Origin: Leptotrichia hofstadii
GTDB taxonomy: Bacteria > Fusobacteriota > Fusobacteriia > Fusobacteriales > Leptotrichiaceae
NCBI RefSeq assembly: GCF_007990525.1
Contig: NZ_AP019823.1
Location: 1,426,001 to 1,490,000, forward strand
Reading direction: 5' to 3'
Length of the DNA: 64,000 nt
The notes beneath the pieces were generated by a model, which did not search any database, had not been told where the DNA came from, and saw nothing but the letters and a program-made list of their open reading frames with translations. Shown one piece after another: positions 1 to 64,000 of this stretch (positions are counted from its first letter, which is position 1; each line of letters starts with the position of its first letter). The translations under genes and the position numbers were made by a program.

Positions 1-38
1 TTGATTTTCATCCAAATTACAAGCATTTTTTATATTTT

Positions 39-887
39 TTATAAATATTTTTTTGCAATCATCTCAGTTAATCTCGAATTTACATAGTGTCCAGCCCTTA
101 TTGCAATAATATGAGCTTTTATAGGTGTTCCTAATACATACAAATCTCCAATTATATCAAGAATTTTATGTCTTACAAATTCATCGGGATATCTTAATCC
201 TTCTGGATTTAATGGACCCTCTGCCCCCACTACCACAGCATTTTCCAAACTTCCTCCCAATGCCAGATTATTCTTTTTAAGAAAATCTATTTCATAGTCA
301 AATGCAAAAGTTCTGCATTTCGCAATATTTTCCATATAATTTTCCAAATTTACTTCAAGCTCATAATACTGTGACTTCAAAAAACTATGGTTAAAATCAA
401 TCGTATAAGATATTTTAAACCCATCATAAGGCAACGCCATCACGTATTTCCCAGCCTTCTCATCCGAAAATATAACAGGCTCCGTAATTACAGCAGGTTC
501 TATTTCCTCATTCAGCTCTACAATTCCAGCTTCTAGCAATTTTTCAACAAATCCAGCCGAACTTCCATCCAAAATAGGCAACTCATTCCCTAAAATTTCA
601 ACTAAAATATCAGTAACTCCTGTAATTGAAAGTGATGATAAAAAATGCTCAATCGTATGAACTTTTACATCATCTTCATTCCTGATATTTGTCCCTCTCT
701 CCAAATCAAATAAATTTCTATAATCAACTTTTATAACATTATTTTTGTCACTTACATCAATTCTTTTGAAGATTATTCCTCGCTCATCATTATTTTCGCT
801 AGGTCTTAAAGTTAATTTTATTTCTTCTCCTTTATGAAGCCCAATTCCTAATATTTCAACCGAATTCTTTATAGTTTTTCTTTTCAC
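39..887 (-). CDS. lpxC: UDP-3-O-acyl-N-acetylglucosamine deacetylase
   Basis: This zinc enzyme removes the acetyl group from UDP-3-O-acyl-GlcNAc, the committed step of lipid A synthesis in the cytoplasm. The 282 residues are close to the usual family length (about 300). The active-site pieces are visible: HTIEH (catalytic E80, zinc ligand H81), DGSSAGF near 107-113, HKILD (H240 and D244, zinc ligands) and GHYVN with H267. The start codon is GTG, preceded by GGAGGG about 9 bases upstream. It implies an LPS-type outer membrane. No other lpx gene is visible, because the window ends just downstream. Confidence 0.96.
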   Translation of the reverse strand: MKRKTIKNSVEILGIGLHKGEEIKLTLRPSENNDERGIIFKRIDVSDKNNVIKVDYRNLFDLERGTNIRNEDDVKVHTIEHFLSSLSITGVTDILVEILGNELPILDGSSAGFVEKLLEAGIVELNEEIEPAVITEPVIFSDEKAGKYVMALPYDGFKISYTIDFNHSFLKSQYYELEVNLENYMENIAKCRTFAFDYEIDFLKKNNLALGGSLENAVVVGAEGPLNPEGLRYPDEFVRHKILDIIGDLYVLGTPIKAHIIAIRAGHYVNSRLTEMIAKKYL

Positions 888-965
888 GTCCTAATTCCCT
901 CCATTTTCTAAAATTTTAGTCATATTCTGTCTTTATTTATAAAATATTTTTCTTTTTCTATAAAT

Positions 966-971
966 ATTATA
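966..971 (-). promoter_or_regulatory. Extended -10 promoter of lpxC
   Basis: On the minus strand TGATATAAT gives an extended -10 (TGn plus TATAAT), about 80 bases before the lpxC GTG. The matching -35 is poor, as is usual for extended -10 promoters. In this AT-rich DNA the call is moderate. Confidence 0.5.
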
Positions 972-1186
972 TCATAAATTTACATATTTTTCCTTTTATT
1001 ATTTTGTGAATTAGTCAATAATTTATTGCTTTGTATTACTTGGTATTAATCTTTAATAACTAATTGTTTGGTTTTATGATGTTGATTTTACATAAATAAA
1101 ATATAATTTAAATTATTACGTCCGATAATATTTAAGGATTATTTGTACTTTTAATTGCATAAATTGTATCGCATATTGCAATAAAT

Positions 1187-1214
1187 TTGACATTTAACAA
1201 AAATAGTGTATAAT
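1187..1214 (+). promoter_or_regulatory. Consensus promoter with no gene behind it
   Basis: TTGACA (1187-1192), a 16-base spacer and TATAAT (1209-1214) form a near-perfect sigma-70 promoter on the plus strand. The only genes nearby are on the minus strand, so it appears to drive the short RNA at 1221-1282. The rest of the 888-1354 gap holds AT-rich leader sequence and no gene. Confidence 0.7.
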
Positions 1215-1220
1215 TAAATT

Positions 1221-1282
1221 AGATAGATAGATTTTCTTCTTTTGAAAAAGTAAGCTGCCAAAACAAAATGGCGGCTTTTTTA
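1221..1282 (+). ncRNA. Candidate orphan small RNA, about 62 nt
   Basis: Transcription from the promoter at 1187-1214 should begin near 1221. A rho-independent terminator closes the unit: AAGCTGCCA (1252-1260) pairs with TGGCGGCTT (1269-1277) over nine base pairs with one G-U pair and runs into a T tract. No start codon with a useful reading frame lies between them. The unit has promoter, about 30 bases of free 5' sequence and terminator, which is a typical trans-acting sRNA layout. A function is not visible. Confidence 0.55.
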
Positions 1283-1304
1283 TTGGGGAAAATAGAGCAT
1301 AAAA

Positions 1305-1333
1305 AAACTATCTCGATATAGTCAAGATAGTTT
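1305..1333 (-). terminator. Bidirectional terminator after the M13 peptidase gene
   Basis: AAACTATCT and AGATAGTTT form a nine-base-pair stem with T runs on both strands. It terminates the minus-strand peptidase transcript and would also stop plus-strand readthrough from the small RNA unit. Confidence 0.8.
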
Positions 1334-1354
1334 TTGTTTTGTTATTTAATTATT

Positions 1355-3517
1355 TTACCAGATTTTTATTCTATCTTCTGGAGCTTTGTACATTTTATCT
1401 CCTGGTTTTGTTTCAAATACCTTATGGAATGCATCCACATTTACCAATGTTCCATTTACACGGAAGATATTTGGTGAATGGGAATCTGTTTTAGCTAGAT
1501 TTTTTAGATATTCTGGTGTCGATTTCTGTCTCCACATTCTTGCAAAGCTTAAAAAGAATAATTTATTTATTGTGTCCGAATATGCCTTTGTAGAATTTGG
1601 ATGATCTTTCATGTACATTTGCAATGCGTCGTAAGCAATGTTCAGTCCACCAAGATCGGCAATGTTTTCAGTCAATGTATATTTTCCGTTAACATACACT
1701 CCGCCTCCAACTGAATATCTTGAAAACTGGTCCTCCAATTTTTTGGTTGCCGCGTCAAATTTCATTTTGTCTTCTTCTGTCCACCAGTTTTTCACATTTC
1801 CATCGCCATCATATGAAGCTCCTGATACATCAAACGCATGAGTAAGCTCATGTCCTATAACTGTTCCGATACCTCCAAAGTTACTTGCCATTTCTGATTT
1901 TCCATAATCATAGAATGGATATTGCAAGATTCCCGCAGGGAACACTATCTCGTTGCTCGTTGGTGAATAGTAGGCATTTATCGTATGTGGAGACATGTGC
2001 CATTCTGTTTTGTCTACTGGCTTCCCAACTTTTTTCATATCTTCATTGTATTCCCATTCGCTTATTTTTTTCATCTGGTCATAAAGTGAATCATTGCTTG
2101 AAATCGTCATTTTGCTAAAATCTCTCCACTTATCAGGATATCCGATTTTTACAGTAATTTTCGATAATTTTTCCAGCGCTTTCTTCTTGGTAGCGGCACT
2201 CATCCAATCCAATTTTTCAATTCTGTTCTTCATTGCCTTCTTGATGTAATCAACCATTTGCAATGTATTTTTTTTAGCTTCAGATGAAAAATTACGCTGA
2301 ACATAGATTTTTCCGATAATTTCTCCAAGACTTCCATCTGTAAAGTTTAATGCTCTTTTTTCAAGCACTTCCCTTTCCTTCTGCCCATTCAGATATCTTC
2401 CAAAAAATTCGAAGCTTCTTTTTCCAAGGTCATCATTAAGCACTCCAGCTGCAGAACTTATTAAATTATATTTCATGTAATCCTTGATTACGCCAATATT
2501 TGCATCATTTACAAATCTATCAAGGTTTTTATAGTAATTTAGCTCAGTTATTATTACCTTGTCCGTATTCACATTCAGCTGCTTCAAATATTGCGCTAAA
2601 TCTACATTTCTAGATAATGTTCCCAAATCACTTACTTTTACAGGATTATTATATTTTTTTACGTCATGACGCTCTTCATTAGTAAGCAGCGTATTTGCAA
2701 TCTGTTTTTCAAATGCAACAATTTTTTTGGCTTTTTCAAGCGTATCTGACTCTCCCAGATATTTCAGCATGTCGCTTACATATCTTGTGTATTCTTCAAG
2801 TATTGCCCTGTTTTCCCTCGTGTCTTTCTGAAAATATTCTCTTGAAAGCCCAATTCCTGCACTTCCTAGATATATGGCATTATTTTTCGAGTTATTCAGA
2901 TCTGTTCCTACTCCCCATCCATAAAATTCAGAGCCGCCAGTCTTTGTAGCTTCAACATTGTATTTTTCAAGGTCAGCAACATTCTTTATAGCATCAATTT
3001 TTTCAAGATCATTTTTTATGGGTGCAAGCCCCTCCTTGTTTCTTTTCTCCATATTTGAATAACTGTCATAAAGTGTTACAACTTTTTGTTCATCGGCAGT
3101 CAATGAAGATTTCCCTTTCAGCTCCCTTATAAGGTTCCGAAGAAAATCCTGATTTTTTTCATTCAGTTCGTAAAACGCTCCCCAGGCAGGCTTTGTGCTT
3201 GGAATTTGAGTCTTTTTATCCCAGTTTTCGTTTACATAGCTGTAAAAATCCTCCTGTGCCTTGACATTCGTGCTGACATCTTCAAACATTGCCCTGTCAT
3301 TATCCTTTACAAGCTTTGCCTGCTGCTTGGCATAGAAATTCCAGAATCCTTCAGGTCTTTTCTGTGGAACAGGTGCAGGCGTTTCCTCCTTATTCTCCGT
3401 TGCCTTCTGCACAGTCGTCTTTGATGCAGGTGTGACCTTGTCTTCATTAGTTTCATTTTCTGCATAAATTAAATTAACGCTGACTAAAAATAGCGAAATT
3501 GCAAGTAGTTTTTTCAT
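1355..3517 (-). CDS. M13 (neprilysin/PepO) family zinc metallopeptidase, exported
   Basis: M13 enzymes are zinc endopeptidases that cut peptides up to roughly 40 residues. The 720-residue product has the family signature HELTH (H556, E557, H560) and the third zinc ligand E617 in ENIAD, with D621 behind it. It ends in the characteristic basic-Ile-Trp tail. A signal peptide (MKKLLAISLFLVSVNLIYA) is followed by a Thr/Pro/Glu-rich stretch to about residue 55. The full length and intact catalytic residues suggest an active periplasmic or surface peptidase. It is monocistronic, with its own promoter and terminator. A similar tail occurs in a possible relic at 16907-16975. Confidence 0.93.
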   Translation of the reverse strand: MKKLLAISLFLVSVNLIYAENETNEDKVTPASKTTVQKATENKEETPAPVPQKRPEGFWNFYAKQQAKLVKDNDRAMFEDVSTNVKAQEDFYSYVNENWDKKTQIPSTKPAWGAFYELNEKNQDFLRNLIRELKGKSSLTADEQKVVTLYDSYSNMEKRNKEGLAPIKNDLEKIDAIKNVADLEKYNVEATKTGGSEFYGWGVGTDLNNSKNNAIYLGSAGIGLSREYFQKDTRENRAILEEYTRYVSDMLKYLGESDTLEKAKKIVAFEKQIANTLLTNEERHDVKKYNNPVKVSDLGTLSRNVDLAQYLKQLNVNTDKVIITELNYYKNLDRFVNDANIGVIKDYMKYNLISSAAGVLNDDLGKRSFEFFGRYLNGQKEREVLEKRALNFTDGSLGEIIGKIYVQRNFSSEAKKNTLQMVDYIKKAMKNRIEKLDWMSAATKKKALEKLSKITVKIGYPDKWRDFSKMTISSNDSLYDQMKKISEWEYNEDMKKVGKPVDKTEWHMSPHTINAYYSPTSNEIVFPAGILQYPFYDYGKSEMASNFGGIGTVIGHELTHAFDVSGASYDGDGNVKNWWTEEDKMKFDAATKKLEDQFSRYSVGGGVYVNGKYTLTENIADLGGLNIAYDALQMYMKDHPNSTKAYSDTINKLFFLSFARMWRQKSTPEYLKNLAKTDSHSPNIFRVNGTLVNVDAFHKVFETKPGDKMYKAPEDRIKIW

Positions 3518-3578
3518 CCTTTCTTCATTTCCATTAAAATATTCAGGCTATTTTAAAATTAGCTGTTAATTAGATTGC

Positions 3579-3608
3579 AGTATACGATAAAATTATTGCT
3601 TTTGTCAG
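3579..3608 (-). promoter_or_regulatory. Promoter of the M13 peptidase gene
   Basis: Minus strand: CTGACA (3603-3608), an 18-base spacer and TATACT (3579-3584), about 60 bases before the start codon. The remainder of the 3518-3862 gap is AT-rich and holds only the met operon terminator. Confidence 0.6.
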
Positions 3609-3814
3609 CTCATTTCAAAATATTCCTAATAGATTAAGGAAAATTTCTCCTCTCCTTATTTTTATATATTGATATTTAGATAACTAAAACTATCCAGCTA
3701 AAAGACATCATATCTTATAGCAATACCATATTATACATTTTTCTCAAATATATTTCAAGGATTTAAACAAAAAAACATAAATTTTTTGACAAATTTGTAG
3801 CCATAGTAAAAAAA

Positions 3815-3842
3815 ACAGCCCTAAAACTTAATCTAAGGCTGT
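3815..3842 (-). terminator. Terminator of the metN-I-Q-Q operon
   Basis: Minus strand ACAGCC pairs with GGCTGT plus one flanking G-U pair and is followed by an eight-base T run. It lies about 20 bases beyond the last metQ stop codon. Confidence 0.8.
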
Positions 3843-3862
3843 CTTTATAAAAAATTTTTATA

Positions 3863-4690
3863 TTAGAATGCAGGAATTACTCTGCCTTCATATTTTTCTT
3901 CAATATATTTTTTAATTTTTTCACTTTGTAATGCTTTTACCAATTTTTTAACTCTTTCATCGTTCTCATTTCCTTTTAGAACTGTAACAATGTTTACATA
4001 AGGCGAATCTTTACCTTCTATCAGGATAATTTCATTTTTTGTAACTCCAGCATCAATTGCAAAGTTTGAATTTATAATCGCTCCTGCAACTTCACTTAAT
4101 CTTGGTGCAATTTGCTCATTTGATAATGTTTCAATCTTGATATTTTTTGGATTTTGAACAATATCAGCTGGTGTAGAATCTAATTTTGTGTTGTCTTTTA
4201 ATTTTATGATACCAGCTTTGTCAAGTAAAATCAATGCACGTCCTCCATTTGTCGGATCATTAGGAATGATTAAAGTATCGCCATTTTTTAAATCATTAAT
4301 ATTTTTTATTTTTTTAGAATATAAAGCCATTGGCTCCAAGTGAATATTCCCAACTGCTGATAATTCAATATTATTTTTCTTACCAAAATCTTCCATATAT
4401 GGAACGTGCTGGAAAAAGTTTGCATCTATACTTTTGTCTGCAAGTGCTTTATTTGGTTGAACATAATCATTAAATTTAACTACTTCTAAATCAATTCCTT
4501 CCTTTTTCAAGTCTTCTTTTACCAAATCCAATAATTCAGCATGCGGAACAGGAGTTGCTCCCACGATTAATTTTTCAGTTTTTCCAGCTGCTCCACCTTG
4601 GCTGTCAGCTGCTCCTTTAGTTTCATTTTTGTTTCCACAAGCTACTAAAAATAATGCTGTTGCTAATAACAATGATAATATTTTTTTCAT
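3863..4690 (-). CDS. metQ: MetQ/NlpA-family substrate-binding lipoprotein, copy 1
   Basis: This is the periplasm-facing binding component of a D/L-methionine ABC importer. A lipoprotein signal peptide ends in the lipobox LVAC; the next residues match the NlpA family fold throughout, including the ligand-binding blocks NDYVQPN and NDPTN. I start at the internal ATG at 4690: GGAGGT lies just upstream, whereas the longer frame would begin inside that ribosome site. It is last in the operon, 50 bases after a paralogous copy with which it shares most motifs. The two copies may bind different ligands (methionine, its sulfoxide or dipeptides); the sequence cannot tell. Confidence 0.9.
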   Translation of the reverse strand: MKKILSLLLATALFLVACGNKNETKGAADSQGGAAGKTEKLIVGATPVPHAELLDLVKEDLKKEGIDLEVVKFNDYVQPNKALADKSIDANFFQHVPYMEDFGKKNNIELSAVGNIHLEPMALYSKKIKNINDLKNGDTLIIPNDPTNGGRALILLDKAGIIKLKDNTKLDSTPADIVQNPKNIKIETLSNEQIAPRLSEVAGAIINSNFAIDAGVTKNEIILIEGKDSPYVNIVTVLKGNENDERVKKLVKALQSEKIKKYIEEKYEGRVIPAF

Positions 4691-4739
4691 AAATACCTCC
4701 AAAAATTTTTTATTTATAATTTATTTTACGACTTTCTTT

Positions 4740-5552
4740 CTAAAATACTGGAATAATCACATCTTTGTATTTTTCTTCCATATATTTTTTTACTTTTTCA
4801 CTTTGCAATGCCTTTAACAGTTTCTGAATTCTAGGATCATTTTCATTTCCCTTCAATGTTGCAAGAACGTTTGCATAAGGCGAATCCCTATCCTCTTTTA
4901 CAAGTCCATCTTCCTTATACGACAATCCAGCGTTTAATGCAAAACTGCTATTTACAATTGAAGCGGCAACTTCAGGCAATCTTGGTGGCAGCTGTTCTGC
5001 CGAAAGCTCTTCAAATTTTATATTTTTAGGATTGCTCGCAATATCTTTTAATGTTGCCTCTACATTTTTATTGTCAGTTAATTTTATAATTCCAGCTTTA
5101 TCCAGTAAAATCAACGAACGAGCCAAATTTGTCGGATCATTTGGCAATAAAATTGTATCTCCATTTTTTAATTCGTTAATATTTTTTATTTTTTTAGAAT
5201 AAAGTGCAAGTGTAGGCAAATATATTTTTCCAACTGCTGTCATTTCAAATCCATTTTTTTTACCAAAATTTTCCATATATGGAATATGCTGGAACAGATT
5301 AGCATCTACTTCTTTTGACTGCAGCACTTTATTTGGCTGAACATAATCGTTAAACTCAACGATCTCCAGTTCGATTCCTTCTTTCTTCAAGTCATCTTTT
5401 ACAACATTCAAAATTTCCCCTGCGGGAACGGGTGTAGCTGCAACCTTTAACTTTTGAGTTTCTTTAGTTTCAGAATTTTTAGCAGATTTATCAGAATTTC
5501 CGCAAGCTACTAAAAATAACGCTGTTACTAGGACTAACAAAATTTTTTTCAT
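4740..5552 (-). CDS. metQ: MetQ/NlpA-family substrate-binding lipoprotein, copy 2
   Basis: The second binding lipoprotein of the same methionine-type importer has 270 residues, with lipobox LVAC at the end of a typical signal peptide. It shares long blocks with its neighbour (NDYVQPNK, NDPTNLARS, the C-terminal KGNEND and EEKY segments), so the pair arose by tandem duplication. Divergence is spread across the protein, suggesting an old duplication with both copies kept. It follows metI after 35 bases, so translation from one operon mRNA is expected. Confidence 0.9.
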   Translation of the reverse strand: MKKILLVLVTALFLVACGNSDKSAKNSETKETQKLKVAATPVPAGEILNVVKDDLKKEGIELEIVEFNDYVQPNKVLQSKEVDANLFQHIPYMENFGKKNGFEMTAVGKIYLPTLALYSKKIKNINELKNGDTILLPNDPTNLARSLILLDKAGIIKLTDNKNVEATLKDIASNPKNIKFEELSAEQLPPRLPEVAASIVNSSFALNAGLSYKEDGLVKEDRDSPYANVLATLKGNENDPRIQKLLKALQSEKVKKYMEEKYKDVIIPVF

Positions 5553-5587
5553 AAAACCATCTCCCTTGCTGTATTCATATTATTAAA

Positions 5588-6271
5588 TTAAACTCTTTTT
5601 CTTTTATTCATCAATATTTTTACAATGCTGTTTCCAATAAACTGTATAATTTGTACAAGCACAATTATAACAATAGTTGCCTGCCACATCACTTCGGGCT
5701 TAGATCTTTGGTAACCGTCAATTACAGCGGCATTTCCAAGTCCACCGCCACCGATTGTTCCAGCCATTGCAGAATATCCAATTAAACTAATCAATGTCAA
5801 TGTCATTCCATGAACAAGTGCAGGCAAGGCTTCTGGAATCATTACTTTAAAAATAATTTCAGATGCAGTCGCACCCATTGATTTTGAAGCTTCAATAAGC
5901 CCATCATTTACTTCCTTTAAGACCCCTTCAATAATTCTTGCCACAAATGGTGCAGAACCTAGCGAAAGCGGAACAATGAAAGCAACACTTCCATAAGATT
6001 TGTGAACAAGCATCCGTGAAAGCGGTATTAATAAAACCATTAAAATTATAAATGGAATTGATCTTGTAATGTTTACAATAATCATATCTAGTATCTTATG
6101 AATAGTTTTATTCGGTTTGACTCCCTTTTCATCAGATGTAACAAGTAAAATTCCTATTGGAAGTCCGATAATTAATGATATAACAGTGGAAATAAATACC
6201 ATGTATATTGTTTCCCAAAGAGGTATAGCCATATTTTGAAACTGTAAAAACTTGATCCAGTCAAATCTCAT
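5588..6271 (-). CDS. metI: Methionine ABC transporter permease MetI
   Basis: The membrane-spanning subunit of the methionine importer has 227 residues and about five hydrophobic helices. The EAA-type coupling loop (EASKSMGATASEI) that docks onto MetN is clear, as is the glycine-rich GTIGGGGLGNAA segment typical of MetI. The start codon overlaps the metN stop by one base (TAATG), indicating translational coupling. Order metN-metI-metQ is the classical arrangement. Confidence 0.95.
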   Translation of the reverse strand: MRFDWIKFLQFQNMAIPLWETIYMVFISTVISLIIGLPIGILLVTSDEKGVKPNKTIHKILDMIIVNITRSIPFIILMVLLIPLSRMLVHKSYGSVAFIVPLSLGSAPFVARIIEGVLKEVNDGLIEASKSMGATASEIIFKVMIPEALPALVHGMTLTLISLIGYSAMAGTIGGGGLGNAAVIDGYQRSKPEVMWQATIVIIVLVQIIQFIGNSIVKILMNKRKRV

Positions 6272-7344
6272 TATACCACCTCCGAATCTATTTTATTTTC
6301 TTTCAGCCATTCAATAATGTCTTTGGCTTTTTCTTCGTTTGCCGAAATTTCTATCAGTAAATTTCCTACAATAATATCGCCCACTTTGTCAATAAACCCA
6401 CCTAAAATATTAACTTCAACGTCATATTTACGAATTATCTGGGTGATATATGATTCGTTTACCTGCTCTTCATTATATTTCAGTCTTAATCGTAATTTTC
6501 CTGTATTTTCTTCACGATTTTTTATTTCTTCCTCTGTCCTGAATTCTTCGTGTGAAATATTTTGTACAAATTCTTTTGCTAATTCTGTCTTAGGATTTAA
6601 GAAAATTTCCCTTGTTTCCCCTTTTTCAATAATTTCTCCATCCGACATTATTGCCGCCTTATTACAAATTTTCTTTATAACTTCCATCTGGTGCGTTATT
6701 AAAATTATTGTTATTCCAAACTTCTGATTTATATCTTTCAAAAGTTCTAAAATAGAATTAGTTGTTCTAGGATCAAGTGCCGATGTTGCCTCATCTGACA
6801 GAAGTAACTGCGGATTGTTCGCCAATGCTCTTGCTATTGCCACACGCTGTTTCTGTCCTCCTGAAAGCTGCTCAGGATAATTCAGCTTTTTATCAGAAAG
6901 CCCTACAATTTCCAGCAATTCGTCCACCCTTTTATTAATGTCCCGTTTTTTCCATCTTGCAATCTCTAAGGGAAAAGCCACATTTCCAGCAACATTTCGT
7001 GAATTTAGCAAATTAAAATGTTGAAAAATCATCCCTGTCTTTTTTCTATATTCCCGTAACATTCTCACATTAAAATTCAAAATATTTTTATCTTCATATC
7101 CAAGACTTTTCTTTCCTTTTTTATCAATAACTTCATGTTTTACAAAAATTTCTCCCGAAGTAGGCTCTTCCAGTCTATTAAGAAGACGTATAAGTGTAGA
7201 CTTCCCAGCTCCACTAAGACCCATAATTCCGTAAATATCCCCCTGTTCAATATCAAGATTCACATTATTTACAGCCAGCAGTTCCTGTCCATTATTAAGC
7301 TTATACTTTTTTACCAAGTTTCTTATCTTAATTAAACTATCCAT
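6271..7344 (-). CDS. metN: Methionine ABC transporter ATP-binding protein MetN
   Basis: This is the ATPase that powers methionine uptake. Walker A is GLSGAGKST, the ABC signature is LSGGQKQR and Walker B is LLLSDEATSALD. The C-terminal 85-90 residues form a NIL domain (the MetN-specific regulatory domain that binds methionine and inhibits transport when the cell is replete), which separates MetN from generic amino acid ATPases. Length (357) is right for the family. It is first in the operon with a good promoter about 110 bases upstream. I looked for a SAM or other methionine riboswitch in this leader and saw none. Confidence 0.95.
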   Translation of the reverse strand: MDSLIKIRNLVKKYKLNNGQELLAVNNVNLDIEQGDIYGIMGLSGAGKSTLIRLLNRLEEPTSGEIFVKHEVIDKKGKKSLGYEDKNILNFNVRMLREYRKKTGMIFQHFNLLNSRNVAGNVAFPLEIARWKKRDINKRVDELLEIVGLSDKKLNYPEQLSGGQKQRVAIARALANNPQLLLSDEATSALDPRTTNSILELLKDINQKFGITIILITHQMEVIKKICNKAAIMSDGEIIEKGETREIFLNPKTELAKEFVQNISHEEFRTEEEIKNREENTGKLRLRLKYNEEQVNESYITQIIRKYDVEVNILGGFIDKVGDIIVGNLLIEISANEEKAKDIIEWLKENKIDSEVV

Positions 7345-7450
7345 ATTTCACCTCTTTTTCATTAATTTTGCTTTATCTTTAATTTTACAGTCAAAAAGAT
7401 TATATTATTTCTTACTTTAAAAGTCAACTGTTTTTAAAATACTTTTTCAT

Positions 7451-7479
7451 ATTATATCATTTATATATTGTATATACAA
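7451..7479 (-). promoter_or_regulatory. Promoter of the metN-I-Q-Q operon
   Basis: Minus strand TTGTAT (7474-7479), a 17-base spacer and TATAAT (7451-7456). Confidence 0.65.
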
Positions 7480-7516
7480 GTTTTATTTTTAATAATAAAA
7501 AAATTTTAAAAGAAAA

Positions 7517-7535
7517 GGGTATTGTCACGATACCC
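7517..7535 (-). terminator. Terminator of the polar amino acid ABC operon
   Basis: Minus strand GGGTAT pairs with ATACCC around a seven-base loop, followed by a T-rich tract. It lies 15 bases past the stop codon of the ATPase gene. Confidence 0.8.
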
Positions 7536-7549
7536 TCAAAATTAACTTT

Positions 7550-8296
7550 TTAATTATTTGTATTCAAAAATTCCTTTACTCTTTGAGAAGCTGGATTTTC
7601 AAAGATTTGCTGTGAAGTTCCTGTTTCCAGTATTTCACCTTTTTCCATAACAATTATTCTGTCTGAAATTTCACGGACAAAATTCATTTCATGGCTTACA
7701 ATTAGCATTGTAATTTTTTGCTTTTTCAGTTTTCTTATTATATCCAGCACTTCCTTTACCAGCTCCGGATCCAGCGCTGATGTTGGTTCATCGAAAAGCA
7801 TAATGTCTGGCTGTAATGCCAATGCCCTCGCTATTGCCACACGCTGCTTCTGCCCACCTGAAAGTTCATTTGGAAAACTGTCAATTTTATCCGAAAGTCC
7901 AACTAGGTCTAGCATTTTATTGGCAATGTTTTCTGCTTCCATTGTCGCCTTTTTCTTTACAAGTTTTAAAGTTCTGACTATATTGTTTCTAACTGATAGA
8001 TGAGGAAATAAATTAAATGTCTGGAAAACCATTCCTGTCTTTAACAGCATTTCCTTTTTTATTTTTTTATCGACATTCTTATCAGTCAAATTATTTCCTT
8101 CAATCAGCACTTCTCCTGATGTTATGCTTTCCAAATCAACTATGCACCGTAAAATTGTTGACTTACCACTTCCAGAAGGCCCTATTAGCGAAACAACCTC
8201 ACCTCTATCAACATGCAAATTAATATTTTTCAAAATTACATTATCGCCATACTGTTTTTTTAATTTTTTTAATTCTATTATTTTTTCACTTTCCAC
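7550..8296 (-). CDS. Polar amino acid ABC transporter ATP-binding protein
   Basis: This GlnQ/HisP/ArtP-type ATPase of 248 residues has Walker A (GPSGSGKST), signature LSGGQKQR and Walker B (IMLFDEPTSALD). It drives uptake of an amino acid through the permease encoded upstream. The start is GTG with GGGAGA about 8 bases before it. It is the third gene of the operon binding protein-permease-ATPase. The exact substrate (glutamine, arginine, cystine or other) cannot be fixed from the ATPase. Confidence 0.92.
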   Translation of the reverse strand: MESEKIIELKKLKKQYGDNVILKNINLHVDRGEVVSLIGPSGSGKSTILRCIVDLESITSGEVLIEGNNLTDKNVDKKIKKEMLLKTGMVFQTFNLFPHLSVRNNIVRTLKLVKKKATMEAENIANKMLDLVGLSDKIDSFPNELSGGQKQRVAIARALALQPDIMLFDEPTSALDPELVKEVLDIIRKLKKQKITMLIVSHEMNFVREISDRIIVMEKGEILETGTSQQIFENPASQRVKEFLNTNN

Positions 8297-8350
8297 GATT
8301 TATCTCCCAGTTTCCTATATTTTAATAAAACTATTTGTAAATCAGAAATT

Positions 8351-9028
8351 TTAAATCCTGATTTTATTTCTTTTTTCAATATTCTTAAATATCCTGTCAA
8401 CAGCAAAGCTTAATACCAGATAAATAATAATTGCACAAATATATGGGGTAACATTGTAATAAATATTTGCCAGCTCCTTTGTCCGCTTCATTACTTCCGT
8501 CACAGCAAGAACATATACGAGAGAAGTATCCTTTATAAGAGTAATCGCCTCATTTCCCAATGTTGGCAGCACTCTTCGTATTGCCTGCGGTAAAATAACG
8601 TATACTATTTTTTGCCAATAACTGTAGCCTAGCACTTTTGCCGCTTCATGCTGGCCTTTGTCTATGCTTTCAATTCCGCTTCTCATAATTTCCACAAGAT
8701 ATGCCGCATAATTTATGATAAATGTAATTGTGGCTGCCATGTACGGTGCAAGGACAATTTTATAACCTCCAAAATTCATTAGCGGTATTCCATAATAAAC
8801 AACCATTAATTGCAGCATCAAGGGAGTACCACGAAAAATCCAGGTATAAACTGAAATAATAAATTTTACTATCTTATTTTTCCCTGTATACGCCAACGCT
8901 CCTAAAATTCCTAACGGGATGGAAAATAAAACCGTGAGTATATACAGTATCACCACGTTTGGTAAAGTTTTTACCAGTTCTATAAATATCGGCAATGAAA
9001 TTTTTATCAGTTCTATAAACTGGCTCAT
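8351..9028 (-). CDS. Polar amino acid ABC transporter permease (HisM/GlnP type)
   Basis: A 225-residue inner membrane permease with about five helices. The family coupling motif EAAKVLGYSYWQKIVYVILPQ-type loop is near residues 133-152, and IFRGTPLMLQ marks the N-terminal part of the His/Glu/Gln/Arg permease family. Its ATG overlaps the stop of the binding-protein gene by one base (TAATG), so the two are translationally coupled. One permease gene is present, so the transporter likely uses a homodimer. Confidence 0.93.
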   Translation of the reverse strand: MSQFIELIKISLPIFIELVKTLPNVVILYILTVLFSIPLGILGALAYTGKNKIVKFIISVYTWIFRGTPLMLQLMVVYYGIPLMNFGGYKIVLAPYMAATITFIINYAAYLVEIMRSGIESIDKGQHEAAKVLGYSYWQKIVYVILPQAIRRVLPTLGNEAITLIKDTSLVYVLAVTEVMKRTKELANIYYNVTPYICAIIIYLVLSFAVDRIFKNIEKRNKIRI

Positions 9029-9816
9029 TAATCTTTAAACCATTTCGAGTAAATTTTTTGATATGTCCCGTCTGCTTTTAATTCCTCAATAGCTTTGTTT
9101 ATAGCCTCAACTAATTTTGTATTGCCTTTTTTGGCCGCAATTCCATATTCTTCTTCGCCATAATTATCGTTTAAAATTTGATACAGTTCTTTTTTAGCTT
9201 GAGTTTCTTTTGTCTTTTTAGTATATTTTGCCAATACTTCATCAGCTATAATTGCATCAACTCTGCCTGCATCAAGATCCATAAATGCCTGATCATACTG
9301 AGCATAAGTTTTAAATTCCTTAAATTTCTTGTCATCCCCTGATTTTTTCACAGCTTCTTCTCCACTGCTTTCAGTCTGGCTTCCAACATTTTTTCCTGCC
9401 AAATCGGCTTTTGTATTAATACTTGAACCTGCTTTAACCACTATAAGCTGATGACTTGTAAAATACGGTTTTGTCATTTCAGTTTCTTTTTTTCTTTCTT
9501 CCGTTATAGTAAGCCCATTCCAGATTAAATCAATATTTCCACCATTCAAATCCAATATTTTAGAATCCCAGTTTATAGGTTTAAATTCAACCTCGCTTCC
9601 TAATTTTTGAGCAACTGCCTTAGCCAAATCAATATCAAACCCTACAATTTCACCTTTTTCATCCTTGAATCCCATTGGAACAAATGAATCATCCAATCCA
9701 ATTACAATTTTCTTAGGAACTCCATCAGTACTTTTTCCTGCTTTTTTCTCCTCTTTCTCAACACTGCACATAAAAACGCTTAACGCTAAAATCATCAATA
9801 ACAATATTTTTTTCAT
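9028..9816 (-). CDS. Amino acid ABC transporter substrate-binding lipoprotein
   Basis: A family 3 extracellular solute-binding protein of 262 residues. The signal peptide ends near VFMC, a plausible lipobox with the cysteine at about 17. Core motifs include GFDIDLAKAVA, the WNGLTIT block and GVGSQTESSG-like segments of polar amino acid binding proteins. It is the first gene of its operon, behind a strong promoter. The ligand is not identifiable with confidence; cystine, glutamine or arginine types are all compatible. Confidence 0.92.
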   Translation of the reverse strand: MKKILLLMILALSVFMCSVEKEEKKAGKSTDGVPKKIVIGLDDSFVPMGFKDEKGEIVGFDIDLAKAVAQKLGSEVEFKPINWDSKILDLNGGNIDLIWNGLTITEERKKETEMTKPYFTSHQLIVVKAGSSINTKADLAGKNVGSQTESSGEEAVKKSGDDKKFKEFKTYAQYDQAFMDLDAGRVDAIIADEVLAKYTKKTKETQAKKELYQILNDNYGEEEYGIAAKKGNTKLVEAINKAIEELKADGTYQKIYSKWFKD

Positions 9817-9880
9817 AGCTATTTCCTCCTGCTTTTGTTTATATAATAACTTTTACAAATTAATTTCTAAACATATTATA

Positions 9881-9910
9881 ATAATAACATTTTTTGAAAC
9901 CCTTTGTCAA
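9881..9910 (-). promoter_or_regulatory. Promoter of the polar amino acid ABC operon
   Basis: Minus strand TTGACA (9905-9910), an 18-base spacer and TATTAT (9881-9886) with TG one base upstream of the -10 (extended -10). Confidence 0.7.
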
Positions 9911-9990
9911 TAATTACAATATATAACTTTTATATACATCAATATATTTTATTTATGGTTAAATGCTAAAAAATTAGAATTAAAAATACA

Positions 9991-10013
9991 AGGTGAGCGA
10001 CTATTACCCACCT
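9991..10013 (-). terminator. Hairpin, probable terminator of the DUF3829-like gene
   Basis: Minus strand AGGTGGGT pairs with GCTCACCT (two G-U pairs, seven-base loop), then a modest T-rich tract. It lies about 150 bases past the stop at 10161; the stretch between is AT-rich and shows no reading frame, so a long 3' UTR is implied. Nothing else is seen in the 9817-10160 gap. Confidence 0.5.
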
Positions 10014-10160
10014 CTTTTATAATTATTCACATATTTCTCATCTAAGCATTAGATTATTTTGTTTAATAATAGTTTTAATTATTTAGAAATACTCGTTTTT
10101 TATCCTTTGCTGGAAAGGTTTATAGTAAATTTATTATTTAAATAGAGCTTAATATAAACT

Positions 10161-11150
10161 TTATTTTTGTACCATCAAAACATTAAACACATTTTCTAAA
10201 TCTGTCTTTGCACTCAAAATATTACTTGCACTCATTACCACATCCTGAATATTTTGGTTTTTCACGCCTGCTACCATTTTTTGCATATTTTCCGATAATA
10301 ATTTTGAACTTTCTTTTATTTTCTTGAAGTCTTCCTCATTTATATTTTCTTTTTTGGCATTTTCAAATGTTATTTCAGACACTGCCTTATATCTATTTTG
10401 CACGTCTTTATTTGCTTCTTCCAGCATTTTTATTTCGTTTTCATCAAAGTTCAAATTATTTTTTCCAAAAGCTATTTTTCCAAAATTATCCACTGAATTT
10501 ACAAATTTCAAAATATTTAACTTTGCTGTTTTTCCATCTGTTTGTAATTGTTTTTCTATTTTTTGATTAATTATTTGGGCAATTTCATGTAATGAATTAG
10601 TAAAAATTTTGTGATTTTCCTGTCTATTTTGCAACACAACTTTGTATTTATCGTTCAGTTCTCCAATTTTTGACAATTTATCAGTTTTATAATCGCCTTT
10701 TTCAAAATAATCATTAATCTCCGTCAGCACTTTTTGTTCTTCAATTAATGAACTTACAAGATTTTCAGCATTTTTGTCAATTGCTTCCATTTTTGGAGCT
10801 TTTTGCATTACATCCGTAATTTCTTTTATATATTCGCCAATCAGGTTAATTGAACTATCCAAATTTTCAGTAAATGTCGGCACTTCCGAAATATTTTTTA
10901 TATTTCCAGCTCCATCAGTAAATTCCTCTTTTTTTATTTCTGTAAAAAATGTATTCCATTCTTCAGAATTCGGCACATCACTTACTTTCAAATATTCATT
11001 ATATTTTGCGATTTCATCATTTGAAATATCCTTTTTCACATTCGCTACTTTCACTTTATCCTTATCCTTTTTATCACTGCCCTTATTATCACATCCAGCA
11101 ATAACTAGCAACGCCATTATCCCAATCAAAGCATATTTTTTCAATTTCAT
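10161..11150 (-). CDS. DUF3829 (YiiG-like) lipoprotein, function unknown
   Basis: The 329-residue product has a lipoprotein signal peptide with the cysteine at about 20 (VIAGC), then a charged Lys/Asp linker and an all-helical body. The pattern starting YNEYLKV and the overall size match YiiG-like DUF3829 lipoproteins, whose function is unknown. GGAGGG precedes the ATG. It stands alone between two operons and has no pathway context. The family call rests on resemblance by eye. Confidence 0.6.
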   Translation of the reverse strand: MKLKKYALIGIMALLVIAGCDNKGSDKKDKDKVKVANVKKDISNDEIAKYNEYLKVSDVPNSEEWNTFFTEIKKEEFTDGAGNIKNISEVPTFTENLDSSINLIGEYIKEITDVMQKAPKMEAIDKNAENLVSSLIEEQKVLTEINDYFEKGDYKTDKLSKIGELNDKYKVVLQNRQENHKIFTNSLHEIAQIINQKIEKQLQTDGKTAKLNILKFVNSVDNFGKIAFGKNNLNFDENEIKMLEEANKDVQNRYKAVSEITFENAKKENINEEDFKKIKESSKLLSENMQKMVAGVKNQNIQDVVMSASNILSAKTDLENVFNVLMVQK

Positions 11151-11239
11151 TTTTTCCCTCCAGAATATTTTATTTTTATAAACTTAATTATTCTCACAAT
11201 ACTCTGCTATTATACCAAATTTTTATTTATTTAACAAAT

Positions 11240-12184
11240 TTATACTAATCCTGCAATTTTCAAAATATAAAGCCAGCCTGTTAGTGTAAATATACTCATA
11301 ATTGTAGTAATCATAACAGTTCCTGAAGTTACAGCTCCATTATGCCCCATTCCTCTTGCCATAGTAAACGAAGTTGGAGTCGTTGGACTTCCCAGCATTC
11401 CAAGCACAGCAACCAGCTTTTCATCCTTAAATCCAAATTTTATTGCTATTGGCAGAAATATTGCTGTAAGAATTAGCAGCTTGAATGAAGATGAAACCAA
11501 TACAATCTTTATTTTTGAAAAAACTTCCCTTACATCAAAACTTGCTCCAAGCGCAAGCAATCCAAGAGGAGTTGCCGCTGCAGAAAATGTCGAAATTGAT
11601 TTTTTCATAATCACTGGCTGCGGAATTTTTAACAATGCCCAGATCATTCCAGCCAAAATTCCAAGTATCAAGGGATTCTTCATAACCCCCTTTAACGTAT
11701 TTTTCAAAATCACTCTATTCAATCTGCCCTGTTTTGGACGAAGCAGCATTAAAATCACAACTGAAGCGATATTATACAAAGGAACGGCTCCAATTACCAT
11801 AAGAGCCACAATTTTAGCTTCTCCATACACATTCTGCACAAAGGCATAAGCAAGTAAAGCTGCACTGCTTCTAAATCCAGCTTGAATAAATTCTCCACGA
11901 ATTGACTTATTCTTCAGAAAAAGTGAGATAATACACATTATCGTTATTGAAAAAAATGTTGCAAAAAAGCAGAACATCAGATATTTCAAATCCCAGATTG
12001 CCGAAAAATCAGATAGCGACAGTTCTTTAAATAAAAGTACAGGCAAAAGTGCCAAAAATACAAATCTGTTCATCTTATCTGCAAATTCTAAATCTATAAT
12101 TCCTATTTTCCTAAAGATGTATCCAAGTATCATAAGTAAAAATACAGGCATTGTAGCATTTAAACAAAATATTAATTCTTCCAT
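11240..12184 (-). CDS. AEC (auxin efflux carrier) family transporter
   Basis: A 314-residue integral membrane protein with about ten helices in two inverted halves. The family features are ALGASFDV (around 215), the GSPTTPTSF segment and the N-terminal PVFLLMILGYIFRKIG block. Bacterial AEC members move dicarboxylates such as malate or malonate. A malolactic enzyme gene lies 2.6 kb away on the other strand, so malate/lactate traffic is an attractive role, but the two genes are not in one operon and this remains inference. Confidence 0.85.
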   Translation of the reverse strand: MEELIFCLNATMPVFLLMILGYIFRKIGIIDLEFADKMNRFVFLALLPVLLFKELSLSDFSAIWDLKYLMFCFFATFFSITIMCIISLFLKNKSIRGEFIQAGFRSSAALLAYAFVQNVYGEAKIVALMVIGAVPLYNIASVVILMLLRPKQGRLNRVILKNTLKGVMKNPLILGILAGMIWALLKIPQPVIMKKSISTFSAAATPLGLLALGASFDVREVFSKIKIVLVSSSFKLLILTAIFLPIAIKFGFKDEKLVAVLGMLGSPTTPTSFTMARGMGHNGAVTSGTVMITTIMSIFTLTGWLYILKIAGLV

Positions 12185-12251
12185 TTTCCTCCCTCATACA
12201 TAAATTCTTTTTCATAAATTCAGCTTCCACGCATTATGCAAAATAAGAAAT

Positions 12252-13370
<1,119 letters not shown>

Positions 13371-13612
13371 CTATTGCTCCTTCTATTTTTGACAGTTTTT
13401 GATTTTTAGTTTAAGTTTTATTTTTCTATCATTTTTATACTTTTTTATTTAGGCGTATTTGTAATAAAATTTATTACAACTTTAAATTTTTGCTTTATTT
13501 CACAAGCAAACAACTCATTATTCATTTAAAATTCAATAACTTGCTATACAATAAATAATATTAGTATAACACAATATATAAAATCAGGCAAGACTAGTAA
13601 ATAAATTAAAAA

Positions 13613-13638
13613 AGAGCAATCTTATATTGAACTGCTCT
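13613..13638 (-). terminator. Terminator of the 164-residue exported protein gene
   Basis: Minus strand AGAGCA pairs with TGCTCT, followed by a T run. The rest of the 13365-13665 gap is AT-rich mnmA leader with no gene seen. Confidence 0.7.
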
Positions 13639-13665
13639 CTACTTTTTAATTTATATTTTAAGATT

Positions 13666-14160
13666 TTAATTTACGGCTACTCTTTGTAGAACTTCGATTA
13701 GATTTAAGTTTTTATCAAGTATAACTACTGTATTGTGTTTTTTATCAAATCCGAAATACAATCTTGCGTGTTTTTTTCCATCCAAGGCTACGTAATTATT
13801 TACATAATATACACCTTTTTTCCCTGCTGAATAAATTTTATATGATCCGTATACTGTACTGTCATCATCAATATCGTCATAGATTTTTTCTTGTATTTCT
13901 CCACCTGTTTTTTTACCAATTTCATAGCCTTGGACTAATTCATCTATTTTCCCTTTATTATCCTCCATTATAAAAAATGAATATCTTTCAGGATATTTGT
14001 TGTTATCAAAACTTCCATCCATCCAGTAATAACCGTTAGGAGTTGCTCCTTCCAACACCTCCTTCAATGAAATTTCCAATGTTTTATTTGAAGGTGTAAA
14101 TTTTTCTGCAAATACAGACATTCCTATTGCCAACATTGATACTAGAATTAATTTTTTCAT
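13666..14160 (-). CDS. Exported protein of unknown function, 164 residues
   Basis: I do not recognise this family. The product starts with a clean signal peptide (hydrophobic core, cleavage after SVFA near residue 18). The mature part is hydrophilic and probably beta-rich, with segments such as GYYWMDGSF, VYGSYKIYSAGKKG and a C-terminal ILDKNLNLIEVLQ. There is no cysteine, so it is not a lipoprotein. It has its own terminator and no functional neighbours. A periplasmic location is inferred. Confidence 0.75.
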   Translation of the reverse strand: MKKLILVSMLAIGMSVFAEKFTPSNKTLEISLKEVLEGATPNGYYWMDGSFDNNKYPERYSFFIMEDNKGKIDELVQGYEIGKKTGGEIQEKIYDDIDDDSTVYGSYKIYSAGKKGVYYVNNYVALDGKKHARLYFGFDKKHNTVVILDKNLNLIEVLQRVAVN

Positions 14161-14250
14161 AACTTTCCACTCTCCTGCTCTAATTCTGATTTACAAATTG
14201 ATTCTATCATACGAACCTTAAAATAAACTGAAAAGAATACTTTAAAAAAT

Positions 14251-14340
14251 AAAATTTAATATACACTCAAACCTATTTAAAATGAAACTGCTAAAATTAT
14301 ATAAATTGAGAATAGCTTTTGAGTTCGCTTTTAAAGAATT
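14251..14340. repeat. Dispersed intergenic repeat, copy B
   Basis: Read on the minus strand this stretch contains TTCTTTAAAA, ACTCAAAAGCTAT, ATTTATATAATTTTAG and a GGTTTGAGT-like block in the same order as in 26901-27007 on the plus strand. The 14161-14794 gap that contains it has no gene; it holds this repeat and the promoter for the malolactic enzyme gene. Confidence 0.55.
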
Positions 14341-14707
14341 TTTACTATAATATAATTCAGAATATATTAACAGCGGAATGTGTTTATAAAACAGAATTTT
14401 GTTCTAGTATTTATTTAGCAAATATACTGTTAAGTTTATACCAAACTAAAAATCATACTAGATTTAAATAAAAAATAAACTAAAGGGTAAATGTAATCTC
14501 AAAGACACAAAATTATAGATTTCGGGCATTTAACAAAAATTCTTAAGACATATTCAATGCAATTTTTATAATATTTTTTTCATTAATATTCTATCCTTAC
14601 TAATATTTTAATACATAATTGTCATGATTTTTTTATTTGTTACAATATATTCTTAACATTATTTTACAACAGACAAGAAAAATAATTTAAATAACAGGAT
14701 AAACAAA

Positions 14708-14736
14708 TTGATTTCCGAATATTTCAGTGTTATACT
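14708..14736 (+). promoter_or_regulatory. Promoter of the malolactic/malic enzyme gene
   Basis: TTGATT (14708-14713), a 17-base spacer and TATACT (14731-14736), with TG one base before the -10 (extended -10). The leader to the ATG at 14795 is about 50 bases and carries an AGAGGTG ribosome site. Confidence 0.7.
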
Positions 14737-14794
14737 TGGATTATCTGATTATTACAAAAAATAAATTTGAAATATTATTTAGAGGTGATTATTT

Positions 14795-16429
14795 ATGAAA
14801 TTAGGTTATGAAATTTTAAACAATCCATTCCTTAACAAAGGTACAGCTTTTACAAAAAAGGAAAGAGAAGAATATGGATTATTAGGACTTTTACCACCGT
14901 ATATTCAAACTATAGATGAACAGGCAAAACAGGCTTATGGACAATTTCTGAAAAAAAACAAGTTAATTGAAAAAAGACATTTCTTAATGGAAATTTTTAA
15001 TACAAACAGAACATTATTTTATTATTTATTTAGCAAACACGTAGTTGAATTTATGCCAATTGTTTACGATCCTGTAATTGCAGAAAGCATAGAAAATTAC
15101 AGTGAATTATTTGTAAATCCTCAAAATGCGGCTTATTTGTCAGTAAAAGAACCAGAAAACATAGAAACTATTTTAAAAAATGCTGCTGACAACAGAAAAA
15201 TCCGTTTAATTGTGGTTACTGATGCAGAAGGAATCCTTGGAATTGGTGACTGGGGAACTAACGGAGTTGACATTTCAGTTGGAAAACTGATGGTTTACAC
15301 TGCCGCCGCTGGAATTGATCCCGCTACTGTCCTGCCAGTTGTAATTGATGCTGGAACAAATAGAAAAGAGCTGCTGGAAAACGACTTGTATCTAGGAAAT
15401 AGATTTGAGAGAGTTCGAGGAGATGCATATTATAATTTTATAGACAAATTTGTAAAAACAGCTGAAAAACTTTTCCCAAATTTATATCTTCACTGGGAAG
15501 ACTTTGGAAGATTAAATGCGGCAAATATTTTAAATAAATATAAAAATGAAATCGCAACTTTTAACGATGATATACAAGGAACTGGAATTATCACTTTAGC
15601 CGGAATCTTAGGAGCATTAAAAATTTCAGGTGAAAAGCTTACTGACCAGATTTATATGTGTTTTGGAGCAGGAACTGCGGGAGCTGGAATTGCCAGAAGA
15701 ATTTTCAATGAAATGGTAGAGCAGGGGCTTTCTAAAGAAGAAGCAAAAAAACGGTTTTATCTAGTTGACAGACAAGGCTTATTATTTGAAGACACGGAAG
15801 GACTAACTCCAGAACAAATTCCTTTCGCAAGAAAACGGAGTGAATTCACAAATGCAAATGAATTAACTACTTTGGAAGCCGCTGTAAAATCCGTGAGACC
15901 AACTATACTTGTCGGAACTTCCACAGTGCCAAATACTTTCACAAAAGAAATAGTTCAAGAAATGGCAAAACACACTGCAAGACCAATAATTTTTCCACTT
16001 AGCAACCCAACAAAACTAGCAGAAGCCAGTGCAAAAGATCTTATTGAATGGACAAACGGAAAAGCTCTCGTTGCAACAGGTATCCCATCAGATCCAATAG
16101 AACTCAACGGAATTACGTACGAAATTGGGCAAGCAAATAATGCTTTAATCTATCCTGGGCTGGGACTTGGAATTATCGCAACAAAATCAAAAATTGTAAA
16201 CGACAAAATAATCTCAGCGGCCGCACATTCACTAGGTGGTATAATTGACACAACAAAACCTGGAGCCGCCGTACTTCCTCCAGTATCAAAACTGACAGAA
16301 TTTTCTGAAACAGTGGCACTGGCAGTCGGACAAAGCGTACTAGACCAAAAATTAAATACAGAATCTTTAAACAATTTAAAAGAAGCAATAAAAAATACAA
16401 AATGGATTCCTGAATACAAGGATTTTTAA
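14795..16429 (+). CDS. mleS: Malolactic enzyme (malic enzyme family)
   Basis: The 544-residue protein belongs to the NAD-dependent malic enzyme family. It resembles lactic acid bacterial malolactic enzymes more than ordinary malic enzymes: the opening [15 protein letters not shown] and the blocks [19 protein letters not shown] and [10 protein letters not shown] match MleS/MleA as I remember them. A malolactic enzyme converts L-malate to L-lactate and CO2 using NAD and manganese, helping acid tolerance; a malic enzyme would release pyruvate. The nucleotide-binding [12 protein letters not shown] segment is intact. It is probably horizontally shared with Firmicutes. Its stop codon is followed in frame by a permease remnant. 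The malolactic versus malic assignment is likely but not certain. Confidence 0.85.
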
Positions 16430-16690
16430 TTAATTTTTCCAATTTTTATAGGAAGCATCCCAATAATCTCAATCCTGACAATCCCACAGGCAATCGCGGT
16501 CTCACTCGCAAGAAAATACTCAGCAATCATAATTCTATCCATAATTTTCTCATTCATCGGAATACTCTCTGGACTATATTTTTCCTACACACCGAATATT
16601 CCATCAGGCCCTTCAATTATTGTGCTACTTACAGTTTTGTTAGCGTTAGTTAAGGTTGGGGGATTTGTGAAAGGAAAATTTTTGAATTAA
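16430..16690 (+). pseudogene. C-terminal remnant of an ABC-3 family metal (Zn/Mn) permease
   Basis: Right after the malolactic enzyme stop, the same frame stays open for 86 codons. It reads as a membrane segment beginning PIFIGSIPIISILTIPQAIA, with later pieces SLARKYSAIIILSIIFS, SGLYFSYTPNIPSGPS and LLTVLLALV. The order proline-glutamine-alanine motif, helix, LYxSY, PSGPS, helix matches the C-terminus of ZnuB/MntB permeases. There is no start codon or ribosome site, and the N-terminal two thirds are absent. It is probably a deletion scar that fused the end of a lost metal transporter gene behind the enzyme. Confidence 0.7.
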
Positions 16691-16702
16691 TTTTTATACA
16701 TT

Positions 16703-16801
16703 CCCCATTAAAACAATGGAGTTTTTATAATTCCGTTTAACAAGGAGTCAAGACCTCTTGTCAGAAAGTAAATAGGAAATCATTTCTTTTTTCAAATGGG
16801 G
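16703..16801. repeat. Structured 99-base element of unknown origin
   Basis: CCCCATT (16703-16709) and AATGGGG (16795-16801) are perfect inverted repeats enclosing a second hairpin (16741-16760, CAAGGAGTC against GACCTCTTG, imperfect). It could be an end of a decayed insertion sequence of the IS200/IS605 kind, whose ends are hairpins, or an RNA structure. No transposase frame is left. It lies in the 16691-17121 gap beside two gene remnants. Confidence 0.35.
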
Positions 16802-16835
16802 TTTAGTATTATTATAAACAACGATAAATAAAAAT

Positions 16836-16860
16836 AGAGAGTATATATCTAAAACTCTCT
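16836..16860. terminator. Bidirectional terminator between mleS remnant and yaaA side
   Basis: AGAGAGT and ACTCTCT form a perfect seven-base-pair stem with a T run on each strand. It would end plus-strand transcripts from the malolactic enzyme gene and minus-strand transcripts coming through nrdF-yaaA. Confidence 0.8.
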
Positions 16861-16973
16861 GTTTTTTTAATTATTTAATTATTAAAAATGCAAATATAAT
16901 TATAATCTACCAGATTTTCAGTTTCTGTCTTATATGGTGTTCGTTCCGAAAGTTTTAATAAAAATTTTCTTTT

Positions 16974-17066
16974 TTACTCAGATATTTTTTTATCTCTTAT
17001 CACAGTTTTATCTTTTGAAAATCCTAAAATCCCCAATAATAAAAAAATCAAGATTAATTTATTCAT
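16974..17066 (-). CDS. Short signal-peptide-like ORF, 30 residues, possibly a gene relic
   Basis: An ATG with GGGAG seven bases upstream opens a frame of 30 codons: MNKLILIFLLLGILGFS, a convincing signal peptide, then a short charged tail ending KKISE and a TAA stop. It may be a real small secreted peptide. It may also be the start of a broken gene: after the stop, another frame ends KLKIW and TAG at 16907, like the RIKIW tail of the M13 peptidase at 1355-3517. The relic reading is speculative. It follows yaaA after 55 bases. Confidence 0.35.
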   Translation of the reverse strand: MNKLILIFLLLGILGFSKDKTVIRDKKISE

Positions 17067-17121
17067 ATACTCCCTTCATAACTTTATAAAACAATACTTT
17101 CTATTTTACAACCACCTATTG

Positions 17122-17853
17122 TTACTTTTTCACATAAACAAATTTTCTCTCATCCGACATATCCTCATCAAAAACATACCCATCCAAAGTAATATTTCTC
17201 AATTTTTTCACATCACTAATCTTATTTTTCACAATATAATTTAGAGTAAAACCTCTCATTTTCTTCGAGTTTGTACTCACTTGCTTTAATTTCCCATTTG
17301 AATTTTCCCAAAACTCAAAATCAATCAATTTATCAGGGTTTATAAGTTTAGAATATTCTTTTGAGGCAAGATTTAAAATAATGTCTTCGTGTTCAAAATA
17401 TTCATTCACGCTAGTTTTCCAAACCTCATAAAGCGATTTACTTTCAAAAATCGAGTTTGTCATATCAAGACGATACTCCTTCACATTTGTATAAGGGGTC
17501 AAAATCCCATACAAAGCAGACAAGATAACCAAATGCGATTCCAAATATTCAAAATCACTTTTATCAAGTGTTTCAATCTTTATAGCCTTATACGCAACAC
17601 CAGTATAACTTACCAAAGCATTTCCGCTTTTCTCTTTTTCATAATTTTTATAAAATTCCAATAACTTTTGTGCCTTTTCATTTTTCAATTTAAACTTTTT
17701 CTCAATTTTCTCTACAGAAAAGGTTTTTATTCTTTCAATAATTTCATTTATTATTTCTAGATAAAAAGGCTCTTTTTCAGTCAAAGAGCCACTATCTTTT
17801 ATTGGAAAATTGTTAATTTTTTTAGTTTTGCTTGGCGATATTATAATTTTCAT
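17122..17853 (-). CDS. yaaA: Peroxide stress protein YaaA (UPF0246/DUF328)
   Basis: The 243-residue protein opens with MKIIISPSKTKK and has SALYGILTPYTNVKEYRLDM, both hallmarks of YaaA. In E. coli YaaA limits free iron during peroxide stress and protects DNA; it has also been found to bind DNA. The gene begins three bases after the nrdF stop, so it is co-expressed with the ribonucleotide reductase small subunit. That fits a class Ib enzyme, whose manganese/iron cofactor is sensitive to metal state and peroxide. Confidence 0.9.
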   Translation of the reverse strand: MKIIISPSKTKKINNFPIKDSGSLTEKEPFYLEIINEIIERIKTFSVEKIEKKFKLKNEKAQKLLEFYKNYEKEKSGNALVSYTGVAYKAIKIETLDKSDFEYLESHLVILSALYGILTPYTNVKEYRLDMTNSIFESKSLYEVWKTSVNEYFEHEDIILNLASKEYSKLINPDKLIDFEFWENSNGKLKQVSTNSKKMRGFTLNYIVKNKISDVKKLRNITLDGYVFDEDMSDERKFVYVKK

Positions 17854-17856
17854 AAA

Positions 17857-18861
17857 CTAAATCTCCAAATCTAATTCATCATTATTAAATTTAAAATCAT
17901 CATCATGCAAATGCACCACTTCCAGTGCTTTTTCATAATTCGTAGATTTTTTCGAGAAGAAATCGTGCTGTGTTGTTTCCACATTCAACCCATTTAACAC
18001 AATTGGATTTACATTCTTCACTTCAAATTCTTCTTCAAATCCTAGATTCATCAAGGCTTTGTTCGCATTATAACGGATGTATTCCTTCACATCGCCTGTA
18101 AGCCCCAAATCACCGTAAATTTCATCAGTATATCTTGTTTCATTTTCATATAAATCGTACATCAATTTTTTCAGTTCAGCTCTCATATCAGCTTTTTCCT
18201 CTTCGCTGAAAGAATTGTATAATTCCTGGAACAATAGTCCAACAAAAACTCCGTGAATCGATTCATCAGCTATGATTTTCTTGATTATGTCGCAACTTGC
18301 AACCATTTCTCCCTGTCCTGCAAGCCAAAGCGGTAAAAAGAATCCGCTGTAAAATAAATATGTTTCCAAATAAACCGAAGCTGCGAGAGCCATTGCAATA
18401 TCTCTTTTTGAAGCCTCAGGATTATTCATTTTCTGATAATATATGTCAATTTTATTGGCTTTATACTGCAAATGTGGATTTTCCTGAACCCATCTGAATG
18501 TTTCATTAATCTCCCTTGTAGACGCAACCGTTGTAAATATTGTTGAATAAGACTTTGCGTGAATCGTTTCCATCATACACATATATGAAAGCACCGAACG
18601 ATTTTGCAATGACTCAATATGATCAATAATCTTCGGCATCCCCGTATGGCTCTGCAACGTATCCAACAGCGTTAATCCTCCCAGTACATGCAAATACGCC
18701 AATTTCATCGCAGGCTCAAGTGAATTCCAACTATCAATATCCTTCGACGGAATATACTCCGTATCAATCCAAAACTGCTTCAAATTCTGCTCCCAAAACA
18801 TCTCCACATAATCATTTTCCGGTGTGTTCCAGTTTACTGCTTCGTATATTTTTTTCTCCAT
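17857..18861 (-). CDS. nrdF: Class Ib ribonucleotide reductase small subunit NrdF
   Basis: NrdF carries the dimetal-tyrosyl radical cofactor for NrdE. Metal ligands and radical residue are all visible in the 334 residues: D67, E98, H101, Y105 (radical), E166, E200 and H203. The C-terminal tail ends in an acidic segment suited to dock on NrdE. Presence of NrdI and NrdH in the locus points to class Ib with a manganese cofactor. The gene is separated from nrdE by about 3.8 kb of unrelated genes and starts 78 bases after the toxin gene, behind a palindrome. Confidence 0.95.
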   Translation of the reverse strand: MEKKIYEAVNWNTPENDYVEMFWEQNLKQFWIDTEYIPSKDIDSWNSLEPAMKLAYLHVLGGLTLLDTLQSHTGMPKIIDHIESLQNRSVLSYMCMMETIHAKSYSTIFTTVASTREINETFRWVQENPHLQYKANKIDIYYQKMNNPEASKRDIAMALAASVYLETYLFYSGFFLPLWLAGQGEMVASCDIIKKIIADESIHGVFVGLLFQELYNSFSEEEKADMRAELKKLMYDLYENETRYTDEIYGDLGLTGDVKEYIRYNANKALMNLGFEEEFEVKNVNPIVLNGLNVETTQHDFFSKKSTNYEKALEVVHLHDDDFKFNNDELDLEI

Positions 18862-18878
18862 TTTTTTGTTTTCCTTTC

Positions 18879-18899
18879 TTGATAAAATTGTTTTATCAA
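18879..18899. promoter_or_regulatory. Perfect palindrome upstream of nrdF, possible operator
   Basis: TTGATAAAA (18879-18887), a three-base centre and TTTTATCAA (18891-18899) form a perfect inverted repeat just before the nrdF ribosome site. It does not resemble the NrdR boxes at 27371-27418. It could bind a metal or peroxide regulator of the Fur/PerR kind or act as an mRNA hairpin near the ribosome site. There is no T run to make it a terminator. Confidence 0.4.
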
Positions 18900-18939
18900 T
18901 TTATGTTATCTCAATCAACTCCCACATTTTATATAAAAT

Positions 18940-19236
18940 TTAGAATAGTTCACTATGACTACCTGATGCTAATAAAATCAATATTAATTTATCTTCAACT
19001 ATCTCGTAGATTAATAACCAATCTGAAGTTATATTACATTCTCTTGCCCCGTCATAATTATTGACTAATTTATGATCCTTGTTTTTAGGAGGAAGTTTTT
19101 CTCCTTTTGCTAATATTGAGATTATACTTTCTAATAATTTTAAATCTTTTTTCTGTTTTTTTAGATTTTTTAAATGTTTTTTAAATTTCCCAGTAAGAAT
19201 AATAGAATATTTATACTCTTCTTTTTTACCCTTCAT
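18940..19236 (-). CDS. YafQ/RelE-family mRNA interferase toxin
   Basis: I start at the ATG at 19236, behind GGGAG and overlapping the antitoxin gene by 11 bases; the longer frame is not needed. The 98-residue product aligns along its whole length with YafQ, ending DWLLIYEI...GSHSELF. YafQ cuts ribosome-bound mRNA. Of its proposed active residues, H55, D72, W73, H94 and F98 are kept, but the histidine in the RECHI motif is asparagine here (N68). Activity may be altered. The partner is the DinJ/RelB-like antitoxin directly upstream. Confidence 0.88.
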   Translation of the reverse strand: MKGKKEEYKYSIILTGKFKKHLKNLKKQKKDLKLLESIISILAKGEKLPPKNKDHKLVNNYDGARECNITSDWLLIYEIVEDKLILILLASGSHSELF

Positions 19237-19516
19237 AATCTTCTCCCAAGACATCTTTAAACATATCTTCTGGACTACTGTACGATTTATAATTTGAAGG
19301 ATTTTTCTTAATTTGTTTAGCTTCTTCAAATGCTTGAGCCAATTCTGAATTTTCAGGTAAAGAATTTATATAAAATGGTATGCCTTTTTCTCTTATAGCT
19401 TGTTTCAAAAATATATTAATTGCTGTACTAAGACTTAATCCTAAATCTTTAAATAATTCCTGTGCTTCTTTTTTAGTTTTCTCATCTATCTTTATACTTG
19501 TATTAACTGTTGCCAT
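19226..19516 (-). CDS. RelB/DinJ-family antitoxin
   Basis: The 96-residue protein has an N-terminal ribbon-helix-helix (NTSIKIDEKTKKEAQELF, then LGLSLSTAINIFLKQAI) that should bind DNA as a dimer. A C-terminal acidic region is likely to wrap the toxin. It precedes and overlaps the YafQ-like toxin gene in the standard antitoxin-first order. A TTGACA/TATAAT promoter and a small palindrome lie just upstream, so autoregulation is expected. Confidence 0.9.
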   Translation of the reverse strand: MATVNTSIKIDEKTKKEAQELFKDLGLSLSTAINIFLKQAIREKGIPFYINSLPENSELAQAFEEAKQIKKNPSNYKSYSSPEDMFKDVLGEDYEG

Positions 19517-19540
19517 AAAATATCACTTCCTTTTATATTT

Positions 19541-19570
19541 ATTATACATACAAAGTATATCTTTTGTCAA
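19541..19570 (-). promoter_or_regulatory. Promoter and operator of the toxin-antitoxin pair
   Basis: Minus strand TTGACA (19565-19570), an 18-base spacer and TATAAT (19541-19546). The spacer contains the inverted repeat ATAC-TTT-GTAT (19548-19558), well placed for an antitoxin ribbon-helix-helix operator. Confidence 0.75.
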
Positions 19571-19591
19571 TCAATTAGTTTATAGTAATGT

Positions 19592-20536
19592 CTATTTATG
19601 CCAATCTTTTGGAAAATCCATTTTATATAAAATATCATTTATATCTATAATATCTTTTAGTTTAAATTCAAGTAAACTTAATAATTCTCGTAACTTTTTT
19701 GTTAGACTTTCATATTCTTCTTTTGATAAAAATAATTTAAGTCCCTCGTATATCGTAAATAATTTTTGTTTCTTATTATTTGTTATCCCCATAATATTAT
19801 TTATATTTACAATATTTTTTGATGAAAAATCGTACATTCTTTCATTATGTGCTGCTATGTTTCTAAATAATGAACTTGCACGTAAAAAAGTTTTTATAAA
19901 ATTATTATTTAATTTAGGTAAATTTGTGTACTCATTTTTATACAAATTTCTAAAATGACTTATTATTTTATTTTGTACTCTATTTTCCAAAATCAAATAA
20001 AATCTGCTCATTTCTCCAAATGTAAAAAAATTAATTACTATCCAAAATGGTATATTATCTTTTGTTGTACTATAATGCTTTATTATACTATTGCTTTTGT
20101 TATTTCTTAAAAAATTTAGTTTTTTTACTAAATGTGAAATAAGATGTGTATTTTCATTTCTAATTCCAACATAATAATTATCAAGTTCCAAATAACTTTC
20201 TTTATTTGTATAGCATTCCGAATAATAATATGCAATTGCCGTTTTAAAAACTCTTTCCAATTGTGTCAAAACATCAAAAAACAACATTCTCAAACTTTTA
20301 TCAAAATCATACAATGCTTTCAAATGATTAAAATGAACTCCCGATTTATAAATATCATTTCCGTTTAAATCTTTCCCTTTTAAAAAAGGTTCTTTATAAA
20401 AATTTATAATAGAATAATAATTATACCTCATTAAATAATAAATTGTTTCATCATCAGTTTTTACCCGTAATTTACCTCCGTTTTCTCCATTTAAAATCTC
20501 AACTTGTTCCTTAAAAGTTTTAAATGGCTTATCCAT
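19592..20536 (-). CDS. Abi_2 (AbiD/AbiF-type) HEPN-domain abortive infection protein
   Basis: Abi_2 proteins stop phage growth by killing or arresting the infected cell; the fold is HEPN, often an RNase. The C-terminal half carries the diagnostic RNIAAHNERMYD, an R-x4-H motif (R225, H230 with my start). The N-terminal KTFKEQVEIL and YSIINFYK blocks match the family. I start at 20536 behind GGGGGAAAGGGA, giving 314 residues. A structured RNA with its own promoter and terminator ends 30 bases upstream, an arrangement known for AbiF. Codon use is strongly AT-rich, compatible with recent gain. Confidence 0.85.
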   Translation of the reverse strand: MDKPFKTFKEQVEILNGENGGKLRVKTDDETIYYLMRYNYYSIINFYKEPFLKGKDLNGNDIYKSGVHFNHLKALYDFDKSLRMLFFDVLTQLERVFKTAIAYYYSECYTNKESYLELDNYYVGIRNENTHLISHLVKKLNFLRNNKSNSIIKHYSTTKDNIPFWIVINFFTFGEMSRFYLILENRVQNKIISHFRNLYKNEYTNLPKLNNNFIKTFLRASSLFRNIAAHNERMYDFSSKNIVNINNIMGITNNKKQKLFTIYEGLKLFLSKEEYESLTKKLRELLSLLEFKLKDIIDINDILYKMDFPKDWHK

Positions 20537-20564
20537 TCCCTTTCCCCCTTTTATCTCAAAAATG

Positions 20565-20652
20565 CAAAAAAGCCCTATCAAAATTGAAAGAGCTTTTTCT
20601 ACAGTCTACAACAACGCACAGTTAAGTGGGTTATTCTTGTAGTACGATCACT
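20565..20652 (-). ncRNA. Structured small RNA in front of the Abi gene (abiF-RNA-like)
   Basis: A consensus promoter (20659-20687) fixes the 5' end near 20652. The RNA then holds CTACAA paired with TTGTAG around a loop containing a small CAC/GTG hairpin. It ends in AAGCTCT paired with AGGGCTT (20570-20595) followed by six T residues, an intrinsic terminator. The unit is about 88 nt and lies just before an Abi_2 gene. The literature describes conserved abiF motif RNAs in this position; whether this one belongs to that family needs a covariance search. Confidence 0.65.
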
Positions 20653-20658
20653 AAAATT

Positions 20659-20687
20659 ATTATACTCTATATTTTGATATTTGTCAA
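20659..20687 (-). promoter_or_regulatory. Consensus promoter of the Abi-linked RNA
   Basis: Minus strand TTGACA (20682-20687), a 17-base spacer and TATAAT (20659-20664): a perfect match to the sigma-70 consensus. Confidence 0.85.
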
Positions 20688-20705
20688 ATGTAAAAAACTT
20701 TCATT

Positions 20706-20725
20706 TTGCCAAGTAAATTTGGCAA
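20706..20725. terminator. Inverted repeat after the membrane-protein gene, weak terminator
   Basis: TTGCCAA and TTGGCAA form a seven-base-pair stem about 145 bases past the stop at 20869. The T run on the minus strand is offset by several bases, so termination may be incomplete. Confidence 0.45.
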
Positions 20726-20760
20726 CTCTTTTAATAACTTAATTTCAAATCATCACCTGA

Positions 20761-20850
20761 TTAAGCCCAACCACTATTTTCCAATATGTTGTTTTTTATA
20801 CTTGCAAATCGTTTCTTGTATTTTTTATATTCGCTTTCTATAAATAACAC
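20761..20850 (-). CDS. Short ORF or gene remnant, 29 residues
   Basis: A GTG-initiated frame reads IESEYKKYKKRFASIKNN then ILENSGWA and stop. The composition looks like genuine coding sequence (basic, amphipathic, ending in a clear stop), unlike the surrounding spacer. There is no convincing ribosome site. It may be the tail of a gene deleted when the defence genes were assembled here. I do not recognise a family. Confidence 0.25.
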   Translation of the reverse strand: MLFIESEYKKYKKRFASIKNNILENSGWA

Positions 20851-20868
20851 CTACATTCTTTAATTTTT

Positions 20869-22695
20869 TTAATAATAAGATTTTTTACATTTATCACTAT
20901 CAATAAAAGTAACTATTCCACCTTTTGAATTAAATTCAACATTTAATTTACAATTTTTAGTTAAATTATATCTTCCTTCTTTAAGAGTTACTTTTCTTAA
21001 AGTATTTGGTTCTAATTTATAGAACTCCTCCTTATCCGAGTATAAATCTATACTTATTTCTCTGTCTGATAGATTAGTTAAAATATAATCATACTCTTTA
21101 GGGAAAGATTTAAATTGACTTTGCTGATTAACAACACCACAACTTTTTAAATCAATTATTCCAATTTCTGAATCAGAATTAATAGTAAATTGACATTTAG
21201 TACCATCATTTTTTTCTATGCTATGTTCACCTGCTTTTAATGTTATTTTTTTTGAAGAATATGATTCTAATATGTAATTGTAATCTGCTGTTGTATCTAA
21301 TTTTATTTTCATTTCTTTATCAGTTGAATTATTTAAAGTATATTTTTTTAAACCTTTGTCTAATACATCATTCTGTCTTATTCCATCTTTATTAATCCAT
21401 ATTACAACTAATGATATTATTGAAGCAAATAATATAATTAAAAAAAAACATATTTTAGGATTCTTCTTTTTATTTTCTACTAAATATTTTAATTTATATT
21501 TTGTAATAAACTCTTCTTCATTTATAAAAATCCATTTATTTTCTTCTTTTTTTAGAATAGAAAAAAAATCAAATGAATATACATCTCCAAGTTTAATATT
21601 GATATTATTTTCAAAAATTTTTTTTAATTTTAATTTTGCAGGAAAAACTAAAAAAGATTCATCATTATCATTTTTATCTTCATGTAAATTAAAGTAATCA
21701 AATTCTAAATTAAAAACTATACCACTAGTGTTTTCATTTAATTCATTTTGATTTATGCTTAATAAATTTGATATTTTTTGTTTCTCTTCATTAAATAAAT
21801 ATTGTGAAATACTATCATATGTATAATTTGTAGCGGAAATTTTCATTAAATTATCTATCATCAATTCAGAAATTTTTTTTTCAACCATTAAATAATTTTC
21901 AATTTCAATTAATTCTTCAAATTGTACACGAATAAAATCTTTTAAAAAATGTTCTTTTAACCAAATTAATATTTTCAAAATAAAATATCCTAAAAAATAA
22001 ATTAATATTATAAAAGGTATTAAATCAATCCATTCAGATTTTTCATTTGTTTTAATATATTGACTGACTAAAATAGATAATACCGATGTAATCAAAGATA
22101 TATTAATATTAATCTTTTTATCAATTGATTTTCTCTTATCTTCTAATTCTTTTAATAAATTATCTATATTTTTCGATTCTATTATAAAATTTTTATCAAT
22201 ATGCTCTTTATATAAATTGTTAATTCTGTTATTAATTTGAACTCTATCATCAAAAAAATCTACAATATCATTTTTTCCAAGTTTTAATTTTGACTTTAAA
22301 TATTTAGAGTAATACCAGTATACCCAAAGTAATGATAAATTGGTTGTAACTAATACAATACTAATCCATGTTTTAAAAAAATCTATATTATTAAATAAAT
22401 AGTTTTTTATCTTTGGTGTAAGAAATAACTCTAATTTAGAAAAATCTGTATTATTAAATAAATAATTCATTAATTTTAATATTTTTTTTAGCATAGGAAA
22501 TAACTCCCATTCAAAATAATCTATATTATTGAATAAGAAATATATTATTCCTGTTAAAATAATTGGAACTATTAAAATAATTATAATAAATATTCTAGGA
22601 AATTTTTGTTTAAAGAAATAATTAGAATTGTGTTTCAATTTTTCTTCTATTAAAGTCTCAATATGAAAGATTTTTGATTTATTTACACCGAACAT
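20869..22695 (-). CDS. Five-helix membrane protein with duplicated C-terminal module, function unknown
   Basis: I do not recognise a named family. The ATG at 22695 (GGAG eight bases before) overlaps the nrdE end by 13 bases. About five membrane helices are seen: near residues 33-55, 110-130, two around 200-260, and one near 415-435. Between the first two, the motif YLFNNxDF occurs three times. The last 160 residues, beyond the final helix, contain two related modules of about 70 residues (roughly 450-519 and 537-608), each with a YxLxN-S-D-x-E start, a TLKxG centre and a cysteine near the end. Very AT-rich. It may be a membrane effector or sensor paired with the SIR2 protein. Confidence 0.7.
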   Translation of the reverse strand: MFGVNKSKIFHIETLIEEKLKHNSNYFFKQKFPRIFIIIILIVPIILTGIIYFLFNNIDYFEWELFPMLKKILKLMNYLFNNTDFSKLELFLTPKIKNYLFNNIDFFKTWISIVLVTTNLSLLWVYWYYSKYLKSKLKLGKNDIVDFFDDRVQINNRINNLYKEHIDKNFIIESKNIDNLLKELEDKRKSIDKKININISLITSVLSILVSQYIKTNEKSEWIDLIPFIILIYFLGYFILKILIWLKEHFLKDFIRVQFEELIEIENYLMVEKKISELMIDNLMKISATNYTYDSISQYLFNEEKQKISNLLSINQNELNENTSGIVFNLEFDYFNLHEDKNDNDESFLVFPAKLKLKKIFENNINIKLGDVYSFDFFSILKKEENKWIFINEEEFITKYKLKYLVENKKKNPKICFFLIILFASIISLVVIWINKDGIRQNDVLDKGLKKYTLNNSTDKEMKIKLDTTADYNYILESYSSKKITLKAGEHSIEKNDGTKCQFTINSDSEIGIIDLKSCGVVNQQSQFKSFPKEYDYILTNLSDREISIDLYSDKEEFYKLEPNTLRKVTLKEGRYNLTKNCKLNVEFNSKGGIVTFIDSDKCKKSYY

Positions 22696-24782
22696 GAAAT
22701 ACACTCCTCAATCGTAGCCTTTCTTGTTCTTGTATAATAAAGCGACTTCAATCCCAGCCTATGTGCATAAATATAAAGTCTAGCCAAATCTCTAGTGCTG
22801 TCCGTACTCTTTGTATACAAAATAGTCGAAATACCTTGATCTACGTGTCTTTGAATTACAGAAATCAGTTTCAAGATATTTTTTTGATCCATATCGTATG
22901 CTGACTTATAGAAGAAGTAGTTGTCGTTTGTCAGGTACGGCATTGGGTAGAAAGTTGTGCTGTCTCCGTATTCTCTCACTTCGATTGTGTCAACTACTGG
23001 CATTACTGAGGCTGTGGAGTTCATTATGTAGGATGTTGACTGGTTTGGTGCGATTGCCATTCGGTAGGCGTTGTAGACTCCGTGTTTCATTACTTTCTCT
23101 TTTAGGTTTGCCCAGTCTTCTTTTGTTGGGATGTAGATTCCTTCAAATAGCTGTTTTATTTTTTCTGTTTGAGGCATGTATTCTTTTGTAATATATTTGT
23201 CAAAATAGTTTCCGTTGGCGTATTCAGATTTTTCAAAATCCTTGAAAGTTTCGCCTTTTTCCTTTGCAATTTCCATCGAACGTTCCAATGAATAGAAATT
23301 TACCATCATAAAGAATACATTACAGAAGTCAAGCGCTTCCTTGCTTTCATACATAATAAAGTTTTTAGCCAGGTATCCATGCAGGTTCATTGCTCCCAGC
23401 CCTACTGAGTGCAGTTCGTCGTTTGCTTTTTTTATTGACGGAACAATATCAATGTTTGTTAAGTCTGATACCATTGTAAGTGAATCAATCGCCGCTTTTG
23501 TGGCTTCTTTTACTCTCTTATTTTCCATTACAGTTGCAATATTTAATGAACCTAAATTACATGAAATTCCACGTCTTATCGTGTCTTCCTCATAATATGC
23601 ATTAATATCTGAAACTTCTGATAATTGCATAATTTCAGTACACAAATTTGAGAACTTAACTGTTCCGATTTCTTTTAATGCGTGTTCCTTATTTGCATTA
23701 TCTTTAAAGAATAAATAAGGGTACCCGCTTTCCTTTTGCGTTTGAGAAATTTTTACAAGAAGTTCCCTTGCATTTATTTTTTTCTTTTTAACATTTGGAT
23801 TATCAACCAGTTTTTCATACATTTCATTCATATCCATCTCATCCAGATATTGTCCATATTCTAGGAATACTGTGTGTGGATTGAATGTGTAGCAAACTTC
23901 ATCTTCCATTGCCAACTGCATAAACTTGTCTGGAACGATAACTCCGATTGACAATGATTTTATCCTAATTTTTTCATCTACATTTATTTTTTTACTATCC
24001 AAAAATTCATTAATATCAGAATGGAAGACATTCAAATAAACAGCTCCAGCTCCAGCTCTTTGCCCCAGCTGATTTGCATACGAAAAAATATCCTCCAAAA
24101 TCTTCATAATTGGTAAAACCCCAGAAGCTCTGCCTTCAACTCCTTTTATTGACTCTCCTCTTGCCCTTACTTTAGAAAGGTTAATCGAAACTCCTCCACC
24201 AATCGAAGAAAGTTTCATTGAAGAATCAAAAACATATCCAATCCCGCTCAAATTATCTCCCATTTCATCAAGAAAACAAGAAACAAGCTCTCCAGAACGT
24301 TTTTTACCAGAATTTAAAAAAGTTGGCGTAGCAGGCTGATATTCTTGATTTATCAACATCAAAGCATACTCTTTTGCCTTTTCAACATTTCCCTGTGCCA
24401 AATAAAGCGAAACTGTCGCAATCCTATCTTCATATCTTTCCAAAAATTTCTCTCCAGTATCATCCATCAAAGCATAACTTTGATAAAACTTAGATGCACT
24501 CATAAACGAAGCAAATCTAAACTTCTTATCGTAAACCAGCTTAAATACTTCCTTTATCTCATCATGGCTATACATCTCATAAAAATCAATATAATAATCA
24601 TTTTTTATCAAATATCTCATCTTTTCCTCAAGATTGTGAAAAAACACCGTATTTTTGTTCACATAATCTACAAAATACGAATAAACAGCCTCCTTATCTT
24701 TCTCCAGCTGAAAATCCTCCCCTTGTTTTACCATTATCTCGTTATTTAGGTATATCCATTTTTTTGCTCTTTTATCTACCAT
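22683..24782 (-). CDS. nrdE: Class Ib ribonucleotide reductase large subunit NrdE
   Basis: NrdE reduces ribonucleoside diphosphates to deoxyribonucleotides. In 699 residues the catalytic set is complete: the thiyl-radical motif NLCTE (N379, C381, E383), the redox pair C169 and C408, the radical-transfer YTRTRKAT near the end, and the C-terminal C694-x2-C697 pair that NrdH re-reduces. There is no N-terminal ATP-cone, as expected for class Ib. The start has AGGAG about nine bases upstream. The SIR2 gene lies 21 bases before it and the membrane-protein gene overlaps its end, so these genes should share one mRNA. Confidence 0.96.
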   Translation of the reverse strand: MVDKRAKKWIYLNNEIMVKQGEDFQLEKDKEAVYSYFVDYVNKNTVFFHNLEEKMRYLIKNDYYIDFYEMYSHDEIKEVFKLVYDKKFRFASFMSASKFYQSYALMDDTGEKFLERYEDRIATVSLYLAQGNVEKAKEYALMLINQEYQPATPTFLNSGKKRSGELVSCFLDEMGDNLSGIGYVFDSSMKLSSIGGGVSINLSKVRARGESIKGVEGRASGVLPIMKILEDIFSYANQLGQRAGAGAVYLNVFHSDINEFLDSKKINVDEKIRIKSLSIGVIVPDKFMQLAMEDEVCYTFNPHTVFLEYGQYLDEMDMNEMYEKLVDNPNVKKKKINARELLVKISQTQKESGYPYLFFKDNANKEHALKEIGTVKFSNLCTEIMQLSEVSDINAYYEEDTIRRGISCNLGSLNIATVMENKRVKEATKAAIDSLTMVSDLTNIDIVPSIKKANDELHSVGLGAMNLHGYLAKNFIMYESKEALDFCNVFFMMVNFYSLERSMEIAKEKGETFKDFEKSEYANGNYFDKYITKEYMPQTEKIKQLFEGIYIPTKEDWANLKEKVMKHGVYNAYRMAIAPNQSTSYIMNSTASVMPVVDTIEVREYGDSTTFYPMPYLTNDNYFFYKSAYDMDQKNILKLISVIQRHVDQGISTILYTKSTDSTRDLARLYIYAHRLGLKSLYYTRTRKATIEECISCSV

Positions 24783-24803
24783 TTATAATTCTCCTCTATT
24801 TAA

Positions 24804-26375
24804 TTAATTTTTATCATTTAAAAATTCTATTATTTCATCAATGTGTTTAGTTGCAGCAACTAATCCTAATTTATAAATAATTGTTTCGTAGTTAATATTG
24901 TCAGGATTTTCATTTTTTGTGTGATATTCAACTTCTCCTTCTTGTGATTTTGTACTCATATATTTTAATCCAAAACAACTATGAAATTTTTTATATCTCT
25001 CTAAATCATGTTCTAATTTATCTGTTTGAATTGTTCCATTTTCATCTTTCCAATTTTCAAACCAATCTATTACGATAACTTTTTTCTTTTCTTTATCTCT
25101 AAAATCTTCAAAAGTAGCATTTAAATGTATATCATTAAAACCACACCCTATAAATATTACACCTTCTGCTTCTGATACTATTGAAACTAATTTACTAAAA
25201 AATGTTTTAAAAGGATCGTACATAATTTGTTGTTGTTTATCATAACCAATAACTATTGATTGCCGTATAACGTATTCCCCAGCATCTCTTTTTTCTTTTA
25301 AATATGATACATTTTCATTTATTGGCTTAGACAAATCATTTGGAATAGATTTATCCCAAATAATTTTATCATTAATTATTCTATTATGAATAGAACCGTG
25401 TACGTGATATAAAAATTCCCACTTTTTTCTAAATAAAATTTCCTTTTTTAAAAATTCACCATCTTCTTTATTAAATCCAACGAAAAAATCTGAAAATATC
25501 TCATTTAATAGAGGATCATAATTTGTAGTTATTATACCTATTTCAAAATTTTCACATAAACTTTTATAAAATTTTTCTATATTTTGTCTGTTTGTTTTTC
25601 TTTGTTTTTCTTCTTGTTCGACATTTAATACATCAGTTGCAATAATTGAAGATAACCTTCTAGTTACTATCTCAGCAATTTTTTTATATAGTTCTTGAAA
25701 ATCGTCACTACTATATCCCCTTAATTTATCACTATTTTTAATACTAAAAATTTCATCCATTAAGGGTGTATCATTATTATTTCGTAAATATGAACTTAAT
25801 TTTAAACATACAAATGCTATTTCCTCAAAATTAGTAAAATTCTTTATTTCTTCTATATATAAACCTAATTTATGTTCTTGTTTTTGAAATAAATAATTTC
25901 TTAAAAAAGAGATACTTTGTTCAAATGAAAAATCTTCATTGGTTAAAACTCTCTGGATTTTTTCTAATTCTTTTACTAAATCATCATTTCTCAATATCAA
26001 ATTTTTTAATTCCTTTAATTTGTCAATTAAATATATATTGTTTCTATATTTTAGTTTTTCAATTCTATTGTAAAATTTTTTATTGTCTTTTATTTCTTCA
26101 AGTAAAATGGGATTTTTTAATTTTTCTAATTCTTTTTCTAAATTTTTCTTGCTTTTTTCTTTAAGTTCTTTTATTACTTTATCTAATCTTTTTATTTTTT
26201 TATCACTTTTATTATTTAAAATATTCTTAATTACTAAATATAAGTCAAACAGATTTTTGTTAGAATTTTTTAATTGAAATTCTATCACTTCATTTAAACC
26301 GTTCATTAAAGGATAACCAACTTCAACTGAACCTCCTGCCCCCACAACTATCAAAATTTTTTTTTTAGATTTCAC
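24804..26375 (-). CDS. SIR2-domain protein, probable NAD-consuming defence effector
   Basis: A 523-residue SIR2-like protein. The NAD-binding GAGGS is at 12-16, TTNYD at 283-287, a catalytic-type histidine in HVHGS (H326 the best candidate) and GCGFND at 410-415. A long charged helical insertion (about 55-145) separates the first motif from the rest. Proteins of this kind in defence systems (Thoeris ThsA, DSR, SIR2-Argonaute) deplete NAD on phage attack. The start is GTG, overlapping the nrdI stop by four bases (GTGA), so it is coupled to nrdI. No sirtuin zinc cluster is seen, arguing against protein deacetylation. Function by family analogy only. Confidence 0.85.
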   Translation of the reverse strand: MKSKKKILIVVGAGGSVEVGYPLMNGLNEVIEFQLKNSNKNLFDLYLVIKNILNNKSDKKIKRLDKVIKELKEKSKKNLEKELEKLKNPILLEEIKDNKKFYNRIEKLKYRNNIYLIDKLKELKNLILRNDDLVKELEKIQRVLTNEDFSFEQSISFLRNYLFQKQEHKLGLYIEEIKNFTNFEEIAFVCLKLSSYLRNNNDTPLMDEIFSIKNSDKLRGYSSDDFQELYKKIAEIVTRRLSSIIATDVLNVEQEEKQRKTNRQNIEKFYKSLCENFEIGIITTNYDPLLNEIFSDFFVGFNKEDGEFLKKEILFRKKWEFLYHVHGSIHNRIINDKIIWDKSIPNDLSKPINENVSYLKEKRDAGEYVIRQSIVIGYDKQQQIMYDPFKTFFSKLVSIVSEAEGVIFIGCGFNDIHLNATFEDFRDKEKKKVIVIDWFENWKDENGTIQTDKLEHDLERYKKFHSCFGLKYMSTKSQEGEVEYHTKNENPDNINYETIIYKLGLVAATKHIDEIIEFLNDKN

Positions 26376-26764
26376 TTTGTATCATTCCTCTTTTCCAAAT
26401 AATCTATATAATTTTCCACTTCTGTACTTGTTCCTGACAGCTCAAATTTCATTAATACTGGAATTCCGTATTTTTCCTGAATTTTATCAGCTGCTAGTGC
26501 GAAAAATTGTCCCCAGTTTCTGTTTCCGCTAGAACTTACTGATTTTAATAGTTTACTGTTGTTTTCATTTTGTAGAAATTCATTTGTTGTTGCTGGAATT
26601 TCTCCAATTTTTGTTGTGAATGTCAGAAAATGTCCTTCATTTTCGATTACCATAGTTGGATTTATCTTTATAAAATGCCAGTCTGGACGTTGTACTTGCA
26701 TTTTTTTTATGAATCGTTCAACATTTCCTGTTTTTGAATCGTAATATATATACATCGATTTCAC
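26372..26764 (-). CDS. nrdI: Class Ib ribonucleotide reductase flavodoxin NrdI
   Basis: NrdI is a small flavoprotein that makes the oxidant needed to build the manganese-tyrosyl cofactor of NrdF. The 130 residues open with a flavodoxin-type FMN loop (YYDSKTGNVERF), and the later SSGNRNWGQFF segment is characteristic of NrdI. It starts with ATG behind AAGGTG. It comes 336 bases after nrdH, with a hairpin between, and its stop overlaps the GTG of the SIR2 gene. Confidence 0.94.
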   Translation of the reverse strand: MKSMYIYYDSKTGNVERFIKKMQVQRPDWHFIKINPTMVIENEGHFLTFTTKIGEIPATTNEFLQNENNSKLLKSVSSSGNRNWGQFFALAADKIQEKYGIPVLMKFELSGTSTEVENYIDYLEKRNDTK

Positions 26765-26900
26765 CTTGCTTTTTAATATTTATTCTGCCTTTTTATTACT
26801 AAATTTTGTTTTACACATACTTTTTAAAATCAAAAATCCCTAATTATCCTAATTTATTCAATTTTTATAACTTTCAAGTAAATTTAAATATGTAGCAAAA

Positions 26901-27007
26901 CTTCTTTAAAACCTAACTCAAAAGCTATAGCTATTTTACTCAAACCTAAATTTGTATAATTTTTAGTAGTTTAATTTAAAATGGGTTCAAGTATATTTCC
27001 AAATTTT
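26901..27007. repeat. Dispersed intergenic repeat, copy A
   Basis: Shares TTCTTTAAAA, ACTCAAAAGCTAT and a downstream TATAATTTTTAGTAGTTT-like block with the minus strand of 14251-14340, in the same order, with an extra 20 or so bases in the middle. It fills much of the 336-base nrdH-nrdI gap. No gene is visible in that gap. Confidence 0.55.
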
Positions 27008-27020
27008 AGGTATAAAATAT

Positions 27021-27058
27021 ACTCAAAACTAGATATTTTAATAAAAATCGTTTTGAGT
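27021..27058 (-). terminator. Hairpin between nrdH and nrdI, possible attenuator
   Basis: ACTCAAAAC and GTTTTGAGT make a perfect nine-base-pair stem with a 20-base loop, followed on the minus strand by a T-rich tract. It lies about 40 bases past the nrdH stop and could lower expression of the downstream nrdI-SIR2-nrdE genes relative to nrdH. Confidence 0.55.
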
Positions 27059-27099
27059 AGTATTAATTTATTATTTTAAATTGTATTTTAAATTGTTTA

Positions 27100-27339
27100 T
27101 TACATCATTGAGATGATTTCATTGATTTCTTCTGGCTTAAATCCAATTGTTCTTTTTATTTCTTCGTTTTCTTCAAACAAAATTACTGTTGGAACACTTC
27201 TTACTCTGTATTTTACAGCAATTTCTGGATTATCAAATGGATTTATTCTTTCGTATTCTATACCTTTTTTATCTAACAAATCCGACACCATTGCACACGG
27301 ATTACAATCATTTTTCTCAAATTTCACTATTTTTTTCAT
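27100..27339 (-). CDS. nrdH: NrdH-redoxin (glutaredoxin-like)
   Basis: A 79-residue thioredoxin-fold protein with the redox pair C12-N-P-C15 and the cis-proline segment RSVPTVILF. NrdH proteins are the dedicated electron donors that re-reduce the C-terminal cysteines of NrdE. It is the first gene of the nrd locus, preceded by paired NrdR-like boxes. The CNPC rather than the more usual CVQC/CMQC centre is a small deviation, so a general thioredoxin-like role is a minor alternative. Confidence 0.87.
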   Translation of the reverse strand: MKKIVKFEKNDCNPCAMVSDLLDKKGIEYERINPFDNPEIAVKYRVRSVPTVILFEENEEIKRTIGFKPEEINEIISMM

Positions 27340-27358
27340 TTTTTCTATCTCCTTCTAT

Positions 27359-27418
27359 ATTATATAAAAAACACAATATATTGTGTTTTGCTTGAATTTT
27401 TTAACATATATGTAGTGT
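27359..27418 (-). promoter_or_regulatory. nrd promoter with paired NrdR boxes
   Basis: ACACAATATATTGTGT (27371-27386) is a perfect palindrome matching the NrdR box. A second, weaker box, ACACTACATATATGTT on the minus strand (27403-27418), lies 16 bases away, giving the typical three-helical-turn centre spacing. A TATAAT -10 (27359-27364) abuts the first box, so bound NrdR would block RNA polymerase. nrdR itself is at 53428-53895. The rest of the 27340-27879 gap is AT-rich, with the terminator at 27803-27840 and no supported gene. Confidence 0.85.
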
Positions 27419-27802
27419 ATCTTATTTTTAAAATTTTTTCAATAAGATTATATTTAATTTTTGATTAAATAGTTTTTTAAGTTGATGAATAAAGGGGTTT
27501 ATTAATTATATATTTTATATATTAAAATCCAGTCATTTATTATATTTTAGAAGGATTCCGAAAAAATGATAGTTTGTATAACAGCTTTATTTTTTTGTTT
27601 TACTGATGATACAAAATTTTTAAAAGTTTATATTTGAATATTTAAATTTTATTAACAAACAATCTAAAAACATCAGCACCAATTTATAGCTTTTTTATTC
27701 TTTTATATTTAAAAATTGCATCAAATATGCAACTTACTCTCCAATAAAAGTAAATGAAGAAATGAGATTCGGAATATAAATACAATCATTAAAATAAAAA
27801 AA

Positions 27803-27840
27803 GACAGGAAAGCATTATTCTGAACGAGAAAATTCCTGTC
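27803..27840 (-). terminator. Terminator of the small lipoprotein gene
   Basis: GACAGGAA and TTCCTGTC form a perfect eight-base-pair stem, followed on the minus strand by seven T residues. Confidence 0.85.
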
Positions 27841-27879
27841 CTTCATTATATTTCTCAATAACTGTATATATTCACAATA

Positions 27880-28077
27880 TTATCGACGTATAGGTACTAT
27901 AATCACATTTCCATACTCATTCTTGCAACTGGCAGTCCCATCTCCATTATCAAGACATTCTCCTATACGTAGATTTCTACGTTCTCTACTTACTTCTTTC
28001 CAGATTGCTATATCCTCTGCAGTACAACCTGCAATTGCCATAGTAAGAATAACCATTAATAAAATTTTCTTAATCAT
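27880..28077 (-). CDS. Small lipoprotein, 65 residues, unknown function
   Basis: A compact lipoprotein: a hydrophobic signal peptide ends in the lipobox IAGC with the lipidated cysteine at about 18. The mature part of some 47 residues contains two cysteines framing a Gly-Asp-Gly segment (ECLDNGDGTASCKNEYGN), possibly a disulfide loop. I know no family. It has its own terminator. The next gene is divergent, so there is no operon partner. Confidence 0.75.
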   Translation of the reverse strand: MIKKILLMVILTMAIAGCTAEDIAIWKEVSRERRNLRIGECLDNGDGTASCKNEYGNVIIVPIRR

Positions 28078-28309
28078 AAAACACCATTTCCTTTAAATAA
28101 ATATTAAAACGCATTCCTTCTTTCTTTTATTATACAATATTCTAAATTTGAATGCAATTCAGTTTTTATTTTTATTTTGCTAAATTTAACTTGATAATAC
28201 GGTTCTGCGAATCAAAACAATAAATTTTTATAATAAAGTAACAATTATGCTTAAAATTTACAAGTTCACTTTTTTTCCAAACAATATTCCCTTATTTTAA
28301 AAAATATGA

Positions 28310-28315
28310 TATAAT
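28310..28315 (+). promoter_or_regulatory. Extended -10 promoter of the second MetNIQ-like operon
   Basis: TATGATATAAT gives an extended -10 (TG, one base, TATAAT at 28310-28315). The -35 at 17 bases is poor (TTCCCT). The leader to the ATG is about 45 bases. Confidence 0.5.
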
Positions 28316-28365
28316 TTTGAAGTTATTACATTTTAAAATTAAATACAAACATAATTGGAGGTGAG

Positions 28366-29037
28366 ATGGTAGAACTTAGAGATATTGAAAAAAATTATGC
28401 TAATTTTGATTTGAAAATAAATTTGAAGATTAACAAAGGGGAAATTTTTGGATTAATTGGGCAGTCAGGAAGTGGAAAATCAACGATTTTGAGAATTATT
28501 CAAGGAATTTTGAAGGCTGATAAAGGAGAAATTAATATTGCAAAGAATACTGAAATTGCTTATATTTTTCAGGAATTTAATCTTTTGTATAACAAAAATG
28601 TCTTTGATAATGTTGCTCTTCCGTTGATTTTAAAGAAAAAATTTTCAGCTGAAAAAGTTGAGGAAGTTTTGAAATTTGTGGGGCTGTCTGATAAGAAAAA
28701 ATCGTTTATTGCTTCCCTTAGCGGCGGCGAAAGGCAGAGAGTTGCTATTGCTCGTGCGTTAGTGATAAATCCGCAATTACTGCTTTGCGATGAAGTTACA
28801 GCTTCTTTGGATAAATCTGTAAAAGATGAAATTCTTGATTTATTTGAGGAAATAAATAAAAAATATGGAACAACTATTCTAGTGGTTACTCACGAACTCG
28901 AAGTCGTTAAAAGGCTATGTAGCAGGGTGGCTATTATTGAAAAAGGTAAAATTACAGATATTTTCAATGTTAATCAGAAGGATTATGAAAAATCAAACAA
29001 AAGTTATGCCGATTATGTGAGGGAGGTTCTGAAATGA
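28366..29037 (+). CDS. MetN-like ABC transporter ATP-binding protein without NIL domain
   Basis: A 223-residue ATPase with Walker A (GQSGSGKST), signature SGGERQR and Walker B (LLLCDEVTASLD). The last is unusual: EVTAS in place of the common EPTS or EATS. With the MetI- and MetQ-like genes that follow, it forms a second transporter of the methionine uptake type. Unlike MetN at 6271-7344 it has no C-terminal NIL domain, so methionine feedback is not expected and the ligand may differ. GGAGGTGAG lies directly before the ATG. It overlaps the permease gene by four bases (ATGA). Confidence 0.88.
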   Translation: MVELRDIEKNYANFDLKINLKINKGEIFGLIGQSGSGKSTILRIIQGILKADKGEINIAKNTEIAYIFQEFNLLYNKNVFDNVALPLILKKKFSAEKVEEVLKFVGLSDKKKSFIASLSGGERQRVAIARALVINPQLLLCDEVTASLDKSVKDEILDLFEEINKKYGTTILVVTHELEVVKRLCSRVAIIEKGKITDIFNVNQKDYEKSNKSYADYVREVLK

Positions 29038-29690
29038 CAGATACTGAATTATTAATTGCAATAAAGGACACTTTTATAATGGTTCTTATTCCTACGATAT
29101 GTGCAGTATTTTTGGGAATTCCTTTAGGAGCCGTTGTATTTTTGACTGATAAAGGGGGCATCAGGGAAAATAAGTTTATAAATATTCCGTGCAATATTTA
29201 CATAAATGCAGTCAGAAGTTTTCCATTTTTAATATTCGTAGTTATATTGATACCTCTCACACGGTTAATTTTTGGTACTGCTTTTGGACTGTTTCCTGCA
29301 AGTTTTCCAATTTGCTTTGTAGCTGTGGCTCTGTATGCAAGATTTACAGAACAGTCCTTTTATGATGTGAATAGCGGGATAATTGATGCGGCTTTGTCAA
29401 TGAAGGCAAGTATATTTCAGATTGTGTGGCATTTTTTGCTTGTTGAAGCGAGAAGCAGCCTTGTGCTTGGCTTAACTTCGGCAATTATAAGCTTTATCTC
29501 ATACTCTACTGTAATGGGAGTTGTTGGTGGAGGCGGAATTGGCGACTATGCAATGCGATATGGATACAACGAATACAACTATGCCCTTGTATATAGGGTC
29601 GTAACAATAATGATAGTCATTGTATTTTCAATACAGATTATTGGAAACAGAATATCAAAAAATTTAGATAAGAAAAGGAGAATTTACTAA
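29034..29690 (+). CDS. MetI-like ABC transporter permease
   Basis: A 218-residue membrane protein of about five helices with the MetI features NAVRSFPFL, DAALSMKAS in the coupling loop and GVVGGGGIGDYA. It starts within the ATPase stop (ATGA overlap) and its own stop overlaps the next start by one base, so the three genes are tightly coupled. Its partner binding protein is anchored rather than lipidated. It is divergent from the metI at 5588-6271. Confidence 0.92.
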   Translation: MTDTELLIAIKDTFIMVLIPTICAVFLGIPLGAVVFLTDKGGIRENKFINIPCNIYINAVRSFPFLIFVVILIPLTRLIFGTAFGLFPASFPICFVAVALYARFTEQSFYDVNSGIIDAALSMKASIFQIVWHFLLVEARSSLVLGLTSAIISFISYSTVMGVVGGGGIGDYAMRYGYNEYNYALVYRVVTIMIVIVFSIQIIGNRISKNLDKKRRIY

Positions 29691-30484
29691 TGTCAAAAAA
29701 ATTATTAATTTCATTAGCTGTAATATGTGTGCTAATTTTAGCATTTGTTGGAATAAATTTAAAAAAGGATAACGTTATTAGAATAGCTGCGGCAGGTTAT
29801 CCAATGGATGAAATTGTGAAAATAGCGGCTGAGGATTTAAAAAAAGAAGGTTATGATGTAAAAATTACTGTGTTAACAGATTATGTTACTGCAAATGTTG
29901 GTTTAAATGCTAAAGACTTTGATGCAAACTTTCATCAGCACGAGCCATTTATGCAAGTTTTTAATAAGAAAAATAACGGAAAACTTGTAAAAGTTAAAGG
30001 AATTTATGATGTTTATGTAGGTTTTTATTCAAAAAAATACAAAAATAAGGCAGAAATTCCAAATGGGGCAAAAGTTGCTATTCCAAACGATGTGACAAAT
30101 CAGGATAGAGCCTTGAGAATACTTGCAAATGAAGGTTTAATTGAATTGAAACCAAAAGATGGACTTTATAATTTGAACGATGTTATTAATACAAAGAAAA
30201 ATTTCAAATTTATGGCAGTTCCTATTCCATCACTAGTGCAGGCATACCAAGAAACTGACTTGGCATTTAACTGGCCATCACATATGCTAAAAATTGGAGT
30301 TCATGTAAAAGATGCTTTATTCATCGAAAAAAATACAAATGGTAAATACGCTGTAAGCCTTGTGGCAAGAGAAGATAACAAAAATAGTAAAAAAATACAA
30401 GATTTGACAAAAGCTATGACTTCTGAAAAAGTTAAGAAGTTCATTGAAGAAAAATATACTGGACAAGGATTCCCTGTGTTTTAA
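29690..30484 (+). CDS. MetQ/NlpA-like substrate-binding protein with uncleaved membrane anchor
   Basis: The 264 residues match the NlpA fold: EIVKIAAEDLKKEG, DFDANFHQHEPFM, IPNDVTNQDRALRIL and a C-terminal EKYTGQGFPVF. Instead of the usual lipobox, the N-terminus (MSKKLLISLAVICVLILAF) is a membrane helix with its only cysteine in the middle of the hydrophobic stretch. It is therefore probably a signal-anchor or cleaved exported protein. The binding-site blocks differ from both metQ copies at 4-5 kb, so another substrate is likely. Confidence 0.88.
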   Translation: MSKKLLISLAVICVLILAFVGINLKKDNVIRIAAAGYPMDEIVKIAAEDLKKEGYDVKITVLTDYVTANVGLNAKDFDANFHQHEPFMQVFNKKNNGKLVKVKGIYDVYVGFYSKKYKNKAEIPNGAKVAIPNDVTNQDRALRILANEGLIELKPKDGLYNLNDVINTKKNFKFMAVPIPSLVQAYQETDLAFNWPSHMLKIGVHVKDALFIEKNTNGKYAVSLVAREDNKNSKKIQDLTKAMTSEKVKKFIEEKYTGQGFPVF

Positions 30485-30524
30485 GAAAATTTGGAGTTAC
30501 CAAAACTGATATTCTGACAAAAAA

Positions 30525-30573
30525 AGCCAAAGAGATTGTTCCCTTGATTCATAGGAAACAATTCTCAATGGCT
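30525..30573 (-). terminator. Long hairpin terminator of the minus-strand unit ending at 30651
   Basis: On the minus strand AGCCA...TGGCT with inner GAGA and GTT pairings forms a long imperfect stem, followed by seven T residues. It can also act as a convergent barrier to the plus-strand ABC operon. Confidence 0.75.
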
Positions 30574-30650
30574 AAAATACATATCCAATTATTATAAAGC
30601 TAAAATTTTTATAAATTTAATTTTATATTTTTATAACATTTCTAGTATTT

Positions 30651-31481
30651 CTATTTTTTCTGAACTTCATCTAACTTCTTCATAAGGCTGTCCCATAATT
30701 TATTCCCTTCTTGTACAGCCTGCTGTGCAATTTCACTATTTTTTACATCATTTATGCCCTTTTCAATGCCTTTTAGGACATCCAGCATCTTCTCAACGTC
30801 AATTTGTTTTGAAGAATACAGTTCTTTCCCTTTTTCAAGCATTTTCGGACATTCCTTGTCAAAAGTGGCATCCCCTGTTGGATTACATTTTGCCTTTTTA
30901 AACAGAGCGTTAGATTTCTTTACATTTTCCAAGGCTTTTTCGCCATTTTTTATTCCAGAATCAGTGTCCTGCTTTTCTAAACTTTTTTTCAGCATTTCTA
31001 ATAGCCCCTCTGTGTCTTTTTGGCTATCTGAAAACATCTTATCAATTCTTGCCTGCTCTTTTCTTACGTTTTCCTGTACTTGCGCATCATTCGGATTTGA
31101 AATTATATTATTCTGAATGACTGGAGTTCCTTGTTTCTGCTGATTTTGATTCTGCTGGTTCTGATCTTGATCAGTTGTAATCTGTGCCATTGTTCTTTCA
31201 GATTGCTGCTGAACCCGCATATTATCAGAATTTTCATTTTCATATAAATAAAAATTGTAAAATCCGCCACCAAGCAAAGCTATAAAAGATAAGTAAAACA
31301 ATCCTTCAATTACTTTATCATTTGTCGTTTTAGCATCTTTTACTTTCCCAATCGCCTCATGTTTTCCAAGGCCCTGTTCGATATATTCCTTCATCAAATT
31401 TCTATTTTCAATCCCTTTTTTCACAAATGGTATCCCTGTCGCAATAACGACAACCAATGCAAATATTAGAAATAACAACAT
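30651..31481 (-). CDS. Two-helix membrane protein with Gln-rich linker, unknown function
   Basis: The ATG at 31481 has AGGTG six bases upstream and is preferred over a GTG nine bases earlier. The 276-residue product has a membrane helix at the N-terminus (about 1-18), a second near 64-82, then a long stretch rich in Gln and Asn (QNQQNQNQQKQG). A helical domain follows with two cysteines (KCNPTGD, KECPKM). I recognise no family. A short domain between the two helices (EYIEQGLGKHEAIGKV) looks conserved-type. It is first upstream of a terminator and may be a lone gene. Confidence 0.7.
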   Translation of the reverse strand: MLLFLIFALVVVIATGIPFVKKGIENRNLMKEYIEQGLGKHEAIGKVKDAKTTNDKVIEGLFYLSFIALLGGGFYNFYLYENENSDNMRVQQQSERTMAQITTDQDQNQQNQNQQKQGTPVIQNNIISNPNDAQVQENVRKEQARIDKMFSDSQKDTEGLLEMLKKSLEKQDTDSGIKNGEKALENVKKSNALFKKAKCNPTGDATFDKECPKMLEKGKELYSSKQIDVEKMLDVLKGIEKGINDVKNSEIAQQAVQEGNKLWDSLMKKLDEVQKK

Positions 31482-31511
31482 TACACTCACCTTCTTTTTT
31501 ATTTTAAATTT

Positions 31512-31868
31512 TTAATTAAAAAAAATACAAATCCATATACAGCAAGGATTTTTACTTGTATAGCTTACCCTATGTCTCTCACCTCTATTGATTAATACTG
31601 TATCCCCTTTTGCCAATTGTAGTTTCTTATTATTAGTATTCCTTTGGTTTTTTATTATATTTTCATTTTTTTCAAAATTTTTATCTTTAAAATATTCTAT
31701 TTCAGCTTCACCTTGAACTAAAATTACAAATTCATTCTGTTCAGATTCCTGCCAATCTGTAGTCTGTCCAGTTGAAATAATTTTTTCAATTTTTACATTT
31801 TTACTCTCAGCTAAAATCTTAACGACTTCCTCTTTTTCTGACAAACCTTCTAAATCAAAAATATTCAT
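31512..31868 (-). CDS. Cupin-domain protein
   Basis: A 118-residue small cupin, a single beta-barrel domain. The motif pattern is recognisable but partial: EFVILVQGEAEIEY is the first cupin strand pair, and GDTVLINRGERHRV the second, with one histidine. The first motif lacks the usual histidine pair, so metal binding is uncertain. Function of such stand-alone cupins is mostly unknown. It lies 30 bases upstream of the membrane-protein gene at 30651 and 39 bases after the DUF1003 gene, so the three could be one unit. Confidence 0.72.
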   Translation of the reverse strand: MNIFDLEGLSEKEEVVKILAESKNVKIEKIISTGQTTDWQESEQNEFVILVQGEAEIEYFKDKNFEKNENIIKNQRNTNNKKLQLAKGDTVLINRGERHRVSYTSKNPCCIWICIFFN

Positions 31869-31907
31869 TTTCCTCTTTTCTTTCTAAAAAAATAATAAAT
31901 TGACTAC

Positions 31908-32576
31908 CTATGTTTCTTTTTTATTTTTTTCAAAAATATCAATAAATTTATATTCCTTTTTTTCTTTTACCGGCGGAATCTTTTTCTTTTTTTCAAGCTC
32001 TTGAACACGTTTTGCTATTTCATCCTGCTTTTCAATCAGGTCATCCAGTTTATAATGCATATCCTCTATTATAATCTCATTTTTTAAATTAACCTTGTAA
32101 TCATTTTCAGATTTTTTTTCATCAATTTTCTTTTTTTTGTTCTGATTAAAAATTATAAGTGAACAAAAAATTACCATGATAAAAGACAGAACAACATTCA
32201 TTATTATAAATGAATACGGATTAAACTGCCCTTTTAATATAAAAAATATATCCACTACAATCCATACCAAAATAAATATTAATATTGAAGCAGCAAATCT
32301 GGCACTTCCTGCAAAGTTTAAAGCTTTATATGAAAACTTGCTTTTTTCATCTTCTTCTTCCTTTATAACTTTAGACACTTTCTGTTCCAGCAGCATGTGG
32401 ATAATTTCTTCTCTTTTTGTTTCATTATCCACTTCTTTTAACATATCCTTCAGCGTTTCTTCCTTTTCACTTTTTATTTTCTTTTTTTTATTCAATTTTA
32501 GATTTTTTTTTATAGTATCTGAAACTGTATTTTCATTTTTTATTCCATTTTTATGTCCTTCAGTATCATTTTTCAA
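31908..32576 (-). CDS. DUF1003 family membrane protein
   Basis: The start is a TTG with GGAGGG ten bases upstream; no better ATG exists. The 222 residues have a charged N-terminal third, then two membrane helices (about 95-115 and 122-145) joined by FNPYSFIIMNVVLS, the diagnostic block of DUF1003. It continues with the VNLKNEIIIEDMHYKLDDL segment and a C-terminal coiled coil with many lysines. DUF1003 proteins are inner membrane proteins of unknown function. Family recognition is good; the long N-terminal extension is less usual. Confidence 0.8.
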   Translation of the reverse strand: MKNDTEGHKNGIKNENTVSDTIKKNLKLNKKKKIKSEKEETLKDMLKEVDNETKREEIIHMLLEQKVSKVIKEEEDEKSKFSYKALNFAGSARFAASILIFILVWIVVDIFFILKGQFNPYSFIIMNVVLSFIMVIFCSLIIFNQNKKKKIDEKKSENDYKVNLKNEIIIEDMHYKLDDLIEKQDEIAKRVQELEKKKKIPPVKEKKEYKFIDIFEKNKKET

Positions 32577-32725
32577 TTTCTTATTTCCCTCCTCACATGC
32601 TCTATCAGTATGATACCATTTTCAGAAAAAAAATACAAGTGCATAAATATTTTATTAATTTATAAAATAAACAAAAAAACTATAGCTATTTTCATCCATG
32701 ACTCAAAAATATTGAAATGCAAAAA

Positions 32726-32747
32726 GCTACTTCCAAACGGAAATAGC
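32726..32747 (-). terminator. Terminator of the 155-residue exported protein gene
   Basis: Minus strand GCTATTTCC pairs with GGAAGTAGC (one G-U pair) around a four-base loop, followed by five T residues. Confidence 0.8.
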
Positions 32748-32798
32748 CAAATTTATAAATTTATTCTTACAGAACTCCTTTTTATTTTATAATTATTT

Positions 32799-33266
32799 TT
32801 ATCTTCTCAAATTACTTTCTGCTTCATTTAAAAGTGTATTTGCATCTCTTACCATCTGTTTGTCATTAAGATTCTCAGGAGTAAGGTAAGCAATTGAAAT
32901 ATAGCAGTCATTTGTTTTAGATTTTTTTCCTACTATATGATAAATGTATTTTCTTTCACTTGAATCATAATACTTGCTGATATAATATCTACTGTTTTCA
33001 AAATTACCTTGCAATTTTACTCCTAATTTATCTATAATTTCTCTTTCAAGAAGCCTAGAAACAGTTTTTGCGCTAATACCGTTATAAAAATATGTCACTA
33101 TTACTTCTCTATTTTTCCCAAGTATTCCAAAATAAACAAGTGCCGCTTCTTCATCAAGAACGATATTATAATTTTTTCTTTCTATTTCCCTTGTATTCAC
33201 AAAGCTAGGCGCTGAGAATGATAATGCTGTTAATCCTAAAAATAATCCCAATAAAATCTTTTTCAT
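32799..33266 (-). CDS. Exported protein of unknown function, 155 residues
   Basis: A signal peptide (MKKILLGLFLGLTALSFSA) is followed by a mature domain of about 135 residues with mixed strands and helices. Segments such as VTYFYNGISAKTVSRLLER and KYYDSSERKYIYHIVG suggest a compact soluble fold. There is one cysteine in the mature part (NDCYIS). I do not recognise a family. It is a single-gene unit in a cluster of exported proteins of unknown role. Confidence 0.75.
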   Translation of the reverse strand: MKKILLGLFLGLTALSFSAPSFVNTREIERKNYNIVLDEEAALVYFGILGKNREVIVTYFYNGISAKTVSRLLEREIIDKLGVKLQGNFENSRYYISKYYDSSERKYIYHIVGKKSKTNDCYISIAYLTPENLNDKQMVRDANTLLNEAESNLRR

Positions 33267-33467
33267 ACAAATTCCTCCTAAATTATTTTTGTATTTTTAT
33301 TACTTTATATATTTTACAGTAAATATTATACCATATTTTTGTAAAAAGTCAATACTATAAGAAATAAAAGTGAAAAAATCTTACTTATCAACAATTTTTA
33401 TTCTTCAAAGAGTTTTTATATTTTTTTAATTTGCCGCAATATATTATACAATCTATGTTATAAATAA

Positions 33468-34853
33468 TTATAATTTTTCTAACTCCTTAACTATATCTTT
33501 AAGATCTTTAAAAAAAGATGCACTATCATAAACTTTTCTTCTCATTTCACTTTCTCCCCAAAGTTTTTCAATTTTATCTTTGCCTGAATACTCAGACGGA
33601 ACATTTCCTAAATACTGTAACGAGTTTATTTCGTGTTGTTTATACGCATTGCCTGAATATTTTTTTTTCACATATCCAGAAAGTTCTATTTCATAACTGA
33701 AATCTAGTTTTTCAACTGATTTAGTTTTACTTTCCTGAAATATAAATTCTTTTTTTACCGTTTGTCCATCGTTATTTTTAACCTCTTTTACTTGAGATAA
33801 ATTTTTTATTTGGCTAGGATACGTAGAAACTTGATAATTATCTGTAACTTTACAATTTATTTGGACATCAGCCTCACTTGAATATTTTGTATAAACTCCA
33901 ACTTTGGATAAATGACTATTTATATATGCAGGAACATGGCTATTATCACAACCAGAAATGTTATATTTTACATAGGCTTTTTTAGAATACTCTGCAATTT
34001 TCTCTTTTGAATTTTTAAAATTAGGGATAATTTCTTGTACTTTTTTTAATTTTTCTATTGATTCCCTATATCCATGTTTACTTACAGCACCGGAAGTTTG
34101 TATAGCACTTTGGTAAAGCTTGTCTGCTTCTTGATAATCAGCTTTTTTTTTGAGTTCTCCAATTTTTATATACATATTTTTATAATTTTTCTGATACTGT
34201 CCATAAGCTTTTTGTGCTGCTTCGTTTAATTTTTGTGCTTCACGGTACTCTTCAGCTTTTTCTTTTATATTAGCATACTCTATAAGTTTATCAGCTTCAG
34301 CTTGAGACATTTTTCTTGATATTGATTCATATTTTAAAATTTTATTTTCATCTATTTTTTTTATTCCACTTAATTCTTTAGTATAACCAATCATATTTCT
34401 GTAATATTCATCAAGTATTGAAATAATGTCTCTAGAATATTTACTTTCCAATTCTCTTGTTTTTATACGTTCATCTATAATTTTATAAATTTCACTTAAA
34501 AGCTCATCGCCATCATATTTTGATAAAAAATCAGTAAAATTTGAAGATTGAGAGTAAACATCGAATAGTGCATAAATTTTATAAAGCCCTTCATAACCAT
34601 CTTGTCTTTCTTCTAAATTACTGCTTCCAGCTTCTGTTTTATAATAATTTACAATATTAGAAAACTTTTCCATGATTTCGTTTTTAATATCTGGTTTAAT
34701 TTTTTCAACTTTGTTTGGATGTTTCTCAAAATAACTCAAAGTAAGATATATACTTCTTATATACTCCTTATTATCATACGCCTCTTGTGCCTTTTTTAAT
34801 TCACACGACATAACGGTAAATAACAGCAATAAAATTAAAAATATTTTTTTCAT
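33468..34853 (-). CDS. Lipoprotein with helical/TPR-like repeats, unknown function
   Basis: I start at the ATG at 34853, which gives a proper lipoprotein signal peptide (MKKIFLILLLLFTVMSC, cysteine at 17). The 461-residue product is mostly helical, with repeated AEEYREAQKLNEAAQKAYGQ-type stretches resembling TPR or coiled coil units. The last 150 residues look beta-rich, with KVTDNYQVSTYPSQ and a YEIELSGYVKKKYSG block. It could be an assembly or scaffold lipoprotein facing the periplasm. No family recognised; neighbours give no hint. Confidence 0.7.
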   Translation of the reverse strand: MKKIFLILLLLFTVMSCELKKAQEAYDNKEYIRSIYLTLSYFEKHPNKVEKIKPDIKNEIMEKFSNIVNYYKTEAGSSNLEERQDGYEGLYKIYALFDVYSQSSNFTDFLSKYDGDELLSEIYKIIDERIKTRELESKYSRDIISILDEYYRNMIGYTKELSGIKKIDENKILKYESISRKMSQAEADKLIEYANIKEKAEEYREAQKLNEAAQKAYGQYQKNYKNMYIKIGELKKKADYQEADKLYQSAIQTSGAVSKHGYRESIEKLKKVQEIIPNFKNSKEKIAEYSKKAYVKYNISGCDNSHVPAYINSHLSKVGVYTKYSSEADVQINCKVTDNYQVSTYPSQIKNLSQVKEVKNNDGQTVKKEFIFQESKTKSVEKLDFSYEIELSGYVKKKYSGNAYKQHEINSLQYLGNVPSEYSGKDKIEKLWGESEMRRKVYDSASFFKDLKDIVKELEKL

Positions 34854-34957
34854 AAAAATACATCCTTTCAATAAATACTTATTCTATCTTTATATTTAAA
34901 TTATACAACAAATTTATTAAAAGAAAATGAGAATCTTATGTTTTTTCCTCTCTAATC

Positions 34958-34986
34958 TTGCATATTATAAAAATTAATAGTATAAT
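34958..34986 (+). promoter_or_regulatory. Promoter of thrC
   Basis: TTGCAT (34958-34963), a 17-base spacer and TATAAT (34981-34986). The leader is about 33 bases, too short for a T-box or riboswitch. Confidence 0.75.
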
Positions 34987-35025
34987 TACTCTATGTAAAA
35001 AAGAAAAATAGAAAGAGGTGTAATT

Positions 35026-36519
35026 ATGAATTATAAAAGTACAAGAGGCGGAGAAGCACAAAACTCGACTTTTGCCACATTACATGGACTTGCAAATGGT
35101 GGCGGGCTTTATATCCCTGAAAAATTGCCAGAAGTGAAATTGACTTACGATGAACTAAAGAGCTTGTCTTATCAGGAGCTTTCAGAAAAAATTATAAAAC
35201 TGTTTTTTACAGAATTTTCAGATGAAGAAATAAAAAATGCTGTGAACAATGCTTACAACAATACTACTTTTACTGATGAAAATATTGTTCCTGTACATAA
35301 ATTAAATGAAAAAGTGAGCTTCGGTGAACTGTTTCATGGAAGAACATTGGCATTTAAAGATTTGGCTCTTTCATTATTCCCATATTTGCTGCTTTTAAGC
35401 AAAGAAAAACAAAAAGAAAATAAAAAAATACTGATTTTAGCTGCAACTTCTGGAGATACTGGAAAGGCTGCACTTGAAGGATTTAAAGATGTCGACGGAA
35501 TTAACATTGTCGTATTTTATCCTAAAAATGGAGTTAGCCCGATGCAGGAAGAACAAATGCGAAAACAGCTTGGAAGCAATGTAGAAATAGTTGCGATAAA
35601 TGGAAACTTTGATGATGCTCAAAGTGCCATAAAAGTCATTTTTTCCAGCGAAGAATTTAAAAAATATGCAAACGATCACAATGTAATGTTTTCTAGTGCA
35701 AACTCTATCAACATCGGAAGATTATTTCCACAAATCATATATTACGTGTCAACTTACGTAAACTTGGTAAAAGCTGGAACAATTAAGCCTGACGAGGAAT
35801 TTAATGTGGTAGTTCCAACTGGAAACTTTGGAAATATTTTAGCTGGATTCATCGCCAAAAAACTTGGAATACCAATCAAAAAATTTATTTCAGCTTCAAA
35901 TAAAAATAAAGTTCTAGCTGACTTCTTCCAAACTGGAATATACAACAAAAATAGAGATTTTTACGCAACAAACTCGCCATCAATGGATATTCTTCTTTCT
36001 TCAAATTTTGAAAGATACCTATATTACGCATTAAACGAAAACTCTGAAAGAGTGAATGAATTAATTACAAACTTACTTTCAGAAGGATTGTTGTCTGTAA
36101 ATGAAGAGGAATTGAAAAATATTCAAAATGAATTTTATGGAGAGTTTGCAAATGACGATGAAACTGTAAATGCAATTAAGAGTGTGTATGAAAATTATCA
36201 TTATTTAATAGATCCTCACACAGCAGTTGCTTATTCTGTTTATGAAAAATTAGACAACAGCAATTTGGATAAAAATACTCACACAGTAATAATGTCAACA
36301 GCGCATCCATTCAAATTCCCAGCTCCAATTGCAAAAGCATCGGGACTTGACGAAACAAAAGAGCCTTACGCAATTTTAGATGAAGTATCAAAAATTACTG
36401 GTGTAAAATTCCCGGAAAAATTGACAGAAGTGAGAAATTCAGAAATAAGATTTTCAAATGTAATTGATAAGGCTGAAATTCAGGACTTTGTGAAAAAATA
36501 TATAAACGATTTAAAATAG
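35026..36519 (+). CDS. thrC: Threonine synthase
   Basis: ThrC converts O-phosphohomoserine to threonine with PLP. The 497-residue length and the opening NYKSTRGG and LANGGGLYIPE are typical of the longer (E. coli/yeast-like) class. The PLP lysine is in GRTLAFKDLALSLFP, the phosphate loop is ATSGDTGKAALEG, and SSANSINIGRLFPQ is a family signature. It is monocistronic, with its own promoter and terminator. No other threonine pathway gene is in the window. Confidence 0.96.
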   Translation: MNYKSTRGGEAQNSTFATLHGLANGGGLYIPEKLPEVKLTYDELKSLSYQELSEKIIKLFFTEFSDEEIKNAVNNAYNNTTFTDENIVPVHKLNEKVSFGELFHGRTLAFKDLALSLFPYLLLLSKEKQKENKKILILAATSGDTGKAALEGFKDVDGINIVVFYPKNGVSPMQEEQMRKQLGSNVEIVAINGNFDDAQSAIKVIFSSEEFKKYANDHNVMFSSANSINIGRLFPQIIYYVSTYVNLVKAGTIKPDEEFNVVVPTGNFGNILAGFIAKKLGIPIKKFISASNKNKVLADFFQTGIYNKNRDFYATNSPSMDILLSSNFERYLYYALNENSERVNELITNLLSEGLLSVNEEELKNIQNEFYGEFANDDETVNAIKSVYENYHYLIDPHTAVAYSVYEKLDNSNLDKNTHTVIMSTAHPFKFPAPIAKASGLDETKEPYAILDEVSKITGVKFPEKLTEVRNSEIRFSNVIDKAEIQDFVKKYINDLK

Positions 36520-36560
36520 AAATTACTAATGTTTTGAAAATTAATCTAATTGTAATAAAA

Positions 36561-36602
36561 AATACTCAGGCAATGGTTATTTTATCCAACTGCTTGAGTA
36601 TT
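36561..36602 (+). terminator. Terminator of thrC
   Basis: AATACTCA plus GCA pair with TGC plus TGAGTATT (one G-U pair), followed by a T-rich tract. It is 40 bases past the stop codon. Confidence 0.8.
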
Positions 36603-36773
36603 TATTTTTTGTTTTTTATATTTTTATTTATATTTCAAATTTAACTTTCATTTCTTTTCCTAAAAATGCTACTCCAACGCAACACGTAAAATTATTCCTA
36701 TCATAATTTTTATTTCCAAATAATTGTTATTCTTTAAGTCCTGTATTCAGATTCTTATTTTCTAAAATCCAAC

Positions 36774-37391
36774 TTAATCTAAATCATCTACATTGACTCT
36801 ACCCTCAAGCGATCTCCCCAGCGTCGCCATATCCGTGTATTCAATATTTCCACCCATTGGAATTCCACTGGCGATTTTAGAAATCTTGACATTTTTTTCT
36901 TTCAGGAATTTTGTCAAATATAGGCTTGTAGTTTCACCTTCCAAGTCAGGATTTAAAGCCAGTATAACTTCCTTTACATCTCCATTTATCCTATTTATTA
37001 GCTTTCTTAAATTCAAATCTTCAATTGTAACTCCATTTAGTGGATCAATTTTTCCACCAAGCACGTGATAAAGTCCATTATAAGTTTCAGACTTTTCAAA
37101 TGCAATTACATCTCGCACTCCTTCAACAACGCATATCACTTCCTTGTCCCTTTTCTCGTTGGCACAAATTTCACAAATATCATTTTCAGATAAGTTTCCG
37201 CAAATTTCACAATGTTTAATATTGGCATGTGAATCTTTTATTATTTCAAGCATTCTATCAACATCAGCTTCACTTTTATCTAAAACATCAAACGCAATTC
37301 TTGCCGCACTTTTTCTCCCAATTCCCGGCAATTTTGCAAAAACATCTATCAGATCATCAAGTTTTTTCACTTTTTTATTCCTTTCTTGCAC
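36774..37391 (-). CDS. recR: Recombination protein RecR
   Basis: RecR works with RecO and RecF to load RecA at gaps. The 205 residues show the helix-hairpin-helix (LPGIGRKSAARIAF), the four-cysteine zinc finger (CEICGNLSENDICEICAN) and the TOPRIM segment (VVEGVRDVIAFE). The partner recO is at 54434-55129 in the same window. The frame is complete and of normal length. Confidence 0.96.
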   Translation of the reverse strand: MQERNKKVKKLDDLIDVFAKLPGIGRKSAARIAFDVLDKSEADVDRMLEIIKDSHANIKHCEICGNLSENDICEICANEKRDKEVICVVEGVRDVIAFEKSETYNGLYHVLGGKIDPLNGVTIEDLNLRKLINRINGDVKEVILALNPDLEGETTSLYLTKFLKEKNVKISKIASGIPMGGNIEYTDMATLGRSLEGRVNVDDLD

Positions 37392-37459
37392 TAAACCTTA
37401 CTTAAATAGGAATAGTTTTAAATCTTTTTATTTTATAATATTAAAATCTTCTATTTCTT

Positions 37460-38254
37460 TTATTCTAAATTCAACTCTTTAGTCAGTTCAAAAATCTCTC
37501 TTTGCAAAATATTTTCAAATTCATTTATATTTATATTTATATTTATATTTATATTTTTTTCTATAAATTTTTCATATTCATCAACTTTATCACTTGTATA
37601 ATCAATATCTCTATATGGATTATTTTTGAAGTATTGATAAATCTGATTTAAATTTTTTAACTCAATTTTTTCTTCGTCAGGTTTATAATTTTTTATATCC
37701 ATTATAAATGGATGTGAAATTTCCTCTGTCCTTATTATGATATAATCTGAAAAAGATTTTTTGGTTCGCTCCTCATAGTTAGATTCCATTGTATAATAAT
37801 CTTTATAAGAACTTTTTTCCATTTCCATTTCGAGCATGATGTCATTTATAAATAACATTTTTTTTATTTTTTCTATTTTTTTTCTTAGTTTATTCTCTTT
37901 TAAAATTTTTTGCTTCAAATTTTCAAAATACGGATAGTCATTTCTAAATTCGCCTATGAAAAAAGTTTCTTTAAAATTTGATAAATCAATATCTATTTTT
38001 TTTAGGGTGCTTTCTCCTGGTCCTTGTTTCCAGTCATCCATTTCTTCTGCCACAAACACTCCTCTACTAGTAGTACATTTCATATCTACGAGAATGCAAT
38101 AACCTCTTATTTTTTGAATTTCCATTCCAGATTTCAATTTATCTTCAATAATAGGAAAGTATCGATAATATATTATTTTATCCAGTTTTGCTGGTTCAGA
38201 AAACATCATTATCTGCAATGCGAAAAAATACAGAATAATTTTTTTAATTCTCAT
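37460..38254 (-). CDS. Exported protein of unknown function, paralogue 1
   Basis: A 264-residue product with an N-terminal signal peptide (ALQIMMFSEP). It shares with the adjacent gene the block GMEIQK-I/V-RGYC and a similar order of motifs (LDKIIYYRYF near the N-terminus, FSDYIIIR near 165, a Gln/Asn-rich C-terminal helix). The family is unknown to me. Near the C-terminus an in-frame hexanucleotide repeat encodes alternating Asn and Ile. It is probably transcribed with its paralogue (24-base gap). Confidence 0.7.
   Translation of the reverse strand: MRIKKIILYFFALQIMMFSEPAKLDKIIYYRYFPIIEDKLKSGMEIQKIRGYCILVDMKCTTSRGVFVAEEMDDWKQGPGESTLKKIDIDLSNFKETFFIGEFRNDYPYFENLKQKILKENKLRKKIEKIKKMLFINDIMLEMEMEKSSYKDYYTMESNYEERTKKSFSDYIIIRTEEISHPFIMDIKNYKPDEEKIELKNLNQIYQYFKNNPYRDIDYTSDKVDEYEKFIEKNINININININEFENILQREIFELTKELNLE
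37523..37552. repeat. Hexanucleotide microsatellite inside a coding region
   Basis: Five perfect copies of ATTTAT (plus strand), which read as Asn-Ile pairs on the coding strand. A six-base unit can change copy number without shifting the frame. Confidence 0.9.
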
Positions 38255-38278
38255 TTTAATTTCACTCCTCTACATTTT

Positions 38279-39049
38279 TTAGTTTAACCCTAATTTTTTG
38301 AATAATTCTACAATTTCTCTGTTTAATTTAGAATAAAAATTTGTTTCATAAATTTCTTTTTCCATAAATTCATTATACTTTTCTTCTGGAATTTGATTAT
38401 CTTTATTCTTATTTTTAGATAAAAATTCTTTCAAATATTGTGAAAGTTCATTTAAATTTCTACCTTCATATTTCTTGTAGTTTTGAACTTCATTTTTAAT
38501 AGCTTCATAATCCAAAACATATGTATATGGAGGAGATAACTCTGGCATTCTTATCACAATATAATTTGAAAAAACTCTTTTTATTCCTTCATCGTCATAG
38601 AATTGAGGATGGTCTGGAATTATAATTTCTCTATCAGTACTAATATTTTTAATTTTTTTATGAATTAACAGCATTTCTCTAATTTTTTTGATTTTTTTCT
38701 TTATTTCATTATCTAACATAACTTGTGATTTTTTATCAAAACTCAAATAACCGTTATTAATTTTAACATTTTCATATAAGTATGAACTATAATTTGATAG
38801 ATTAATGTCTATTTTTTTTATAATATTTTTTATTTCAGTTCCTGTCTCTGAATACTTTAATATATTTAATGCTCCATAGCATTCGCTATTATCAGGAAAA
38901 CTGCAATAACCTCTTACCTTCTGAATTTCCATTCCAACTTTGGGCTTTTCTCTAATTGCTCCAAAATAATTATAGTAAGTGACTGTGTCTAATTGTATCG
39001 GTTCTGAAAAAGCTAATATCGATAATAACAAAAAAAATAATATCCTCAT
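38279..39049 (-). CDS. Exported protein of unknown function, paralogue 2
   Basis: A 256-residue exported protein (signal peptide MRILFFLLLSILAFSEP) with the GMEIQKVRGYC block at about 42-52 and FSNYIVIR near 165, matching the downstream gene. The pair is an obvious tandem duplication, with divergence throughout. The conserved cysteine in RGYC is likely structural. No membrane helix beyond the signal, so a periplasmic or outer-surface location is probable. No family recognised. Confidence 0.7.
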   Translation of the reverse strand: MRILFFLLLSILAFSEPIQLDTVTYYNYFGAIREKPKVGMEIQKVRGYCSFPDNSECYGALNILKYSETGTEIKNIIKKIDINLSNYSSYLYENVKINNGYLSFDKKSQVMLDNEIKKKIKKIREMLLIHKKIKNISTDREIIIPDHPQFYDDEGIKRVFSNYIVIRMPELSPPYTYVLDYEAIKNEVQNYKKYEGRNLNELSQYLKEFLSKNKNKDNQIPEEKYNEFMEKEIYETNFYSKLNREIVELFKKLGLN

Positions 39050-39179
39050 TTTATTCTACCTCTCCATCATATACTCCACGTTTTAAAAATCCATTCTCCT
39101 CTTCTAACTCACATCTAATTTAAGTTTCCCGCTATATCAAACTTTTTCAGCGACATTTATTTTCTCATATACAAATAAA

Positions 39180-39204
39180 GGGAAAAGGTATAAGACCGTT
39201 TCCC
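39180..39204 (-). terminator. Terminator of the pfkA-pyk operon
   Basis: Minus strand GGGAAA, a mismatch and GGT pair with ACC and TTTCCC, followed by a T-rich tract. Confidence 0.75.
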
Positions 39205-39263
39205 TCATAAAATATTTATAATTGCTTATTGTGTGTGGTGTGGTTAAATAATAAGATTTTTAA

Positions 39264-40691
39264 TTATTCTCCAACTCTTTCTACTCTGAATGTATTAGTT
39301 GTTCCTTCTTTAGAAATTCCAGTTACCATTACTACTAAATCACCTTTGTTAGCTTCTTCGTGATTAGCTGCAATTTCTCTTGCTTTTGCGAAGAAATCAT
39401 CTGTTTTATCTAATCCTTTTGCTACGTAAGCTCTGACTCCTCTTACTAATGCCAATTGTCTAGCAGTTTGCTCATTGTCAGTTAAAGCGATAATTGGTAC
39501 AGTTGGTCCATATTTTCTAATCATTCTTGGCGCTCTACCAGTTTTTGTCCAACATACAATTAATTTAGCATCTAATGCATGAGAAGTACTTACTGCACCA
39601 CTTGAAATTGCTTCTGTAACAGAAATTTCTGATCCATCTGGAGTTTCAACTGTTTTAAATTTCTTGAATTCATCTGTTCTTTTTGAAATAGTAGCCATCA
39701 TTTTAACAGCTTCTACCGGATATTTACCTTTTGCAGATTCTCCTGATAACATAACTGCATCTGTACCATCCAAAATAGCGTTAGCAACATCTCCTGCTTC
39801 CGCTCTTGTAGGACGTGGGTTTCTGATCATTGAATCTAACATTTGTGTTGCTGTAATAACTGGTTTTCCAACTTTGTTACATTTTCTAATCATCATTTTT
39901 TGCATAAATGGAACTTCTTCAGCAGGTACTTCTACTCCTAAATCTCCTCTGGCAACCATGATTGCATCACTTAATTCCAAGATTTCATCAAAGTTATCAA
40001 TACCTTCTTGGCTTTCAATTTTTGAAATAATTTGAATATTTTTTCCACCATTGTCATCTAAGACTTTTCTTACTTCAGCAACGTCAGATGCTTTTCTTAT
40101 GAATGAAGCTGCTACAAAGTCAACACCTTGTTCACAACCAAATTTCAAGTCAGCAATATCTTTTTCAGCTAATGCTGGCAATCCAACTGAAACATCCGGC
40201 AAGTTTACACCTTTAGTTTCTCCTAATTCTCCAGTATTTGTAATAACACAATGAACTTCTCCAGCTGCTTTATCAACACTTTCAACTTTTAATCCAACTA
40301 AACCGTCATCTAATAATACTGTTGTTCCTTCATACAAGTCATCAACAATTCCAGGATAAGAAACTGCAAATTTTTCAGCATTTCCAACGAAAGAGTAGTC
40401 AGTAGTAATAGTTACTTTTTTACCAGTTTCTAATAATACGTCTTTTCCACCTTCTAATTTACCAGTTCTGATTTCAGGCCCTTTAGTATCTAATAAAATT
40501 CCTACTTCTCTACCTGTTTTTTTCATTACTTCTCTAATATTTTTAATTCTTGCTCCGTGTTCTTCAAAATCACCATGCGAAAAGTTCAATCTCATTACGT
40601 TCATTCCACTTTCCACTAATTTTGTCAACATTTCAACACTTTCAGTTTTTGGACCGATAGTACAAACAACTTTAGTCATTTTAATTTTCAT
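39264..40691 (-). CDS. pyk: Pyruvate kinase
   Basis: Pyruvate kinase makes pyruvate and ATP from phosphoenolpyruvate and ADP, the last glycolytic step. The 475 residues carry the KVVCTIGPKT start, the substrate and metal site around IISKIESQEGIDN and VARGDLGVE, and the GKPVITATQMLDSM block. The extra C-terminal PEP-utiliser domain of some Firmicutes is absent. It follows pfkA by 124 bases on the same strand, a common glycolytic pair, and shares its promoter as far as can be seen. AGGAGG precedes the ATG. Confidence 0.97.
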   Translation of the reverse strand: MKIKMTKVVCTIGPKTESVEMLTKLVESGMNVMRLNFSHGDFEEHGARIKNIREVMKKTGREVGILLDTKGPEIRTGKLEGGKDVLLETGKKVTITTDYSFVGNAEKFAVSYPGIVDDLYEGTTVLLDDGLVGLKVESVDKAAGEVHCVITNTGELGETKGVNLPDVSVGLPALAEKDIADLKFGCEQGVDFVAASFIRKASDVAEVRKVLDDNGGKNIQIISKIESQEGIDNFDEILELSDAIMVARGDLGVEVPAEEVPFMQKMMIRKCNKVGKPVITATQMLDSMIRNPRPTRAEAGDVANAILDGTDAVMLSGESAKGKYPVEAVKMMATISKRTDEFKKFKTVETPDGSEISVTEAISSGAVSTSHALDAKLIVCWTKTGRAPRMIRKYGPTVPIIALTDNEQTARQLALVRGVRAYVAKGLDKTDDFFAKAREIAANHEEANKGDLVVMVTGISKEGTTNTFRVERVGE

Positions 40692-40815
40692 TTTTCCTCC
40701 TAAAATTTGATATTTAAAATTTCATTGCCTTATTTTATCAATGAACTCCTACTTCTGTAAGAAATATTCATTTATTTTTTAAACTGTTAAATCTATCTAA
40801 TAAAGACTTTAACAA

Positions 40816-41778
40816 TTATAACGATAACATATTTGCGATTGCATAATCAGAAGCAGATGTTTTAGAATAATTTTCCCAAGCGTAAGATAATTTATGAGTT
40901 GTTACTTCTTCACTTTGAATTCCAACCATTAATCCACCTTTTCCTTCTTCAATAAGCTCAACCGCCCTTACTCCTAATCTTGTTGCTAAAATTCTATCAA
41001 ATGCAGTAGGCGCCCCACCTCTTTGAATATGTCCTAAAATAGTAACTCTTATACTTGTATCAACTTTTTTTGCTAACTCATCTTTAATTTGCATAACGTT
41101 TCCTACACCTTCAGCAACAACGATTATATCGTATAATTTACCTTCTGCACGTCTTTTTCTAATTACGTCAGCAATATTGTCAATTGAACTTTCAGTTTCA
41201 GGAATCATAACTCCGCTTGCCCCTCCTGCTATTGCAGCGTAAAGAGCCAAATCCCCACAGTTTCTTCCCATTACTTCCACTAAATATGTTCTTTCATGAG
41301 AAGTAGCAGTATCTTTCAATTTTGAAATAGCGTCTAATATAATATTTAATGCTGTATCATAACCAACTGTATAGTCTGTTCCAGCTACGTCGTTATCAAT
41401 AGTTCCTGGGATTCCAATTGTTTTAATTCCATGTTCTTCATACAAATAATGCGCCCCGTGGAACGAACCATCTCCTCCAATTACAACTAGTCCGTCAATT
41501 CCATATTTTTTCAAATTAGCCGCCGCTTTTGCTCTAACTTCAGGATCTTTAAACTCTGGCAATCTGGCTGATAATAAAATTGTCCCACCTTTATCAGCAA
41601 TTCCACTTACATCTAGCAATGTCAATGGAAAAATCTGATCTTCAAGCATACCTTTGTATCCTCTTCTTATACCATAAACTTCCATTCCTTTGTTTATTGC
41701 AGCTTTAGTGACAGCTCTTATCGCTGTATTCATACCTTGTGAATCTCCTCCACTTGTTAAGATTGCGATTTTTTTCAT
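40816..41778 (-). CDS. pfkA: ATP-dependent 6-phosphofructokinase
   Basis: PfkA phosphorylates fructose 6-phosphate, the committed step of glycolysis. I start at the ATG at 41778 (MKKIAILTSGGDSQGMN), which begins at the usual family position; the upstream extension is not conserved-looking. The ATP site (GGDGSFHGA), catalytic PGTIDND and the substrate block RTYLVEVMGR are intact in the 320 residues. It is the first gene of pfkA-pyk. Confidence 0.97.
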   Translation of the reverse strand: MKKIAILTSGGDSQGMNTAIRAVTKAAINKGMEVYGIRRGYKGMLEDQIFPLTLLDVSGIADKGGTILLSARLPEFKDPEVRAKAAANLKKYGIDGLVVIGGDGSFHGAHYLYEEHGIKTIGIPGTIDNDVAGTDYTVGYDTALNIILDAISKLKDTATSHERTYLVEVMGRNCGDLALYAAIAGGASGVMIPETESSIDNIADVIRKRRAEGKLYDIIVVAEGVGNVMQIKDELAKKVDTSIRVTILGHIQRGGAPTAFDRILATRLGVRAVELIEEGKGGLMVGIQSEEVTTHKLSYAWENYSKTSASDYAIANMLSL

Positions 41779-41854
41779 TGTATTTTTTCTCCTTCTATAC
41801 ATTATAATTACAAATTTATTAACTTAAAGAAATCTTTATAAATCTTACATTTTT

Positions 41855-41883
41855 ATATTAGCATTTTTAATTTCCATTGTCAA
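41855..41883 (-). promoter_or_regulatory. Promoter of the pfkA-pyk operon
   Basis: Minus strand TTGACA (41878-41883), a 17-base spacer and TAATAT (41855-41860). Confidence 0.75.
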
Positions 41884-41953
41884 ATAATTTTTGAAATTAT
41901 TTTATTTAAGCCTATTTTTTAAATGGTTTTAATACTATTCAGGAATAATTTTT

Positions 41954-42358
41954 TTATGTATGAATTACAATATCATCCATGCTTTTTCCATCTTGAACCA
42001 CCCATTCCAATGCCAGCCGGCTAAAATATAAAATGCTTTCATTCACAATTCTCTCATACCCATCCAGCTTTATTTCAACATTTGCCCAGTTTAACCTGTA
42101 AGTGTAGTCCACCATATCTAAAATCTTATTTTTTGAACGTATTTGACATTTTCTTGCAAATGATTTCAAATTCTCATGCTTTAATCCGTCAATAAGCATA
42201 GAAACATCACAAAATGTATTAAAGTCTGCAAATTCAACATCAATAATTGACAGCACCCATAATAACATTTTTGCGCCTTCCAGCATAAAATAAAATTCTA
42301 AGTTCAATTCCTTGTCATCTGAAGGATTTTCCAGATAATTTTTTTCACGTTCTGACAA
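41954..42358 (-). CDS. Unknown protein, 134 residues
   Basis: The frame opens with a TTG at 42358, two codons after the upstream gene's stop; no ATG exists before residue 25, and the ribosome site is weak, so coupling to the preceding gene is likely. The sequence is helical and acidic, with several Trp residues (AKMLLWVLSI, LALEWVVQDGKS). It is not exported. It lies third in a group of three cytoplasmic or membrane-associated unknowns. I recognise no family. Confidence 0.6.
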   Translation of the reverse strand: MSEREKNYLENPSDDKELNLEFYFMLEGAKMLLWVLSIIDVEFADFNTFCDVSMLIDGLKHENLKSFARKCQIRSKNKILDMVDYTYRLNWANVEIKLDGYERIVNESILYFSRLALEWVVQDGKSMDDIVIHT

Positions 42359-42361
42359 GAC

Positions 42362-43201
42362 TTACTTAAACTGGTATCTTTCTTCAAAAATATCAGTAAT
42401 TATTTTTAATTCCTTTTGACCATTTTCTCTTTTTTCAAGATAAGTTTCAGCGGCAAGGCGTGTCATTGCTATTGCCACTATTTTTCTTATAATATCCCAT
42501 TTTTTTCGTATTACTGCATTCTTTTCAGATATGCTCACTTCCATATTTTCGTCATACGGAATCCCATTTTGCTTCATCATGCCTATATTTCTATGTTTTC
42601 TTTCAATATCCCCGTCTGTTATTTCTACATTATATTCAGCAAACATTTTTTCTGAAAGCGGAGGAATAAAATCTGAAAGCTCCCATTTTTCAGGATTTTG
42701 AATCATTTTTCTTTTTCCAAAGTGATAATGGTTTAACCTTTTCTGTATAATAAATTTATGGAATTTCCCTAGGAAATTTGCAGTTTTATTTAACAGCTTC
42801 GCCTCGTCCTTCATCTCTTCCTTATTAACAGCTTCCAGCATAATAAAAAGCTTGCTGTATTTATCCAGATTTTCTTCGCTTATGCTTCTAAAACTTTGTG
42901 AACTCAGCTTTTCCAGAAATATTTCTATGCCAATTTTTTCTTTTAGAAGAAAATTTCTATCTGGATTTACAATTACTGTTATTTTTCTTCCATCATCTAG
43001 TTCAAGATAAAATTTCCTCGTTTTTTCAGTCAGTTTTTCTTCATTTTCTGTTGAAACTGTATTAATTTCATCTGAATAAGCTTCCAAAAAATTTTTTACA
43101 AGCTCTGTAGAAGACTTTTCATTGGAGAAACAAGCACCTGACTGCACTTTCTTCTTTTTCTTAAAAAAATTCCATAAACCCATTCTTTTATTCCCTTTCA
43201 T
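42362..43201 (-). CDS. Unknown protein, about 279 residues
   Basis: Two starts are possible: the outer ATG (43201, AGGA upstream) and an internal ATG six codons later with AGGGAA, beginning MGLWNFFKKKKK. The N-terminus is strongly basic, then a mixed domain follows with LDDGRKITVIVNPDRN and a helical C-terminal half. No signal peptide. It is the middle gene of three that are spaced by 3 and 10 bases, so they are one transcription unit of unknown purpose. I recognise no family. Confidence 0.62.
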   Translation of the reverse strand: MKGNKRMGLWNFFKKKKKVQSGACFSNEKSSTELVKNFLEAYSDEINTVSTENEEKLTEKTRKFYLELDDGRKITVIVNPDRNFLLKEKIGIEIFLEKLSSQSFRSISEENLDKYSKLFIMLEAVNKEEMKDEAKLLNKTANFLGKFHKFIIQKRLNHYHFGKRKMIQNPEKWELSDFIPPLSEKMFAEYNVEITDGDIERKHRNIGMMKQNGIPYDENMEVSISEKNAVIRKKWDIIRKIVAIAMTRLAAETYLEKRENGQKELKIITDIFEERYQFK

Positions 43202-43211
43202 AAATCATTTC

Positions 43212-43640
43212 CTAACGCTTAAAATTATCAAGTTCCTTTTCTATAATCGAAATAACCGTCATATCTGCGGGTATCATACTTAAAATTTTCTGATACAGCT
43301 CCTTCCTCTTTTCCCGGCACACTTGCAAAAACAACAAGCATTCGCTCTTTTTCCTTAATCTCAAGCTATAGCCGTCATTTAAAAAAATATTAAAATTTAT
43401 TGTCCTAAAAGTTCCCTGTTGGATGAAAATTCTTGTCAACACACACATTTTAACTTCATCAATATGAAAATATATTTGTTCTTTTTTTATTTTTTTTATA
43501 AAAGTGAATATAAATTCCCCATCAAGTTCTTCCAAATTTTCTGCATTAAATTTAATTTTTCTCATAGTTATTGCAAAAGCTGTATAAATTATATAAAAAA
43601 TCAATATTATGGCAGGCAATGGCAAATAAAACTTGTTCAT
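43212..43640 (-). CDS. Membrane-anchored unknown protein, 142 residues
   Basis: GGGAGGAGA lies directly before the ATG. The first 25 residues form a membrane helix (LPAIILIFYIIYTAFAI), followed by a predicted compact domain with alternating strands (FIFTFIKKIKKEQIYFHIDEVK). It is first in a three-gene unit with the two unknowns downstream. The orientation and the basic residues after the helix suggest a cytoplasmic domain. No family recognised. Confidence 0.62.
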   Translation of the reverse strand: MNKFYLPLPAIILIFYIIYTAFAITMRKIKFNAENLEELDGEFIFTFIKKIKKEQIYFHIDEVKMCVLTRIFIQQGTFRTINFNIFLNDGYSLRLRKKSECLLFLQVCREKRKELYQKILSMIPADMTVISIIEKELDNFKR

Positions 43641-43717
43641 ATTCTCCTCCCTTCAGCTGTCATATAAAAAATTTCCTTTTAAATGTCCTCTTCAAATGTA
43701 AAATCGTAAATTATTTT

Positions 43718-44212
43718 TTATCTTGAAAAATATGTTACTGCCAATATTGTTTTCATATCCGTTGACACTTTCTCAATATCCTTCACATCAACCCACACTA
43801 CTTCCACTTCTTCCCCATGGTCAAGTGACTGCTCTATGGGATTAATATCATCAGATTTTAGTCTTGCGCTGAAAAAATACAATCTTTCGGTCGTGTATCC
43901 TGGCGAGACATACAGTCCTTGCGGCAATTCCTCAATATCTGTCACATCTTTTTCCAAATATCCAGTTTCCTCTTCCAGTTCTCTAAATGCAGCCGTTCTA
44001 GGCTCCTCATCACCATCAATAAGTCCAGCACAAACTTCGATTTCATATTTTTTTGGCCCTGGTCTAAACTGTTTCACTAAAATTACTTTTTCTTTTGTTT
44101 CATTAAATAACACAAAACAAACTGCATCAGATTTATCTAAATACTCCAAAGTTATCCCTGTCGTAGGATGTATCATTTTTGCCCCTTTTAAAAATTTAAA
44201 ACTATTATCCAT
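43718..44212 (-). CDS. NUDIX hydrolase, probable ADP-ribose pyrophosphatase
   Basis: The 164 residues contain a complete Nudix box, G-x5-E-x7-RELEEETGY, starting at GLIDGDEE. The preceding VILVKQFRPGPKKYEIEV stretch and the following LYVSPGYTTERLYFF are those of NudF-type ADP-ribose/ADP-sugar pyrophosphatases. The likely reaction is ADP-ribose to AMP and ribose 5-phosphate. AGGAGG precedes the ATG. It is followed by nothing obvious and preceded by the PHP gene 30 bases upstream, which may be in the same mRNA. Confidence 0.88.
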   Translation of the reverse strand: MDNSFKFLKGAKMIHPTTGITLEYLDKSDAVCFVLFNETKEKVILVKQFRPGPKKYEIEVCAGLIDGDEEPRTAAFRELEEETGYLEKDVTDIEELPQGLYVSPGYTTERLYFFSARLKSDDINPIEQSLDHGEEVEVVWVDVKDIEKVSTDMKTILAVTYFSR

Positions 44213-44244
44213 TTTTTTCCTCCTAAAGCTTACTTTCCTTTTAT

Positions 44245-45021
44245 TTAAAAAATACTCTCAATCACATTCAGCCCAATTTCCTTTGCAAACTCCCTTGCAA
44301 TTTCCATCTCTTTATCTTCCATCCTGTTAAAATCGTGTGCATCCGAGCCGATTATCGTTCTAACATTATACTGCTTCGCAATTTCCCAGAATTCCTTGTA
44401 CGGATACATGTATCTGTCCCAGTCTGGATGTCTTTCAAATGTTTTTCTTATTCCGTTTGCATTTATTTCAAGCGGTACATCCATTTTTTCTGCCGCTTTT
44501 GAAATCATGTGCGCTGCTTTTTCACAGCTTTCATCCCAAGTCCGATAATTTATTACATACAAATCTGGATGTGCAATGTAGTCAAATTTACTACTTTCTA
44601 TAGCCTCAACCATATATTTCGCATAAGCTAGCACATTTTCTCCTGTCTGTATTTTCCAGGCATTATAATTTGTATTATCTCCGTCTTTTCTAAAGGCATG
44701 CAGCCCTAAAACAAGATAGTCCAATTTTTCCCTGTATTTATCATATTTTTCAATAAATTCTGGAAAATATTCAATTTCTAATGATTTATAAATCTTAATC
44801 TTATCTCCATATTTTTCCTGTGCTTCTTCTATTTCCTTCAAATATCCGTCAAAATCTTCTTCTTTCATTCTATTATTTTCATAATATTCAGGCATTGGAG
44901 CATGATCTGATATTCCAAGTTCAGTATAACCTTCCCTAATTGCCACTTTTACATAATCTTCCACATTTCCAGCGGCATGTTCACATCGGTAATTGTGAGT
45001 ATGAAAATTTGTCTTGTTCAT
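44245..45021 (-). CDS. PHP-domain phosphoesterase, HisJ/HisK-like
   Basis: I take the ATG at 45021, placed after GGGGAAAATT, giving 258 residues. The PHP metal motifs are FHTHNYRCEH, GISDHAP and later HPD and GSDAHDF. The layout is that of histidinol phosphatases of the PHP class, which remove phosphate from histidinol phosphate. No other his gene is in the window, so another phosphoester substrate is possible. The gene is upstream of the NUDIX gene on the same strand. Confidence 0.85.
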   Translation of the reverse strand: MNKTNFHTHNYRCEHAAGNVEDYVKVAIREGYTELGISDHAPMPEYYENNRMKEEDFDGYLKEIEEAQEKYGDKIKIYKSLEIEYFPEFIEKYDKYREKLDYLVLGLHAFRKDGDNTNYNAWKIQTGENVLAYAKYMVEAIESSKFDYIAHPDLYVINYRTWDESCEKAAHMISKAAEKMDVPLEINANGIRKTFERHPDWDRYMYPYKEFWEIAKQYNVRTIIGSDAHDFNRMEDKEMEIAREFAKEIGLNVIESIF

Positions 45022-45111
45022 AATTTTCCCCATTCTATCATTTTCAATTTTTTTCTTTTGTATATTTTACCAATTATTTTGAAAAAAATAAAGGTTTTAA
45101 ATAAATTTATT

Positions 45112-45140
45112 TTGTTTTTAGTGAAAATTTTTGATATAAT
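45112..45140 (+). promoter_or_regulatory. Promoter of the ABC-F gene
   Basis: TTGTTT (45112-45117), a 17-base spacer and TATAAT (45135-45140) with TG before the -10 (TGATATAAT, extended -10). Confidence 0.7.
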
Positions 45141-45175
45141 ATAGATAAATTATAAATATTTAAGGAGGAAATTTT

Positions 45176-46795
45176 TTGATTTCAACAAGTAATTTATCTG
45201 TCCAGTTTGGTGGACGAAAACTTTTTGATGAAGTAAATATTAAATTTACAGAAGGGAACTGTTACGGTATCATTGGACCGAATGGAGCTGGAAAATCAAC
45301 TTTTTTGAAAGTGTTAACTGGAGAACTTGATTCTACTTCTGGAGAAGTTATTGTAGAAAAAAATAAAAGACTATCATTTCTAAAACAGGATCACTTTGCT
45401 TATGAAGATGAAGAAGTGTTAAATGTAGTAATGATGGGACATGCAAAATTATACGATATTATGATGCAAAAAAATGCTTTATATGCAAAAACCGAATTTA
45501 CAGAAGAAGACGGAAATTTGGCGGCTGAACTTGAGGGAGAATTTGCAGAGCTGGATGGCTGGGAAGCCGAAACAAATGCTGAAAAATTCCTTATTGGTTT
45601 AGGAATTCCTTCTGAACTTCATCATAAACTGATGAAAGAGTTAACAGAACCTGAAAAAGTAAAGGTTCTGCTTGCACAGGCTATTTTTGGAAATCCTGAC
45701 ATATTATTATTAGATGAGCCTACAAATGGACTTGACTTGCACGCAGTAAAATGGCTAGAAGATTTTCTGATGGACTTGGAAAACACAACTGTACTTGTAG
45801 TTTCGCATGATAGACACTTTTTAAACAAGGTTTGTACTCATATTGCTGATATTGATTACGGAAAAATTAAAATGTTTGTTGGAAACTATGATTTCTGGTA
45901 CGAATCAAATCAATTAATGCAAGAATTAATCAGAAACCAGAATAAGAAAATGGAACAAAAGAAAAAGGAATTGCAAGACTTTATTGCACGTTTCTCTGCC
46001 AACGCCTCAAAATCAAAGCAGGCTACAAGCCGTAAGAAACAGCTGGAAAAATTACAATTTGAAGATATGCAGGTTTCTAACAGAAAATACCCATACATTG
46101 AGTTCAAGCCTGAAAGAGAAGCTGGAAACAATATGTTAAAAGTTGAGAACTTAACCAAAACTGTTGATGGCGAAAAAGTTCTTAACAACATTTCCTTTAC
46201 GATAAATACTGGAGACAAAGTTGTTATTTTATCAAAAAATGACATTGCAAAGACTACTCTTTTCCAAATTCTAGCTGGAGAATTAGAACCAGATTCAGGA
46301 ACTGTTGAGTGGGGAGTTACAACTTCACAAAGCTATTTCCCAAAAGACAACTCAGCATATTTTGAAGATGTAGATTTATCGCTAATTGACTGGTTAAGAC
46401 AATTTTCGACTGACCAGCACGAAGAATATGTACGTGGATTCTTAGGAAGAATGCTATTCTCAGGAGAAGAGGCAAGAAAAAAAGCCAAAGTTCTTTCTGG
46501 AGGAGAAAAAGTTCGTTGCATGCTTTCAAAAATGATGCTATCCAACGCAAATGTCCTATTATTAGACAACCCAACAGATCACTTGGATCTTGAAGCAATT
46601 ACATCGCTTAATAAATCGCTAGAAAGATTTGACGGAACAATTTTATTTACAACGCACGACCACGAATTTATTCAGACAATTGCAAATAAAATCATTGAAA
46701 TCACTCCAAAAGGAATTTTGGAAAAAGAAATGGAATATGATGATTATCTAAATGACGAAACTGTTGAAGCAAGACTAAATGAAATGTATAGCTAA
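45176..46795 (+). CDS. ABC-F family ATPase, YbiT-like
   Basis: A 539-residue soluble protein with two fused ABC domains and no membrane part. Walker A motifs are GPNGAGKST and the degenerate LSKNDIAKTT; signature-type LSGGEKVR and two Walker B motifs (LLLDEPTNGLDL and LLLDNPTDHLDL) are clear. The domains are linked by the charged P-site interaction linker near 235-290. ABC-F proteins act on ribosomes as translation factors; YbiT-like ones are of unclear role. The start is TTG with AGGAGG upstream, and no ATG is available. The second domain's DNPT in place of DEPT and the altered Walker A are notable. Confidence 0.9.
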   Translation: MISTSNLSVQFGGRKLFDEVNIKFTEGNCYGIIGPNGAGKSTFLKVLTGELDSTSGEVIVEKNKRLSFLKQDHFAYEDEEVLNVVMMGHAKLYDIMMQKNALYAKTEFTEEDGNLAAELEGEFAELDGWEAETNAEKFLIGLGIPSELHHKLMKELTEPEKVKVLLAQAIFGNPDILLLDEPTNGLDLHAVKWLEDFLMDLENTTVLVVSHDRHFLNKVCTHIADIDYGKIKMFVGNYDFWYESNQLMQELIRNQNKKMEQKKKELQDFIARFSANASKSKQATSRKKQLEKLQFEDMQVSNRKYPYIEFKPEREAGNNMLKVENLTKTVDGEKVLNNISFTINTGDKVVILSKNDIAKTTLFQILAGELEPDSGTVEWGVTTSQSYFPKDNSAYFEDVDLSLIDWLRQFSTDQHEEYVRGFLGRMLFSGEEARKKAKVLSGGEKVRCMLSKMMLSNANVLLLDNPTDHLDLEAITSLNKSLERFDGTILFTTHDHEFIQTIANKIIEITPKGILEKEMEYDDYLNDETVEARLNEMYS

Positions 46796-46844
46796 GTTAT
46801 TGTGTAACTTTTATTTTTGAAATAAATTCTTGGATATGAAAATA

Positions 46845-46873
46845 GCAGGATTATATTTATTAATATTTCCTGC
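46845..46873 (+). terminator. Terminator of the ABC-F gene
   Basis: GCAGGA pairs with TCCTGC and is followed by a T-rich tract, about 50 bases past the stop. The A-rich flank also allows a role on the minus strand for the next gene. Confidence 0.65.
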
Positions 46874-46899
46874 CATTTTTTATTTAGTCGTTTGAGAAT

Positions 46900-47382
46900 C
46901 TATTTTTTAGCTACCTGATTACTGTAAATATATCCGTATTGATTTCCGTTGTATTTAATATAATACCAGTCATCGTCTGTTTTGCTTATTGCGTAAACTG
47001 TCTGTCCAGTTTTCAGTTTAGTTTTAATTGTAGATTTTGTTGTTGGTTTTTCTCTTATATTGCTGTATCCTTCACTTGAAGTTATAACGAGCTTACCTAC
47101 AATTTCTTTTAATTGGCTATTGTGAATATAGCCAGTAAATGACTTTTTAATTGCATCGTTATAATATGTCACTTTATGCCATTCACCAGATTTTTCATTG
47201 CTTTCCAGTATATGTCCATTTGTAATAGTTTCAACAACTTTAGAATCTGTAGTTGCAGACTGTCTTATGTTAATCGCATTATCTTTTGACGAAGTCACAA
47301 ATGCAGCTCCCATTGAGATAGCACTAAAACCCATAGATAAAATTGAAGCCAGAAACATTTTCTTTAGTATAAACTTTTTCAT
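46900..47382 (-). CDS. Exported protein with two bacterial SH3 domains
   Basis: The 160 residues start with a signal peptide ending near SMGAA. Two SH3b domains follow (about 28-90 and 93-158), each opening with an N-I-R motif: INIRQSATTDSKVV and SNIREKPTTKSTI. They close with GEWHKV and DDWYYIKYNGNQYGYI. Bacterial SH3 domains usually bind peptidoglycan or metal in the periplasm. There is no catalytic domain. It is a single-gene unit; a cell-wall binding role is an inference. Confidence 0.85.
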   Translation of the reverse strand: MKKFILKKMFLASILSMGFSAISMGAAFVTSSKDNAINIRQSATTDSKVVETITNGHILESNEKSGEWHKVTYYNDAIKKSFTGYIHNSQLKEIVGKLVITSSEGYSNIREKPTTKSTIKTKLKTGQTVYAISKTDDDWYYIKYNGNQYGYIYSNQVAKK

Positions 47383-47432
47383 AAAAAATCACTCCTTAAT
47401 AATTTTATATAACACACGTTATTTCCAATTAT

Positions 47433-47460
47433 ATTATAACCTATTTTTTTAAGTTTGCAA
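47433..47460 (-). promoter_or_regulatory. Promoter of the SH3-domain gene
   Basis: Minus strand TTGCAA (47455-47460), a 16-base spacer and TATAAT (47433-47438). Confidence 0.6.
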
Positions 47461-47639
47461 GTAAAAACTAATAAAAAATCTAACATTTTTAAAATAAATT
47501 TCAAAAAATAATATAATAAAGATTGTTAGAAATAAGTATTTTTACCTTCTCCTCTCATAATAATTATACCTTATTTTAAGAAAATTTCAATATTAATCTT
47601 CAAAATAACTCAATAAAAATTTTGTTCGTTATTCATTTT

Positions 47640-48047
47640 TTACAAATCTTCTGGTCCAAATGAATATGGCAACAATTCATCTAGTGAAGTAATTCTGTAT
47701 TTTCTATTTTTATTTGTCAAAATAATAACTGTGTCTTTATCTGAAAATTCTTTTATTACCTGTCTGCATGCTCCACATGGACTAATTGGCTCAGGAGTAT
47801 TTCCTGTTACAACAAGTAACCTTATTTTTTTCATATTCCCAGTAATCCCTGTTGTGATTGCATTACGTTCAGCACAAAGAGTAAGTCCAAAAGAAGCATT
47901 TTCAACATTAACTCCTTTGTGTATATTTCCATTATCATCAATTAATAATGCGGCAACAGGAAATTTAGAATACGGCACATATGCTTTTTCCAGCAAAAGA
48001 TTTACTTCATCAATATAACTTAATATTTCTTTTTCACTTAAAATCAT
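47640..48047 (-). CDS. cdd: Cytidine deaminase
   Basis: Cdd converts (deoxy)cytidine to (deoxy)uridine for pyrimidine salvage. I start at the ATG at 48047; a GTG three codons earlier is possible. The 135 residues match the tetrameric class: zinc motif CAER preceded by NVENASFGLTL, and SPCGACRQV with the other zinc cysteines. It is the last gene of the long co-directional run starting at mreC, 51 bases after dinB. Confidence 0.94.
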   Translation of the reverse strand: MILSEKEILSYIDEVNLLLEKAYVPYSKFPVAALLIDDNGNIHKGVNVENASFGLTLCAERNAITTGITGNMKKIRLLVVTGNTPEPISPCGACRQVIKEFSDKDTVIILTNKNRKYRITSLDELLPYSFGPEDL

Positions 48048-48098
48048 TTGTTCCACTTCCCATCTTAAATAATTTTATTATTAAAATATATTAATAAT

Positions 48099-49190
48099 TT
48101 ATTTTAAATCGTCAAACGACAGCTGAACTACATTGCTTTTCAAAATCGAGCTTAACTGTACTCCAATAAGCCGTACTTCATTCTTTTTTTCAAAAAATTC
48201 CAGATTTTCAAGAGCTGCCTTATATATTCCGTTTACATCGTTCGTTGCACTTTTCAACGTTTTTGAGCGAGTGTGTGTTGCAAAATTGGAATATCGGATT
48301 TTTATTGTAACTGTTTTGGCAAATTCATTGTTTTCAATAAGTTTGCTGCTCAATCTTTCAGACTGTTTTTTTAATTCAGCATGCAATGCCAAAATATCAT
48401 TTTCTTCCTGATGAAAAGTTACTTCGTGTCCATAAGACTGCCTTTTTCTGTCTGTATTTATCTCAGAAGAATGTAAGCCACGAACAGAATTATACAGATA
48501 CTCCCCTTTGCTTTCCCCAAATCTTCTGATTAATTCATTTTTCTCAATTTCATAAAGCTGAAAGACACTCGTTATATTAAATAATTTTAATACTTCCCTT
48601 GTCTTTCTCCCAATTCCCGGAATTATTCCAAGCTCCTTATTATAAATATAATCTAAAAAATGTTCACGGTTCCTAAATATAAAATAACCATTCGGCTTAT
48701 CAATATCACTCGCGATTTTAGCGCTTATCTTGCTAAAACCTATCCCAACTGAGCAAGTGAGCCTAGAATTATCATAAACATACTTTTTAAATTTTTTTAT
48801 AAATCTTTCAATTTTTAAAATCTCATCTCTTTTATCAAGTCTTGTATTTTTATTCCAAATAAACTCTGTAATATCAATATAACCTTCATCAACAGAGGTA
48901 AATTCGCATTTTTTCAAGACTTTTTTTATTAATCCCTGTATTCTTCTGCCTTCTTCAAAATAAACACCTTTTCTAAGGCTTACAACAATAAGATTTGGGC
49001 ATAGCCGTTTAGCCTGAACTGTTGGCATCGCAGATTTTACTCCATATTTTCTGGCTTCGTAGCTTGCCGTTGTAACAACTCCATGTCCTATTGCGATAGG
49101 CTTTCCTCTAAGTTCCCTGTTATCCCTTTGCTCAATTGCCGCAAAGAAAGCATCCATATCGTAATGCAGATAAATTTTTTCTTTTTTCAT
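48099..49190 (-). CDS. dinB: DNA polymerase IV (Y family)
   Basis: A translesion polymerase of 363 residues. The catalytic motifs YDMDAFFAAIEQ and SVDEGYIDI are intact (aspartates and glutamate for metal binding). GIGRKTREVL is the helix-hairpin-helix, and a C-terminal little-finger domain is present. The C-terminus ends VVQLSFDD, compatible with a beta-clamp binding motif. It follows lolD by 12 bases and so shares the envelope-repair operon. A lexA box is not evident, consistent with readthrough transcription. Confidence 0.95.
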   Translation of the reverse strand: MKKEKIYLHYDMDAFFAAIEQRDNRELRGKPIAIGHGVVTTASYEARKYGVKSAMPTVQAKRLCPNLIVVSLRKGVYFEEGRRIQGLIKKVLKKCEFTSVDEGYIDITEFIWNKNTRLDKRDEILKIERFIKKFKKYVYDNSRLTCSVGIGFSKISAKIASDIDKPNGYFIFRNREHFLDYIYNKELGIIPGIGRKTREVLKLFNITSVFQLYEIEKNELIRRFGESKGEYLYNSVRGLHSSEINTDRKRQSYGHEVTFHQEENDILALHAELKKQSERLSSKLIENNEFAKTVTIKIRYSNFATHTRSKTLKSATNDVNGIYKAALENLEFFEKKNEVRLIGVQLSSILKSNVVQLSFDDLK

Positions 49191-49202
49191 TAGTAAATTT
49201 TC

Positions 49203-49901
49203 CTAAAATTGTATTGTCGGTAAAATCATATTAAATTCGCCATTTTCAATTTTATATTTGTAAGAAGCCAGATTTGCTAGTTCCAGACTGTGAGTAACTA
49301 TTATTATCGACTGGTTTCTTTCCTGATTTATTTTCATAAATAGTTCATTTATCATATTACTTGTTTCTGTATCCAGATTTCCTGTTGGCTCATCAGCCAG
49401 TATTATATCAGGATCGTTAATCATAGCTCTTGCTATCGCCACACGCTGTTTTTCACCGCCTGAAAGTTCCATAGGTTTATGCTTTAAACGTTTTGCAAGA
49501 CCAACAAGTGCAAGTAGTTCCTTGGCTTTCTTTTGTGCTTCATTCCTGTTCATATTTTTATTGACAAGTGCAGGCATCATAACATTTTCAAGTGCTGTAA
49601 ATTCATTTAAAAGATAATGAAACTGGAATACAAAACCTATTTTTTGATTTCTTATTGCAGTTTTGACTTTTTCATTCTTATAATGGATTTTCTCTCCGCC
49701 AATATAGATTTCTCCATCAGTTGGTTCATCCAAAAGTCCCAGTATATTCAGAAGTGTTGTCTTTCCATTTCCTGATTTTCCTTGAATCGAAATAAAATCC
49801 CCTTTGTTAAAGGCTAAATTTATATTTTTCAATATATGAATGTTTTCAACTTTTGTCTTATAAATTTTATTAACATTTTTCAATTCTATTATTTTATTCA
49901 T
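49203..49901 (-). CDS. lolD: Lipoprotein export ABC ATPase LolD-like
   Basis: A 232-residue ATPase with Walker A (GKSGNGKTT), signature LSGGEKQR and Walker B ([12 protein letters not shown]). The family is MacB/LolD/FtsE; the partner permease overlaps by eight bases. Together with the LolA-like gene at 55155, the set implies a Lol pathway carrying lipoproteins from the inner to the outer membrane. The N-terminus [18 protein letters not shown] is usual for LolD. Confidence 0.88.
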
Positions 49902-51057
49902 ATTTTAACGCCTCCACAGGTTTTAATCTGGCCGCTCTGGCTGCCGGAAAAATTGTTGATAGAAATACAACTACAAATGTTACTCCATAAATAATTAAAA
50001 GTTCCTTTTGAGAAATATATAGCGGCAGTTCTTCTAAATAATAAGTTCCACCTTTTATATACACTTTAAATAAAATTTTTAGCCCTATCAATACAAGTGG
50101 CGACAATCCGCTTGCCATAATCATTCCAAAAACTCCGATTATTAGCCCTTCTATTGTAAAAATTCTACGAATATTTTTATTTGTATATCCAATTGATTTT
50201 AAAATACCAATATCTTTTATTTTTTCCCGGACAATCATATTTAAAATTACCGATACAGCAAAACTTGCTATAACAAGAAGCAGACTTAAAATCGCAATTA
50301 ATACAAATTTTTCAAACTGTACTGCCTTCAGAAGATTATGATTCAAGGTCTTCCAGCTTATTACCGTGTATTCCTTCTGATTCATTACGGTTATTACTTC
50401 TTTCAATACTTCTTCAACTTTTTGAGGACTTTCAACTTTAATGTCCATTTCAGTAACAGCTTCGCCTTGTTCTGCCAATATCTGCATTGCGCGCAATGGA
50501 ACGACCGCAACATTTGAATCATATTCTAAAAAGCCTGTTTTAAAGATTCCTCTCACGGTAAGTTTTATTTCCTTGTTTTCAGCTGAGATTAAGCTTACTT
50601 GCTGACCAACCTTAACACGCAGTTCACCTGCCATCTCCTCGCCAATTAAAACTGAGTCCAGCTCCGAAATATTGTCACTTCCGCTGACCATTTTAAGTTT
50701 CAGTCCGTTCTTGACATTTTCTGGACTGATTCCATCTGCCAGCACTCCTTTTGCATAGCCTTCAAATTTTATTATTGACTGGCTGTTTATCTGTGGAATT
50801 ACAGCCTTAACTCCTTTTATTTTCTTCAGTTTTTCCGCAGTTTCCTCATATCCTTCAAAAAAGGGATTCTGCTTATTTTTTATTAAAATATGCGGACTCA
50901 TTGTGAGCAGCGAATTTATCATATTTTTTTCCAGTCCATTGGAAACTGTTAGCGAAACAATGAATACTGTTACAGCAATCGCCACTCCAAGCACTGAAAA
51001 TATACTTTGAAATTTTCTTTCAACAACATGCCGAAATGCTATAAAAAATTCTACCAT
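49894..51057 (-). CDS. Lipoprotein export permease, LolC/LolE-like
   Basis: A 387-residue FtsX-superfamily permease. One N-terminal helix is followed by a large periplasmic domain (about 45-255), then three helices near the C-terminus (KFVLIAILSLLLVIASFAV, and two later). The coupling motif DIGILKSIGYTNKNIRRIF is in the cytoplasmic loop. A single permease gene is present, so it likely forms a homodimer (LolF-like) rather than a LolC/LolE pair. It is followed directly by lolD. Confidence 0.87.
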   Translation of the reverse strand: MVEFFIAFRHVVERKFQSIFSVLGVAIAVTVFIVSLTVSNGLEKNMINSLLTMSPHILIKNKQNPFFEGYEETAEKLKKIKGVKAVIPQINSQSIIKFEGYAKGVLADGISPENVKNGLKLKMVSGSDNISELDSVLIGEEMAGELRVKVGQQVSLISAENKEIKLTVRGIFKTGFLEYDSNVAVVPLRAMQILAEQGEAVTEMDIKVESPQKVEEVLKEVITVMNQKEYTVISWKTLNHNLLKAVQFEKFVLIAILSLLLVIASFAVSVILNMIVREKIKDIGILKSIGYTNKNIRRIFTIEGLIIGVFGMIMASGLSPLVLIGLKILFKVYIKGGTYYLEELPLYISQKELLIIYGVTFVVVFLSTIFPAARAARLKPVEALKYE

Positions 51058-51092
51058 ATTTCCTTTTTTTCTTCCTTTCTCTCTAAATATTG

Positions 51093-52544
51093 CTATCTTA
51101 TATCACTTGACATTTCATGTAAAATATTATAGTTTTCCATCAATGCCGCTTTTTGTGCATTAACCTTGGCAACATCCAGTACAATTTCATTGCCGTCTTC
51201 GTCTTCAAAAACAATAAATTCCTTATTTATGCTTCTTACTTTCTTTACAAAATCATTAAAATCTTTATACTTCTCTCCGTTAACTTTAGTAATAATCCTA
51301 TTTTCAAGCTCAGAATACCCAAGGTTTACATCAAACGGAAGAACTCTTACAAGAATTACCAGCCCATTGTAATCCTTAAACAGGTCTTCCCTGTCATATA
51401 TTGCTGAAAGTGTACTGGTCGGATGTTCCTCCGTAAACGACGTAATGTAGTTTGTCGTAAGAGGCTCGAAAATCAGTCCACCGTAAACATAGTAGGAGGG
51501 CGCTTCCTGAAGTTTTGTGCTTTTTACAACACTGAATTTTATATCAGCCTTTTTTAATGTAACCTGTCCTTTTTGAACTTTTTTGTCTCTTACAATTTCA
51601 TAACTTAGCGTCTGTCCATATTTTTTTTCCTGATTTATAAAATTGAAGTCTGTTTTCTCATTTTTTCGGAATTCCACAGTTCCATCTGACTCAATATCCC
51701 GCCCATCCAGTTTCAGAAGTACATCGTTTCTTTGAAGCACGCCATTAAATGGGGAATTTGGAAAGATTTTTTTTATAAAGACACCTTTTGAATCATTTTT
51801 TAATCCGAGCATTTGCCGCTGAGAGGCGCTCTCAAGCTTTGCCCATTGCAATCCCAGTTTCGGAGGGCCATCATAATTTCCGTCTTTTATATCATCCAAA
51901 AAATTTTCAAGTATGTTTACAGGGATGAAATATCCTATATTATCTGCCTGAGTAAGCCCTGCAAATGCCACACCTACGACTTTTCCTCCGCTCAGTACCG
52001 GTCCTCCGCTATTTCCACTGTTAATTGCCGCATCAGTCTGTCCGATAAGAAACTTTTCATTTGTCAAAGTGTAGCTGTTATGCTCCATTCTTGATACAAT
52101 CCCTCTCGTTGTGCTAAGCTTGTCGCCACCCAAAGGATAACCGTAAACTGTAAGGCTATCCTGTATATTCGGCAATTTCCCAAGTTTCAAGGCTGCTGTT
52201 CCGTTAAAGAACGACTTATCCTCAACATCAATTAACGCCAGATCGTATTCTTCTGAGACAAATTTTACATTTGCCTTATATTTTTTTGAATCGCCTTCCT
52301 TTCTTACCTGCAGAAATTTTTCATTCAGCACCGCATGAGCATTTGTAATGATTCTGTTACCATCTATAATGAATCCTGTTGCAGTCGAGCTGAAATCTTG
52401 CCCATTCTGCCAAGGGGACATGTAATTATGCATCTGGTGCGCAGTGTAGACTTTTACAAGAGCTTTTTTTACTGAACTGTCGTTAGCAAACACAACGTTG
52501 CACAAAAATATACTTATTATTAAAATTAAATTTCTTATTTTCAT
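51093..52544 (-). CDS. Trypsin-like serine protease with PDZ domain (HtrA/DegP-like), exported
   Basis: I start at the ATG at 52544 (AAAGG upstream), which gives a standard signal peptide ending near VVFAND; the outer frame would overlap the preceding gene. The 483 residues have the protease triad: H in NAHAVLNEKF, D in EYDLALIDVED and S in NSGNSGGPVLSG. A PDZ-like region follows (GVFIKKIFPNSPF, VLLKLDGRDIESDG). A longer C-terminal domain has DVNLGYSELENRIITKVNG, a second PDZ-like segment. It probably degrades or refolds damaged envelope proteins. It belongs to the long operon, 36 bases before the Lol permease. Confidence 0.92.
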   Translation of the reverse strand: MKIRNLILIISIFLCNVVFANDSSVKKALVKVYTAHQMHNYMSPWQNGQDFSSTATGFIIDGNRIITNAHAVLNEKFLQVRKEGDSKKYKANVKFVSEEYDLALIDVEDKSFFNGTAALKLGKLPNIQDSLTVYGYPLGGDKLSTTRGIVSRMEHNSYTLTNEKFLIGQTDAAINSGNSGGPVLSGGKVVGVAFAGLTQADNIGYFIPVNILENFLDDIKDGNYDGPPKLGLQWAKLESASQRQMLGLKNDSKGVFIKKIFPNSPFNGVLQRNDVLLKLDGRDIESDGTVEFRKNEKTDFNFINQEKKYGQTLSYEIVRDKKVQKGQVTLKKADIKFSVVKSTKLQEAPSYYVYGGLIFEPLTTNYITSFTEEHPTSTLSAIYDREDLFKDYNGLVILVRVLPFDVNLGYSELENRIITKVNGEKYKDFNDFVKKVRSINKEFIVFEDEDGNEIVLDVAKVNAQKAALMENYNILHEMSSDIR

Positions 52545-52575
52545 TTTTAAACCTTTCTTTGGATACTTAGTCAGA

Positions 52576-53070
52576 TTAAATATCCAGTTTCTCTCCAATC
52601 TGATTCTGTATTAACTTTAAAAACAGAACTTCGTTGCTTATATTCATTCTCATCTGTATCCGTTTCTTATCTGCCGTTATTATCTCCAGAAACTTGTCAG
52701 CCTTTCCTGCACCCATTTTAATTACTTTAAGCGTTGCGCTTTCAATGTCTTTCATTTTGATACGGACTTTCTTCATAATTATTTCGTCATTTTCAATTAC
52801 GATTTTAAATCCAAAAAGAAGTGCTGATGCTATAACGACATAAGCAAAAATAATCACAATAAATGCTATTCTTATCGCAGTCAGCTTCTCAGTTCCTATA
52901 ATTCCCTTATACAGAGAATATGCCGCAATAGATGCTATTATTATAAAAAAAATAGATGATGAAATCATATATCTTAAGCTTGCTCTGAAAATATACCTAT
53001 TTTTCTCATCTTCTATTTTTAAATTTTCAATTTTATCCTTTAAATTTTCTGTATTGTTTAAATTGTTCAT
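52576..53070 (-). CDS. Two-helix membrane protein with PH-like domain, unknown
   Basis: A 164-residue protein with two membrane helices (about 30-52 and 65-88) and a C-terminal soluble domain. The C-terminal part (IVIENDEIIMKKVRIKMKDIESATL and MGAGKADKFLEIIT) resembles bacterial PH-like domains found behind membrane helices. No family name can be given. It sits between the FtsB-like gene and the protease in the long operon, with gaps of 37 and 31 bases, which suggests an envelope role. Confidence 0.7.
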   Translation of the reverse strand: MNNLNNTENLKDKIENLKIEDEKNRYIFRASLRYMISSSIFFIIIASIAAYSLYKGIIGTEKLTAIRIAFIVIIFAYVVIASALLFGFKIVIENDEIIMKKVRIKMKDIESATLKVIKMGAGKADKFLEIITADKKRIQMRMNISNEVLFLKLIQNQIGEKLDI

Positions 53071-53107
53071 AATATAACCTACCTATAAAATATCTATGAA
53101 ACTCATA

Positions 53108-53383
53108 TTAATCAACTATTTTATAAATAACCTCTCCTTTTCTCTTTAAATTCAAGTTATTTCTCGCAAACTTTTCGTTCTTATCCTTATTATTGACTCC
53201 CGCGTTTTCCTTTTCCTGCTCCAATTTGCTTTTTCTTTCCTTCAGTTCCTTTATCTGCTGATTAGTCTGTGACAGGCTTATCTGCATATCCTTTTTTCCC
53301 ATGAACACGTTAACGCTCTGAAGTACAAAATGCACTACCAGGCTAAAGAATATTATGTTTCCAATTAGACGAAGCTTTTTCAT
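53108..53383 (-). CDS. Septum formation initiator, FtsB/DivIC-like
   Basis: The 91-residue protein has a short cytoplasmic tail, one membrane helix (about 7-24), a coiled coil (NQQIKELKERKSKLEQEKE) and a conserved-type end RNNLNLKRKGEVIYKI. That order is the FtsB/DivIC pattern; these proteins link FtsL and FtsQ in the divisome. It lies 45 bases after nrdR in the same operon. The name is by architecture and short motif (EVIYKI), so confidence is moderate. Confidence 0.8.
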   Translation of the reverse strand: MKKLRLIGNIIFFSLVVHFVLQSVNVFMGKKDMQISLSQTNQQIKELKERKSKLEQEKENAGVNNKDKNEKFARNNLNLKRKGEVIYKIVD

Positions 53384-53427
53384 TTTCTATATATTTTCCT
53401 TTCCTAAATTATCCAAATATTTTATAA

Positions 53428-53895
53428 TTATTTTCTCTTATTCTTGTCATTATGTATCTTCTCAATTTCCTTTACAAAGCTGTCCAGACTGTCAAATTTT
53501 TTGTAAACTGATGCAAATCTGACATAGGCAATCTCATCTAGATCTATCAAATATGAAAGTATTTTATCACCCAGTTCGCTGGACTTTATTTCTCCAGAAT
53601 AGGTTGTAAGTATTTCACGCTCAATCTTATCCAAAGTTTCCTCTATTTTCTCCTTATCAATTTGACGCTTTTCAAACGCCCTGATAATTCCGTTATAGAC
53701 TTTTTCACGAGAATAAGGCTGTTTTTCTCCATTTTTTTTTATTACAGTCAACGACAGTTCTGCAACTTTTTCATGCGTTGTAAACCTTTTTCCGCATTTT
53801 TCACATTCACGCCGTCTTTTTATTGAGTTTCTTTCAAAATATGCACGGCTATCAACGACTTTTGTATTTTCATAGCCACAAAATGGACATCTCAT
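53428..53895 (-). CDS. nrdR: Ribonucleotide reductase regulator NrdR
   Basis: NrdR is an ATP/dATP-sensing repressor of nrd genes. The N-terminal zinc ribbon has CPFCG and CEKCG cysteine pairs (about 3-6 and 36-39), followed by an ATP-cone (about 48-138). The 155 residues match the usual length. Paired boxes for it are visible 26 kb away at 27371-27418, before nrdH. It is embedded in the long operon between the PTS IIA-like gene and the FtsB-like gene. Confidence 0.97.
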   Translation of the reverse strand: MRCPFCGYENTKVVDSRAYFERNSIKRRRECEKCGKRFTTHEKVAELSLTVIKKNGEKQPYSREKVYNGIIRAFEKRQIDKEKIEETLDKIEREILTTYSGEIKSSELGDKILSYLIDLDEIAYVRFASVYKKFDSLDSFVKEIEKIHNDKNKRK

Positions 53896-53976
53896 AAGTT
53901 TCCCCCTATCTATATTTGTTTGACTTGATTTCAGGGTTTGTTAATTATGTAATCCAAGCTGGACAGACAAATATCA

Positions 53977-54444
53977 TCAGTTAGTTTCTTCTGCCCTTAT
54001 AATTTTTATAATTTCTTCATTTGAATCAGCTTTCAGCAAATTATCAACAAATTTTTCATCCCTGATTAGCCTTGAAATCCTTGCAAGCACTTTGAGATAT
54101 TCTTGAGTTTTCTTTTCAGGGCATAAAAACATAAAAAATATATTCACGTCCTCACCATCCATTGAATTATATGACACGCCATTTTTAGAAATTCCAAAAG
54201 TTATTATCAGCTCATCTACCGCTTTAGTCTTTGCATGAGGCAAAGCAATTCTTCTGCCAATTCCTGTCGAACCCATTTCCTCCCTTGCAAAAATATCGCT
54301 CAGTCCCTGTTCTTCATCCTTAATTAATCCTGTACTTTTCAAATTATTATACAGCTCTTTAATTACTGCATTCTTATTTTTCGATTCTAAATTTAAATCT
54401 ATCGTGTCTATTTTGATATAGTCAGCAATATTTTTATCTTCCAT
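53977..54444 (-). CDS. PTS EIIA-type regulator, PtsN-like
   Basis: A 155-residue EIIA domain of the mannitol/fructose type. The phosphorylatable histidine lies in GIGRRIALPHAKT, about residue 68. It has no IIB or IIC partner nearby, which favours a regulatory PtsN-like role over sugar uptake. The start overlaps recO's end by 11 bases. As in many bacteria, a stand-alone EIIA beside stress and cell-envelope genes suggests nitrogen or potassium-related control, but that is inferred. Confidence 0.85.
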   Translation of the reverse strand: MEDKNIADYIKIDTIDLNLESKNKNAVIKELYNNLKSTGLIKDEEQGLSDIFAREEMGSTGIGRRIALPHAKTKAVDELIITFGISKNGVSYNSMDGEDVNIFFMFLCPEKKTQEYLKVLARISRLIRDEKFVDNLLKADSNEEIIKIIRAEETN

Positions 54445-55129
54445 AAAATTCCTCCATAATAAATTTATTTATTTTTAGCTCAACCTGTAAATTTCTGTTT
54501 ATAAAATTTTCAAAAATTAGAACCATTTTTCTTAAAAAATCAATATATTTTTCAAATTTTTCCTGAGTCTCAAGCATATTTGAATTTTTTTTTGAAATTT
54601 GCAGGATTTCCTTATATTTTTTTATATTTTCATTTTTTTCTTTTTTCAATATTAAGCTTATTTCATCAATGTCATAAATACCCTGTTCTATCATTATCCT
54701 TCTCAAGAATGATAATACAACATAATATTTATAACCTTTTTTCAAACATGGAAGAATATCAATAAAAGCTAATATTTCCACCAGCTTATCAAAAAAATCC
54801 CCATTTTCATTTGTCATATAATAAATTTTATCTATGCTATCCAGCACATATAATGATATTTCCAGCTTATTAATGTTTTTTATGATACTATTAAAATTTT
54901 TTATAATTTCGACTTCTTTTACGACATAATAATTATTTTTCTGTGAAAGTGTTATTTCAACTTCATTCAGCGGATTTAACGAAACAACATTTCTTTTATT
55001 GGATTTTCGGATTCCATAAGCAGTTGCCATGATTTTACCGTAATCCTTGCTGAAAAGTGTAACTTGTAAATCCGCTTCCTTCATTTCTTTTTTCTTTAAA
55101 ACAATGCAATTTGTCTTTATTATTTTCAT
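54434..55129 (-). CDS. recO: DNA repair protein RecO
   Basis: RecO anneals DNA and loads RecA with RecR. The 231 residues open MKIIKTNCIVLKKKEMKEAD and have the OB-fold pattern LFSKDYGKIMATAYGIRKSNKR, then the helical domain. The zinc cysteines of many RecO proteins are not seen, a feature also known in other lineages. It is 25 bases downstream of the LolA-like gene and overlaps the PTS IIA gene. recR is at 36774-37391. Confidence 0.9.
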   Translation of the reverse strand: MKIIKTNCIVLKKKEMKEADLQVTLFSKDYGKIMATAYGIRKSNKRNVVSLNPLNEVEITLSQKNNYYVVKEVEIIKNFNSIIKNINKLEISLYVLDSIDKIYYMTNENGDFFDKLVEILAFIDILPCLKKGYKYYVVLSFLRRIMIEQGIYDIDEISLILKKEKNENIKKYKEILQISKKNSNMLETQEKFEKYIDFLRKMVLIFENFINRNLQVELKINKFIMEEFYGR

Positions 55130-55154
55130 AATTTTACAATTTATCCACGCTGAA

Positions 55155-55694
55155 TTATCTGAAATTCGATAATCTGTAAATTATTTGAGAACTTCCATCC
55201 TTCACAGAAATTTTTGATGGATAGCTGTATCCGTTAGATGTCTTATAGTCACTGAAGTTTACTGTATTGCCACTGCTCTTTATGGATGTCAGCCAATTAT
55301 TTGAAAATGTAAAGGTATCTCCATTTTTAGTTTGTGTTTGCTTAGACTTTATGCTTCTTAGCTTATTGAACACCGCTAAAATGTTTGCTTCACTTTTTTC
55401 AACTTTTTGTGTTACAGTCTGCTTCAAGCTTGGATAATAGATAGTCTTCTTACTTCCGCTGAAAGTATAGACTTCTCCTTTATTTACACTTGGCGCAGTA
55501 ATCTGAAGCTTCATTGTGCCTGAATTATACGTCATAACGTAGCTTTTACTTCTTCTTTTGCCATTAAATGTAGCATCTTCCGTAACATTTACCGTAAAAT
55601 TGCTTTTTTCCCAGAAATCCTTTGAAAAGGAAAAAACTGATACCAATAAAAATAATAGAATAACTTTTTTTGTTAATGTCAACTGCTTTAACAT
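55155..55694 (-). CDS. lolA: LolA-like periplasmic lipoprotein carrier
   Basis: I start at the ATG at 55694, about nine bases after GAGGTG. The 179-residue product has a signal peptide (LFLLVSVFSFS), then a half-barrel pattern of LolA type: SYVMTYNSGTMKLQITAP, KGEVYTFSGSKKTIYYPSLKQTV and SNNWLTSI. LolA carries lipoproteins across the periplasm to the outer membrane. The Lol ABC genes are 4 kb downstream in the same operon, which supports the assignment. Sequence likeness to classical LolA is weak, so this is a fold-level call. Confidence 0.75.
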   Translation of the reverse strand: MLKQLTLTKKVILLFLLVSVFSFSKDFWEKSNFTVNVTEDATFNGKRRSKSYVMTYNSGTMKLQITAPSVNKGEVYTFSGSKKTIYYPSLKQTVTQKVEKSEANILAVFNKLRSIKSKQTQTKNGDTFTFSNNWLTSIKSSGNTVNFSDYKTSNGYSYPSKISVKDGSSQIIYRLSNFR

Positions 55695-55781
55695 AACTAA
55701 ACTCACCTCTTTATTTGATTTTGTCAAACGGCACTATTTATGTGACAAATGCCATTTTGTTATATATTAATACATATTTCT

Positions 55782-56696
55782 TTAATTTGTTTGTGAATTT
55801 TCTTTATTTTGCTGTTCTTCCTGAGCTTTTAACTCTTTTTGTATCTGTGTATTTATTGAATCGTTAATGCTCCATTTGTAAACCATGACACTTTGGATGT
55901 CAAATATATTTACATTAGGCTTGAACCTTACTTCTTTCATCTTGTTGAAGGCGTTCAGTTCTGTCACTTTGAAAGTTCCTACCCTAATCCCTCTTGGCAG
56001 TATATCGCTTACTCCCGAAGTTTCTATCTTAAACATTGTATCTTTATTAACGCTAGTTTCGTTATAATTCTGGATTGAATATGTTCCGTTACCGTTTCCA
56101 CGCAGAATTTGAAGACTTCCATTATTTACAACTACGCTCAGTTTAGAAGTTTTGCTTGTAAGCAAGGTAACTTCAGAATATTCCTCACTGACTTTAGAAA
56201 TCTTTCCTATAAGATAGCCATCGTACATTACAGGCAGATTTATTTTTATTCCCTGTGCAGATCCTTTATTTATATACATTTTTTCTGACGAGTTTCCATT
56301 TTCCACAAGCGCCACATCTGCCGCTATAAACTCAGCCTGAGTTTTTTGACGCATGTCAAGCATTTTACGCAAGTTCTCATTTTCCTGTTTCACATATGCA
56401 AGCTCCATATTCTGGACTTTATTTTTCTGCAGCTCGAAATCCCTTGTTTTATTATTTTCAATGTAATCATCAATATAACTGATGTCATTAACCCTGGATC
56501 TCAGCTTTAACACCTGTGTATAAAGCATGCTCTTTACTTTTACCAGCCTGAAATTTACCGACTGTGTTATACCATCCATAAAGGTAAATGAACTCGTAAT
56601 CCTATTTTTAAATGCAAATAAAACTATTATTATAATTATTATTATTAAGATTGTCCTACCTGTGCTTTTTTTCTCATAAAAATTATCCAAACTCAT
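55782..56696 (-). CDS. mreC: Rod shape-determining protein MreC
   Basis: MreC links the cell wall elongation machinery to MreB. The 304 residues have one N-terminal membrane helix (LIIIIIIIIVLFAF, about 16-30), a coiled coil (about 70-110) and the two-barrel periplasmic domain (VALVENGNSSEKMYINKGS and VSDILPRGIRVG). It heads the long operon, and its promoter region has a strong palindrome. mreB and mreD are not in the window. Confidence 0.94.
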   Translation of the reverse strand: MSLDNFYEKKSTGRTILIIIIIIIVLFAFKNRITSSFTFMDGITQSVNFRLVKVKSMLYTQVLKLRSRVNDISYIDDYIENNKTRDFELQKNKVQNMELAYVKQENENLRKMLDMRQKTQAEFIAADVALVENGNSSEKMYINKGSAQGIKINLPVMYDGYLIGKISKVSEEYSEVTLLTSKTSKLSVVVNNGSLQILRGNGNGTYSIQNYNETSVNKDTMFKIETSGVSDILPRGIRVGTFKVTELNAFNKMKEVRFKPNVNIFDIQSVMVYKWSINDSINTQIQKELKAQEEQQNKENSQTN

Positions 56697-56821
56697 TATT
56701 ACATAATCCTCTCGCTTTTATAGTAAAATCTTTTAAAACTGGTTTCTTCACTCCAATTTTAAAAAGGTCATTATATTTCAAAAGTTATTAGATATAAAAT
56801 CAGCATTAAAACTTTTTAACA

Positions 56822-56855
56822 TTGATATAATAACATATAACATACATTATATCAA
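56822..56855. promoter_or_regulatory. Perfect inverted repeat in the mreC promoter region
   Basis: TTGATATAAT (56822-56831) and ATTATATCAA (56846-56855) are perfect ten-base inverted repeats with 14 bases between. Each half contains a TGATATAAT extended -10, so the minus-strand half probably is the mreC operon promoter about 125 bases before the ATG. The symmetry could be an operator or two face-to-face promoters. Confidence 0.5.
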
Positions 56856-56933
56856 GTTTTTTATAATTAATTTTTTTATGATGGAAACATTCCCCCTGTA
56901 TCTTAACCACAGCAAAAAATTCAGACATAAAAA

Positions 56934-56965
56934 GAGACATTTCATGCATAATGACAAAATGTCCC
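56934..56965 (-). terminator. Terminator of the 158-residue exported protein gene
   Basis: Minus strand GGGACATTT pairs with AAATGTCTC (one G-U pair), followed by five T residues. Confidence 0.8.
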
Positions 56966-56983
56966 TTCAAAAGTTTTCAAATA

Positions 56984-57460
56984 TTATTCCTGACCTACTA
57001 TTTTTATGTAACGTTGATTCAGCTGAGCCTTTCTATGCGGATTATAGTGTAAATACAGCTTTACGCTTTCAACTGACCCTAAATCTGTTTTAATAAATTT
57101 TTCAGGATTTTCATTTCCCCAGTAGACAAATTCTGGCTTGTTGGCGGCTTTTCTTGCTTGTTCCTCTTTTTCCCTGTCCTCCTGCAAACGAGCCTCTCTT
57201 CTGTATTTTTCGACGATTTGCTGTCTAGTCAAAGAATTTGCCGTGGCGCTTGTCGTAACTTTGCCTGCCTGAACATCTGGAAGAATTTGAAATTTATTAG
57301 CCGATATATCTTCGGGCTTAACTTTTATTTTTTTAGGACTGAACTGGTCTGATTCTGCTTGTTTTCTGTATTTGTCAAGAATTGCCTGCTTTTCCTCCGA
57401 AAGTTTGGCAAAAGATACAGCTGATATGATTGTTACTGCGATTAAGATAATTTTCTTCAT
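56984..57460 (-). CDS. Exported protein with short Tyr-Arg repeats, unknown
   Basis: A 158-residue product with a signal peptide (MKKIILIAVTIISAVSFA). The mature part has two related motifs: ILDKYRKQAE near 28 and IVEKYRREAR near 83, separated by a Thr/Ser/Ala-rich linker. A C-terminal stretch with KLYLHYNPHRKAQLNQRY is basic. It is a single-gene unit with its own terminator. I recognise no family; the motif may be a peptidoglycan or protein-binding helix. Confidence 0.7.
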   Translation of the reverse strand: MKKIILIAVTIISAVSFAKLSEEKQAILDKYRKQAESDQFSPKKIKVKPEDISANKFQILPDVQAGKVTTSATANSLTRQQIVEKYRREARLQEDREKEEQARKAANKPEFVYWGNENPEKFIKTDLGSVESVKLYLHYNPHRKAQLNQRYIKIVGQE

Positions 57461-57578
57461 TTTTTTGTCCTTTCTGTATTATAATTTTTTTTTTAAATTT
57501 ACCTTAGTTTAAAATTTCAATTGCATTATACCAGTATTTGTTAAAAACTTCAAGAGAAAAATAAACATTTCATAATTA

Positions 57579-57607
57579 TTGATATTTCATTTTTTTTATA
57601 GTACAAT
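57579..57607 (+). promoter_or_regulatory. Promoter of the mvaS operon
   Basis: TTGATA (57579-57584), a 17-base spacer and TACAAT (57602-57607). The leader is about 100 bases and contains the inverted repeat at 57617-57668. Confidence 0.6.
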
Positions 57608-57616
57608 ATGTGTAGT

Positions 57617-57668
57617 TATACTTAAATTTTTTACACATATTGGTTCTCACACCATATTTTTAAGTATA
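57617..57668 (+). promoter_or_regulatory. Stem-loop in the mvaS leader
   Basis: TATACTTAAA (57617-57626) and TTTAAGTATA (57659-57668) are perfect ten-base inverted repeats. The loop contains a GG...CC hairpin. It ends about 45 bases before the ATG. It could be a cis-acting RNA element or an operator; no known riboswitch is recognised, and there is no T run for a terminator. Confidence 0.4.
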
Positions 57669-57714
57669 ATCCGAGATTCCTTCAAAAAATATTTTATAGA
57701 AAGGGCGGAATTTT

Positions 57715-58926
57715 ATGAAAATTAAGGAAATAGGAGAAAAAATTAAAATTGGAATAGATAAAATTGGTTTTGCAATGCCAAAATACTTTTTAGATATACG
57801 GGATTTAGCTCTCGGAAGAAATGAGAATGAAAATAAGTTTGTGAAGGGGCTTATGCAAAGCGAGATGAGCATTACACCTGTAACGGAGGATATTGTGTCG
57901 CTTGGGGCAAGTGCGGCTGAACAGATTTTAGATGAAGAAGATAAAAAAAATATTGAAATGGTTATTGTCGGAACAGAATCAGGAATTGACCAAAGCAAGG
58001 CTTCTGCTGTTTTTATCCATCATCTGCTGGACATTCAGCCATTTGCACGATGTATCGAGATTAAGGAAGCCTGCTATGGGGCAACCGCCGCATTGACCTT
58101 TGCAAAAAATTATATTGAAAAAAATGAAAACGCCTCTGTTTTAGTAATTGCTTCAGATATTGCAAAATACGGAATTGACACTCCTGGAGAATCTACACAG
58201 GGGGCAGGAAGTATCGCAATGCTAATAAAAAAAGACCCAAAAATTGCCGTCATAAATGATGAAAATGTATGCCAAACCCGTGATATTATGGATTTCTGGC
58301 GTCCCAACTATTCAGATTTCCCAATAGTAGACGGACATTTTTCAACAAAGCAGTATCTTGACTGCCTTGCAACGACATTTGATGAATACAAAAAAAGATA
58401 TAATCAAGATTTATCCGATTTTGTTGCTTTCTGTTTTCATCTACCATTTCCAAAACTTGGATTAAAAGCGATTAATTCACTTTTGGAGAAAAACATGGAA
58501 AAAGAAGTAAAAAATAAATTTCTGGAAAAATTTCATACTTCAATAATTTATGGAAAACGAGTTGGAAATATCTACACAGGCTCTCTTTATCTAAGTTTGC
58601 TTTCTTTACTTGAAAACTGCGATAGCTTGAAAGCCGGCGACAAGATTGGAATGTATAGTTATGGAAGCGGTGCTGTTTGTGAATTTTTTAATCTAACCCT
58701 TGCAGAAGGCTTTAAAAATCATCTAAGGCATGATAGATTAAATGATTTTGACAATAGAAGGCAATTGTCAATAAATGAATATGAAAATTTATTTTTTGAA
58801 AAAATAATTTTAGATAATGAAGGAAATTGCGATTTTTCAAATAGAAAACTTATTCAGGAAAGCGATAACGCATTTGTGTTAGAAAAAGTGGAAAATCACA
58901 AAAGAATTTACAAAAAAATAAAATAA
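57715..58926 (+). CDS. mvaS: Hydroxymethylglutaryl-CoA synthase
   Basis: MvaS condenses acetyl-CoA with acetoacetyl-CoA to HMG-CoA, the entry to the mevalonate route of isoprenoids. The 403 residues include IGIDKIGFAMPKYF at the start, the catalytic cysteine in IKEACYGATAAL (about 119) and the GSYLSLLSLLEN-like region. The start is taken with GGGCGGA upstream. mvaA follows two genes later. Fusobacterium relatives use the other (MEP) route, so this points to Leptotrichiaceae or transfer from Firmicutes. Confidence 0.94.
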   Translation: MKIKEIGEKIKIGIDKIGFAMPKYFLDIRDLALGRNENENKFVKGLMQSEMSITPVTEDIVSLGASAAEQILDEEDKKNIEMVIVGTESGIDQSKASAVFIHHLLDIQPFARCIEIKEACYGATAALTFAKNYIEKNENASVLVIASDIAKYGIDTPGESTQGAGSIAMLIKKDPKIAVINDENVCQTRDIMDFWRPNYSDFPIVDGHFSTKQYLDCLATTFDEYKKRYNQDLSDFVAFCFHLPFPKLGLKAINSLLEKNMEKEVKNKFLEKFHTSIIYGKRVGNIYTGSLYLSLLSLLENCDSLKAGDKIGMYSYGSGAVCEFFNLTLAEGFKNHLRHDRLNDFDNRRQLSINEYENLFFEKIILDNEGNCDFSNRKLIQESDNAFVLEKVENHKRIYKKIK

Positions 58927-58949
58927 ATTTCTGAAAGGAGCTAATTAAT

Positions 58950-59540
58950 ATGAATTTAGAAGAACAGCGGCAGTTTATTTTATCTGGAAAAGTTTACAAT
59001 GATTTAACTCCAGAGCTTATAAAAGCTAGAGAAAATACTGTTTTTTTAACAAATAAATATAACGAAAGTTTTGGAAAACCGTCATCAGAAAGAGAAGCAA
59101 TCCTAAAAAATCTTTTAAAATCAATTGGTAAAAATGTGCATTTTGAACCAACATTCCGATGTGAATTTGGATTTAATATTTCAATAGGAGATAACTTTTA
59201 TGCAAATTTTGACTGTGTAATGCTTGACGGTGGCGGAATTGAAATTGGAAATAATGTTCTTTTTGGACCAAGAGTAGGAATTTATACTTCTAATCACAGC
59301 ACTGATGCAGAAGAAAGAATAAATGGAGGATGTTATGCCAAGCCTGTAAAAATTGGGAATAATGTCTGGATTGGCGCGGGAGTCCACATTAATCAAGGAG
59401 TTACAATTGGAAACAACACTATTATTGGCTCTGGAAGCGTTGTTACAAAAGATATTCCAGATAATGTAATTGCCGCAGGAGTGCCGTGCAAAGTTATCAG
59501 AAAAATAACAGAAAAAGATAAAACTGGCTATAAACCTTAA
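58950..59540 (+). CDS. Maltose/galactoside O-acetyltransferase family protein
   Basis: The 196-residue product is a left-handed beta-helix acetyltransferase: hexapeptide repeats appear as IGNNVLFGPRVGIYTS and VWIGAGVHINQGVTIGNNTIIGSGSVV. The N-terminal domain (EEQRQFILSGKVYNDLTPEL) is that of Maa/LacA enzymes. The catalytic histidine sits in YTSNHSTD (about 115). It acetylates a sugar with acetyl-CoA; the substrate is not known. It lies between mvaS and mvaA and may simply be a passenger in that operon. Confidence 0.9.
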   Translation: MNLEEQRQFILSGKVYNDLTPELIKARENTVFLTNKYNESFGKPSSEREAILKNLLKSIGKNVHFEPTFRCEFGFNISIGDNFYANFDCVMLDGGGIEIGNNVLFGPRVGIYTSNHSTDAEERINGGCYAKPVKIGNNVWIGAGVHINQGVTIGNNTIIGSGSVVTKDIPDNVIAAGVPCKVIRKITEKDKTGYKP

Positions 59541-59559
59541 AAATTTAAACTATATTTTC

Positions 59560-59600
59560 ACTCAAGCATTAGAATTTGACAATTTTTTAAGTGCTTGAGT
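59560..59600 (+). terminator. Terminator between the acetyltransferase gene and mvaA
   Basis: ACTCAAGCA and TGCTTGAGT form a perfect nine-base-pair stem followed by T-rich sequence. mvaA would then need readthrough or its own promoter. Confidence 0.8.
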
Positions 59601-59639
59601 TTTATTATAAACTCAAAACGGAAGGAACTGATTTTAAAT

Positions 59640-60932
59640 ATGAAAAAGGAAAATCAAAAAAAATTAAACTGGCTTGGATTTCAGAAAAAAGAACGGACTG
59701 AAAGAATACAGATGTTAAAAGATAATGGCTTTTTAACTGAAGAATTTGAACAACTTCTGAAAAAAAACGAGAACTTGCCACTAGAAACTGCAAATCAAAT
59801 GGCTGAAAATGGAATTGGAACATTTGCCTTGCCATTCAGCGTTGCTCCAAACTTTGTTATTGATAAAAAAGATTATGCTGTGCCAATGGTTACGGAAGAA
59901 CCGTCTGTTGTAGCAGGATGCAGTTACGCAGCTAAAATTATAGGAAAATCTGGCGGTTTCACGACAAAAATTTTGGACAGGAAAATGATTGGGCAAGTTG
60001 CATTGTATAATATTTTGGACTTTGATAATGCTATTTCAATAATTTTGGAAAATAAAAATGAAATTTTGAAAATTGCAAATGATGCCCATCCTTCGATTGT
60101 AGGACGTGGTGGTGGAGCAATTAATATTGAAGCGAAGAATATTGATGAATTTTTGATTGTTTATCTGATTGCCGATGTGAAGGAGGCTATGGGAGCAAAT
60201 ATTTTGAATACAATGCTTGAGGCAATAAAAATACCGCTTGAAAATATTACAAACGGAAAAAGCCTAATGGCAATTTTATCAAATTATGCAACTGAATCTC
60301 TTGTAAAAGCAGAATGTGAAGTAAATGTAAAACTTCTTAGCAGCTCAATGGAAACATCTATTGAAACTGCAAAAAAAATAGAACTTGCAAGCAAATTTGC
60401 AAAACTTGATATTTATCGTGCCACAACTCATAATAAAGGAATTTTCAATGGAATTGACGCTGTAGTAATCGCTACTGGGAATGACTGGCGCGCAATTGAA
60501 GCTGGGGGGAATGCCTTTGCTGTGAAAAATGGCAAATACGAAGGTCTTACAACTTGGACTTTTGATGAAAGCACAAATAAATTAAAGGGGGAACTTACCC
60601 TTCCAATGCCAATTGCAAGTGTAGGCGGCTCAATAGGACTAAATCCGAGCGTAAAAGCCGCATTTAATATTTTAGGAAATCCTGACGCAAGGACACTGGC
60701 AAGCATTATCACATCAGTAGGACTCGCTCAAAACTTTGCCGCGGTAAAAGCGCTTGTTACAACTGGAATACAGCACGGACACATGAAGCTGCAGGCTCGT
60801 TCGTTAGCACTTTTTGCTGGTGCAAAAGGCAAGGAAATTGATATTGCCGTAGAAAGGCTTTTGGAAAGTGGAAAAAGTATTAATTTGGAAAATGTGAAGG
60901 CAATTTTGGAAGAAATAAAAATCAAAAAATAA
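59640..60932 (+). CDS. mvaA: Hydroxymethylglutaryl-CoA reductase, class II
   Basis: HMG-CoA reductase of the bacterial class, giving mevalonate from HMG-CoA (or the reverse in catabolic users). I start at the ATG at 59640, giving 430 residues, normal for the class. The opening LNWLGFQKKERTER and the motifs EPSVVAGCSYAAK, AMGANILNT and GNDWRAIEAG are typical, with LPMPIASVGGS near 330. It shares the mvaS neighbourhood, supporting the biosynthetic direction. The rest of the mevalonate genes must lie elsewhere. Confidence 0.94.
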   Translation: MKKENQKKLNWLGFQKKERTERIQMLKDNGFLTEEFEQLLKKNENLPLETANQMAENGIGTFALPFSVAPNFVIDKKDYAVPMVTEEPSVVAGCSYAAKIIGKSGGFTTKILDRKMIGQVALYNILDFDNAISIILENKNEILKIANDAHPSIVGRGGGAINIEAKNIDEFLIVYLIADVKEAMGANILNTMLEAIKIPLENITNGKSLMAILSNYATESLVKAECEVNVKLLSSSMETSIETAKKIELASKFAKLDIYRATTHNKGIFNGIDAVVIATGNDWRAIEAGGNAFAVKNGKYEGLTTWTFDESTNKLKGELTLPMPIASVGGSIGLNPSVKAAFNILGNPDARTLASIITSVGLAQNFAAVKALVTTGIQHGHMKLQARSLALFAGAKGKEIDIAVERLLESGKSINLENVKAILEEIKIKK

Positions 60933-60946
60933 TATAACAGAAAAAA

Positions 60947-60974
60947 AAGAGGTAGTTCATAGTGGCTACCCCTT
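60947..60974. terminator. Convergent terminator between mvaA and groEL
   Basis: Minus strand AAGGGGTAG pairs with CTACCTCTT (one G-U pair), with T runs on both strands. It ends groEL transcription, and mvaA transcription less tightly. Confidence 0.8.
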
Positions 60975-60996
60975 ATTTTATTACATTTTATTAAAT

Positions 60997-62676
<1,680 letters not shown>

Positions 62677-62786
62677 TTAATAATATGATTTTTATTTTAA
62701 TAAGAAATTAAAATTACTTGTTTTGTAATGTCTGTCTTATTTTTTTATACATTTAATTTTCATTCAAATTTATTTTTAAATTTTTA

Positions 62787-63050
62787 TTATTCAACGATTG
62801 CCAAAACATTGTCTTTTTCCAAAATCAAGTAACTTTCTTCCCCATCCTTAACTTCAGTTCCAGAATATTTTTCAAAAATTACTTTATCTCCAGCTTTAAC
62901 TTCCTCAACCTTTGAACCAACTGCTAAAACTTCTCCAATTATCGGTTTTTCCTTTGAAGCTGTCCCCGGCAATACAATCCCGCTTTTTGTAACTTCTTCC
63001 TGTTCTGTCTGTTTTATTAAAATTCTTTCTCCCAATGGTTTAATTATCAT
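62787..63050 (-). CDS. groES: 10 kDa chaperonin GroES
   Basis: The co-chaperonin lid for GroEL has 87 residues, slightly short of the usual 95 or so. The opening IIKPLGERILIKQ, mobile loop EVTKSGIVLPGTASKEKP and the GDKVIFEKYSGTEV segment are clear. AGGAGG lies before the ATG. It is first in the groES-groEL operon; a CIRCE element sits just upstream. Confidence 0.97.
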   Translation of the reverse strand: MIIKPLGERILIKQTEQEEVTKSGIVLPGTASKEKPIIGEVLAVGSKVEEVKAGDKVIFEKYSGTEVKDGEESYLILEKDNVLAIVE

Positions 63051-63081
63051 TTTTCCTCCTAAAATTTGCTTTTTTAATTTT

Positions 63082-63108
63082 TTAGCACTCTATTAGACTA
63101 AGTGCTAA
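63082..63108. promoter_or_regulatory. CIRCE element (HrcA operator)
   Basis: TTAGCACTC (63082-63090), nine bases, then AAGTGCTAA (63100-63108). The consensus right arm is GAGTGCTAA, so there is one mismatch. The site lies between the groES promoter and start codon, where HrcA repression is expected. Confidence 0.93.
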
Positions 63109-63112
63109 CAAC

Positions 63113-63141
63113 ATAATAATACATTTTAAAAAATTTTGCAA
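63113..63141 (-). promoter_or_regulatory. Promoter of groES-groEL
   Basis: Minus strand TTGCAA (63136-63141), a 17-base spacer and TATTAT (63113-63118), immediately upstream of CIRCE. Confidence 0.7.
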
Positions 63142-63193
63142 GTCTTTTTTCCATTTTTTTCAAAATTTTTATATTTTTTCAATGATTAGAAAA

Positions 63194-63215
63194 AATGACC
63201 CATTTCTGAGCCATT
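63194..63215 (-). terminator. Terminator of the 208-residue protein gene
   Basis: Minus strand AATGGC pairs with GGTCATT (one G-U pair), with six T residues after. It is short but well placed, ten bases past the stop. Confidence 0.55.
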
Positions 63216-63223
63216 TTAATTTT

Positions 63224-63850
63224 TTATTTCTTGCCTTTATCTTTATAGTAGCTGTCCCTTATTTCTTTAAGCACTCTGTCTGCTTTATCATTTTTTTCCT
63301 TTGGAGTGTTTTTTGCTACTTCAATGTTACCCCTGCTAGTATTTATGATTATAATTTTGTCTGTAGTCTTTGGAGCTTTTGCAAATGTTGAGCCTTTATT
63401 TCCGCTGTAATAACTTGCTCTTGCTTCTTTTAGGGCTTTTTTTGCTCTTTTTAGCTCCTCTTTTGTTAATTCACGCCTTACGACTGGAGCTTGTACAGGC
63501 TCATGAACAGGGGCAGAATCTGTTATTCTTAGCTTTTCCTTTTTCACCTTGATTACATTTGGCTTAGTTTCTATAGCTTGCTGTTTTTTTTCTGGCTTTT
63601 TCTGAATTATGTACTTTTCCATTTCAGATTTATTTTGTACAGTTTTTTTCTCTGACTGAGCCTTTTCTTCTGCTAATTTACGTTGTATTTCAGCTTCTTC
63701 CCTCTCCTTTTCGGCTTCAATCTGATTCTTTTGGTTTTTGTAATAATCATCCCTTACTTTTTTTATTATTGTTCTTGTCCCGATGGCTAGCAGCGGAATC
63801 CCTACTGCAAGGATTGAACTTACAACTATTAATTTTTTCCTATTTTTCAT
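63224..63850 (-). CDS. Membrane-anchored coiled-coil protein with repeated Lys-Arg-Tyr motif
   Basis: A 208-residue protein with an N-terminal membrane helix (about 7-25), a charged coiled coil rich in Glu, Lys and Gln (about 40-80), and a proline-containing linker. A short motif occurs three times: KKVRDDYYKN at about 30, KEARASYYSG near 143 and KEIRDSYYKD near 195. It is not a known family to me. The similar placement of YY after a basic helix suggests binding units. The start has GGGAGGA upstream. Confidence 0.65.
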   Translation of the reverse strand: MKNRKKLIVVSSILAVGIPLLAIGTRTIIKKVRDDYYKNQKNQIEAEKEREEAEIQRKLAEEKAQSEKKTVQNKSEMEKYIIQKKPEKKQQAIETKPNVIKVKKEKLRITDSAPVHEPVQAPVVRRELTKEELKRAKKALKEARASYYSGNKGSTFAKAPKTTDKIIIINTSRGNIEVAKNTPKEKNDKADRVLKEIRDSYYKDKGKK

Positions 63851-64000
63851 AAATTTTCCTCCCAGTTTAACTTTAAGTAAAGCAAATCAGACACTTTTCA
63901 AATTTGCTTTAAAATTTTATTTATTTTAGTTTTATTAAATTTCGTTTAGTTATACTCTATTAATAATATTACCACAATTTTTTAAATTTTTCAATTTATT

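Follow-up and report, generated by a model that had tools for sequence, protein, structure and literature searches.

Leptotrichia hofstadii carries a SIR2-like gene inside its class Ib RNR operon, and an earlier note had described a pair of NrdR boxes next to nrdH, the first gene of that operon. Is this pair a genuine NrdR operator, how far does its control reach down the operon, and is SIR2 a dedicated member of the nucleotide-pool regulon? We analysed the window, which is the whole 64,000-nt stretch of DNA containing the operon, and compared it with related genomes and with more distant nrd loci. The features are collected in Table 1.

Table 1. Features of the class Ib RNR operon of L. hofstadii and of nrdR, in window coordinates
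Feature	Position	Strand	Remarks
nrdR	53428..53895	-	Zn-ribbon and ATP-cone domains; about 26 kb from the operator
nrdH promoter (predicted)	27414..27442	-	-35 TTGAAA (27442-27437), 17 bp, -10 TACACT (27419-27414); conserved
NrdR box 2	27403..27418	.	3 mismatches to consensus; overlaps the -10 element
NrdR box 1	27371..27386	.	perfect palindrome; in the predicted 5' UTR of nrdH
nrdH (glutaredoxin-like)	27100..27339	-	profile match
nrdH-nrdI hairpin	27021..27058	-	ACTCAAAAC...GTTTTGAGT, then a U-rich tail; single copy in the genome
nrdI (flavodoxin-like)	26372..26764	-	E 6.9e-29
SIR2-like gene	24804..26375	-	523 aa, SIR2_2; GTG start, 4-nt overlap with the nrdI stop
nrdE (class Ib RNR large subunit)	22683..24782	-	profile match
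Membrane protein gene	20869..22695	-	no family match; ATG inside the nrdE end, 13-nt overlap
AbiD leader promoter (predicted)	20659..20687	-	12/12 consensus TTGACA-17-TATAAT; present in aligned AbiD leaders
AbiD leader intrinsic terminator (sequence prediction)	20566..20593	-	GCTCTTTCAATTTTGATAGGGC-TTTTTT; ends the leader RNA
AbiD/Abi_2 gene	19592..20536	-	E 6.2e-36; AbiD 4.8e-47
RelB/DinJ-type antitoxin	19226..19516	-	E 8.2e-14
YafQ-type toxin	18940..19329	-	E 3.5e-28
nrdF (class Ib RNR small subunit)	17857..18861	-	preceded by neither an NrdR box nor a conserved promoter

The consensus of the NrdR box is ACACWATATNTWGTGT. Box 1 (ACACAATATATTGTGT) matches it with 0 mismatches on both strands, and box 2 (AACATATATGTAGTGT) differs from it at three positions. 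The two boxes are 32 bp apart from start to start, with a 16-bp spacer. The perfect palindrome, the second box at the usual three-turn spacing and the distance to nrdR were thus all as the earlier note had stated. The nrdR gene was detected in 32 of 33 family genomes, and the sole miss (G088) is a genome that is 86% complete.

Such boxes might be chance palindromes of AT-rich DNA, and the counts of lone boxes are what chance would give. At up to 3 mismatches, 12 lone boxes were seen in the 64-kb window against 11.5 expected; at up to 2 mismatches, the whole genome held 75, against 74 in a backward control. The single-box genome scan was dropped as evidence, since its count equals that of the control. 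The box pair behaved differently. A pattern of two boxes with a 16-bp spacer and at most 3 mismatches in all was searched in 13 Leptotrichia genomes, together with a control. It matched only before nrdH (10/13) and before nrdD (12/13), while the control had 0 matches in each genome. In the L. hofstadii genome (2.6 Mb), these are the only two sites; the nrdD-side pair, which the earlier note does not mention, lies outside the window (L038 4361-4408), and its gene matches NRDD with an E value of 1e-181. The gene at the site was identified by peptide motif in 19 loci (12 nrdD, 7 nrdH) and by coordinates at the other three nrdH-side sites. Three genomes were missed at nrdH (G005, G007 and G009, with no pair at all in G005), and each has a perfect box 1 and a 4-mismatch partner at the same -32 position. 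Box 1 has 0 mismatches in 13/13 Leptotrichia loci and at most 1 in 28/28 family loci, and a partner at -32 with at most 4 mismatches is present in all 13 Leptotrichia loci. With this conservation across the family and an empty pair control, chance origin of the boxes is hardly credible.

The nrdH-upstream site has a consensus-like box, a box pair in helical phase with a 16-bp spacer, RNR genes downstream and nrdR in the genome. Judged by sequence, it is an authentic, conserved and ordinary two-box operator, to which NrdR would be expected to bind. Box pairs with a 15-16 bp spacer are a common class among the NrdR operators of Listeria, E. coli, Streptomyces and Streptococcus, and NrdR works via ATP/dATP loading, according to the part of the source available to us (PMC12051234). 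Leptotrichia shares with the RNR operons covered there the two boxes and the 16-bp spacer, upstream of class Ib and class III RNR genes (PMC12051234). The earlier note had the boxes flanking the nrdH promoter. Instead, and unlike the operators described in that part of the source (PMC12051234), box 2 sits on the -10 element, box 1 lies about 20-35 bp past the predicted transcription start, and the operon holds foreign cargo. The promoter motif TTGNNN-17-TA[TC]ACT was found upstream in 24/28 family loci. The other four loci all belong to one genus (Streptobacillus, as named from one member), in which the operon starts with nrdI.

Downstream of the operator, the gene order nrdH, nrdI, SIR2, nrdE and membrane gene had been given correctly. 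Because SIR2 shares 4 nt with nrdI and stops only 21 nt short of nrdE, it is very likely transcribed together with nrdI and nrdE. The nrdH-nrdI gap contains a hairpin (Table 1) that is possibly a weak terminator or an attenuator. Alignment showed the hairpin TACTCAAAAC...GTTTTGAGTA with its U-rich tail after nrdH in 9/13 Leptotrichia genomes; a regular expression found seven of them, and the other two differ by one base in the 3' arm.

This conserved hairpin would suit a different layout, in which it ends most nrdH transcripts, the operator governs little past nrdH, and SIR2, nrdE and the cargo are driven mainly by promoters that went unrecognised, either between nrdH and nrdI or within nrdI or nrdE. 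Such a layout could also accommodate the gap of 335-351 bp in four genomes, the one 10/12 sigma-70-like match in the gap of G002 and G004, and one 10/12 match inside L. hofstadii nrdE (23332-23305). A strong independent promoter in the gap, which the earlier note had named as evidence that would tell against its view, was looked for in L. hofstadii. No sigma-70-like site of at least 10/12 was found there, and the best match was a single one of 9/12. The whole region showed 55 sigma-70-like matches against 57.8 in shuffled sequences, which is no excess. A gap of just 17 bp, as in G005 and G007, would not hold a promoter, and nrdI would lose control by the sole operator if the transcripts ended after nrdH. 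We consider internal promoters of this kind improbable. The claim that an NrdR response alters SIR2 expression is thus supported in part, by the genuine operator, the presence of nrdR, the tight 4-nt and 13-nt overlaps and the lack of a good promoter in the gap. The hairpin, together with the AbiD leader terminator, may leave the expression of downstream genes, above all nrdF, only partly dependent on NrdR.

The SIR2 protein matched the SIR2_2 profile and contains the motifs GAGGS, TTNYD and VHGS. It has this domain and these motifs in common with SIR2-domain defence effectors. It differs from them in the spacing of its first two motifs, which stand roughly 270 residues apart, in having no sequence match in the PDB, and in that no close relative was found among the genome and viral contigs searched. 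Plasmid sequences gave one weak partial match (24% identity over 30%). Without relatives there was no alignment, and the structure model was unusable (mean pLDDT 35.2). SIR2 is present in 1/13 Leptotrichia genomes and in 1/98 Fusobacteriota genomes, the membrane gene in 2/13 and nrdE in 13/13. A two-gene system of SIR2 and the membrane gene, split by nrdE, was not supported, for the membrane gene occurs in G010, which lacks SIR2. Where L. hofstadii has SIR2, five genomes (G002, G003, G004, G008 and G010; loci L048, L049, L050, L054 and L056) have an nrdI-nrdE gap of 527-703 bp. These gaps are AT-rich non-coding stretches common to the five genomes. They were rejected as decayed SIR2, with no SIR2 match at E 1e-3 and no ORF above 85 aa.

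The nrdE gene itself shows a separate peculiarity. In G011 (L057:6134-9238), it carries an in-frame intein of about 335 aa near residue 382, matching Intein_splicing and LAGLIDADG_3. The same position and length point to an intein in G009 (L055:6045-9149), and the other 11 Leptotrichia genomes have none.

SIR2 is not the only insertion in the operon. The nrdE-nrdF gap measures 1.5-5.7 kb in 13/13 Leptotrichia genomes and 0.5-5.0 kb in five close relatives (2.0-5.0 kb in G077, G080, G083 and G085; 0.5 kb in G084, without an ORF of 80 aa). It is 14-46 bp in ten other relatives, and at most 334 bp in 59/59 Bacteroidota and Bacillota loci. The distant loci were fetched by nrdE similarity; the 67 records include 7 of Fusobacteriota, and no nrdF was matched in the 60th distant locus, from a Blattabacterium, which was not counted. 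The comparison leaves out G081, G082, G090 and G091, with rearranged and more distant nrdE and nrdF, and G076, which has neither gene. Since the junction is closed or nearly closed in the other relatives and distant loci and open in Leptotrichia and its close relatives, the operon is commonly compact and has been opened specifically in this clade.

Sequence identity of NrdE bears on the history of the operon as a whole. Bacteroidota NrdE proteins (L101-L159) are 75-78% identical to that of L. hofstadii, Bacillus reaches 59%, and the better matches in the other main Fusobacteriales family reach 31-35%. That the Bacteroidota proteins are the closer ones suggests that the class Ib operon was transferred horizontally.

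At the open junction, the first cargo ORF overlaps nrdE or begins at most 58 bp from its stop in 12/13 Leptotrichia genomes. Of the ORFs in the slots that reach 80 aa, 62/64 run in the operon direction, with two exceptions of 82 and 140 codons. This orientation could also reflect that opposing inserts would silence nrdF. The cargo, SIR2 included, forms 33 clusters, of which 23 were encountered a single time. This turnover occurs despite 94-96% identity of nrdE DNA between L. hofstadii and seven relatives.

The earlier note had not listed AbiD and RelB/DinJ-YafQ, which lie between the membrane gene and nrdF. AbiD/Abi_2 also occupies the slots of G010, G077 and G080, with fragments or broken copies elsewhere. 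Other cargo includes RelB-YafQ toxin-antitoxin pairs and Fic proteins, AbiH in G011 and, in pieces, in G006, a CBASS NUDIX effector with a broken cyclase in G002, and a type II methyltransferase with a restriction enzyme in G005. BnzB-like cargo was assigned in G003 and, by cluster, in G008, a PDC-M09B candidate in G007, and PDC-S72 candidates in G004, G080 and G083. The G012 slot holds one HTH_38 protein, which we take to resemble an IS30 transposase. Several cargo genes have no family match. A defence or toxin-antitoxin match, directly or by cluster, was obtained in 16/18 open-slot genomes, a count that takes in Fic, listed by PADLOC as a candidate; G001, with a sole cargo gene, and G084 gave none. 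At E<1e-5, PADLOC profiles matched 12/33 selected slot proteins and 0/10 hand-picked non-slot proteins of the window, a rough comparison of chosen representatives rather than a test of enrichment. The 33 count the membrane protein in both its forms and leave out SIR2. The defence label rests on profile matches, and with the G002 cyclase, the G006 AbiH and the AbiD fragments broken, some of the cargo may no longer function.

Chromosomal defence hotspots lie between conserved core genes, with conserved flanks and changing defence and toxin-antitoxin cargo. The Leptotrichia slot shares these conserved flanking genes and this variable cargo. It differs from such hotspots in lying inside one metabolic operon, between the genes of two subunits of one enzyme, with its cargo in line. 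The nrdE-nrdF junction is most likely an operon-internal defence hotspot under the NrdR promoter. SIR2 was right to be counted within the operon, but it is a species-specific passenger, one of the 33 cargo clusters. What had been read as an effector in the nucleotide-pool regulon is an effect of the site, common to unrelated genes.

The reach of NrdR control towards nrdF depends on AbiD. The predicted AbiD leader is about 85 nt long, comes with a perfect promoter and a terminator (promoter to terminator, 20687-20566), and is conserved in relatives. In G004, a diverged copy stands before a Fic gene in place of AbiD. In a terminator scan, copies of this leader were the only operon-direction terminators across the slots. 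The AbiF/RCd22 locus of Clostridioides difficile has the same layout, namely promoter, short RNA, terminator and Abi_2 gene, and there it stops most transcription ahead of the gene, according to the available part of the report (PMC12373285). The L. hofstadii layout, known here from sequence, differs from that account in sitting in an nrd operon and in a leader that matches no Rfam family (PMC12373285).

Upstream of nrdF, the earlier note had seen no NrdR box, and in L. hofstadii a search of the 400 bp before the gene, allowing up to 4 mismatches, also gave none. None with up to 3 mismatches was found in 13/13 Leptotrichia genomes, and 4-mismatch sites occur in 4/13. An independent promoter before nrdF was rejected, as the stretch conserved there, judged by eye, extends over no more than about 25 bp. 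Given the missing box and this short conserved stretch, nrdF presumably relied ancestrally on the nrdH promoter. With the AbiD leader bringing its own promoter and terminator, the NrdR-controlled transcript would probably stop for the most part near 20.6 kb, and nrdF would be reached by read-through or from the AbiD promoter. AbiD, the toxin-antitoxin pair and nrdF may therefore be only partly under NrdR control; SIR2 and the membrane gene lie upstream of the AbiD terminator. Next to nrdF, the 5' end of yaaA contains an inverted repeat (17763-17814; GGCTCT...AGAGCC then T on the coding strand). It scored 27.9 as a histone stem-loop, below the 34-bit gathering cut-off, and is perhaps an attenuator.

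In conclusion, we propose that an NrdR operator and an operon-internal defence hotspot coincide here, with SIR2 and the membrane gene under the NrdR promoter, and we put the probability of this explanation at about 0.78. The ancestral operon would have been a compact nrdH-I-E-F unit with a single promoter, and the two-box operator would repress it when dATP is plentiful. The nrdE-nrdF junction would have become the hotspot in Leptotrichia and its nearest genera, joined in L. hofstadii by the nrdI-nrdE junction. Defence, toxin-antitoxin and other genes would enter and leave this hotspot, nearly always in the operon direction. SIR2 and the membrane gene would be translationally coupled to their neighbours and transcribed from the NrdR-controlled promoter. 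As NrdR binds when loaded with dATP, SIR2 would be expected to rise as dATP falls and to drop at high dATP. The nrdH hairpin and the AbiD terminator could break this transcript.

Whether the control serves defence is a separate matter. It may be incidental, with a permissive site in which co-directional inserts survive, and regulation by dATP would then play no part in defence. This account is compatible with the explanation proposed above, and we regard it as fairly probable. The cargo families are mutually unrelated across the 33 clusters, and broken or fragmentary cargo genes are common. Toxin-antitoxin units autoregulate, and these and the AbiD units bring their own regulation into the slot. 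It accounts less readily for a slot that stays open in every Leptotrichia genome though it lies inside an RNR operon, and that is closed or nearly so in all ten compact relatives and all 59 distant loci. The stronger proposal is that NrdR gates immunity in Leptotrichia. Defence genes in the RNR operon would then go up whenever dNTP pools are depleted, for instance through phage replication or a block of RNR, and go down at high dATP. We hold this to be unlikely, and an adaptive value of NrdR control over the cargo is hypothetical. Phage infection may shift dATP up or down. Phage T5, which has its own RNR, sharply raised adenosine nucleotides, according to the available part of the report (PMC12483538). 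With a dATP rise of that kind, the unit would stay repressed, which speaks against a general induction of SIR2 by phage and favours an incidental or starvation-linked role.

The operator is of a known kind, and the hotspot inside the operon is the new element. The open-access papers searched yielded no account of an RNR operon with defence genes, nor of NrdR in connection with anti-phage defence. If the gating proposal were true, nucleotide supply and phage defence would belong to a single regulon whose effectors can be exchanged, with SIR2 as the present one in L. hofstadii. Should transcripts confirm the arrangement, dATP gating of immunity would be directly testable in one strain. For annotation, the Leptotrichia genes between nrdE and nrdF should not be taken for RNR accessory factors. 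More broadly, the operon of a housekeeping enzyme appears to be kept open as a docking site for fast-exchanged defence genes, which would thereby fall under a nucleotide sensor.
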